From IMG/VR virus record IMGVR_UViG_3300030106_004933, positions 1-31,736 of that record: a DNA stretch of 31,736 bases. One strand, written 5' to 3'. This DNA comes from a virus. Shown one piece after another: positions 1 through 31,736 of this stretch; positions within the stretch are counted from its first letter, which is position 1, and every line of letters begins with the position of its first letter. The notes under the pieces were generated by a model. That model worked only from the letters and a program-made list of their open reading frames with translations, searched no databases and was not told the DNA's origin. A program made the translations under genes and the position numbers.

Positions 1-2
1 AC

Positions 3-65
3 AATCGCCCAGGCAATCTGCGCGCCATGTCCCGCGCCGCCAATCTAGCAAGGAAGCGCAAATGA
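3..65 (+). CDS. C-terminal end of a small basic protein (partial)
   Basis: This frame is open from the window edge and ends in a TGA that overlaps the ATG of the next gene in an ATGA junction, the same coupling used by its neighbours. The visible tail of about 20 residues ends in ARKRK and is strongly basic, like the small proteins that follow. No family can be named from so little sequence. The overlap style and composition are the only support. Confidence 0.4.
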   Translation, partial: NRPGNLRAMSRAANLARKRK

Positions 66-355
66 GCGCCTGGCAGCGCAAGGCCGGCAAGAACCCGCGG
101 GGCGGCTTGAACGAAAAGGGGCGCCGCTCATACGAGCGCGAGAACCCCGGCAGCAACCTGAAGGCACCAGTCAAGAAAGGCGACAACCCCCGACGAGCTT
201 CTTTCCTGGCGCGCATGGGCAACATGAGGGGGCCCGAGCGCGACGAGAAGGGCCGCCCCACTCGGTTGTTGCTCTCTCTCCGTAAGTGGGGCGCGTCATC
301 CAAGGCGGACGCCAAGCGCAAGGCCGCCGCAATCAGCAAAAGGAATAAAAAGTAA
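62..355 (+). CDS. small basic phage protein, DUF6321-like
   Basis: A 97-residue Lys/Arg-rich protein with no membrane segment or signal peptide. The order AWQRKAGKNPRGGLNEKGR (residues 3-21), then NPGSNLKAPV, then NPRRASFLARM, then KGRPTRLLLSLRKWG matches, from memory, a short conserved family of phages and giant viruses filed as DUF6321. Its function is unknown. The start overlaps the stop of the upstream gene and its stop overlaps the next ATG. Its position just before terminase and its charge suggest a role near DNA or packaging, which is inference only. Confidence 0.75.
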   Translation: MSAWQRKAGKNPRGGLNEKGRRSYERENPGSNLKAPVKKGDNPRRASFLARMGNMRGPERDEKGRPTRLLLSLRKWGASSKADAKRKAAAISKRNKK

Positions 356-483
356 TGCCCGGTCACTACAGTATGAAGCAGAAGAAGATGGCGGCTATGG
401 CCGATCCAAAGAAAAAGCTGGACGGCAAGGACTTTTCCGTAATGCGTCGAAACAAGAAAATGAAAGATGGCAAAAAAAAGTAG
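355..483 (+). CDS. 42-residue lysine/methionine-rich peptide
   Basis: The ATG uses the last base of the preceding stop, and the frame runs 42 codons to TAG. The product begins MPGHYSMKQKKM and has a KDFSVMRRNKKMKDGKKK tail, with about a third of residues Lys or Arg. It overlaps the next gene by 17 bases. No known family is recognised. It is supported by its place in a chain of overlapping small basic genes. It is shorter than most gene callers accept, so it would be missed by default annotation. Confidence 0.55.
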   Translation: MPGHYSMKQKKMAAMADPKKKLDGKDFSVMRRNKKMKDGKKK

Positions 484-646
484 CGTTAACAAAGCCGGCA
501 ACTACACGAAGCCCGGCATGCGGAAGCGCTTGTTTAACTCCATCATGGGGCGCGCCGTACAAGGCACGGCCGCCGGCAAATGGTCAGCGCGCAAGGCGCA
601 GCTTTTGGCCAAGCAGTACAAGGCGAAGGGTGGGGGCTATAAGTGA
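467..646 (+). CDS. 59-residue basic peptide
   Basis: The frame begins MAKKSSVNKAGNYTKPG and runs 59 codons to a TGA that overlaps the GTG start of the next gene (GTGA). It is rich in Lys, Arg and Gly (SARKAQLLAKQYKAKGGGYK at the C-terminus). Starts like NKAGNYTKPGMRKRLF are, from memory, found on small proteins in other podoviruses next to the family encoded by the following gene. No function is known. The codon phase and overlaps on both sides make it a likely real gene. Confidence 0.6.
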   Translation: MAKKSSVNKAGNYTKPGMRKRLFNSIMGRAVQGTAAGKWSARKAQLLAKQYKAKGGGYK

Positions 647-876
647 AGGCCCCACAGCGCAGCCTCAAGAACTGGGGCAAACAAAAATGGCGCACGAAGA
701 GCGGCAAGAAGAGCAGCGAGACGGGCGAGCGCTATCTGCCAGAGGCGGCGATCAAGTCGCTATCGCCGCAACAGTATGCGGCAACGACGGCAAAGAAGCG
801 CAAGGACAAGCGCGCCGGCAAACAGTTTTCGAAACAGCCTGAGAGCATCATGAAACGAACGAGGCGTTTTCGCTAA
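643..876 (+). CDS. small conserved basic protein (DUF5872-like)
   Basis: A 77-residue protein with a GTG start that overlaps the previous stop. The motif order SLKNWGKQKWRTKSGK, ETGERYLPEAAIKSLSPQQYAATTAKKRK and GKQFSKQP resembles a short family found in many tailed phages and some large eukaryotic viruses; I believe it is catalogued as DUF5872. The role is unknown. It is very basic and probably cytosolic. A longer-named open frame at 630-842 is only its shadow. Confidence 0.7.
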   Translation: MKAPQRSLKNWGKQKWRTKSGKKSSETGERYLPEAAIKSLSPQQYAATTAKKRKDKRAGKQFSKQPESIMKRTRRFR

Positions 877-1037
877 TGTACAGCGCTTATTGTGTAGCAG
901 CGCCAGACGGCACCACACGCCTGGCCCTGTTCTTCGATGGTTTTGAGGACAACGACGACGCCGAGCTTTTCCTAAAGATGCTGATGGCGCCCTACGTTAG
1001 TCCGCACTATCACGATGAGAGCGATACAGTCCATTGA
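876..1037 (+). CDS. 53-residue acidic protein upstream of terminase
   Basis: The ATG at 876 uses the last base of the previous TAA. The frame encodes 53 residues (MYSAYCVAAPDGTTRLALFF...) and ends in TGA at 1035-1037, overlapping the TTG start of terminase (TTGA). In contrast to its basic neighbours it is acidic in the middle (DGFEDNDDAELF). No family is recognised. A small terminase subunit would usually be longer, so that role is not claimed. Confidence 0.5.
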   Translation: MYSAYCVAAPDGTTRLALFFDGFEDNDDAELFLKMLMAPYVSPHYHDESDTVH

Positions 1038-2326
1038 GTGAAGCCACAATCGATATCGGCTACACGCCGCGGCCATTGCAGCGAGATCTGCATGCGATGC
1101 TCGACACCAACCGCTTCAACGTAGTGGTGGCGCATCGTCGATTTGGCAAGACGGTGTGCATGATCAACCACATGATCAAGCGCGCGATTGAGGAGACGCG
1201 ACCCAACCCGCGTTTGCATTATGTAAGTCCGACTTACCGTCAATCGAAACTGGTCGCCTGGGATTATCTCAAGACGTTCACGAGCGGCATACCAGGCACC
1301 TCGTATCACGAGACAGAGCTGCGCTGCGACTTGCCTACGGGCGCCCGCATAACGCTGTTGGGGGCTGAGAACCCAAGCAGCTTACGCGGTATCTACAGCG
1401 ACTTTGTGGTTATGGACGAAGTTGCGAGCATGCCCGAATCGATCTTTCCTGAGATCATCCGGCCAGCGCTGTCGGACAGGAAGGGCTCTTGCGCCTTCAT
1501 CAGCACGCCGCAAGGCCACAACTATTTCTTTGAGTTATGGGAGGCGGCCGCCAGCAATAAAGGTTGGGCGCGCGCCATGTACAAGGCGAGCGACACAGGC
1601 ATTGTGGACGACGACGAGCTGGAAGCGGCGCGTGCGACAATGACTGAAAGCCAGTATCTGCAAGAGTTCGAATGTTCTTTTGTGGCGAATGTCCCAGGCA
1701 GCGTCTTTGGGAAGGAGCTGCAAGCGGCCGACGACAAGGAGCGCATCACCAGCGTGCCCTACGATCCGCGTTTCCGCGTGGACACGTATTGGGATCTCGG
1801 CATGCATGACTATACGTCGATCTGGTTTACGCAAGAAGTAGGCCGCGGCGAGATCCACGTTATCGATTATTATGAGAACCGGGGGGAGGGCTTGCCTCAC
1901 TATGCAAGCATGCTCGACCACAAAGGGTATTTGTACGGCAACCATTATGGTCCGCACGATCTTGAGGTCCGAGAGCTGGGTACAGGAAAATCCCGACGAG
2001 AAATGGCTTATGAATTGGGAATCGCCTTTCGCACCGTCTCTCGGATACCTGTAGAGGATGGCATACACGCCGTCCGCATGTTGATACCGCGGTGTTACTT
2101 CGATCGCGACAACTGCCGCCAGGGGCTGGAAGCCCTGCGTCACTATCACCGCGCCTGGTCAGAGCGCAATCGCACGTTCCGCGATCAGCCAGTCCACGAT
2201 TGGTCTTCTCATGCAGCCGACGCCTTTCGAGCAATGGCGGTGGGCATGGAAAGCAAGCGAGATCCTGATCGGCGACTGCCGCCGGTCGCTGACAACAACT
2301 ACAACCCGTTTGGTGCAGTAGCATGA
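1034..2326 (+). CDS. terL: terminase large subunit
   Basis: DNA-packaging motor and nuclease, 430 residues. The ATPase half has a Walker A variant AHRRFGKT (33-40), Walker B FVVMDEV (124-130) and the coupling segment FISTPQG (155-161). The nuclease half has acidic residues expected for an RNase H fold: D254 in YWDLG, D279 in VIDYYE and D396 in HAADAFR. The length is short compared with T7 gp19 (about 586) but typical of many TerL proteins. The TTG start is chosen because it overlaps the previous TGA and directly precedes the conserved N-terminal PRPLQRDLH. No small subunit is recognised in the window, so it may lie just outside. Confidence 0.93.
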   Translation: MSEATIDIGYTPRPLQRDLHAMLDTNRFNVVVAHRRFGKTVCMINHMIKRAIEETRPNPRLHYVSPTYRQSKLVAWDYLKTFTSGIPGTSYHETELRCDLPTGARITLLGAENPSSLRGIYSDFVVMDEVASMPESIFPEIIRPALSDRKGSCAFISTPQGHNYFFELWEAAASNKGWARAMYKASDTGIVDDDELEAARATMTESQYLQEFECSFVANVPGSVFGKELQAADDKERITSVPYDPRFRVDTYWDLGMHDYTSIWFTQEVGRGEIHVIDYYENRGEGLPHYASMLDHKGYLYGNHYGPHDLEVRELGTGKSRREMAYELGIAFRTVSRIPVEDGIHAVRMLIPRCYFDRDNCRQGLEALRHYHRAWSERNRTFRDQPVHDWSSHAADAFRAMAVGMESKRDPDRRLPPVADNNYNPFGAVA

Positions 2327-2556
2327 GTTTTTTATTCGGGAAGGCGCCTTCCCAGCCGCCGTTGCCTCCGCCACCTCCTGTGCCTCCGCCACCGGCTGTG
2401 AAACCCCCCGACACAGATGTTGAGGATGATGTACGCGCGGACCTGAGGCGCCGTAAGGGCAGGACCAGCACGATCGCGACAAGCGGCGTGGGTTTGACGA
2501 CAGAGCCAGAAACGCGGACGCCGAGTCTTCTAGGCAGCGCAAGGAGTGAGAGTTGA
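2323..2556 (+). CDS. proline-rich small virion-region protein, copy 1
   Basis: A 77-residue protein whose ATG overlaps the terminase stop. Residues about 10-30 are a proline-rich stretch, followed by an Arg/Lys segment (RRRKGRTSTI) and a tail with TPSLLG. Proteins of this kind, with RRKGR...T then TLLG, sit between terminase and connector in other podoviruses (memory). The next gene looks like a diverged second copy. The function is unknown; an extended proline-rich arm suggests a structural or adaptor role, which is inference. Confidence 0.65.
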   Translation: MSFLFGKAPSQPPLPPPPPVPPPPAVKPPDTDVEDDVRADLRRRKGRTSTIATSGVGLTTEPETRTPSLLGSARSES

Positions 2557-2783
2557 TGGGCAGCGTATTTTCACGGCCGAGTCCTGCGCCGCCGCCACCG
2601 CCGCCGCCCGTACAGCCGGCGCCTGTTGTGTACCCATCAAAGCCGGTGCAAGCGGGTGAGCGCGAGGCGGAAGAGCGCAAGGCAATGAAGCGTGTCCGCA
2701 CGGGTATGGGCACACAGGCGCGGCAGCCGTCGATTCTCGGCGCTGCCGGCACCACTGACACCAAAACATTGTTAGGGCAGTAA
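2556..2783 (+). CDS. proline-rich small virion-region protein, copy 2
   Basis: The ATG at 2556 is preferred over the TTG one codon earlier. It has an AAGGAG Shine-Dalgarno at 2541-2546 and shares a base with the previous stop. The 75-residue product has a run of prolines at about residues 10-22, a central acidic/basic segment and a tail KRVRTGMGT...SILG...KTLLGQ that parallels copy 1. The stop overlaps the connector start. It is probably a duplicated partner of copy 1. No function is established. Confidence 0.65.
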   Translation: MGSVFSRPSPAPPPPPPPVQPAPVVYPSKPVQAGEREAEERKAMKRVRTGMGTQARQPSILGAAGTTDTKTLLGQ

Positions 2784-4405
2784 TGGCAGCCGACGATCGC
2801 GCCGTAGCTCTTCTCAAGCGTCTGAACAAGCTCAAGTCTGTTCGCGGCACCTGGGAGGAGCATTGGCAACAGCTCGCTGACTACATCGTGCCGCGTAAGG
2901 GCAACGTTACGCGTAAGCGCACGCCGGGCGCCAAGCGCATGGAGTTGGTTTACGATGGCACAGCTATCCATGCGGCAGAGATGCTGTCGGCGTCTCTTCA
3001 CGGCATGCTGACCAATCCCAACCTCGCCTGGTTTGAGCTGGCCTACATGGACCGCGAATATAACGAGGACGACGAGGCTCTGGAGTATCTGGAGCAAGTC
3101 AGCGAGATAATGAACCGCGAGTTTCAGCGGTCGAACTTCTCCGAGCAAGTCCACGAGCTGTACCATGACTTGGTGACGTTTGGCACCGGCGTGATGTTCA
3201 TCACAGATGCGCCAAACAAGAATGGCGTGCGCTTTGCCACGCGACATATCAGCGAATGTTATGTCGCAGAGGACGAGCTGGGGCGCATCGATACCGTCTA
3301 TCGTGAGTTCAAGATGAACTTGCGCGCCCTTGTGCGTCAGTTTGGTGAGGACGCGATCGGCGACGAGATGCGGAAGAAGCTCGCCAAAGATCCGTATGAC
3401 GAAATCACTGTCGTACATATTGTGATGCCGCGCGACGATCGAGATGCGCAGCGCATCGATGCCGCCAACAAACCTTTCGCCAGCATTTATATTGAGCCCA
3501 AGCAAAAGATCGTATTGCGCGAAGGCGGCTTTGACGAGTTTGCCTACGTTTGTCCGCGGTTCCTGAAGTCATCGAACGACGAGGGTGGTTATGGGAGGTC
3601 GCCGGCGATGACGGCGTTGCCCGACACCGCCATGATCAATGCGATGTCCAAGACGACGATCGCGGCAGCGCAGAAGCAAGTCGATCCTCCGCTCATGGTG
3701 CCAGACGATGGTTTCGTTCTTCCTGTGAGGACGCGGCCTGGCGGTTTGAACTATTACCGTAGCGGCAGCCGTGATCGAATTGAGCCGTTGAACATTGGCG
3801 CCAACAATCCGCTGGGCTTGAATATTGAGCAACAGCGACGCGAGGCGATCCGCCAGGCGTTCTATGTTGATCAATTGCTGATGGGCAATGGCCCTCAGAT
3901 GACGGCTACAGAAGCTATTCTCAAGAATGAAGAGAAAATGCGACTGATGGGCCCATTGATGGGGCGGCTTCAGGCAGAGCTTTTGCAGCCCATGATAGAG
4001 CGCGTCTATTCCTTGTTACAGCGGCAGCGTCAGTTCCCAGATCCGCCTGACATTATCCAGGGCAGAAGCTTCGACATTGAGTACGTCTCCCCGATGGCGA
4101 AGGCGCAACGGCAGACGGACGTACAATCAATCATGCGTCTCTTCGAGTTGTTGGCACCGATCGCGAGCGTGGACGCCGGTGTCTTCGATCACCTCGATGT
4201 CGATGGGCTTGTTCGACACATGCTGAAGACGTTGAGCATACCGGCGTCGGTGACGAAGGGCGAAGGCGAGGTCAGCTTAGCGCGCGATGAGCGCGCAGCT
4301 CAGGAGGAGATGATGATGCAGATGCAGCAAGCGCAACAGACGGCGCAAAGCCTGGGCGCGGTGGCGCCGGCCATCAAGGCGATTGGTGGCGTTGAGCCAG
4401 TATGA
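2783..4405 (+). CDS. head-to-tail connector (portal) protein, T7 gp8-like
   Basis: A 540-residue protein, close to T7 gp8 (536). It shows the family's N-terminal pattern of a helix with WEEHWQQLADYIVPRKG (about 24-40), then DGTAIHAAEMLSASLHGML, then LYHDLVTFGTGVM, and later YGRSPAMTALPD. The C-terminus is a Met/Gln-rich helix (EEMMMQMQQAQQ), as in other connectors. It forms the dodecameric ring through which DNA is packaged and onto which the tail assembles. It overlaps its neighbours by one and four bases, so it is probably translationally coupled. Confidence 0.93.
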   Translation: MAADDRAVALLKRLNKLKSVRGTWEEHWQQLADYIVPRKGNVTRKRTPGAKRMELVYDGTAIHAAEMLSASLHGMLTNPNLAWFELAYMDREYNEDDEALEYLEQVSEIMNREFQRSNFSEQVHELYHDLVTFGTGVMFITDAPNKNGVRFATRHISECYVAEDELGRIDTVYREFKMNLRALVRQFGEDAIGDEMRKKLAKDPYDEITVVHIVMPRDDRDAQRIDAANKPFASIYIEPKQKIVLREGGFDEFAYVCPRFLKSSNDEGGYGRSPAMTALPDTAMINAMSKTTIAAAQKQVDPPLMVPDDGFVLPVRTRPGGLNYYRSGSRDRIEPLNIGANNPLGLNIEQQRREAIRQAFYVDQLLMGNGPQMTATEAILKNEEKMRLMGPLMGRLQAELLQPMIERVYSLLQRQRQFPDPPDIIQGRSFDIEYVSPMAKAQRQTDVQSIMRLFELLAPIASVDAGVFDHLDVDGLVRHMLKTLSIPASVTKGEGEVSLARDERAAQEEMMMQMQQAQQTAQSLGAVAPAIKAIGGVEPV

Positions 4406-4629
4406 CGCCCGAACAGGTCAAAGCGCTTCGCGACGACGCGAAGCTTCTTTTGAATACAGACGAGGGGCAGCACGTACTTGAGGATCTCAAGGCGCGCTAC
4501 GGATTTTATGCGCCCACGTTTTCGCCAGACCCATACGAGAGCGCCTATCGGGAGGGGCAGCGCTCTGTTGTTTTGTTTTTGATGTCGCTTATGCGCGACG
4601 AACCACAGAGAGAGGACAGCGATGTCTGA
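4402..4629 (+). CDS. Bbp19-like small protein
   Basis: A 75-residue protein with an ATGA overlap to the connector stop. The order LLNTDEGQHVLEDLKARYGFY (about 16-36) then YREGQRSVVLFLMSLM resembles the small family typified by Bordetella phage Bbp19, found between connector and scaffold genes in podoviruses. Function is unknown. The conserved EG.R pattern and constant gene position suggest a head-assembly role. It overlaps the scaffold gene by eight bases. Confidence 0.65.
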   Translation: MTPEQVKALRDDAKLLLNTDEGQHVLEDLKARYGFYAPTFSPDPYESAYREGQRSVVLFLMSLMRDEPQREDSDV

Positions 4630-5437
4630 AGAACAGGTAGCGATGTCGGCGGAAGAAGAGGCGCCGGTAGCATCGTCTGAGGAAGACAGTTGGAGAAATC
4701 AATTATCAGACGAGTTGAGAGATCATTCGACGTTAGAGCCGATACAAAGCGTCGAGAACCTAGCGAAGGCTTACGTGAACGCAAGCAGTATGATTGGCAA
4801 AGACAAAGTAGCTTTGCCGGGACAGTATGCGAGCGACGACGATTGGGCGGAAGTGTACGACAGATTAGGCCGACCGGAGACGGGCGACCAGTACGAGCTG
4901 GACGCGGGCGAGGGTGCGGACGAAAACCTGGTTGGTTGGTTTAAAGAAACCGCGCACGATATCGGCCTAAACAATGCGCAAGCGCAAAAGCTGATGTCTG
5001 CCTACAACGACATGGTGGGGCAGCAAGCTGAAGAGGCTGGTCCTGACCTTGAGCTGATGCGTGATGAGATTAGCGCCGAGCTGCGCAAGGAGTATGGCAA
5101 CGCGTTCGATGATCGCATTGGCGTTGCCAACAGCGTTGTTACTGAGTTTGCGGATGAAGAGATTACAGAAATCGTTTTGGCAGATGGTCGATCGCTCGGC
5201 GATCACCCTGACTTCATTCGCGCGATGGTCAACGTCGGCACGTTTATTAGAGAGCGTGTAAGCGAGGACGAGTTTGTTGGCGAGCGTAGCGATAATTCAA
5301 TTACGCCTGACGAGGCTAAGGCTAAGCTTGTAGAGATTGAAGCGCCCAACGGGCCGCTGTGGGATCGGAAGCATCCCCAACATGATTATTTCGTATCAGA
5401 GCGCAATCGCTTGTACGAAGAGATATACGGCGGATAG
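4622..5437 (+). CDS. scaffolding (capsid assembly) protein
   Basis: A 271-residue acidic protein with an unstructured Glu/Ser-rich N-terminus, mostly helical predicted content and no membrane segment, directly upstream of the capsid gene. The central LGRPETGDQYEL and NAQAQKLMSAYNDM segments and the C-terminal APNGPLWDRKHPQH...RLYEEIYGG pattern are typical of T7 gp9-like scaffolds in environmental podoviruses. A GAGAGGA Shine-Dalgarno lies about 8 bases before the ATG. It would fill the procapsid and leave on maturation. Confidence 0.82.
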   Translation: MSEEQVAMSAEEEAPVASSEEDSWRNQLSDELRDHSTLEPIQSVENLAKAYVNASSMIGKDKVALPGQYASDDDWAEVYDRLGRPETGDQYELDAGEGADENLVGWFKETAHDIGLNNAQAQKLMSAYNDMVGQQAEEAGPDLELMRDEISAELRKEYGNAFDDRIGVANSVVTEFADEEITEIVLADGRSLGDHPDFIRAMVNVGTFIRERVSEDEFVGERSDNSITPDEAKAKLVEIEAPNGPLWDRKHPQHDYFVSERNRLYEEIYGG

Positions 5438-5455
5438 CCGTGTAGCAGGGTAGCC

Positions 5456-5544
5456 GTTCGCGGTCCTGTTGTAAGCTTGTAAGACAAGTCGCCGATCGGG
5501 CGCAAAACGAAGGTAAGTCCGCCTTGCGGGTAGCTGACCGAAAC
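5456..5544 (+). ncRNA. candidate structured 5' leader of the capsid gene
   Basis: The 137-base gap before the capsid gene is the longest in the head-tail run and can fold into a compact multi-branch element. A closing stem is formed by CGGTC (5461-5465) and GACCG (5536-5540), with GTT/AAC (5456-5458 with 5542-5544) outside it. Inside are three hairpins: CTTGT/ACAAG (5476-5480 with 5484-5488), CGCC/GGCG (5490-5493 with 5499-5502) and CCGC/GCGG (5519-5522 with 5526-5529). The pairings are read by eye. From memory, similar GC-rich leaders precede capsid genes of other T7-like phages. Function is unknown; it could boost capsid mRNA stability or translation. Confidence 0.5.
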
Positions 5545-5574
5545 ATCCTGAAACCTTAACCGGAGTATTTGTGT

Positions 5575-6432
5575 ATGAGTACGCAGATCACTACCGCGTT
5601 TGTTCAGCAGTTCAGTAACACGATCACGTTACTTGCTCAGCAGCGCGGATCGAAGCTTCGCGGCAGTGTCCGCGAGGAGTCGGTGACCGGCGAGAAGGCA
5701 TTTTTCGATCAGGTGGGATCGGTTGCGGCCCAAAAGAAAGTGAGCCGCCACGCAGACACACCTTTGGTCGAGACACCCCACTCGCGAAGAATGGTCACCA
5801 TGGAGACCTACGAATGGGCGGATTTGATTGACGATAGCGACAAGGTGAAGCTATTGGCAGATCCGACCAGCACCTACGCCCAGGCAGCGGCCGCGGCGAT
5901 CTCGCGCAGCATGGATGATGAAATCATCGCCGCTGCGACTGGATCCGCCTCGACCGGCAAAGCTGGCGCTGGTAGCCAAGCGCTCACCAAGACGATCGCA
6001 GATGGCTCAGCGGACATGTCAGTCGCAAAATTGTTGGAAGCTAAGGAGCTGCTTGACGAGTCAGATGTTGATCCATCGATCCCACGTTATGTTGTGGTAT
6101 CGCCGGATCAGATCACGGCTTTGTTGAACACCACCGAGGTAAAAAGTTCAGATTTCAACACTGTGAAGGCCTTAGCTCAAGGCCAGATCAATTCGTATCT
6201 GGGCTTCGATTTTATAACCTCAACGCGTCTGTCAAAGACGGGCAACATTCGTAAGTGCTTTGCTTTCGCACAAGACGGATTGCTGCTTGCCGTTGGCAAA
6301 GATGTAACAGCTCGCATCGAAGAGCGTGCCGATAAATCCTACTCCACACAGGTCTACTATTGCGCAAGTTTTGGTAGCACGAGAATGGAAGAGGAAAAGG
6401 TCGTTTCCATCGATTGCGACGAAAGCGCTTAG
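5575..6432 (+). CDS. major capsid protein
   Basis: A 285-residue HK97-fold-type capsid candidate placed after the scaffold. It starts MSTQITTAFVQQFSNT and has LAQQRGSKLRGSV, then RHADTPLVETPHSRRMV and METYEWADLIDDSDKVK, a pattern seen in capsid proteins of many environmental podoviruses. The ATG at 5575 is preferred to TTG 5569 because GGAG at 5562-5565 is 9 bases upstream of it. It has no membrane segments. The leader upstream and the small structural gene and terminator downstream make this the natural high-expression head unit. Confidence 0.88.
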   Translation: MSTQITTAFVQQFSNTITLLAQQRGSKLRGSVREESVTGEKAFFDQVGSVAAQKKVSRHADTPLVETPHSRRMVTMETYEWADLIDDSDKVKLLADPTSTYAQAAAAAISRSMDDEIIAAATGSASTGKAGAGSQALTKTIADGSADMSVAKLLEAKELLDESDVDPSIPRYVVVSPDQITALLNTTEVKSSDFNTVKALAQGQINSYLGFDFITSTRLSKTGNIRKCFAFAQDGLLLAVGKDVTARIEERADKSYSTQVYYCASFGSTRMEEEKVVSIDCDESA

Positions 6433-6441
6433 GAGTAAATC

Positions 6442-6921
6442 ATGGGTACTAAAAACAGTACGCTGGTGACGAACTTCGAAGCCAGCCCTCCTGAGATGAA
6501 TGACATTACCCAGCTACATGGCGTTATGCGTATAGCACAGGGTACTGTCGCGCTCGACACTGGCGACAGTGACGATAACGACATCGTTCATCTTGCAATG
6601 ATACCGAGCAACGCGTCAGTGCCGCATATCTTTATCGGCTCGGACACGCTGGGCGGTAGCTGCACCTTCAACGTCGGCATCTACACCACCGCTGGTGTAG
6701 TCGTTGACGAGGATAAGTTTGCTACGCTTGTAGCAGACGCCGGTGCATTAGCTGATGTGAGGCACGAGGCCGCCGACATTAACACCGTTGGCAAAAAGAT
6801 GTGGGAGCTGGCTGGCGCCAGTTCTGATCCTGGTGGGTACTACTACATTTCCGCGACGATGTCTGCGGCTGGTGGCACCGCCGGTGATATGTCCTTCATC
6901 ATTCACTACGTTGTCTCTTAA
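6442..6921 (+). CDS. probable capsid decoration or minor head protein
   Basis: A 159-residue Gly/Ala/Asp-rich protein 9 bases after the capsid stop, with AGGAG just before its ATG. It looks like a beta-rich virion protein (SCTFNVGIYTTAGVVV, GYYYISATMSAA) and has no signal peptide or membrane segment. It sits between the capsid gene and a strong terminator, so it would be made at capsid-like levels. That fits a cement or decoration protein, but no named family is recognised and the function is inferred from position only. Confidence 0.6.
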   Translation: MGTKNSTLVTNFEASPPEMNDITQLHGVMRIAQGTVALDTGDSDDNDIVHLAMIPSNASVPHIFIGSDTLGGSCTFNVGIYTTAGVVVDEDKFATLVADAGALADVRHEAADINTVGKKMWELAGASSDPGGYYYISATMSAAGGTAGDMSFIIHYVVS

Positions 6922-6927
6922 TGATTA

Positions 6928-6954
6928 GGGGGGCCTTGCCCCCCTTTTCTTTTT
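6928..6954 (+). terminator. rho-independent terminator after the head genes
   Basis: A perfect 7-bp stem GGGGGGC/GCCCCCC (6928-6934 with 6938-6944), a CTT loop, then TTTTCTTTTT. It lies 6 bases after the stop of the capsid-adjacent gene and before tail tubular protein A. T7 has its late terminator at the equivalent place after gene 10, so partial read-through that sets head protein levels above tail protein levels is likely. Confidence 0.88.
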
Positions 6955-6964
6955 AGGAATACCG

Positions 6965-7534
6965 ATGGCAAGTGACGTTGATATCTGCAACAGCGCTCTG
7001 AACATGGTGGGCGCCAGCAACATCATCAGTCTGACTGAGGACTCGCGGGCAGCGCGCTTATGCAATCAGCGGTTTGAGTTCATCCGCGATAGCGTGTTCA
7101 GATCCCACCCGTGGAATAGCCTCATACGTCGAGCAGAATTAGCAAAAGAAACCGCGTCACCGAGTTGGGAGTATGCGAACCAATTTGGGTTGCCGGCTGA
7201 TCCGTTTTGTTTGCGCGTCTTAGAAGTCGAAGGCGAAAGCGACGGCGTCGAGTATGCCATCGAAGGTCGATTACTTTTGTCGAACGAAGACGCCATGAAA
7301 ATTAAATACGTGGCGCGCGTAACAGATCCAAACGAATACGACACCTTGTTGATTGAGACGATCAGCTCTGCGATCGCCGCCGACATTGCATACCCACTAG
7401 CCAACAGTCTCGGCTTGCAGCAACAGATGAACGCGATCTACGAGGCGCGTTTGCGAGAAGCTCGTTTCACCGACGCGACTGAAGGTACGCCCGACACGAT
7501 CGAGTCCGAATTGTTTTTGGAGTCGCGTTTATAA
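6965..7534 (+). CDS. tail tubular protein A (T7 gp11-like)
   Basis: A 189-residue protein (T7 gp11 is 196) starting DVDICNSALNMVGA and continuing RAARLCNQRFEFIRDSVF and HPWNSLIRRAELA, the hallmark of the gatekeeper/adaptor family that binds the connector. A GGAAT sequence precedes the ATG. It ends one base before the start of tail tubular protein B. With that protein it forms the short tail tube. Confidence 0.9.
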   Translation: MASDVDICNSALNMVGASNIISLTEDSRAARLCNQRFEFIRDSVFRSHPWNSLIRRAELAKETASPSWEYANQFGLPADPFCLRVLEVEGESDGVEYAIEGRLLLSNEDAMKIKYVARVTDPNEYDTLLIETISSAIAADIAYPLANSLGLQQQMNAIYEARLREARFTDATEGTPDTIESELFLESRL

Positions 7535-10120
7535 ATGGCACGCCTCGCGCACGCTTTTACGAACTTCACAGCGGGTGAGCTGTCGCCGCGGCTTGATGGC
7601 CGCATTGATCTCGCCAAGTATCGCAATGGCGTGACTAACCTGGAGAACTTTCTTGTGCATCCGCATGGCGGTGTAACCAGGAGACCAGGCACAGAATTTA
7701 TCGCTGAAGTCAAAACCAGCTCGCTATCGACACGCGTGTTCGGTTTCGAATTTAGCACCGAGCAAACGTACATAATTGAAGCCGGCAACGAGTATTTTAG
7801 GTTCTATCGTAATGGTGGGCAGATAACGTCTGGCGGTTCGATCGTTGAGATATCGACACCTTACGCTACGGCAGATCTATTTCAGCTCAAGTTCGCTCAA
7901 TCTGCCGATGTCATGTACATCGTGCATCCAAGCCACAAGCCGCGAAAGCTTACACGCACCTCACATACCAACTGGACTTTGACCGAGGTTGATTTTGAGT
8001 TTGGTCCGTTCCTTGATGAGAACACTACAGCCACCACAATCACAGCAAGCGCGCGCACCGGCACTGTTACGCTGACTGCCAGCGCTGACTTGTTTGCTTC
8101 GACCGACGTTGGTCGCTTGGTCAAGATTTATGACGGCTTCGCAAAGATATCTGCGTTCACAAACGCGACAACTGTCAGCGCTGTGGTTCAAGATAATTTG
8201 AACGGTCGCGCTGAGCTGCTACCCGAGTACACAGCAACCACAATAAGCTTTACTGAGGGCGATCCAAGTTCCACAGGCAACGAACACAACGATCGCATCG
8301 TAGACTCGGCCAAGGCTTTCAAGGATCAGGGATTCAAGGTTGGGCAGCTCATAACCGTGAGCGGTGCAGCTAGTGGCAACAACGGTGATCATCTCATTGC
8401 CGAAGTTACAGACGACACAATACTTACGTCGCCATCAGATGACTTAGTTAACGAGAGTGCCGGGAGTTCTTTTACAATTGTCGGCAAGGTTGAGGCGACT
8501 GACGAGTGGTCGCTCGGTGCCTTCTCAGATACTACCGGCTACCCTGGCGCGATATGCTTCTTTGAAGAGCGCTTGGTCTATGGCGGGACCACAAGCCAAC
8601 CGCAAACTGTATTCTTTTCTGAGAGCGGCGGCTTCGATCAGTTCAACGGCGGTGCCGATGACGCCGACGCCATGATCTACACGTTGGCAAGTTCCCAGGT
8701 CAACGTCATCAGAGCGCTCGCGCCCAGCCGCACGTTGATCATTTTAACAACGGGCGCCGAGTTCGCTGCCAGTAGCGGCAACACGGCCGATCCAATTACG
8801 CCAACGAATATCCAGATCAAACGGCAAACGACGTATGGCACCGCCAACATTCAGCCGGTGACATCTGGCAGCGCCGTGTTGTTTTTACAAAGAGCCAAGC
8901 GCAAGATCCGCGAGCTGCAGTATAACTTTGACGTTGACGGGTACATTGCACCCGACATGACGATCTTAGCTGAGCATGTCAGCGAGGGCGGGTTTGTTGA
9001 GTTGGCGGTGCAGCAAGAGCCAGACAATGTGATCTATGCGGTGCGCTCTGATGGGCAGCTCTGTGGCTTAACGTATCGGCGCGAGGAGCAAGTTGTCGCT
9101 TGGCACCGCCACATTATTGCCGGCGTCTCAGGTGCAGCAACGATAACCGTTACAGACTTTGGAAACATTGCTACTGGCACAACGCTAAAGCTCACCAAGA
9201 GCGACGGCACAACAGTGACGTTCACGAGTGAGGCAGCCGGCTCATCGTCGCCAAGCAGCTCGTTAGGCTTTCGACCAAATACCGACAACAACACAACTGC
9301 CGACAATATTCAGGCAGCGATTAACGCGCACGCAGACTTCACCGTTGTCAATCCCGCGGCGAATGTGGTGACTGTGACCGAAACGGCACGCGCCGGCACT
9401 GGGTTCTTGTCGATCGTAAGCAGCGACACAACGCGTCTGGCAACAACCGACCAAGCTAATGCATTAGTGGAGAGTGTAGCTGTCATCCCTGGCGACCTCG
9501 ACGAAGACGAAGTTTATGTCGTAGTTCAACGCACAATCAACGGAGCGACCAAAAGATTTATAGAACGTCTGAGCGACGTTGACTTTGGGACGGCATCATC
9601 AGACGCGTTTTATGTAGACAGCGGCCTGACGTATTCAGGATCCGCGGCCACGACCATAAGCGGCTTAACGCATTTAGAAGGCGAAAGCGTCACCATACTG
9701 GCAGACGGCGCCGCGCATCCAAACAAGACAGTAAGCTCTGGTGCCATCACTTTAGATCGATCGGCAACCAAAGCGCAGATAGGTCTTGGATATACGTCGC
9801 AGCTCAAAACCATGCGTATTGAGGGCGGCTCGGTTCAAGGCGTTAGCCAGGGCGCTATCAAACGCATCCACGATGTCACTGTGCGTTTGTTTCGCACAGT
9901 CGGCGCCAAGGTGGGATCTTCCGATACAAACAATGATCTCATTCCGTTTCGATCGTCAGCGGATGAAATGGGGCAAGCCCTCGATCTTTTCACCGGGGAT
10001 AAGGAGATTGAGTTTCCCAACGGTTACGACACCGACGCATACGTCTACGTGAAGCAGGACCAGCCGCTGCCAATGACAGTGATCGGTATTTACGCGAGGA
10101 TGGAAGTCTTTGATCGTTGA
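7535..10120 (+). CDS. tail tubular protein B (T7 gp12-like nozzle)
   Basis: An 861-residue nozzle protein, longer than T7 gp12 (794). The N-terminus has the family signature FTAGELSPRLDGRIDLAKY (about 10-28), then LVHPHGGVTRRPGTEF. A beta-propeller-like body follows, with ICFFEERLVYGGT around 340 and AFYVDSGLTYSG around 690. About residues 530-640 (FGNIATGTTLKL... to ...GFLSIVSSDTTRLATT) look like an inserted Ig-like or adhesion-type domain. An SFTEGD...ITVSGAASGNNGDH stretch near 225-290 is a second likely insertion. The gene starts directly after the gp11-like stop. Confidence 0.92.
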   Translation: MARLAHAFTNFTAGELSPRLDGRIDLAKYRNGVTNLENFLVHPHGGVTRRPGTEFIAEVKTSSLSTRVFGFEFSTEQTYIIEAGNEYFRFYRNGGQITSGGSIVEISTPYATADLFQLKFAQSADVMYIVHPSHKPRKLTRTSHTNWTLTEVDFEFGPFLDENTTATTITASARTGTVTLTASADLFASTDVGRLVKIYDGFAKISAFTNATTVSAVVQDNLNGRAELLPEYTATTISFTEGDPSSTGNEHNDRIVDSAKAFKDQGFKVGQLITVSGAASGNNGDHLIAEVTDDTILTSPSDDLVNESAGSSFTIVGKVEATDEWSLGAFSDTTGYPGAICFFEERLVYGGTTSQPQTVFFSESGGFDQFNGGADDADAMIYTLASSQVNVIRALAPSRTLIILTTGAEFAASSGNTADPITPTNIQIKRQTTYGTANIQPVTSGSAVLFLQRAKRKIRELQYNFDVDGYIAPDMTILAEHVSEGGFVELAVQQEPDNVIYAVRSDGQLCGLTYRREEQVVAWHRHIIAGVSGAATITVTDFGNIATGTTLKLTKSDGTTVTFTSEAAGSSSPSSSLGFRPNTDNNTTADNIQAAINAHADFTVVNPAANVVTVTETARAGTGFLSIVSSDTTRLATTDQANALVESVAVIPGDLDEDEVYVVVQRTINGATKRFIERLSDVDFGTASSDAFYVDSGLTYSGSAATTISGLTHLEGESVTILADGAAHPNKTVSSGAITLDRSATKAQIGLGYTSQLKTMRIEGGSVQGVSQGAIKRIHDVTVRLFRTVGAKVGSSDTNNDLIPFRSSADEMGQALDLFTGDKEIEFPNGYDTDAYVYVKQDQPLPMTVIGIYARMEVFDR

Positions 10121-10532
10121 TGACTTCCACGCGGAACACGCGGTTGCGATTTTAGCTAAACACGATGACCCATCGAGGTGGGAAGAACAGGCGCGCATTA
10201 TTGAGGAAAGCGGCAAAGCGCTGACGGTGTTTATAGATGACGAGCCGGCCATGTGTGTCGGCATCATAGATATTTGGGAAGGTCTCGGCGAAGTCTGGAT
10301 CGTTGTCAGCAATGCAATCCAGAGCCGCCCCGTGTCGGTCGCCCGCGGCATGCGTGAGTTATTAGACGGTTATTTTGAGCAAGGCGGATATCGGCGCATA
10401 CAGTCAAACGTGCGTGCAGATTGGGACACCGCCAGACGTTTCGCTGTGTTCGTTGGAATGAAGGAAGAAGGCATGATGCCAAGCTTTGGGCCTGACGGCG
10501 CTGATTATGTTCGTTATGCAAAGGTAATGTGA
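10110..10532 (+). CDS. T7 gp13-like protein with GNAT-like fold
   Basis: A 140-residue protein overlapping the nozzle gene by 11 bases. Its layout resembles DUF2833 (T7 gp13): an N-terminal helix region (AEHAVAILAKHDDPSRWEEQ), a strand with AMCVGIIDIWEGLGEVWIVV, then RGMRELLDGYF and a GNAT-like YRRIQSNVRAD segment ending in FVGMKEEG. The TTG at 10110 is the only start upstream of the conserved core. In T7, gp13 is needed for correct virion assembly. Catalytic acetyl transfer is not established for this family. Confidence 0.75.
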   Translation: MIVDDFHAEHAVAILAKHDDPSRWEEQARIIEESGKALTVFIDDEPAMCVGIIDIWEGLGEVWIVVSNAIQSRPVSVARGMRELLDGYFEQGGYRRIQSNVRADWDTARRFAVFVGMKEEGMMPSFGPDGADYVRYAKVM

Positions 10533-11035
10533 TGAGTACGCCTCTATACATTGCAGCCGGTGCCAATGTCGCCGGCGGTCTCATAGGTGCCAGCGGATCT
10601 ATCAAGGCAGGCAACTCTGCGAATAGGATTGCTGAATACAATGCACAAATTCAAGAGCGAAACGCGAAGGTCGCGGAGCAACAAGCTGAACAACGCATCT
10701 TTATGTCGAAGGTCGAGGAAGGCCGCCTCCGCGAAGACGCCGTTGAGTTCATTGCTGACCAGCAAGCTGCCTATAATGCCAGTGGCGTTGTCGCCGGCAC
10801 CGGCACGGCACTAGAGGTCGCTTTGGAAAGTGCCCAGCGAGCTGACGAGGAAATACGCAACACTGCATTTAACTCAATGGTTGATGCTCAAGTCTTTAGA
10901 GAAGAAGCCGTTGAGCGTCGGATGGCTGCCGCGATTGGCCGCGCAGAAGGAGCGGCGACAGCTCGCGCCGCGCGAACGCGCGCTTTTGGTAGTTTACTTG
11001 GCACTGCGTCTTCGACCGCTTTGATGTTCGCCTAA
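10532..11035 (+). CDS. internal virion protein, T7 gp14-like
   Basis: A 167-residue protein. The ATG at 10532 is chosen over GTG one codon earlier because it shares a base with the previous TGA. A hydrophobic Gly/Ala-rich N-terminus (YIAAGANVAGGLIGASG) is followed by a long charged helix (AEYNAQIQERNAKVAEQQAEQ) and YNASGVVAGTGTALEV, a pattern common to gp14-like ejection proteins. In T7, gp14 leaves the head first and forms the outer-membrane part of the ejection channel. Order and size fit that role here. Confidence 0.82.
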   Translation: MSTPLYIAAGANVAGGLIGASGSIKAGNSANRIAEYNAQIQERNAKVAEQQAEQRIFMSKVEEGRLREDAVEFIADQQAAYNASGVVAGTGTALEVALESAQRADEEIRNTAFNSMVDAQVFREEAVERRMAAAIGRAEGAATARAARTRAFGSLLGTASSTALMFA

Positions 11036-12717
11036 TGCGTATACCCGTCATACAAAAGCCAGCTATCAATGCACGTAGCAGAGATAGCGGCGCGCGCCCG
11101 ATGAACGTCCAGGCGAATGCTGCACCGTTCATGGCTCAAGGTCAGGCAATATCTGAAATTGGTCAACAGATAAGCAGATCAGCACAAGCATTCGGCGACA
11201 TCCAAAGACAGATTATTACTGATGAAGAGAACGCGGCTGCACAGACAGCACTCCAAAGTGAGATAAGCAAGGCACGCACGGCCGTCCAAGGTTTTAATGA
11301 TCCTGCAAAAGCAGAGGCTGAGTTCCAGCGCCTAGTAAAACCAAAGCTCAAAAGCATAACGTCTGGCGGTTACAAAACCTCTGATGGCAGCGTGCTTTCG
11401 TTCACCACTGGTAGCTCGCGGCGTGCCTTCAATCGCACGGCAAGCGCTCTGATGACAGACGGCGTAGCGACGGTGCGCCAAGTCTCACGCAAGCGCCAAG
11501 TGTCAACCCATATATCTCGCACACAGACGGGTATTACAGATGCAGTCAAGGATATTGCGTCTATGCCACCCGGACTGTTGCGCGACATTGCCATCGATCT
11601 GCGTATCAAAAGACCGCTGCAAAATTTAGAAAATATTGGATACCTAAACGCTGAGCAACGCCGCAAGGAGGAGTTAAAAAACATCCAAGGCCTAGCGCGT
11701 CTTCAAGTCGAAAAGGTGTTAGCTGGCGCTGCCACGCCAGAAAACGCCCGACAAATTTTTAAAGACATAAACGCTGGCAAATATTCCGACTTATCGGCGA
11801 CGGCAGCGCAAGATCTCAGTGAGCGCAGCCAGCGGCTTGAGCAAACGCTGGAGATAAAAAGTAACAGAGACAGAGATCGACAGCGCAAGGTAAATAGGCA
11901 AACCAGAGAGGACAATCAGCGGAAAAAATATTTTGAATTTTATAATCGCGTTACCATCGACGAGGCGGAACGAGCGGCAGGTAAAACTGAGCTGAAGGCA
12001 GAAGAAGTCGAAGAAGCATACGGCAACAGTTTAATCGATGGAAAGCACCGCACTCGATTGATCTCAGCTATTGAGAACAAAGGCGTGCCTATCGCTGAAC
12101 CAAAAGCGCTCGTTTCACAATACACGGTAGATATTAGAGATGCAGAAAAAAAAGAGGACATGGACAAGATTTTAGACAACGTTTGGGGCGACCGAAGTCT
12201 AGAGATTGACACAAAGAAAACCCTACAGGCTTTTGCCGAGCAAGAGCTGAGTAAGACGCCACAAGTTAAACAGGAAAAGCTGTTTCGTAATGTCCTTGCA
12301 AATCTCGCTAAGCCAAATTCGATTATCGATAAATTGTTGCCAGGATCGCGCCAAAAAGCTGAAGCAATACTTGCAAGTTATGACGCTGAAATCATCGATA
12401 ATGGTGATCCATTAGACGCGTTCCAGCGCGCGGTTGATAGTTTATCCGAGGGCAAGAAGGCAAGTCTCACAGCTCTACCGAAGCCACGCTTTGGGCTGCC
12501 AGATAAACCGCTAAAGGCATACACCGCGGAAGACGTAAGAACGGTGAGGCAAGTCACAAAAAAAAGACTGAAAGGCAAAACCTCAAGCTTAGCACTTGAG
12601 CTGATTTATTTAGAAACGTTGGAGAAATATATAGAAGACCCGAAAACAGAGGCCGAACGGACAAAGGCATTAGAGTTATATAAAGAAACTCTAAGGGCAA
12701 ACGAGTTGCAGCAATGA
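11035..12717 (+). CDS. internal virion protein, probable T7 gp15 equivalent
   Basis: A 560-residue, mostly helical, Lys/Glu/Gln-rich protein with no membrane segment. The N-terminal MRIPVIQKPAINARS followed by a long helix with SEIGQQISRSAQAFGDIQRQ is typical of podovirus internal virion and tail-core proteins. Its place between the gp14-like gene and two very large internal proteins matches the gp14-gp15-gp16 order. The start shares a base with the previous stop and its end overlaps the next ATG by 4 bases. It is not recognisably enzymatic. Confidence 0.7.
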   Translation: MRIPVIQKPAINARSRDSGARPMNVQANAAPFMAQGQAISEIGQQISRSAQAFGDIQRQIITDEENAAAQTALQSEISKARTAVQGFNDPAKAEAEFQRLVKPKLKSITSGGYKTSDGSVLSFTTGSSRRAFNRTASALMTDGVATVRQVSRKRQVSTHISRTQTGITDAVKDIASMPPGLLRDIAIDLRIKRPLQNLENIGYLNAEQRRKEELKNIQGLARLQVEKVLAGAATPENARQIFKDINAGKYSDLSATAAQDLSERSQRLEQTLEIKSNRDRDRQRKVNRQTREDNQRKKYFEFYNRVTIDEAERAAGKTELKAEEVEEAYGNSLIDGKHRTRLISAIENKGVPIAEPKALVSQYTVDIRDAEKKEDMDKILDNVWGDRSLEIDTKKTLQAFAEQELSKTPQVKQEKLFRNVLANLAKPNSIIDKLLPGSRQKAEAILASYDAEIIDNGDPLDAFQRAVDSLSEGKKASLTALPKPRFGLPDKPLKAYTAEDVRTVRQVTKKRLKGKTSSLALELIYLETLEKYIEDPKTEAERTKALELYKETLRANELQQ

Positions 12718-15632
12718 TAATTATCGATATCCCTGGGCCGCGACCGCTTCAACAAGACGCCGACGAGCTGTACGTCACTGAAGCCGACAAGATGCCGGTT
12801 ATGCCAGAAGAAGGCAGACAAGCGATCGCAGATGCCGGCTACGATGTTGACTACGTTATTGCCAATGACACAGAGATTGATCTGGAGACGCCGCTTGAAG
12901 AACGCGAGGCGCAAGCGGAACAGTTGTTGAAGGGTCTGACCGAAAACGAACGTGGCCTGTTTATCGACTCAGCTCGTGAGATGATACCTGTGTTTCAAGA
13001 GGCGCCGCGGCGCTTCGTCAGTAGCCAAACAGGCACAGCTCAACCGGCGACGTATCTTGGTGCTGCAACTAAGCGATCGATAGAAGGCGAGGCCGATCGC
13101 ATTGAGGCAGAGCAAGCGCAGCCGGTCAACGACCTAGAGGCTGCGCAGTACGGACTTGAGCTAATATCTCGTTTTAATTTTCGAGATATAGATCTCGTGC
13201 GACTTGCGCACCGCATGAGCGACGAGGATGTAACGCCAAAGCAGAAGCTGGCATTTCATTTCTTGCAACAGATGTACGAGAAGAAAGACATCACCTGGGA
13301 CGGCATCCTGCGCGCCACCGGCAACTTGCTTACAAGTCCATCAACGTATGTGGGTGTGGGTTCGTTTGGTATCGCCACGGCAGCCGCACAAGCTGCTAAG
13401 ACCGCTGGCAAGGAAGGCATCAAGGCTTACATCAGAAGTCAGATACCAAATGCCATAGCGCTCGGGCTAGAAGGCGGTGCATACGCTTCTCTCGATGATG
13501 CGGCGAAGCAGCTAGTCGAGATCAGGGCAGCGTCGGCCAATCCACAAATTGCTGACGCCATGGGCTTGCAGCGAGAGTTTCAGTCTGGTCAAAACGTAGC
13601 CGCAACCGGCCTTGGGGTTGTCGCTGGCGGCACCATGGGCACGTTTGGCAACAAGGTTATAGAGAAAGCCGGCGAGGCGTTTACCGGAATGGTGCGCGGT
13701 GCCCAACAAAATGTGTTAGGTGCAGGGGTGGGCGGCACTGGGAGACCTCCGCAAATCTCAAGACTACGCGCTGGCGGTCAAGACAACGATGCGGCTAAGG
13801 CAAGAATCGCCGAGATTAGTGGTGGCAAGCGTGTCTTAATAGATCACCTAGCGACCTATTTTGATGAAGACCATTTAGCCAAACGTGGCCGTAAATTAGA
13901 CCCCAATGATGACGCGGATTTTCAATTAGGCATCGACGATGCTGTGGAGGAAATCAACTATCAGCTCACGCAAGCGGTATCGGGCAAGGGATGGTATGAC
14001 AATGATGTCGCGACGACGTTTGAGACGATTGCACAAATACCAGGACTTGAGACTTTAGGGACAAATGATACGCACCGCGTTATTTGGTCAGCCATTGCCG
14101 GTGCCACAAGCAATGGGCAAAAAGTCGTAAATAATACGCGCGTAGCAATCGCGTTGATGCGTCATTATCTACAGACAGGCGAGTTAATAACAACGCCGCC
14201 CCCGCCTGACAGCACAATTGCGGACATACCAAAGGTTGGATTTGGCATTCGATCGGCAAGCGTTGGCAAATCACTTAGCGTCATAAAACATCTTCTCGAT
14301 GATTTAGGCGAAGAGGGCTTTGCTGATTGGTGGTTGTCGCCACATTCGCTCAAGGAAATTACGGGCTTTCGCAAAGCCGCTGGTTTGAAGGGCGGGCCAG
14401 GCGGCGTCGGTGGTGGGCAGAAATCTATACACCTTGGCGCCCGCGCGATCGGCGATAAGACGGGACAATTTAGTCTCAACATAAATGGCTACGAGGGCAC
14501 AACCAAAGACAGTTGGTTTACCAGAGGCTACAATAGAATTTTCGGTCAGATGCGCCGTGCGGATGGCGAGATCGCCATGCAGCCGCGCGATTTGCCAGAG
14601 CGTCAAAGGCAAGAGCAATACGTGAGCGAAATTCAAAAGCGCTTGCAAGCTCAAGGCATGACAGAGCAAGACATACAGGCCGTCTTGTGGTATCAGGAGC
14701 AAAACCTATATACTGATCTTGGTGTAGCATCACGCCCTGAAGGCTTTAGCGAAGGAGCGCGACGAACAAATGAAGCAATCGGATTACGAACAGGAGTTCG
14801 CACAGGCGATGCAGACGAAGCTGCGCCTGAACCGGGAAGCACGCTCACAAATTACCGAGACCTCTCAGGACGCCAGCGCGCAGTCCGACAACAACGGCGC
14901 AACCGAATTGCGGAACTCAATAGTACAGGCGTCGATGGCCCGCCATCCCGACCTTACAGAAGAGACAGCTCTGGAGATGTTGGAAGAACTCGGATTGTAG
15001 CAGATGAGGAAGTAGCAAAACGCTACGAAAAGGCCGGCCTTAGAATACCATCTCTAAACGAACTAGACGCAGCGCAAAGCGCCGCGGACTACGCTCAGCG
15101 CATGCAGAGCGCAATGGTCGATCACAAGTATGGCGCTCAGGTAGAACTCAAAGCTGCCGACGAGTTATCTAAATACAAATTATATCAAACAGACGACGAC
15201 GCTGGTTTTGCCCTAAAACCAGACGGCGACATTGTGGCCGTTTATTCTGGCGCCTCTGAACCGCGCAATGGTTTGTTCTCTGTTTTGCAAGCCGCAATAG
15301 ATCAGGGCGGGCGCAAGCTAGACGCCTTTGATACGATGTTGCCCGATATTTATGAAACAGTCGGTTTTAAGCCCGTCGCTCGCGTTAAGTGGAATGATCA
15401 GTTTGCCCCGAAGCCACCCTTCGCAGCTAAGGCGTGGGACAAGGAAACCTACAAACAATTTAATAACGGCGAGCCTGACATTGTTTTGATGGTCTATGAT
15501 CCTGACCATTTTGGCGGCGTAGATATGGCAAGCGTTCCGCGGTTTGACGATTTTGACGAGGCCGCCGCGATCCAAAATGCGGAGGTCGAACGTCTCGCCC
15601 CGCGTGTAAACGAAATACACGGCACGGAATAA
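12714..15632 (+). CDS. large internal virion protein with C-terminal GNAT-like domain
   Basis: A 972-residue protein with several regions. The first 150 residues are acidic. A helical Ala/Gly-rich part (SFGIATAAAQAAKTAGKEG) lies near 220-330. A conserved-looking domain near 405-680 begins GKGWYDNDVATTFETIA and ends DIQAVLWYQEQNLYTDLG; I recall this in other phage virion proteins. A basic linker at about 685-765 has poor composition and coincides with an out-of-frame ORF. A C-terminal GNAT-like domain has KLDAFDTMLPDIYETVGFKPV. It is probably an ejected protein. The roles of both domains are unproven. Confidence 0.72.
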   Translation: MIIIDIPGPRPLQQDADELYVTEADKMPVMPEEGRQAIADAGYDVDYVIANDTEIDLETPLEEREAQAEQLLKGLTENERGLFIDSAREMIPVFQEAPRRFVSSQTGTAQPATYLGAATKRSIEGEADRIEAEQAQPVNDLEAAQYGLELISRFNFRDIDLVRLAHRMSDEDVTPKQKLAFHFLQQMYEKKDITWDGILRATGNLLTSPSTYVGVGSFGIATAAAQAAKTAGKEGIKAYIRSQIPNAIALGLEGGAYASLDDAAKQLVEIRAASANPQIADAMGLQREFQSGQNVAATGLGVVAGGTMGTFGNKVIEKAGEAFTGMVRGAQQNVLGAGVGGTGRPPQISRLRAGGQDNDAAKARIAEISGGKRVLIDHLATYFDEDHLAKRGRKLDPNDDADFQLGIDDAVEEINYQLTQAVSGKGWYDNDVATTFETIAQIPGLETLGTNDTHRVIWSAIAGATSNGQKVVNNTRVAIALMRHYLQTGELITTPPPPDSTIADIPKVGFGIRSASVGKSLSVIKHLLDDLGEEGFADWWLSPHSLKEITGFRKAAGLKGGPGGVGGGQKSIHLGARAIGDKTGQFSLNINGYEGTTKDSWFTRGYNRIFGQMRRADGEIAMQPRDLPERQRQEQYVSEIQKRLQAQGMTEQDIQAVLWYQEQNLYTDLGVASRPEGFSEGARRTNEAIGLRTGVRTGDADEAAPEPGSTLTNYRDLSGRQRAVRQQRRNRIAELNSTGVDGPPSRPYRRDSSGDVGRTRIVADEEVAKRYEKAGLRIPSLNELDAAQSAADYAQRMQSAMVDHKYGAQVELKAADELSKYKLYQTDDDAGFALKPDGDIVAVYSGASEPRNGLFSVLQAAIDQGGRKLDAFDTMLPDIYETVGFKPVARVKWNDQFAPKPPFAAKAWDKETYKQFNNGEPDIVLMVYDPDHFGGVDMASVPRFDDFDEAAAIQNAEVERLAPRVNEIHGTE
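14770..15000 (+). CDS. candidate 76-residue gene embedded out of frame
   Basis: This ORF lies wholly inside the 972-residue virion gene in another frame. It starts at an ATG with AAGGAG about 12 bases upstream. The product is acidic, helical and protein-like (MKQSDYEQEFAQAM..., RNSIVQASMARHPDLTEE then ALEMLEELGL). From memory, the ending resembles C-terminal segments of small phage proteins of the form 'HPxLTxEEAxxMLEEFGF'. The host frame here encodes a low-complexity basic linker, so selection may act mainly on this frame. Either an embedded gene or the remnant of a once separate gene is possible. Confidence 0.45.
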   Translation: MKQSDYEQEFAQAMQTKLRLNREARSQITETSQDASAQSDNNGATELRNSIVQASMARHPDLTEETALEMLEELGL

Positions 15633-15635
15633 TCA

Positions 15636-18600
15636 ATGGCACTTATTGACGAACAAGCCGCCGCGGCATCCGCGGCGGGCGGCACCCTTGTGCCTGACGA
15701 TGCGGTACAGGTTGCCGGCATGGGTCAGGCAGCTTCGCGTCTAGGTGAATCTGCCTCGCGCTTAGGGCGATCAATCCTAGATCGCGCTACCGGCAAGGGC
15801 GGCAAGATGATGGGCGCCGGCCGCGACAAAGCGGCTGCGCGCATGCGCGAGGCGTTGCAGGAAAGCCCAGACGAGACGTCAGCGCCACAGATCGTCGAAG
15901 AGCCAGAAGCTGCGATGCCGCGTGTGGCTGAGCCCGTTGAAGAGATACCGGCAGCGCTGCGCTACGACGATCCCTACGCGCGGTATGACACAGGCAGCGT
16001 CTTAGACGACACCCGTATACGTGTCACCGAAGAAGATGTTGAGGCGTCACTGCGCGCGCCCGCGCAGCGCCAGGAAGATATGGACTCGCCAGTGGCGCTG
16101 AATGAGCCGCTTGCTGATTTTAACGAGAACCGATTGCCTGACGAGAATGCTGTGCTGGCGCGGATTGATCAAAATAGTAGAGCATTCAAACAACAAATCG
16201 ACGAGGCAAAGCGCGGCGAAATTGAGCTGAAGACAACGCGTGAGATGGCTGACCTCATTGGAACGTCGCAGAAAAAAGTCCGCCAGGTTGCCCAAAGTTT
16301 ATTGGCGCGCGAAGCGGGCCAGGTCGCGCAAGTCAAGGGCATGGGTTTGGCCGAGACGATGCTGGCACAGCGCGAGTTGCTTGTGACCGAAATGAGAAAG
16401 TTGGACAGCCTCGCGGAGAAGGTCTACGACCCAGACAGTCAACTGGCGCTTGGTGGGCCCAATGAGGCACTCCAGTTCCGAGCGCAGATGGAACTAGTTG
16501 CAAATCTACAGATGCAATTCAAAGGCGCGCAGACAGAGCTTGCCCGCGCATTGTCTGCATTCCGTATTCCTGTGCGATCGATGGCAGACGCCAACCCTGA
16601 ACAAGCGCGGAATATGGCAAAGATGCAGAACCGCGACCTGACTGTATTGCTGGAGGATTATGGCGGTCTAGACAACATCAACCTGGCAGCGCGCTTGTAT
16701 CAAGAGCTGGACACAGCCGACCAACGTGCCTCGTTTGCGCGAGGCCTTAGCAGGACGAAAAGAATTACGGATGCCGTCTATGAGGTCTGGCAGCATGCGC
16801 TTTTGACCAATCCTGTAACGCATACCAAAAACACGGTTGGCAACGTCGTCACGACGATGGTGCTGCCGAATGCTGAGCTGGCGCTTGCGGCCGGGATTGG
16901 TGCCGTGCGCAGAAAGTTTGGCGCTGATCCGCTTAATACTGTGCAGCTAGAGGATCTACAGGCGCAAGTCTTTGGGCAAATGATGGCGATCAACGAGGCA
17001 ACGAGATTAGCCGGTCGCGCGTTTGCTACAATGCAACCGCAAGGGGTGCCTGGTTCAAAAATTGACAAAATACGACAAACGACTTTTGGACCGCCCCCGC
17101 CTGAAAGTTTTGTGCAAAGTTTAAAGTCTGGTGCTTTCAGCTCGTCGCGCTTCCCCGAAGTCGAAGCCACCGACAACCCCACCTTGTGGGCCAATACGAT
17201 AGACACGTTAGGAAATGTTTTTACGTTAGGCCGCGCCTCCTTCCGCGGATTAGAAGCCGGCGATACTTGGTTCAAGGTTGTCAGCATGCGCGGACAAATT
17301 TATCGCGAAGCGCTTACGACAGGTCGCGCTCGCGGCTTAGAGGGCGATGAGCTTACTGATTACATATCAGAATTTATCTCTACGCCGCCGGCAGCAACAA
17401 TGACGCGCGCCGAAGCGGTCGCAAAATATAACACGTTGCAAACAGAGTTAGACAAGGTTGGCAGATCGTTTCAGACAGTCAGTCGCGTGCCGATGCTGCG
17501 CTACTTATTCCCATTTATCAAAACGCCATACAACGCCTTCAAATACAGCTTCATCGATCGTTCAGTGCTAGGTCGCAGGTGGGGCTCAACTGGCGCGATG
17601 ATGCGCGCCGGCGGCAAACAGCGAGACGAAGCGATGGCGCGCATAACGCTGGGAACAGCGTTTGGCATGACAGGGGTTTTACTAGCTGCCGCAAGCGGTG
17701 GCGCGCTGACCGGCGGCGGGCCGACTGACCGAGGCAAAAAGCAAAACTTACGCCTTGAGGGTTGGACGCCTTATCGCATGCCGATCGGCGGTGGCGAATA
17801 TATCAACTACAATATAGAGCCACTTGGCGGAATACTGGGATTGTATGTTGACGCGTACGAGTTGCTTGGCTCCAAAGACGATTGGAGCGATATGGAGTTA
17901 TCTGAGATCGCTGGCTCAGTCGTTGGCGCGACGTTGTACAACGTCAGCAATAAATCCTATCTGAAACAATTTGCAACACTCGGCCAAGTCATGGCGGATC
18001 CCGATCGATACTCGGGGCGCGTTGTTGAGAACCTAATAAAATCGATGGTGCCGCGTGTGGTCGCCGGGATAGAACGCCAAGTAGATCCAGCGGTCAATGA
18101 GGCTAAAGGCGTCCTCGAAAGCCTGAAGGCGCAAGTGCCAGGACTTTCGTCTGAGCTGAAGCCGATGGTTGATGCCTTTGGCAATGATGTAGTGCCTGGC
18201 GTGAAGGTTGGCGAGAACAGCTACAACCTAGCGCTCGGACCCGACTGGATGTCGCCGTTCTATATTTCCAACGACAAGTCTACGCCGCTCACCAAAGAGC
18301 TTATTCGTTTGGGCGGCGTAAATCTAAGCAAAATACAAGACGAGATTACCCTGCCGGCGTCGGATGGAGAGGGCAACTTGCTGCCGTCTGATCCGATTAA
18401 GTTGCCAGACGAGATGAGATACGAGTTGCAAAAGCGTGCCGGCAAGATGGGTAAAGAAGCGCTGGAAGCGTTTATCAATACAGACGACTACAAGGCGGCC
18501 GCGGCGTTCAGTACAGGCAAGGGTAAAGCAGGAGACGCGTTGCGTGAGCGTCTAGGTGAGCGATTGCGATCAGTTTACAACGCGGCAACGGACGCAGCTC

Positions 18601-18713
18601 TAGGTGAGTTTTTGCAAGATCCTGTGTACGGCGAAGTGATTACCAAGATTAACAACCTCTTTATTGAAAGGCGGCGCAAGGAGATGTCCAAGCTGCAAGG
18701 AGACGACAATTGA
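15636..18713 (+). CDS. very large internal virion protein (T7 gp16 position)
   Basis: A 1025-residue protein, three bases after the previous stop. The N-terminal 150 residues are Ala/Glu/Pro-rich and probably disordered. A helical middle contains LLTNPVTHTKNTVGNVVTTMVLP (about 385-408, split here by eye), a pattern widespread in phage ejection proteins, and a hydrophobic segment GMTGVLLAAASGGALTGGG (about 675-693). Then come WTPYRMPIGGGEYINYN and a helical C-terminus. It is inferred to form the inner-membrane part of the DNA ejection channel. No transglycosylase motif is recognised, unlike T7 gp16. Confidence 0.75.
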   Translation: MALIDEQAAAASAAGGTLVPDDAVQVAGMGQAASRLGESASRLGRSILDRATGKGGKMMGAGRDKAAARMREALQESPDETSAPQIVEEPEAAMPRVAEPVEEIPAALRYDDPYARYDTGSVLDDTRIRVTEEDVEASLRAPAQRQEDMDSPVALNEPLADFNENRLPDENAVLARIDQNSRAFKQQIDEAKRGEIELKTTREMADLIGTSQKKVRQVAQSLLAREAGQVAQVKGMGLAETMLAQRELLVTEMRKLDSLAEKVYDPDSQLALGGPNEALQFRAQMELVANLQMQFKGAQTELARALSAFRIPVRSMADANPEQARNMAKMQNRDLTVLLEDYGGLDNINLAARLYQELDTADQRASFARGLSRTKRITDAVYEVWQHALLTNPVTHTKNTVGNVVTTMVLPNAELALAAGIGAVRRKFGADPLNTVQLEDLQAQVFGQMMAINEATRLAGRAFATMQPQGVPGSKIDKIRQTTFGPPPPESFVQSLKSGAFSSSRFPEVEATDNPTLWANTIDTLGNVFTLGRASFRGLEAGDTWFKVVSMRGQIYREALTTGRARGLEGDELTDYISEFISTPPAATMTRAEAVAKYNTLQTELDKVGRSFQTVSRVPMLRYLFPFIKTPYNAFKYSFIDRSVLGRRWGSTGAMMRAGGKQRDEAMARITLGTAFGMTGVLLAAASGGALTGGGPTDRGKKQNLRLEGWTPYRMPIGGGEYINYNIEPLGGILGLYVDAYELLGSKDDWSDMELSEIAGSVVGATLYNVSNKSYLKQFATLGQVMADPDRYSGRVVENLIKSMVPRVVAGIERQVDPAVNEAKGVLESLKAQVPGLSSELKPMVDAFGNDVVPGVKVGENSYNLALGPDWMSPFYISNDKSTPLTKELIRLGGVNLSKIQDEITLPASDGEGNLLPSDPIKLPDEMRYELQKRAGKMGKEALEAFINTDDYKAAAAFSTGKGKAGDALRERLGERLRSVYNAATDAALGEFLQDPVYGEVITKINNLFIERRRKEMSKLQGDDN

Positions 18714-20608
18714 CCGTCAGCACCACAAGCATCAAAAACTCGTATTCGGGTAACGGTAGTACGACCGCGTTTGCTTACACCTTTAAAGCGTTCGCCTCGT
18801 CCGAGATAAAAGTTTTCATTCGCACAGACAGCACGGGCGCAGAAGCGCAGCGCAGCGAAGGATCGGGTAGCACCAATTATTCGGTCAGCGGCGTCGGCAA
18901 CGCTGGCGGTGGCACGGTTACATTTGTAACGGCGCCGGCGTCAGGCGAGACAGTTGTTATTCGCAGACAGACAGCTCAGACCCAAGGCACAGACTACGTC
19001 GAGAATGATCCGTTTCCCGCCGAGGATCACGAGACGGCGCTCGATAAGCTGACGCACATTGTGCAGGAGGTGCAGGAAGAGGTTGATCGATCCTTTAAGG
19101 TTTCCAAAACGAACAGCATCACCACGCCAGAGTTTACTGACGACGCCAGTACGCGCGCGTCTAAGCTGCTTGGGTTCAGCTCCGACGGCAACACTCTGCA
19201 AGCGACGACCGGACGCGTAAGCTCGGTCAGCGTCAGCAACGTGGCGGTATCTGGCGGCGCTTCACAAGATGCAACTGTCTCGTACAGCGACACGACTGGC
19301 GCGTTGGCTTTAGGTATACCCGTTGGAAGCACTGGTGCAACGGGAAGTACCGGAAGCACTGGCGCAGCCGGAAGCGATGGGACTGACGGCGTTGGCGGCT
19401 TGCTTTACACGTTCTCTACGACGACATCTGATGCCGATCCTGGCGCGGGCGTGATCCGGTTGAACAATGGAACGCTCGGCAGCGTGTCGCAGATTTATAT
19501 CGATGACTCGACTGCCGCGTCAGGGAACCCCGATGTGTCTGCGTTCATTTTAACGTGGGACGATAGTACGCAAACGAGCGACCGTGGACAAGTCACGATC
19601 ACGAAGAAAGCGGCGCAACAAAATTTCGCAACGTACAAGATCAGCGGCGCATCGACCGACGCCAGCGGATACGTGAAGCTCGCGGTTACACACGTCGTAA
19701 GCAACGGCAGTTTTAGCAACTCCGACGCCGTACTCGTGTCGTTTGTCCGCACCGGCAACGCGGGCAGTCTTGCTGATCCTATGACCACACGCGGCGACGT
19801 AATCATTCGCGACAGTTCAAACGCGACGGCGCGTCTTGCTGCCGGTTCAGCAAATACCGTTCTGACGAGCGACGGAACAGATCCAAGCTACGCTCAGGTC
19901 GCCACGGCGATGATTGCGGACGATGCGGTGAGCCTCGCCAAGATGGCGAGCGGCACTGACGGCAACCTTATCACTTACGATGCAAGCGGCAATCCGGCGC
20001 ACGTTGCGACCGGCAGCAGCGGTCAGGTATTGACCAGCAACGGAGCTGGCGCCGCGCCGACTTTCCAAGCGGCGGGTGGTGGTCTTAATCACCTCACAAC
20101 AGCTACAGCGTCATCTTCTGCGTCACTAGATTTCACAAGTCTTATTACAAGCACATACGACGTTTATCTTATCACGTTGGATGAAATCATGCCGGCAACT
20201 CATGCAGCGGATTTATATTTGCGCCTGTCTGGAGACAACGGATCAACTTTCAGCAGTACCAATTACGCCTATGTCACCGATGTTCTCAACAAGCACAACC
20301 ATAATGACTCTGTTGTTAGAACATCGACAGGCGGGCGCGGGTTAGCGCAAATTGAACTAATGAACGGCGCGGCGGTGAACCAAGGTCAGGGCGTCAGCGG
20401 CTCAATTTACCTGTTCTCTCCGTTGAACACGGCGCTACAAGTGTCGTTGCGTTGGAGTTTTATCGGCAACCATTCTGATAAAAATATAAAAGTTGTTGAT
20501 GGAGCAGCCAAAGAAGAAACAAGCTCTGCGCGGGATGCTTTTCAGATACTGTTTCACACTGGAAATATCGCATCAGGAACGGTTCGTGTTTACGGAATAG
20601 CTAATTAA
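18710..20608 (+). CDS. tail fibre protein with T7 gp17-type anchor
   Basis: A 632-residue fibre. The N-terminal 150 residues match the T7 tail-fibre anchor: a GNGSTTAFAYTFKAF start, SGETVVIRRQTAQTQGTDY, and FPAEDHETALDKLTHIVQE followed by a short coiled region. A collagen-like Gly-X-Y stretch is at about 203-228 (GSTGATGSTGSTGAAG). A TSDGTDPSYAQVA linker repeat and a distal receptor-binding region rich in Ser/Thr follow. The TTG start overlaps the previous TGA and has AAGGAG 7 bases before it. Confidence 0.9.
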   Translation: MTVSTTSIKNSYSGNGSTTAFAYTFKAFASSEIKVFIRTDSTGAEAQRSEGSGSTNYSVSGVGNAGGGTVTFVTAPASGETVVIRRQTAQTQGTDYVENDPFPAEDHETALDKLTHIVQEVQEEVDRSFKVSKTNSITTPEFTDDASTRASKLLGFSSDGNTLQATTGRVSSVSVSNVAVSGGASQDATVSYSDTTGALALGIPVGSTGATGSTGSTGAAGSDGTDGVGGLLYTFSTTTSDADPGAGVIRLNNGTLGSVSQIYIDDSTAASGNPDVSAFILTWDDSTQTSDRGQVTITKKAAQQNFATYKISGASTDASGYVKLAVTHVVSNGSFSNSDAVLVSFVRTGNAGSLADPMTTRGDVIIRDSSNATARLAAGSANTVLTSDGTDPSYAQVATAMIADDAVSLAKMASGTDGNLITYDASGNPAHVATGSSGQVLTSNGAGAAPTFQAAGGGLNHLTTATASSSASLDFTSLITSTYDVYLITLDEIMPATHAADLYLRLSGDNGSTFSSTNYAYVTDVLNKHNHNDSVVRTSTGGRGLAQIELMNGAAVNQGQGVSGSIYLFSPLNTALQVSLRWSFIGNHSDKNIKVVDGAAKEETSSARDAFQILFHTGNIASGTVRVYGIAN

Positions 20609-20621
20609 TAGGAGTTTTGGT

Positions 20622-20942
20622 ATGGCACGATATAAAACCGTTGTATCACCGGAAGGACAAACCAACGTCGAAATTACGGGCGATGAACTCGCGGCGTTAG
20701 AAGCGTCTGAAGCAGCGGCTGAAGCGGGGCGCGTTGACCGCGCAATGGCTAACATGCGCAATGACCGCAATGCCAAACTAGCCGAGACAGATTGGTGGTC
20801 TTTTAGTGACAGTCCAACAATGACGGATGCACAAACAAGTTACCGCCAAGCCCTGCGCGATCTGCCAGCCACAGCGCCTACGCCGCCGGTAGACGACATC
20901 GAGGCTATGAAAAGCTGGCCGGTTTGGCCCACAAAACCGTGA
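20622..20942 (+). CDS. tail fibre assembly chaperone-like protein (Phage_tail_APC type)
   Basis: A 106-residue protein with AGGAG before its ATG. The core RNDRNAKLAETDWW...TMTDAQTSYRQALRDLP and the ending SWPVWPTKP match the small phage tail assembly chaperone family often placed after fibre genes. It would help fold or attach the fibre. The stop overlaps the GTG of the next gene (GTGA). Confidence 0.82.
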   Translation: MARYKTVVSPEGQTNVEITGDELAALEASEAAAEAGRVDRAMANMRNDRNAKLAETDWWSFSDSPTMTDAQTSYRQALRDLPATAPTPPVDDIEAMKSWPVWPTKP

Positions 20943-21289
20943 AGACCGCCACATCCATAGCCGCAGCCGCTTTCGCGGCTTTTTTTATGCTCGCAGGCTG
21001 CACCTCCAGCCCGGTTGAAGCCGACGCCACGGTTCGCGCGGCCCCGGCATTCCCGCCACCGGAGATCATGCGCAAAGCGGCGTACCCTTGCTGGCGTGGG
21101 ATGAAGCTAGCTCAAGCCCTAATCGAGAGCGGCATGAAACCGCGCGCCCGAGGCGTCATGCATTTTGACATTGATGCAAACGCGCCGTTGACTGAATGGT
21201 GGTCGAACGAAACCAACTTTGCGATTATCGCTGTTTACCCAAAATCAGCAGTCATGTGCGCCATATTGGTTGGCGACCACCTTGAGTGA
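20939..21289 (+). CDS. small lipoprotein of unknown function
   Basis: The frame could start at TTG 20924, but GTG 20939 is preferred because it overlaps the previous stop and gives a compact signal peptide. The 116-residue product has Lys2, a hydrophobic core (IAAAAFAAFFM) and a lipobox LAGC with Cys21, so it is probably a lipid-anchored envelope protein. The mature part ends with a segment (NFAIIAVYPKSAVMCAILVG) reminiscent of small secreted phage proteins. Position just before the lysis genes suggests an envelope role. The hydrophobic core codons form a terminator hairpin. Confidence 0.65.
   Translation: MKTATSIAAAAFAAFFMLAGCTSSPVEADATVRAAPAFPPPEIMRKAAYPCWRGMKLAQALIESGMKPRARGVMHFDIDANAPLTEWWSNETNFAIIAVYPKSAVMCAILVGDHLE
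20965..20986 (+). terminator. rho-independent terminator inside the lipoprotein signal-peptide codons
   Basis: A perfect 6-bp stem AGCCGC/GCGGCT (20965-20970 with 20975-20980) with a TTTC loop, followed by a run of seven T's including the last stem base. It lies 23 bases after the stop of the fibre chaperone gene, the natural end of the structural transcription unit. It also encodes the AAFAAFF part of the following lipoprotein signal peptide. Confidence 0.75.
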
Positions 21290-21675
21290 GTATTCGACTC
21301 GGGCAAGCTGGTGAGTACCTTACAGCGGGCTTTCTGATTAACATAGGTTTGCAAGTCATGGTGAGCCCTACAGAGGGCGCTGACTTGCTTGCGTTTGATG
21401 TAGATCGTTATTGGCGCGTTGAGGTCAAAACCTCTGCTACGCCAGAGAAAGAAAAGCCCCGATATTATCGATTCTCCACAACGCAGGGCTCTCGTAAAAA
21501 GCGCCGCGTGACTTCTGCCAAGTGTGACATCGTTGCTCTATGCGCGCTGCCGCTTCGACGCACAATTTTCCGACACGTGAATCAAGTCAAAGCCTTAAAC
21601 GTGCGCGTGCCGGTCAGTCAATTTGTAGAGGGGTGTGAACGCAGAACCTGGGAGGCAGCGATCGCATGGACATGA
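21286..21675 (+). CDS. PD-(D/E)XK nuclease-like protein
   Basis: A 129-residue protein with a GTG start overlapping the previous TGA. The active-site pattern is visible: E10 in GQAGEYLTAGFL, D33 in EGADLLAFD, then E46 and K48 in WRVEVKTS, in the order E-D-ExK expected of small PD-(D/E)XK nucleases. A basic loop (SRKKRRVTSAKCD) precedes a strand with DIVALCAL. The substrate is unknown; it could be a junction-resolving or restriction-type enzyme. It sits between two envelope/lysis genes, an unusual place for a nuclease. Confidence 0.7.
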   Translation: MSIRLGQAGEYLTAGFLINIGLQVMVSPTEGADLLAFDVDRYWRVEVKTSATPEKEKPRYYRFSTTQGSRKKRRVTSAKCDIVALCALPLRRTIFRHVNQVKALNVRVPVSQFVEGCERRTWEAAIAWT

Positions 21676-21938
21676 TTTCTGAGTACTGGGAGCAAATACT
21701 TTTGATCGGCGCGTTGATTTTCCATGCCGCGCGCAGCTACGCGCAGATCAGCGAGATGCGTAAAGACATCGATACGTTGCAAGCTGACAACCTTCGACTT
21801 CTTAAATGGACGCAACAACAGGCAGAGCAAATCGTCCAGCTACGCGCTGAGATGGATGTGGTCAACAAACAGGTGACAAGCTTGTGGGAATTCACAAACG
21901 GCATCCGCGATCGACTTAACGGACACGGGAAACACTGA
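21666..21938 (+). CDS. membrane-anchored coiled-coil protein of the lysis cassette
   Basis: A 90-residue protein with GGGAGG upstream. One hydrophobic segment (EQILLIGALIFHAARSY, about 9-25) is followed by a heptad-like coiled coil (about 28-72, ISEMRKDIDTLQADNLRLL...). The C-terminus is short and basic. This topology fits an inner-membrane lysis helper, a pinholin partner or an additional spanin-like protein, but the clearer spanin pair lies downstream. It overlaps the nuclease gene by 10 bases and shares a base with the endolysin ATG. Confidence 0.6.
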   Translation: MDMISEYWEQILLIGALIFHAARSYAQISEMRKDIDTLQADNLRLLKWTQQQAEQIVQLRAEMDVVNKQVTSLWEFTNGIRDRLNGHGKH

Positions 21939-22318
21939 TGATCGACGACTGGAGCCGCTACCCAAATTTCAGCCGCAAAGAATTCGCATGCTCGCACTGT
22001 GGTGAATGCGACATGGATCCCGAGTTCATGGACGCTTTGCAAGATCTGCGCAACCAGTTCGGACCAATGTCGCCATCAAGCGGCTATCGTTGTGCAGCTC
22101 ATCCAGTTGAGGCGCGGAAACGGAAGCCTGGCACCGGCACGCACTCGTCAGGGAAAGCGGCGGACATTGCCGTCAGCCGCGGTGATGCCGTGAAGCTTTT
22201 GCGCCTAGCCATGATGGACGGGCGGTTTACCGGCTTTGGGATCCAGCAAAAAGGCGCGAAGCGTTTTATCCATCTCGACTCAACCACAACCAACCGACCA
22301 ACAATCTGGTCATATTAA
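21938..22318 (+). CDS. endolysin, M15-family D-Ala peptidase
   Basis: A 126-residue peptidoglycan peptidase of the M15_3 type. Zinc ligands are visible as H69 and D76 in THSSGKAADIAV and H112 in FIHLD, with SGYRC (48-52) ahead and the terminal WSY typical of the family. Cysteines in CSHCGEC (18-24) could bind a second metal. There is no signal peptide, so release needs the holin. The start overlaps the previous TGA. Confidence 0.9.
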   Translation: MIDDWSRYPNFSRKEFACSHCGECDMDPEFMDALQDLRNQFGPMSPSSGYRCAAHPVEARKRKPGTGTHSSGKAADIAVSRGDAVKLLRLAMMDGRFTGFGIQQKGAKRFIHLDSTTTNRPTIWSY

Positions 22319-22329
22319 AGGAGACGAAA

Positions 22330-22512
22330 ATGATTATTGTTCAGATGTTGCTAAGCCGCCTAAAAGAGCCCTCGACCTTAGCTGGGCTTGGGTCCGTGAT
22401 GGCTGCGATAGGCATCTCGCTACCAGGGGAAGTCGTCACGCAGATCACTGTGGTGATCGGGGCGCTCGCCGGCATAGCGGCGGCTATGATGAAAGAAAAG
22501 GGTGGAGAGTGA
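22330..22512 (+). CDS. holin-like small membrane protein
   Basis: A 60-residue protein with AAGGAG before its ATG. Two hydrophobic segments (about 17-30 and 36-53) are joined by a short turn at LPGEV, and the tail is charged (MKEKGGE). Size, topology and place between endolysin and spanin-like genes support a holin. The family cannot be named from sequence alone. Confidence 0.75.
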   Translation: MIIVQMLLSRLKEPSTLAGLGSVMAAIGISLPGEVVTQITVVIGALAGIAAAMMKEKGGE

Positions 22513-22703
22513 ATGCTTGGCTTGTTGTGGCGGGATGCGCAGCGCTTGCCGCCACCGCCATTGCCGCCTTCTTCTTGGCGCGGAAAATCTCTGAGGCAAA
22601 GCAGCGTAAAGCGGTCGAAGATGCGCGTCAGCGTATGGATGCTGTTCGCGATAATGTGCCTCGCTATCATACTCGCGACCGGCTGCGCAACAGCCGTTTC
22701 TAG
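22509..22703 (+). CDS. inner-membrane spanin-like protein (Rz type)
   Basis: The GTG at 22509 overlaps the holin TGA. The 64-residue product has an N-terminal membrane anchor (WLVVAGCAALAATAIAAFFLA, about 4-24, read by eye) and a charged helix (RKISEAKQRKAVEDARQRM) ending in RDRLRNSRF, as in short i-spanins. It overlaps the following lipoprotein gene by 83 bases in another frame, the classic Rz/Rz1 arrangement. The periplasmic helix is short for spanning alone, which the longer partner may offset. The upstream 22236-22508 part of this frame is endolysin/holin shadow. Confidence 0.7.
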   Translation: MNAWLVVAGCAALAATAIAAFFLARKISEAKQRKAVEDARQRMDAVRDNVPRYHTRDRLRNSRF

Positions 22704-22953
22704 CGTTGGTGCGGCCGCGTCAGTCGCCGGCGCATACTTTGATTACCTCACAAGCGAGAAGGGCGAGGCGGTGATCGTCACGCCGCCGATCGTGGACTAC
22801 ACGAGCGAGATCCAGACGCGTGCGGCCGACGAGTTTGATAAGCTCGGGCCGCCCTGCGCACGGGACACTGTGACCGAAAATTGCTCAGCCGTCGCCAGGT
22901 TCATTATGGATTACGGCACCTTGCGAGATAAGATCCGCGCGGCGAAGGAGTGA
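22621..22953 (+). CDS. outer-membrane spanin-like lipoprotein (Rz1 type)
   Basis: The ATG at 22621 is chosen inside a longer open frame because it gives a signal peptide (VWMLFAIMCLAIILATGC) with Cys22 as the likely lipidated residue; the lipobox ATGC is slightly atypical at -3. The 110-residue product is longer than usual for Rz1, with a central EAVIVTPPIVDYTSEI stretch and two Cys in GPPCARDTVTENC that could form a disulfide. It overlaps the i-spanin-like gene out of frame. Its stop codon lies inside the inverted copy of the attP repeat. Confidence 0.68.
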   Translation: MRVSVWMLFAIMCLAIILATGCATAVSSVGAAASVAGAYFDYLTSEKGEAVIVTPPIVDYTSEIQTRAADEFDKLGPPCARDTVTENCSAVARFIMDYGTLRDKIRAAKE

Positions 22954-22961
22954 CCTTCAGG
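22951..22961 (-). repeat. inverted copy of the 11-mer CCTGAAGGTCA
   Basis: The plus strand reads TGACCTTCAGG, the exact reverse complement of the 11-mer in the tRNA anticodon arm (23128-23138) and at 23253-23263. It covers the stop codon of the spanin-like lipoprotein gene. It may be an arm-type integrase site. Confidence 0.6.
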
Positions 22962-22997
22962 GTAGGGATTTTCCCCGCGTTTTCCCCGCAGAAAAAC

Positions 22998-23037
22998 ATT
23001 CCCACACATTCCCCTGGGTTCCCCTGCATTCCCCTCT
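22998..23037 (+). repeat. four 10-base-phased ATTCCCCTnC units (attP left arm)
   Basis: Units start at 22998, 23008, 23018 and 23028 and read ATTCCCACAC, ATTCCCCTGG, GTTCCCCTGC and ATTCCCCTCT. The phasing is exactly 10 bases, so all copies face the same side of the helix. Two further TTCCCC copies followed by GC lie at 22971 and 22982. Small winged-helix excisionases bind such tandem sites and bend attP. The same unit recurs upstream of the excisionase-like gene's operon. Confidence 0.7.
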
Positions 23038-23115
23038 TGTACCTTTTGAAACGGCGGATATACTGGCGTTCCGCGCTAAGCCGTTGATTTTGTTGAGCCC
23101 CGCAAAGGGCATTTG

Positions 23116-23165
23116 TCAGGCTCATAACCTGAAGGTCAGAGGTTCAAATCCTCTCCCCGCAACCA
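23116..23165 (+). other. 3' half of initiator tRNA-Met (attP core)
   Basis: Anticodon stem TCAGG/CCTGA closes a 7-base loop CTCATAA with anticodon CAT. Then come the variable AGGTC, T-arm AGAGG/CCTCT around TTCAAAT, acceptor strand CCCCGCA, A73 and CCA. The A72 A73 CCA end and this anticodon arm fit initiator tRNA of alphaproteobacteria (recalled from known genes). No 5' half (a TGCGGGG or CGCGGGG acceptor strand, or a D-arm) lies upstream, so this is not a working tRNA gene. Integration would rebuild the host gene. Confidence 0.85.
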
Positions 23166-23178
23166 ATGAAATCAAAGG

Positions 23179-23207
23179 CTTAGCCCTAACAGGCTAGGTC
23201 TTTTTTT
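23179..23207 (+). terminator. rho-independent terminator after the half-tRNA
   Basis: A 7-bp stem CTTAGCC/GGCTAGG (one G-T pair; 23179-23185 with 23192-23198), a 6-base loop CTAACA, then TC and seven T's. It sits 14 bases after the tRNA CCA. After integration it could end the restored tRNA transcript; in the phage form it would also stop lysis-operon transcription before the integrase. Confidence 0.75.
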
Positions 23208-23252
23208 ATGCGTCCCCGCAAAACCCCCGCATTTAAATTCCCCGCAAAATAT

Positions 23253-23263
23253 CCTGAAGGTCA
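23253..23263 (+). repeat. direct copy of the 11-mer CCTGAAGGTCA
   Basis: It is identical to 11 bases of the tRNA anticodon arm at 23128-23138 and lies 125 bases downstream of that copy, just before the integrase promoter. It may be an integrase arm site or a decoy core. Confidence 0.6.
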
Positions 23264-23271
23264 TTTTTTTG

Positions 23272-23299
23272 TTGATGTTTAGTAAGAAATACTTACAAT
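23272..23299 (+). promoter_or_regulatory. integrase promoter with palindromic operator
   Basis: A sigma70-like candidate: TTGATG (23272-23277), 16-base spacer, TACAAT (23294-23299). A perfect inverted repeat GTAAG-N5-CTTAC (23282-23296) fills the spacer and touches the -10. A near-identical copy lies in front of the repressor-like gene at 25471-25485. Binding here would block integrase transcription. Confidence 0.6.
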
Positions 23300-23334
23300 A
23301 AATAATAACGCAACGCCAACAAAGAGAGAGCAAC

Positions 23335-24462
23335 ATGGCACCGAAAACACCAAAGGGCATTCGTTACAGCAAGCGCGACAACGGCTATATCGTCAATCTC
23401 CGCAAGTTTGGCGGCGGTGAGCCGGTGCGCAAGACGCTCGACGAAGCGAAGGCTTTGCTTGAGCATGCCGCTGCCGAGCATCGTGACGGCGGCTTCGTAC
23501 CACAACATACGTCGCCGGCGTTCTCAGTGATCGCCGACAAGTTCATTGAGCACGAGGAGACACGCGTGCGCCGCGGCGACCTCGGCGAGGGCGAGCTGGC
23601 AAACAAGCGCACCAACGTGCAGCACCTGATCGCGCTGCCGTTTGGCAACTCGACGCTCGGCGAGACCAAGGTCGCGGATCTGCGCACAGGCCCGATTCAG
23701 CTTCAGCTCGTGCCGGCGTTGTTCGAAGGCCGCGCGCACAAGACGGCGTGTAACATCTGGACGACGTTCGGTCAGGTTCTCAAGCACGCTGTGCTGCTTG
23801 AGGCGATTAAGAAGAACCCGATCGTCGATCGTCAGATCACGCTGCCGGCGAAGCCGATTACGGCAGACGCGTTAGCTGCGCGCCTGTCGAAAAATATCAT
23901 CAACGCGATCGTCGAACACGCCGGCCGCCACGCACTCACCATTGAGTTCGCCGCGTGGACGGGATTGCGTGCCGGCGAGCAGATCGCACTCACCTGGGAC
24001 GACATTGACTTTGAGCGCGGTCTCGTAACTGTGCGCTTTGCTCGCAAGAAGTGCGGGGCCCTGGGCACTGCTAAGACCAAGGCAGGGCAGCGCTCGGTGC
24101 CGTTAGATCCTGAACTGCTTGCCAAGCTGCGCGCATGGAAGCTGTCGCAGCCGATCGAGCAACGCGTCAACAACCTCGTGTTTCCGACGATGACCGGCGC
24201 GATGGACAATGTAGACAACTGGCGCAAGCGTGGGCTGCACAAGGCGTGCGATCGCGCCGGCGTCGAGCGCATCACTTGGCACTCGCTGCGCCACTTCTTC
24301 GCGTCGATCTTGCTTTACGATTTGCGCGAAGCCGATGCGACGGTAACGACGCTGATGGGTCACAAGTCGATTGACTTCACGCGGTCGCAATACGGACATT
24401 GGATGGAGGACGCCGACCGCGACACCGGCATTGCCGAGCGTCTGGCGAGGGCGCGGGGATAA
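23335..24462 (+). CDS. int: tyrosine recombinase integrase
   Basis: A 375-residue integrase. The N-terminal 60 residues form an arm-binding-type domain (GIRYSKRDNGYIVNLRK). A SAM-like core-binding domain runs to about 170. The catalytic domain shows R212 in TGLRAGEQ, K249 in KTKAGQR, H316 and R319 in HSLRHFF, H343 in MGHKS and nucleophile Y353 in RSQYGH. It lies next to attP and would integrate the phage into the tRNA. Purine-rich AAAGAGAGAG precedes the ATG. The gene converges with the minus-strand operon, one base apart. Confidence 0.95.
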   Translation: MAPKTPKGIRYSKRDNGYIVNLRKFGGGEPVRKTLDEAKALLEHAAAEHRDGGFVPQHTSPAFSVIADKFIEHEETRVRRGDLGEGELANKRTNVQHLIALPFGNSTLGETKVADLRTGPIQLQLVPALFEGRAHKTACNIWTTFGQVLKHAVLLEAIKKNPIVDRQITLPAKPITADALAARLSKNIINAIVEHAGRHALTIEFAAWTGLRAGEQIALTWDDIDFERGLVTVRFARKKCGALGTAKTKAGQRSVPLDPELLAKLRAWKLSQPIEQRVNNLVFPTMTGAMDNVDNWRKRGLHKACDRAGVERITWHSLRHFFASILLYDLREADATVTTLMGHKSIDFTRSQYGHWMEDADRDTGIAERLARARG

Positions 24463-24463
24463 T

Positions 24464-24685
24464 CTATTTCATCAAATCTTCGACGCCTTGGTGAACGCCT
24501 TCGACGATATCGTTCACCAGGCGATCGATTGCGGTGTTATCGTGCTTCTGTTGTTTTGAAATCCACACACCCGACGCGCCGGTTACGTCGTCGTTCGACT
24601 CGACATGGATGAAGAAGCTGCCAAAGTCGGTTTTTACCTTCACCGTGTTGGTATATTTACGACTCACCGGCGGCAGCTTTCGCAA
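24464..24685 (-). CDS. small protein, last gene of leftward operon
   Basis: A 73-residue protein on the minus strand, overlapping the upstream DUF3310 gene by 29 bases and ending one base from the integrase stop. The sequence has strand-like TDFGSFFIHVESNDD followed by GVWISKQQKHDNTAIDRLVND and a final helix. It looks like a small conserved alpha/beta phage protein, but I cannot name the family. It is soluble, without signal peptide. Co-transcription with the excisionase-like gene is likely from the overlaps. Confidence 0.6.
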   Translation of the reverse strand: MRKLPPVSRKYTNTVKVKTDFGSFFIHVESNDDVTGASGVWISKQQKHDNTAIDRLVNDIVEGVHQGVEDLMK

Positions 24686-24980
24686 TGAGGAGATTGCGCA
24701 GTTTGTTCAGATACCAGCGTGCCTTCTCGATGTCGGTTCGCGGATCGGCGTGCTTCTGCCGATACCGCGATAAATATCTAATTATATTTGAGATCATAGC
24801 CGCCTCATCACCAGGCAGCTCACGCACCACATCAATGATATAGTCAAAGGTCTCGGTCGAGCCCTTTTTGTAGTGCGCAGGGTTTATTTCATCTGTGTCA
24901 GGACAGTCGCAGTCCTCGCACGTAATCGTAACAGGGCCCTCTTGCACGATGCCCTTGCCGTCGCACTTTGTGCAACTCAT
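24657..24980 (-). CDS. zinc-ribbon plus DUF3310 protein (T7 gp1.7-like domain)
   Basis: A 107-residue protein. Residues 3-24 carry CTKCDGKG and CEDC, a DnaJ-type CxxC pair of pairs likely to bind zinc. Residues 31-100 match DUF3310: INPAHYKKG (32-40), SNIIRYLSRYRQK (64-76) and IEKARWYLNKL (84-94). T7 gp1.7, the relative with a known activity, is a nucleotide kinase, so a role in nucleotide metabolism is possible. The start ATG overlaps the stop of the excisionase-like gene (ATGA). Confidence 0.82.
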   Translation of the reverse strand: MSCTKCDGKGIVQEGPVTITCEDCDCPDTDEINPAHYKKGSTETFDYIIDVVRELPGDEAAMISNIIRYLSRYRQKHADPRTDIEKARWYLNKLRNLLIAKAAAGES

Positions 24981-25147
24981 AGCAGCTCTTGAAGAGCTGA
25001 GCGCACGACGTAGTAACGGCTACCCGCCGATACATGACGCAGCTTGTTGGTGTGGATTAGCTTGAGAACTTTTTTGTAAGCTTGGTGGCCGCGATCTCCG
25101 AATAAGAGTTCGGCGGCGTCTCTAACGGGGACCAGCGCCGGCATCAT
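24977..25147 (-). CDS. excisionase-like small HTH protein
   Basis: A 56-residue protein beginning MMPALVPVRDAAELLFG, too short for routine ORF lists. VRDAAELLF is a first helix; KKVLKLIHTNKLRHVSAGSRYYVV is the recognition helix plus wing typical of MerR/excisionase (HTH_17-like) proteins. Either of two ATGs (25147 or 25144) may be used. It lies in a minus-strand operon facing the integrase gene. A role as Xis, as attP architectural factor, or as regulator of its own operon is inferred. Its likely binding sites are the 10-base repeats in attP and at this operon's promoter. Confidence 0.72.
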   Translation of the reverse strand: MMPALVPVRDAAELLFGDRGHQAYKKVLKLIHTNKLRHVSAGSRYYVVRSALQELL

Positions 25148-25257
25148 TGAACCCAGCTCTGCCAGAGCGCGTCGTTACTAGCTGCCATAAAAGCGAACGC
25201 CATGTAGATGACGAACAAGAAAAACGAAAAGCCTAAAGCCTCATATAGGAAACGCAT
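25144..25257 (-). CDS. 37-residue single-span membrane protein
   Basis: The first gene of the leftward operon, absent from ordinary ORF lists because of its length. It reads MRFLYEALGFSFFLFVIYMA then FAFMAASNDALWQSWVQ: one membrane span (about 8-26) with a short polar tail. GAGAGGG precedes the ATG. The TGA overlaps the tandem ATGs of the excisionase-like gene. Small membrane proteins of this kind are common in phage early operons. The function is unknown; superinfection control or membrane signalling are guesses. The plus-strand frame at 25208-25432 is its shadow. Confidence 0.62.
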   Translation of the reverse strand: MRFLYEALGFSFFLFVIYMAFAFMAASNDALWQSWVQ

Positions 25258-25281
25258 CGTATGCCCTCTCATAATGGTACA

Positions 25282-25301
25282 GGAGGGGAATGTAGGGGAA
25301 T
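25282..25301 (-). repeat. two ATTCCCCTnC units over the leftward promoter
   Basis: Read on the minus strand, ATTCCCCTAC (25301 to 25292) is followed directly by ATTCCCCTCC (25291 to 25282), phased by 10 bases. They match the attP array units and overlap the candidate -10, so the protein that binds attP here could repress or tune this operon. Confidence 0.7.
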
Positions 25302-25318
25302 TACAAAACGTAAGTCAA
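25289..25318 (-). promoter_or_regulatory. candidate leftward (excisionase operon) promoter
   Basis: On the minus strand: TTGACT (25318-25313), 18-base spacer, TACATT (25294-25289), 32 bases before the first ATG of the operon. The surrounding bases are crowded with GTAA/TTAC half-sites (25301-25338), including TTAC-N5-GTAA at 25301-25313 and TTACGTAA at 25325-25332. These suggest repressor binding near the -35. Confidence 0.5.
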
Positions 25319-25436
25319 ATAGAATTACGTAAAGTAAGTTCCACAGACGACATGGATGGCGGCGACTTTTGCTCCCTTGGCGGCGCATATTTTTATGTCA
25401 TTCCGCTCCTCTACATTGTCTGCCAACTGTAAGCGC

Positions 25437-25485
25437 TTGACAATAAATTATTAGGTCGCAATTATGTATAGTAAGAAAAACTTAT
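25437..25485 (+). promoter_or_regulatory. rightward promoter and operator of the repressor-like gene
   Basis: A consensus -35 TTGACA (25437-25442) is followed by a 17-base spacer and a weak AATTAT (25460-25465). Directly downstream lies GTAAG-N5-CTTAT (25471-25485), matching 15 of 18 positions of the integrase-promoter palindrome when one flanking base upstream and two downstream are included. It lies where transcription would start, so binding would repress this early operon or autoregulate the HTH gene. Confidence 0.58.
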
Positions 25486-25497
25486 GAAGCAGAATTC

Positions 25498-25710
25498 ATG
25501 CTGTTCTCTGAATGGATCGACGATCGCGGTTTGACCCGCGCAAAAGCCGCCAAACTTCTTGGCGTCACGCCTACAGCAGTGACGCATTGGTACTGGGGAA
25601 CGCATAGACCTACGGCAGAGATTACTGCGCGCATCTATGAACTGAGTGGCGGCAAGGTGACCGTTAATGATCTGCACCGGGGCTTTCAGATGGCAAGGAA
25701 TGCTCAATGA
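25498..25710 (+). CDS. Cro/CI-type helix-turn-helix regulator
   Basis: A 70-residue single-domain DNA-binding protein. RAKAAKLLGVTPTAVTHWYWG (about 14-34) is the helix-turn-helix, and the rest (RPTAEITARIYELSGGKVTVNDL) is the typical helix pair ending in a Cro/YdaS-like fold. It has no C-terminal cleavage or dimer domain. It is the first gene of the rightward operon and lies just after the palindromic operator, so autoregulation is likely. It may be the immunity repressor or a Cro-like antirepressor; no larger CI is visible. Confidence 0.78.
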   Translation: MLFSEWIDDRGLTRAKAAKLLGVTPTAVTHWYWGTHRPTAEITARIYELSGGKVTVNDLHRGFQMARNAQ

Positions 25711-26033
25711 CCGCGGGCAACAAGCGGCGCGGATACGACCATGAGAAGGGCTCTGTCGATTTTGCGCTCAGCAAGGGGCTCGATGCACGCCGCGTGTTTG
25801 GCAGCGGAAGTTATAAAGGGCAGCTCGGTGACGAGTACGCCGGCGACGTAGTGATCGAAGGTCTGCGCTGCGAAATGAAGCGGCGCAAGACTGGGTTCAA
25901 ACTGATTTACGACGCGTTTCTGCAAGACGACGCGGACGTTGTTTGTGTCCGAGCTGATCGCAAAGAGCGGCTCTGGATCGTGAAAGATGACCTCTTTGCA
26001 CAACTGTTAAAGGGAGAGCGAAACGATGACTAG
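25707..26033 (+). CDS. Hjc-like PD-(D/E)XK nuclease
   Basis: A 108-residue protein. E13 in DHEKGSVDFA, the GSGSYKG loop (32-38), D47 in YAGDVVIEG, and E56-x-K58 in CEMKRRK give the E-D-ExK order of archaeal-type Holliday junction resolvases and related phage nucleases. The final strands (ADVVCVRADRKERLWIV) are usual for this fold. It would resolve branched DNA during replication or recombination. It lies beside a Sak4-like ATPase, an exonuclease and an SSB-like protein, a coherent recombination set. The start overlaps the HTH stop. Confidence 0.72.
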   Translation: MTAGNKRRGYDHEKGSVDFALSKGLDARRVFGSGSYKGQLGDEYAGDVVIEGLRCEMKRRKTGFKLIYDAFLQDDADVVCVRADRKERLWIVKDDLFAQLLKGERNDD

Positions 26034-26778
26034 TCTGTCATCTATAGTAAAGGGCGCTGCGATGGCGCCGCCGCGGGTGCTTCTGTATGGTCCCGCCGGC
26101 GTTGGCAAAACAACCTTTGGTGCCTCGGCGCCAAGCCCTATTTTTATCCAAACCGAAGACGGCGCCGACGTTGTCGGCGCTGATCGGTTCCCGCTTGCCG
26201 AGACATATGCCGATGTCGAGAACGCGATCGGCACGTTGGCAAAAGAGAACCACGCCTACGCAACCGTCGTTATCGATAGTCTCGACTGGTTGGAGACGTT
26301 GATCTGGCAGCGCGTGTGCCAGGTTCACAAGATACAGAGCATTGAAGAGCTGGGCTACGGCAAGGGCTACGTGTTTGCCCTCGACATTTGGCGCAGTTTC
26401 TTAGACGGCCTGAACTTTCTGCGCACGCAGAAGCAGATGGCCGTCATCATGCTGGCGCACTCGCATATCAAGCGCTTCGAAGACCCGGCAAGCGAAGGTT
26501 ATGATCGATACGAGATTAAGCTGCACCGCAAGGCCGGCGACGTTGTCTCGGAAGCGGCCGACCTGATCGGCTTTGCGACGTACCGCACCAGCACAAAGAC
26601 CATCGACAAAGGCTTTGGGCAAAAGAAAAGCATACCGCTCGGCACTGGCGAGCGGGTGCTGCGCACCAGCGAGCTGCCGGCCTTTGTTGCCAAGTCTCGT
26701 TACAACATTCCGGCTGAGCTGCCGCTGAGCTGGGATGCGCTTATCACCGCAATCACTGAAAAGAAGGAAGCTGCGTAA
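26026..26778 (+). CDS. Sak4-like RecA-fold ATPase (AAA_24)
   Basis: A 250-residue RecA-fold ATPase. Walker A is GPAGVGKT (22-29), a Walker B-like strand is VVIDSLDW (81-88), and a sensor-like strand AVIMLAHSHIKRF is near 136-148. The pattern fits phage nucleotide-binding proteins grouped with Sak4, single-strand annealing or strand-exchange recombinases. It is followed at once by an SSB-like DUF669 gene, the usual partner. It overlaps the nuclease gene by 8 bases. Confidence 0.85.
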   Translation: MTSLSSIVKGAAMAPPRVLLYGPAGVGKTTFGASAPSPIFIQTEDGADVVGADRFPLAETYADVENAIGTLAKENHAYATVVIDSLDWLETLIWQRVCQVHKIQSIEELGYGKGYVFALDIWRSFLDGLNFLRTQKQMAVIMLAHSHIKRFEDPASEGYDRYEIKLHRKAGDVVSEAADLIGFATYRTSTKTIDKGFGQKKSIPLGTGERVLRTSELPAFVAKSRYNIPAELPLSWDALITAITEKKEAA

Positions 26779-27275
26779 TGGTGGCGTTAAATTTCGATGC
26801 AACCGCCGTGCCGGAAAGCACGGGTGGTTTTGAACTAATTCAACCCGGCGAGCATCGGGCGATGATTGTTGCGGAGGAGGTGAAGGAGTCCAAGCAGACA
26901 CCCGGAAATACCTACCTTGAGTTACAGGTTAAAATCGAAGGGCTCGGATCGGTTTGGGATAAATTATTTCTCTGGTACAGCAATCCTAAAGCCGTTGAGA
27001 TGGCGAACGGCACGTTGAAAGAGATTGCCCACGCCATTGGCAAGCCCACGATCGGTGACAGCACCGAGATGCTTATGCAGCCTTTAATGGTGCGCGTAGA
27101 CATTGAAGCTGGCACCAATGGTTATTCCGACAAAAACGTAATCACCCGTTACATGCCGGTTAATGCTGCTCCTGCGCCAGTAGCGCAGCTTGCACAGCCC
27201 GTTCCTCCCTCGGCGCCGTCCGCCACTGCGGCGCCGGCCCAAGCTACTACTGGTCAGGCTCCCTGGCAGTCGTAG
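26778..27275 (+). CDS. DUF669 protein, probable ssDNA-binding protein
   Basis: A 165-residue protein sharing a base with the previous stop. The OB-like core matches DUF669: NFDATAVPES, FELIQPGEHRAMIV, KESKQTPGNTYLEL and AIGKPTIGDS. The C-terminal 35 residues are Pro/Ala/Gln-rich and end in APWQS, like the flexible tail of SSBs, though not acidic. It probably coats single strands for the neighbouring Sak4-like protein. A terminator follows. Confidence 0.82.
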   Translation: MVALNFDATAVPESTGGFELIQPGEHRAMIVAEEVKESKQTPGNTYLELQVKIEGLGSVWDKLFLWYSNPKAVEMANGTLKEIAHAIGKPTIGDSTEMLMQPLMVRVDIEAGTNGYSDKNVITRYMPVNAAPAPVAQLAQPVPPSAPSATAAPAQATTGQAPWQS

Positions 27276-27282
27276 CACAACT

Positions 27283-27315
27283 GGGGGCGGGTTCCGGCCC
27301 GCCCCCCTCTTTTAT
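27283..27315 (+). terminator. rho-independent terminator after the DUF669 gene
   Basis: A perfect 9-bp stem GGGGGCGGG/CCCGCCCCC (27283-27291 with 27298-27306), loop TTCCGG, then CTCTTTTAT. It splits the recombination operon between the SSB-like gene and the exonuclease, so it probably attenuates rather than ends transcription unless another promoter lies nearby. Confidence 0.85.
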
Positions 27316-27324
27316 AGGTGGCAC

Positions 27325-28278
27325 ATGGTTGAATTGAAAATTGTAGATCCGACGTTGGCGTCGGCTGACGCTGCGCTGGAGGAGCGCGAAAATGCGCGCC
27401 GCGCTCGTAATTATCTCGGCATGTCGAGTGCTGGCGATTGTGGACGTAAGCAAGCTTACCGGCATTCGATGGTGGGCGCGGAGCCGTTTACGGCAGCGAC
27501 GTTGAAGAACTTTGCTGACGGGCACCGGACTGAGGATCTTGTGATTGAGCGGTTGCGCCTCGCCGAAGGTGTGACAGTCATCGATCGCGATCCCGAGACG
27601 GGGCGCCAGATCGAAGTCAGCGATCACAGCGGGCATTTCCTGGGGCATCTCGACGGCGAGATCTTTGGGCTGCATCAGGCGCCGAAGACGCCGCATGTGC
27701 TTGAAATCAAGTGCGTCAAGGAAAAGGGCTTCGCAACTTTTATAAAATTGAAAGACAAGGTTGGCGAGAAGAACACCTTGCGCGAATGGAACGAAACCTA
27801 CTACGCACAGCATCAACTCTACATGCTCTATCGTGGACGCACGCGCGGCTACATGGTCGTAGCAAGCGCCGGCGGGCGCGACTGGGCCTCGTGTCGAACG
27901 GAGTTTAACCGCGAGCTGGCAGAGTACTACGTCGAACGTGCGCGGCAGATCATATTCGAACGCGATCGGTTACCTGACCGAATTAGCGAAAACGTGCATT
28001 TCTGGAAGTGCCGGTGGTGCGAATTTGGCGCCGTATGCCACGAGGGTGCAGCGCCGGCGCGTAACTGCCGTACCTGTGTGTGGGGGCTGCCGGTCGATGA
28101 CGGCAAGTGGCACTGCCGCTTTCACGATGAGGAGCTGGACTTCGACATTCAGCGCGTCGGCTGCCAGCAACAGCGGTATCGCCCGGCGTTTGTCGCGGGC
28201 GAGGTTGTTGCGATCAATGATGCTGCCAACACGATTTCATATCGGCGTGGCGATGACGAGTGGACTGACAATGGTTAA
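27325..28278 (+). CDS. Cas4/RecB-like exonuclease with Fe-S cysteine pattern
   Basis: The ATG at 27325 (after AGGTGG) is chosen; the frame runs open upstream to 27190, but that part is a shadow of the DUF669 tail and crosses the terminator. The 317-residue product shows H67, D110 in GHLDG, E127-x-K129 in VLEIKC and Q164 in AQHQLYM, a RecB-type nuclease site. C39 with C229, C232 and C238 follows the Cas4/AddB 4Fe-4S pattern. A second set, C248, C251, C264 and C280, suggests an added zinc module. It would make single strands for Sak4-mediated recombination. Confidence 0.82.
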   Translation: MVELKIVDPTLASADAALEERENARRARNYLGMSSAGDCGRKQAYRHSMVGAEPFTAATLKNFADGHRTEDLVIERLRLAEGVTVIDRDPETGRQIEVSDHSGHFLGHLDGEIFGLHQAPKTPHVLEIKCVKEKGFATFIKLKDKVGEKNTLREWNETYYAQHQLYMLYRGRTRGYMVVASAGGRDWASCRTEFNRELAEYYVERARQIIFERDRLPDRISENVHFWKCRWCEFGAVCHEGAAPARNCRTCVWGLPVDDGKWHCRFHDEELDFDIQRVGCQQQRYRPAFVAGEVVAINDAANTISYRRGDDEWTDNG

Positions 28279-28489
28279 GCGCGATAGCTGGGTCAGCCGC
28301 GGCGTATGGCAAAGACGCGCGGCAAAGCGGTGGTCTCGGCGTGAGCTGGCAGAGCGCAGCGGCGTGGCTGAAGGCACGATTCGAAATATCGAGTACGGCT
28401 TATGTTACACGGGCATCGACACGCTTGAAGCGGTGTTGCGTGAGCTTGGGTGCGAGTTGGTGATTAAGGAGGTGGATTATGATTTTTGA
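28271..28489 (+). CDS. XRE-type helix-turn-helix protein
   Basis: A 72-residue protein that overlaps the exonuclease stop by 8 bases. The HTH is clear: SRRELAERSGVAEGTIRNIEYG (about 20-41, read by eye), followed by a helix DTLEAVLRELGCELVI typical of short XRE regulators. The N-terminus is Arg/Lys/Trp-rich. It is the second such regulator in the window; it may control the downstream early genes or act on host promoters. The open frame extends back to 27938, but that part is shadow. Confidence 0.75.
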   Translation: MVKRDSWVSRGVWQRRAAKRWSRRELAERSGVAEGTIRNIEYGLCYTGIDTLEAVLRELGCELVIKEVDYDF

Positions 28490-28763
28490 GAAAACAGAGG
28501 GCACAAACTTGCCGTTGCCTGATCAGCTCGACGAGGTGCGGGACAAGATTAAGGTGCTGAAGAAGCGCGAGAAGGAGATTGCCGAGCAAGTGAAACAGCG
28601 GGGCGGCGAGAAAGGCGCGTTTGTCGAAGCGATCGTGCAGACGGTGCCGTCTAAGCGGCTGAACACTGAAAAGGTCAAAGCCGAGCTGAGCGACCGCATT
28701 TCGGAATTCTACGATTTCGGCGAAGTCACCAAAGTGATTTTGCGTGAGATTGACCCCGAGTAA
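28479..28763 (+). CDS. small coiled-coil phage protein
   Basis: A 94-residue protein with a strong AAGGAGG before its ATG and an 11-base overlap with the HTH gene. The first half is a charged coiled coil (DEVRDKIKVLKKREKEIAEQ, about 19-38). The second half (VPSKRLNTEKVKAELSDRI) resembles small phage proteins with a 'RLDTKxLKAEL' motif found in early operons (memory). No function is known. It is soluble. Confidence 0.62.
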   Translation: MIFEKTEGTNLPLPDQLDEVRDKIKVLKKREKEIAEQVKQRGGEKGAFVEAIVQTVPSKRLNTEKVKAELSDRISEFYDFGEVTKVILREIDPE

Positions 28764-29124
28764 TTTGCGGATTTGCCCAGTGTGCTTTCGGCGCACCAAG
28801 GGCTTTGGATTTAGCCGGCGGCTTGTTGGCAAGATTGGCGCAGATGTTTGGTTTTGCTCGATGCGTTGTCGAGACTATTGGGAGAGGCACGGGATGACTG
28901 ATTGGTTACCGCTTGAGAATGAGATGCTGTTCGAATGTGGCAAGTCGGGTGGCGAATACCTGGAAAGCGTCGGCAAGACTGACCTCGCTACGCTAACCAA
29001 GGACGAATGGCTCGTGTTCTTGCAAAGTGTCGTCGGGCGGCTGCACGAAGTGCGGCACGATTATGACCGAAAAATTGAGGCGGAGTTCTGGGACGATCCG
29101 TTTGGGTTGCCGCCATTACGTTAG
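28744..29124 (+). CDS. DUF6511-like zinc-binding protein
   Basis: The frame allows 126 residues from GTG 28744; TTG 28750 or TTG 28764, the last directly after the previous stop, are equally possible because no clear Shine-Dalgarno is seen. CPVC and WFCSMRC form a zinc ribbon near the N-terminus. The C-terminal half, GGEYLESVGKTDLATLTKDE then WLVFLQSVVGRL, matches the phage family DUF6511 as I recall it. Function unknown. Confidence 0.7.
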   Translation: MRLTPSNLRICPVCFRRTKGFGFSRRLVGKIGADVWFCSMRCRDYWERHGMTDWLPLENEMLFECGKSGGEYLESVGKTDLATLTKDEWLVFLQSVVGRLHEVRHDYDRKIEAEFWDDPFGLPPLR

Positions 29125-29137
29125 GGAGCCATGCAAA

Positions 29138-29491
29138 ATGTTTCGAATGTTGAATGCATTTTTTAAAAACCGACAAAAATCGCACAGCACACAGGGCATC
29201 ACTTGCCCGTCACCCAATTATCCAAGCTACATTTTTATGCGAGATAAGAATGGCAACGAGTTGCTGGTAGAAAACAATTGCACTCATTTGCCAAAATACG
29301 GACCACGCATACACCCCGAACTTATCTACGAAAAGCGCAAAAAAAGATGGGGCGTGGATGTGCAAGGAAGCTTGAAAAGCGTGGGGCTCACAAGAAAACA
29401 AGCGCGCGCTTTGGTTACCAAGCGCGGAACTTGGCAAAACACTTTGAAGCACGCCATCAAGGGCAACGACCAATTTAAAACCGGCCGCTGA
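29138..29491 (+). CDS. hypothetical basic protein before the methyltransferase
   Basis: The ATG at 29138 with AGGGAG about 9 bases upstream is chosen; the open frame back to 29027 reads as shadow of the DUF6511-like gene. The 117-residue product is basic (KTGR end) and AT-richer than its neighbours. It has SPNYPSYIFMRDKNGNELL and GLTRKQARALVTKRGTWQ segments. No family is recognised. Different base composition suggests recent arrival. It ends two bases before the ATG of the overprinted ORF. Confidence 0.55.
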   Translation: MFRMLNAFFKNRQKSHSTQGITCPSPNYPSYIFMRDKNGNELLVENNCTHLPKYGPRIHPELIYEKRKKRWGVDVQGSLKSVGLTRKQARALVTKRGTWQNTLKHAIKGNDQFKTGR

Positions 29492-29492
29492 A

Positions 29493-30425
29493 ATGAGCGT
29501 AAAAAAAAACTCAGAGTGCTCGACCTATTCTCAGGCATCGGAGGATTCAGCCTTGGGCTTGAATCAACCGGGGCTTTTCAAACAGTTGCCTTCTGCGAGC
29601 AAGACAAGTTTTGCCAAGCCGTGCTTAGAAAGCACTGGCCCAACGTCCCAATCTACGACGATGTCCGCACCATCCCAACAGATAGACTTGGAAGAGTTGA
29701 CATCATCGCGGGCGGCTTCCCCTGCCAACCTTGGTCCCAAGCCGGGCAGCAGCGAGGCGCGGAAGATGACCGCGATCTCTGGCCGGAAATGGCTCGCCTT
29801 GTTGGAGAGCTACGGCCTAAATATCTCATTGCGGAGAACGTGCGCGGATTTGTTAACCAACGCATGGGGCTCGAGCGCAGCCTTTCTGATTTGGAAGGCA
29901 TCGGCTACCAAGCCGTCCCATTTATTATTCCAGCTTGCAGTGTCGATGCCCCGCACAGACGGGACAGGGTTTGGATTGTGGCTAACGCCGTTGGTAAGCG
30001 ACAGCGAGAAAAGAGGCATCCCAAAAGTAGGCGGCGGATTAGCGGGGCAAGTTCAGCTATGGCCGACGCCTCAAGCATGGGACGGCAAGCGGGGGGCGCG
30101 CAAGCCGGATGGCAAGAGAGGGATGGCGTTATCGGATTTAAGCACGCCACAGATGTGGCCGACGGTAGCGGCGCGCGAGCACGAGGGCGCGAACAGCGAA
30201 GAGCATCTAGCGAAAGCGAGAGGGCATCACGACCAGTTGCCCAACGCGGTCAAAATGGCGGGTCACAAAGGTGGGCAACTGAACCCGACGTGGGTCGAGT
30301 GGCTCATGGGATATCCCGAAGGGTGGACCGACTTAGGGCCTTGGGAAACGCCGTCGTCCCACAAGTCGTCGCAGAAATCGGGCGGGCCATCCTCGCAGCG
30401 GAGGGCCAAGCGCGATGAGCATTGA
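29493..30425 (+). CDS. 310-residue ORF overprinted on the cytosine methyltransferase
   Basis: It starts at the ATG 2 bases after the previous stop and stays open over the full methyltransferase gene in the -1 relative frame. The product has LALLESYGLNISLRRTCADL, LIWKASATKPSHLLFQLA, SMPRTDGTGFGLWLTP, WPTPQAWDGKRG, LAKARGHHDQLPNAV and LNPTWVEWLMGYPEGWTDL. I recall many database phage proteins with exactly this series (WxTP blocks and LNPxWVEWLMGxPxGWT). In its second half this frame looks more protein-like than the methyltransferase frame. Openness alone is weak evidence at this GC content. Its relation to the methyltransferase may be set by slippage at the A9 run. Confidence 0.5.
   Translation: MSVKKNSECSTYSQASEDSALGLNQPGLFKQLPSASKTSFAKPCLESTGPTSQSTTMSAPSQQIDLEELTSSRAASPANLGPKPGSSEARKMTAISGRKWLALLESYGLNISLRRTCADLLTNAWGSSAAFLIWKASATKPSHLLFQLAVSMPRTDGTGFGLWLTPLVSDSEKRGIPKVGGGLAGQVQLWPTPQAWDGKRGARKPDGKRGMALSDLSTPQMWPTVAAREHEGANSEEHLAKARGHHDQLPNAVKMAGHKGGQLNPTWVEWLMGYPEGWTDLGPWETPSSHKSSQKSGGPSSQRRAKRDEH
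29516..30418 (+). CDS. dcm: DNA (cytosine-5) methyltransferase
   Basis: Transfers methyl groups from S-adenosylmethionine to cytosine C5. Motif I is LDLFSGIGGFSLGLE (2-16), motif IV GGFPCQPWS with catalytic C70, motif VI ENV (107-109), motif VIII APHRRDRVWIVA (145-156), and motifs IX-X RLRALGNAVVPQVV (272-285). The target-recognition region (about 160-255) is Arg/Ser-rich and low in complexity. GTG 29516 is the first start in frame and has no clear Shine-Dalgarno. The upstream bases in this frame encode KKKLR, the usual N-terminus, but lack an in-frame ATG. It probably protects phage DNA from host restriction. Confidence 0.88.
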   Translation: MLDLFSGIGGFSLGLESTGAFQTVAFCEQDKFCQAVLRKHWPNVPIYDDVRTIPTDRLGRVDIIAGGFPCQPWSQAGQQRGAEDDRDLWPEMARLVGELRPKYLIAENVRGFVNQRMGLERSLSDLEGIGYQAVPFIIPACSVDAPHRRDRVWIVANAVGKRQREKRHPKSRRRISGASSAMADASSMGRQAGGAQAGWQERDGVIGFKHATDVADGSGARARGREQRRASSESERASRPVAQRGQNGGSQRWATEPDVGRVAHGISRRVDRLRALGNAVVPQVVAEIGRAILAAEGQAR

Positions 30426-31736
30426 ACAGATGGCGCGCGAGCGTTTTGGCGAGCCCAACATGCGGATGTCGCGCGACGGTGAGCTGCGGTTCGGTGGCAA
30501 GGGCTCAAAAAGCGTTAACCTCGAAACCGGCGAGTGGTTTGATTTTGAGAACTGGAGCGGCGGCGTTCTCGAAAACAAGGAGCCAGAGCCGGCAGCCAAT
30601 TGTGTTCGCATGATCGTCAAGAAATACGACTACGTCGATCCCGATGGTGAGCTGCGATACCAGGTGTGCCGCTACATGCCGAAGGACTTTCGCCCGCGTG
30701 TGCCACTCGGTGCCGGGTGGCGCGAGGGCCGCGGCTGCATGGATGGCGTAGAGCGGCTGCCGTACCATCTGATTGAAATTTTGAAATCTGATTACGTGAT
30801 TGTGGTCGAGGGCGAGAAGGATGTCGATGCGCTGCGAGCGGCAGGGTTTGTGGCGACGACGAAATGCGGCGGGGCGGCGAAGACCTGGGAGCCAAGTGCG
30901 CTTTCGTATTTCCGCGATCGCGATGTGTATGTGATACCTGACAACGATACGGCTGGCATACGCGGGGCAGAGAAAACGTGTGCGGCGCTTGTCGGTGTGG
31001 CGCGCAGCGTGCGGTATGCGCCGTTGTGCGCCGACATGGCGCCCAGGGCGGATGTCTCAGATTGGTTGGCGGCGGGCGGCGGCGATGTCGTTGCGGCGTG
31101 CAAGGCGTTCGGAGAGTTCGATGCCGAAGAGGTAGACGCCGACTTTGTGTATCAGACGCTTGACGCCGATACCATCACGCCGGTGCTGAGCGCCGACGAT
31201 TATGTCGAGGGCTTGCTGGTTGCGGGTGCGATGAGCGTTGTCTATGGGCCCTCAAATGTTGGTAAGACTTTCTTTGCAGCGGACCTTGCCATGCATGTAG
31301 CGGCGGGGTGGGAGTGGCGCGGCTGCGAGGTAAGCCAGATGCCGGTGTTGTACGTGGCCGCGGAAGGTGCGTTTGGCATTAGGAATAGGGTGGCGGCGTT
31401 TCGGCGGCACTACGACATGAGCGAGACGCTGCCGTTTCATGTCATTCCGGTGGCCGTCAACTTGCTGTCGGATGACGAGGCGGTTGAGCGGCTCATCAAC
31501 ACGGCCAAGGTGAAGGGTGCCGGCATGATCGTGCTGGATACGCTGTCGCGTGTGATTGCCGGCGGCAACGAAAACGCGCCTGACGATATGGGGCAGCTCA
31601 TTGGCAATTGTGACCGAATTAGGGCAGAGGCGCGCGCGCATGTCATGCTCGTGCATCACACGGGCAAGGATGAGGCGCGCGGAGCGCGCGGGCATAGCTC
31701 GCTGCGTGCGGCGACCGACACCGAGATTGAGGTCAG
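30415..31736 (+). CDS. primase-helicase with TOPRIM and RepA-like ATPase domains (partial)
   Basis: The ATG at 30415 overlaps the methyltransferase stop, and the frame stays open to the window end (440 codons seen). TOPRIM residues are VEGEKD (131-136) and PDNDTAG (175-181). The ATPase follows with Walker A GPSNVGKT (278-285), Walker B MIVLDT (371-376) and HHTGKDEARGARGHSS (414-429), as in RepA/AAA_25 helicases. No N-terminal zinc domain is visible. It would prime and unwind phage DNA during replication. The C-terminus is outside the window. Confidence 0.9.
   Translation, partial: MSIEQMARERFGEPNMRMSRDGELRFGGKGSKSVNLETGEWFDFENWSGGVLENKEPEPAANCVRMIVKKYDYVDPDGELRYQVCRYMPKDFRPRVPLGAGWREGRGCMDGVERLPYHLIEILKSDYVIVVEGEKDVDALRAAGFVATTKCGGAAKTWEPSALSYFRDRDVYVIPDNDTAGIRGAEKTCAALVGVARSVRYAPLCADMAPRADVSDWLAAGGGDVVAACKAFGEFDAEEVDADFVYQTLDADTITPVLSADDYVEGLLVAGAMSVVYGPSNVGKTFFAADLAMHVAAGWEWRGCEVSQMPVLYVAAEGAFGIRNRVAAFRRHYDMSETLPFHVIPVAVNLLSDDEAVERLINTAKVKGAGMIVLDTLSRVIAGGNENAPDDMGQLIGNCDRIRAEARAHVMLVHHTGKDEARGARGHSSLRAATDTEIEV

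Follow-up and report, generated by a model that had tools for sequence, protein, structure and literature searches.

The analysed window is the entire record of an uncultivated virus, a temperate phage of 31,736 bases. The integrase gene (int; 23335..24462, + strand) encodes a tyrosine recombinase of 375 aa (PF00589, 2.2e-19; PHROG integrase, 5.7e-49), and a second gene (xis; 24977..25147, -) encodes a 56-aa winged-helix excisionase-like protein. The interval from the last gene of one module to int holds an attachment site (attP) that looks like a complete site of the lambda/186 type, with a core between two IHF sites, Int arm sites to either side and sites of a recombination directionality factor (RDF) in one arm, all predicted from sequence patterns. 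The order is two arm sites, a repeat array, an IHF site, a tRNA-fMet core, a second IHF site and three arm sites.

The core is the 3' part of a tRNA-fMet-like gene with a CAT anticodon (23115..23165, +), and crossover presumably occurs in the anticodon loop CTCATAA, as we assume from what is known of the family. The tRNA part resembles a tRNA-Met gene carried by Komagataeibacter phages, which is no more than a hint of an alphaproteobacterial host. In the genome collection searched, Int had no near relative, so attB, attL and attR were not seen. The only two exact matches to the IHF consensus in the whole record flank the core (AATCAACGGCTTA, 23077..23089, -, whose position is fixed in 7 of 7 phages; and AATCAAAGGCTTA, 23170..23182, +). 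Their distances are fixed in the seven phages, one of the two sites having a single mismatch in L010. Putative Int arm-type sites of the pattern TCCCCGCR occur twice to the left of the core (P1, TCCCCGCG, 22972..22979, +; P2, TCCCCGCA, 22983..22990, +) and three times to the right (P'1-P'3, 23213..23246, +, with CCCCGCA at 23214, 23225 and 23240). P1 is found in the same place in the relatives and has diverged in some of them. A putative int promoter, TTGATG-16-TACAAT with the operator-like AGTAAGAAATACTTAC (23272..23299, +), was assigned by pattern only.

Copies of the core half-site CCTGAAGGTC (23128-23137, +) lie at both ends of attP, one inverted at the far left (22952..22961, -; 7 of 7 phages, with one mismatch in L012) and one direct, just upstream of the int promoter (23253..23262, +). 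Allowing one mismatch, the window contains just these three copies, and their arrangement is the same in all seven phages. An outgroup, L192/L193 (Int 35% and Xis 27% identical), has a different tRNA core; there the left outer element copies the outgroup's own core half-site, inverted, at 10 of 10 bases (at most 1 of 200 shuffles was as good), and the right outer copy is too short for significance. This suggests that the outer copies are extra core-type Int sites; something similar to core-type sites in the arms has reportedly been seen in phage HP1. A more doubtful extension is that Int binds the outer copies and represses its own gene, in which case Int and Xis would each control their own promoter through att-derived sites.

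The repeat array in the left arm of attP starts with four tandem units on the + strand (ATTCCCACAC at 22998, ATTCCCCTGG at 23008, GTTCCCCTGC at 23018 and ATTCCCCTCT at 23028), and a second set, on the - strand at the xis promoter, starts with ATTCCCCTAC (25301-25292) and ATTCCCCTCC (25291-25282). Because a degenerate last unit follows at both loci (TGTACCTTTT, 23038-23047, +; TGTACCATTA, 25281-25272, -), we read the arrays as five 10-bp units at attP (22998..23047, +) and three at the promoter (25272..25301, -), each unit being a putative Xis site. The earlier note on this DNA had described these repeats in 10-base steps, and both its coordinates and the spacing are exact at the two loci. Its consensus, ATTCCCCTnC, was too tight: exact ATTCCCCT is present in two of the four arm units, another starts with G, one is ATTCCCAC, and the TnC tail is unconserved. 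An alignment of relatives shows RTTCCY as the constant letters and drift in the last four positions of each 10-base unit, and from this comparison the unit was redrawn as RTTCCYnnnn. The degenerate last arm unit reads GTTCCC in L012, L013 and L014. The attP array lies in the stretch from P2 to the first IHF site, over which the seven phages show no indel, and its position corresponds to that of the X sites of lambda.

Both arrays stand out against the rest of the record. Exact ATTCCCCT occurs four times in the window, always within these arrays, with 0.165 expected and a maximum of two in simulation (400 third-order Markov sequences of window length). The pair RTTCCC-N4-RTTCCC was observed four times (three in the attP arm and one at the promoter) versus a simulated mean of 0.0075. 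The looser pair RTTCC-N5-RTTCC is confined to two places in the 31.7-kb record: one is at 22998-23035 (+), in the left arm of attP, and the other at 25301-25284 (-), at the xis promoter. The earlier note had named many equal clusters elsewhere as the outcome that would count against it; the confinement of phased pairs to two loci favours its claim.

The comparison set comprised seven related phage records of 4.3 to 35.4 kb, with Xis proteins 52-95% identical. In these, 23 of the 24 RTTCC-N5-RTTCC pairs fall at the same two sites (attP arm, 18; xis promoter, five), and the one exception is a stray within cI of a single record (G002). The attP array is present in all six related records that hold attP, with three pairs each, and the promoter pair is exact in five of the seven that hold the xis promoter. 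The diverged promoter units remain phased, reading ATTACC then ATTCCC in L015 and ATTGC/ATTGC in L012. Given the Markov counts and the placement of pairs in relatives, an effect of chance or composition was rejected.

Conservation within the units differs between the loci. In the attP units positions 2-5 are conserved and positions 7-10 drift (none of 20,000 permutations was as extreme), whereas in the promoter units the difference in conservation between positions 2-5 and 7-10 falls short of significance (p 0.25), probably owing to overlap with promoter and leader elements. The array at the promoter is short, and in L013/L014 its third unit has diverged. In a Mantel comparison of distances in seven phages, site change tracks Xis slightly better than Int, a difference that is not decisive, so co-evolution of the sites with Xis and with Int cannot be separated by these distances. 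In the outgroup L192/L193 no phased motif common to the attP arm and the xis promoter was found, and RTTCC pairs are absent from both of its records.

The xis operon promoter, TTGACT-18-TACATT (25289..25318, -), a promoter-like pair with fitting position and orientation, has its -35 at 25318-25313 and its -10 at 25294-25289. TACATT, which reads TATATT in most relatives, falls inside the array, in agreement with the earlier proposal that the promoter repeats cover a candidate -10. The first gene of the operon is a conserved small membrane-type ORF of 42 aa (25144..25272, -), whose true start may be the ATG at 25257; it is always first in the xis operon and had no match in family searches. The operon leader starts with an inverted repeat, CCCTCTC...GAGAGGG (25257-25291, -), conserved in L010-L018. 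The repeat could mask the Shine-Dalgarno sequence that serves the first ORF, and the stability of the hairpin varies (z -4.6 in L018, -3.1 in L010 and -0.6 in the window).

Profile and structure comparisons bear on the identity of the 56-aa protein. TIGR01764 (excise) was matched by nine of nine homologues, below its cut-off (best E 2.3e-4); the protein of the window scores 20.4 bits against a cut-off of 28.8 bits, its match to HTH_17 is also sub-threshold, and a sequence search of the PDB with an Xis profile gave no significant match. An AlphaFold model (pLDDT 88) has the order b-a-a-b-b-a, and its first PDB match in Foldseek is the Xis of mycobacteriophage Pukovnik (4J2N; probability 1.00). 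Realignment with VIA gave Z scores of 8.3 for BldC-DNA (rmsd 1.3, 51 residues aligned), 8.1 for Pukovnik Xis (2.4, 50), 6.0 for RdfS (2.8, 51), 5.4 for lambda Xis (2.0, 46), 5.2 for the P2 DNA-binding protein 4lhf and 4.9 for Tn916 Xis. From the model, the protein is confidently predicted to be a small MerR-type winged helix. Since, by the tool's own caveat, a Z near 8 may reflect merely a common arrangement, the fold supports an excisionase without proving it, and genomic place does the rest: as expected of an RDF gene, xis lies near a tyrosine integrase gene whose attP carries tandem, one-turn-spaced sites in one arm.

At the level of sequence, the same repeat occurs at attP and at the promoter controlling the RDF gene, as in an autoregulating RDF. 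The two arrays, their exclusivity and conservation, the layout of attP, the promoter and the predicted fold, together with the analogous systems discussed below, make it probable that one Xis binds both arrays, aiding excision at attP and repressing its own operon. On attP, Xis monomers would bind head to tail to the five sites, spaced by one helical turn, that separate P2 from the first IHF site, and the resulting filament would bend the arm and help Int to assemble the excision complex. At the promoter, the three sites would cover the -10 and the likely transcription start; with the -10 inside the array, a filament should keep RNA polymerase out, which suggests repression rather than activation. 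Xis would in this way shut off the operon once abundant enough. Five sites versus three suggests that attP would be occupied before the promoter, so that Xis would be capped once excision is possible.

The strongest rival, because promoter unit 2 is also one arm of a conserved inverted repeat, is that only the attP array is functional and that the likeness at the promoter arises by coincidence from the -10 TATATT, an operator end GTAATT and the leader repeat CCCTCTC...GAGAGGG. The other arm of that repeat is the Shine-Dalgarno region, one pair has changed on both sides, stable leader hairpins form in some relatives (L018 and L010), and unit 1 overlaps the operator-like GTAAT. However, nothing in the -10, the operator or the inverted repeat calls for a CC at positions 4-5 in each unit with a spacing of exactly 10 bp, and both units have changed jointly in L012 (ATTGC/ATTGC). 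The likeness between arm and promoter moreover runs into the following unit (TGTACC at attP, YGTACC at the promoter), and a transcription start about seven bases past the -10 would leave much of the 5' arm of the hairpin untranscribed. We consider such a coincidence unlikely.

Two further explanations keep both arrays functional and assign them to a protein other than Xis. If the ATTCCC units were extra arm-type sites, Int would bind and control the xis promoter; the arm sites TCCCCGCA have the letters TTCCCC in common with the repeat units, and between relatives the differences among sites fit the Int distances almost as closely as the Xis distances. A separate and complete set of arm-type sites of the TCCCCGCA type exists, however, with two on the left and three on the right, no CCCCGCA is present in the xis promoter, and strict 10-bp tandem direct repeats are typical of winged-helix excisionases rather than of Int arm sites (PMC7498355), all of which makes binding by Int quite improbable. 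Repressor and Cro-like genes nearby raise the further idea that both arrays are bound by another DNA-binding protein of phage or host (the repressor, a Cro-like protein or a host factor). HTH proteins of this kind usually recognise inverted repeats, though, and inverted operators, CTTAC-N5-GTAAT, are present separately, while tandem direct repeats one turn apart fit the Xis fold; this explanation has very little probability. Binding of both arrays by Xis remains our preferred reading.

The earlier note had also linked the shared repeat to the lysogeny switch. Sequence, comparison and fold support its winged-helix Xis, the phased attP sites and the same sites over the protein's own promoter, but not a direct link to the switch: cI and cro have no array between them, and the promoter concerned is xis's own, just downstream of cI. 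Phased pairs between cI and cro were absent from every record, relatives included, unlike the arrangement by which Apl acts on lysis and lysogeny. In the relatives, a gene for a LexA/CI-like repressor, whose C-terminal part appears from reading its sequence to be of the S24 type, ends just upstream of the xis promoter. In the window cI is almost wholly lost; the window ceases to be collinear with L011, L010 and L015 at about 25,318-25,327 and becomes so again at the cro-like gene (25,498), and tblastn with cI against the window gave no credible match. Only a short C-terminal cI remnant lies upstream of the xis promoter (25318-25499), where all close relatives have the cI/LexA-like gene. A natural derivative lacking the repressor, or else a join made in assembly, would account for the loss.

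Two repressor-type operators, CTTAC-N5-GTAAT, flank the -35 of the xis promoter (25300..25338, -; recognised by pattern only). Operator-like sequences (GTAAG-N5-CTTAC or CTTAC-N5-GTAAT) were seen at the int (23282-23296), cro-like (25471-25485) and xis (25300-25338) promoters, and in L012 (2105-2175) three tandem near-copies of a 28-bp unit with an operator-like CTNAC-N5-GTAAT lie between the int promoter and int. The operators at the int, cro-like and xis promoters probably form a common repressor regulon, and the lysogenic repressor probably shuts the xis and int promoters. A link to lysogeny could therefore be supplied by the operators beside these two promoters, via the repressor rather than the repeat.

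The circuit proposed here is already known in kind. Apl of phage 186, a sequence outlier among RDFs, binds cooperatively and with low specificity to five repeats 10-11 bp apart at attP and to seven at pR-pL, and represses both early promoters (PMC7498355). The phage described here resembles that system, as predicted from sequence, in its small excisionase that would also regulate transcription, in an attP array accompanied by Int and IHF sites and in a second array of the same repeat at a promoter away from attP. It differs in that the second array of Apl has seven sites between the lytic pR and the lysogenic pL, whereas here three units lie at xis's own promoter only, downstream of cI. RdfS of ICEMlSymR7A in Mesorhizobium binds to attP more strongly than to its own promoter, where it covers the -35/-10 and acts as a repressor (PMC11963761). 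Xis would share with RdfS (8DGL) a MerR-like winged helix, binding to attP next to an Int arm site and, less tightly, to its own promoter, and negative autoregulation. RdfS, however, belongs to an ICE and not a phage, has an extra N-terminal helix and yielded no consensus motif, whereas the motif here is sharp; RdfS also activates intS, while the array here is about 300 bp from int.

The fold and the tandem one-turn-spaced sites in an attP arm are also those of Pukovnik Xis and lambda Xis, for neither of which do we know of any autoregulation. The best structural match, Streptomyces BldC (6AMA, 6AMK), binds direct repeats cooperatively, head to tail (PMC5859096). BldC is a cellular developmental regulator and not an excisionase, so the fold by itself is no proof of function. 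The finding is sound but, since 186 Apl and RdfS have such a circuit, not new in kind. With it, an uncultivated phage lineage joins the few in which the excisionase appears to set its own level, with a sharp site motif kept across phages whose Xis proteins are only about half identical, and offers a good system for measuring how site number (five versus three) determines which array is bound first and, through that, when excision occurs.

Follow-up and report, generated by a model that had tools for sequence, protein, structure and literature searches.

The small subunit of the cytosine methyltransferase M.EcoHK31I is coded inside the gene for the large subunit, in another reading frame. M.EcoHK31I (YGGCCR) is a split C5-cytosine methyltransferase in which the large chain holds motifs I-VIII and X, along with a predicted recognition domain, and the small chain holds motif IX (PMC3404938). 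The catalytic and recognition parts of M.AquI are also carried on separate chains (PMC3404938). Among phages of Paenibacillus larvae, Shelly (gp55/gp56) and Lily (gp62/gp63) have overlapping genes annotated as a methyltransferase and an "internal gene." Slippage is described from a different set of genes: runs of nine A's or T's cause efficient slippage by bacterial RNA polymerase, and slippage of this kind on a run of nine A/T allows Thermus thermophilus dnaX to make two products from one gene (PMC5009743). Overlapping split methyltransferases and slippage on nine A's are each known already; a search of the available literature for overlapping phage methyltransferase subunits, for slippage in one, or for a split methyltransferase combined with a nine-A run found no account of them.

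The window, by which we mean the whole stretch of DNA analyzed (31,736 nucleotides; positions 1 to 31,736 of IMG/VR virus record IMGVR_UViG_3300030106_004933), comes from a marine phage and carries phage genes for terminase, head-tail adaptor, major head protein, tail, integrase, Cas4-type exonuclease, and primase/helicase. Judging from sequence comparisons, we consider it quite likely that one locus in the window codes for a two-subunit C5-cytosine DNA methyltransferase in two frames of the same DNA, here called alpha and beta, and that alpha is reached through a -1 slip in a run of nine A's (A9), the slip being most likely that of RNA polymerase. Alpha resembles the large chain of M.EcoHK31I, by the description of that enzyme, in having motifs I-VIII and X and lacking IX, and the simplest reading would be one enzyme in two chains, as in that system. 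Unlike in M.EcoHK31I, the beta frame spans the whole length of the locus, its first codon is the only ATG, and A9 presumably gives access to alpha. In addition, whereas the large subunit of M.EcoHK31I has the predicted recognition domain (PMC3404938), constraint and predicted disorder at this locus would put target recognition in beta. A division of catalysis and recognition between chains is shared with M.AquI, but there motifs IX and X are both on the small chain, unlike here (PMC3404938). The Paenibacillus phages show the same overlap and frame relation between alpha and beta but differ in that alpha has its own ATG, beta has its own internal start, and there is no A9. Finally, slippage in T. 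thermophilus dnaX truncates a protein late in the gene, whereas at this locus it would determine which of two long overlapping proteins is made, within a few codons of their start.

If this is correct, two long and fully overlapping conserved proteins are packed into about 900 bases and share a start and a slippage site, which would make the locus an unusually compact example of recoding in a DNA phage and one open to clean tests. A function would be suggested for PHROG 1008, the family to which beta belongs, and many phage C5-methyltransferases now annotated as one protein may need an overlapped partner to be complete. Expression strategies could also be compared within one enzyme family.

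A single ATG ahead of two open frames

The features of this locus lie on the plus strand. An upstream open reading frame (29027 to 29491), which is in the alpha frame, ends with a TGA at 29489 to 29491, and from there onward the alpha frame is open. The next ATG (29493 to 29495) begins one base after this stop, a spacing that makes reinitiation plausible, and similar stop/start overlaps are found in relatives (e.g., TTTTGATGGCTC in locus L212). It is the sole ATG near the methyltransferase start, and it lies in the +1 (beta) frame; a beta-frame ATG is present near the gene start in 16 of the 17 A9 loci described below. The codons from 29493 read ATG AGC GTA AAA AAA AAC TCA and contain the nine-A run (29501 to 29509, preceded by T at 29500) that is the proposed slippage site. 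Read straight, this ATG leads into the 310-residue beta frame (29493 to 30425), and the methyltransferase frame, at -1 relative to beta, is reached from it only by a -1 shift. The initial annotation had placed the ATG, the A's, and the two frames at these same positions and had read them in the same way, and no correction was needed.

A lone A9 is not unusual in a stretch of this size (one A9 or T9 seen in the window versus 0.34 expected), and the run is notable for its position and conservation rather than for its mere presence. Three more runs of eight A's are found in the window, at 472, 12146, and 12558. Rfam and tRNA searches of the window gave no match, and no promoter-like site was found in 28400 to 30600. 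Downstream, the primase/helicase gene (30415 to 31734) begins with an ATG that overlaps the alpha stop.

Alpha, a methyltransferase without motif IX

Alpha (29516 to 30418) matches PF00145 (4e-48, profile positions 3 to 176) and PHROG 363 (6.7e-80), and its folded part matches the M.HhaI fold (E value, 6e-12). Motifs I, IV, VI, and VIII of the catalytic domain are all present, including DLFSGIGGF (motif I, 29522 to 29548) and GGFPCQ with the catalytic cysteine (motif IV, 29711 to 29728). At the C terminus, motif X (RVDRLRALGNAVVP, 30320 to 30361) has invariant residues R269, R272, LGNA 276 to 279, V281, and P282, and LGNA.VP is invariant across 46 aligned alpha sequences. Alpha aligns with monomeric C5-methyltransferases only through motif VIII. 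AlphaFold2, given input alignments from which rows from annotated phage records were left out, modeled the catalytic part and motif X with confidence and predicted residues 160 to 267 to be mostly disordered. This target-recognition region (29993 to 30316; pLDDT, about 39 to 53) is unconserved in alpha, and in close relatives the +1 frame is under the stronger constraint there. By the alignment and the AlphaFold2 model, the alpha chain lacks a folded target-recognition domain and motif IX. Alpha would function as one part of a C5-methyltransferase and not as a complete monomer.

The only ATG, GTG, or TTG of the alpha frame before motif I is GTG 29516, raising the alternative that alpha starts there, or at a similarly weak codon in relatives, and that beta and the A run are unrelated to its expression. 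This codon is in frame, the same GTG is found in L010, and a TTG is found in L009 and L214; in principle, these GTG or TTG codons close to motif I could start a shortened alpha in the window and in all three of these relatives. However, GTG 29516 has no Shine-Dalgarno sequence, as the initial annotation had pointed out; it is preceded by CTCAGA, and it sits inside the first strand (KLRVLDLF). Moreover, 10 distinct A9 relatives have no ATG, GTG, or TTG at all in this position. We regard a weak-codon start as rather improbable, and the true alpha start is probably ATG 29493, followed by a -1 shift in the A run.

Beta as a conserved second gene

Beta matches PHROG 1008 (E value, 4e-34), as do all 48 of the 48 aligned beta sequences. 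PHROG 1008 is named "DNA methyltransferase," yet its members here match no Pfam methyltransferase domain, and beta itself had no match among Pfam, NCBIfam, or PDB sequences. The most conserved part of beta is a motif-IX-like segment (LNPTWVEWLMGYPEGWTDL, 30279 to 30335); written as LNPxWVEWLMGYPxGWTDL, this end of the protein resembles motif IX. The best local profile match of beta is to motif IX of monomeric C5-methyltransferases (LNPTWVEWLMGYPEGW), at a probability of 1.3% that is not significant. AlphaFold2 modeled beta alone poorly (mean pLDDT, 59.5), and the Foldseek matches of that poor model were discarded as noise. The conserved core (29661 to 30425) is a separate gene with an internal start in most relatives, and in Paenibacillus phage Shelly it is annotated as "g55 internal gene."

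The locus set was built from two scans of viral contigs (alpha and beta) and an A-run scan that accepted only runs of eight or more; the resulting 179 distinct alpha genes are interrelated and were partly chosen for similarity to the window. The +1 frame is open over more than 55% of the gene in 160 distinct complete overprinted loci, while monomeric C5-methyltransferases from genome contigs have only about 40 to 100 open +1 codons. When the alpha codons of the window were shuffled synonymously, the +1 frame was equally open in 6 of 1,000 trials. Values were likewise low in most of 27 loci, with L022 (286 of 1,000) as the exception. Over the first 48 codons of the A9 group, beta openness is not significant, with an expected value of 0.70 per locus. 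Chance openness was rejected for the gene as a whole but not for these first 48 codons, which are given no weight in the argument.

Divergence between relatives separates the two frames further. Pairwise comparison by alpha codon position, among internal-start relatives at 85 to 98% identity, gave 0.043/0.024/0.210 at positions 1/2/3 of the first 45 alpha codons, the pattern of a single alpha frame. From motif VIII to the EPDV block, the target-recognition region, the order was reversed (0.128/0.040/0.022), with alpha position 1, which is beta position 3, the most variable, pointing to beta as the constrained frame there. Both frames are constrained between those stretches and at the gene end, and in a group-wise repeat of the test the contrast was weaker at larger divergence. 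The disorder predicted for alpha by AlphaFold2 agrees with the region where beta is constrained.

A +1 frame that is noncoding and open merely as a by-product of alpha composition would be consistent with the near-expected openness seen over the first 48 codons of A9 loci. It is hardly credible for the gene as a whole, as openness exceeds that of synonymous shuffles in nearly every tested locus, the constraint pattern in the target-recognition region favors a coding beta, Shine-Dalgarno-like sequences precede internal beta ATGs, and Paenibacillus phage annotations list the beta frame as an internal gene. On these comparisons, the overprinted frame is a real gene of a conserved family, and its product is most likely the second subunit of the enzyme. 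The initial annotation had proposed that one start gives a protein pair that tunes methylation; the relatives support slippage to two products, but the second frame is no incidental overprint, and the role of slippage would be to supply both subunits instead of regulating methylation relative to some unrelated product.

The nine-A run in relatives

A run of exactly nine A's with a start codon in the beta frame is found at 17 distinct overprinted loci, including the window, and none has ten. In 10 of the 17, there is no alpha ATG, GTG, or TTG within 20 codons; in three others (L028, L190, and L204), an ATG in the alpha frame lies upstream. A9 is carried by all 10 of the overprinted loci that have no alpha start within 20 codons, and 0 of 42 comparable run-less loci lack such a start (P = 3e-7, a value that kinship makes look more independent than it is). 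Three of the 42 (L092, L097, and L099) have a beta ATG, no near alpha start, and no A run, with only a TTG 13 to 19 codons upstream. These are weak exceptions that may reflect another route to alpha or loss of alpha expression. The A run, the beta-frame start codon, and the missing alpha start thus recur together, as the initial annotation had asked of relatives, and most A9 loci have either no alpha start or an unlikely one, in line with its proposal that one start yields both proteins by slippage. Relatives with an intact alpha start and no run, which it had taken as counterevidence, do exist, but in other lineages with a different start design.

Nine A's are retained in each of three codon phases: GTA AAA AAA AAC in the window and L205, AGT/AAT AAA AAA AAA in L009, L010, and L214, and CAA AAA AAA ACT in L013 and others. 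In each phase, a -1 shift leads to a sensible alpha N terminus in which lysines precede the first strand. At least five changes of the A9 label fall on well-supported branches of the alpha tree, so the run and the frame relation have been acquired, lost, or relocated jointly on several occasions. Recombination around the start is likely.

Ten A's would put the ATG straight in the alpha frame, and homopolymers are commonly sites of phase variation (PMC3711429); the intact methyltransferase might then have ten A's, with the nine seen here reflecting a phase-variable switch or a homopolymer sequencing error. Against this, all 17 distinct loci of the overprinted A9 group, which come from many metagenomes and represent three sequence contexts, have a run of exactly nine, although the scan took any run of eight or more. 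Phase variation was rejected, since run length does not vary among these relatives. Loci without an alpha start and a run that is never ten argue strongly against either version, which we consider highly improbable, and make slippage the likely route to alpha.

Two loci outside the overprinted set also carry A runs. L195 has eleven A's and an ATG in the beta frame, and its beta closes at codon 47. In L219 (Listeria aquatica contig NZ_AOCG01000025.1), a fragment of a C5-methyltransferase gene carries A9, and an ATG lies in the other frame. That frame meets a stop immediately, and the methyltransferase gene is also interrupted after about 71 codons.

Transcriptional or ribosomal slippage

Straight translation from ATG 29493 would give beta, supplying target recognition and the motif-IX-like end. 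In some transcripts, RNA polymerase would add an A, moving the ribosome into the alpha frame to make MSVKKKLRVLDLFSG, and alpha, with motifs I-VIII and X, would supply catalysis and the cofactor part. One start would feed both subunits, and slippage would set their ratio. The comparisons establish that both frames are conserved and constrained, that run length and frame relation persist, and that an alpha start is absent in many A9 relatives. From these data we infer that slippage takes place and is transcriptional and that alpha and beta make up a single enzyme.

The same two subunits could also arise if alpha were made by ribosomal -1 frameshifting on A_AAA_AAA or A_AAA_AAC. An A_AAA_AAA heptamer stands in the beta-frame phase in every A9 locus, the window also has A_AAA_AAC, and both heptamers are recognized shift sites (PMC3711429). 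Seven A's would be enough for a heptamer, however, whereas nine are retained in every phase. No stem-loop recurred consistently downstream in 15 loci (z, -1.6 to +1.9), and no Shine-Dalgarno sequence is evident upstream in the window. We consider ribosomal frameshifting as the route to alpha doubtful, though the least improbable of the alternatives. The initial annotation had allowed for slippage by either machinery and had drawn attention to A_AAA_AAC; slippage by RNA polymerase fits better than the heptamer, because the run stays at nine A's across three phases and no stem-loop is conserved with it. At least eight to nine A's or T's at the frame change, kept in relatives, is one mark of programmed transcriptional slippage, and this is what the A9 loci have. 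By our judgment, transcriptional slippage is moderately favored over ribosomal frameshifting, and both kinds may contribute.

Three start designs

Starts among the relatives fall into three designs. In the first, found in most relatives, alpha has its own start and beta opens after a stop near codon 50, with an internal start; the internal beta ATG has a Shine-Dalgarno-like sequence in 49 of 92. In the second, the beta frame is already open at the gene start, and the two frames often have start codons next to each other (NTGAATGA; 19 of 42 versus 1 of 96 in the first design). The third, to which the window belongs, has a start codon in the beta frame followed by exactly nine A's, and no good alpha start. 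In the second and third designs, only 3 of 55 loci have an internal beta ATG accompanied by a Shine-Dalgarno-like sequence, versus the 49 of 92 above (P = 5e-10, which kinship causes to overstate independence), and 11 of these 55 loci lack internal start codons altogether. As internal beta starts are rare or missing in these two designs, beta begins at the gene start.

On balance, these patterns incline us toward a split enzyme made from one start codon with RNA-polymerase slippage on A9 as one of the three designs. We also lean toward the view that one ATG with A9, adjacent starts, and an internal beta start are interchangeable solutions, taken jointly with a subunit ratio set by slippage.

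Departures from the two-frame arrangement

Several loci break the frames elsewhere. In L012, L024, L089, and L109, alpha closes after about 70 to 76 codons and beta after about 120 to 130, from a mid-gene indel or an assembly error. In L005 (uncultured phage Deep1-GF2-KM23-C739, from 944 onward), the ATG frame departs from alpha near codon 40 and alpha continues at -1, a possible second slippage site or an assembly error. In Mycobacterium phage Llama (L003, genes 74/75) and similar mycobacteriophages, alpha is divided after motif VI between two ORFs in different frames, and a third, motif-IX-like frame (ANPVWIEWLMGFPPNWTDV) is still open.
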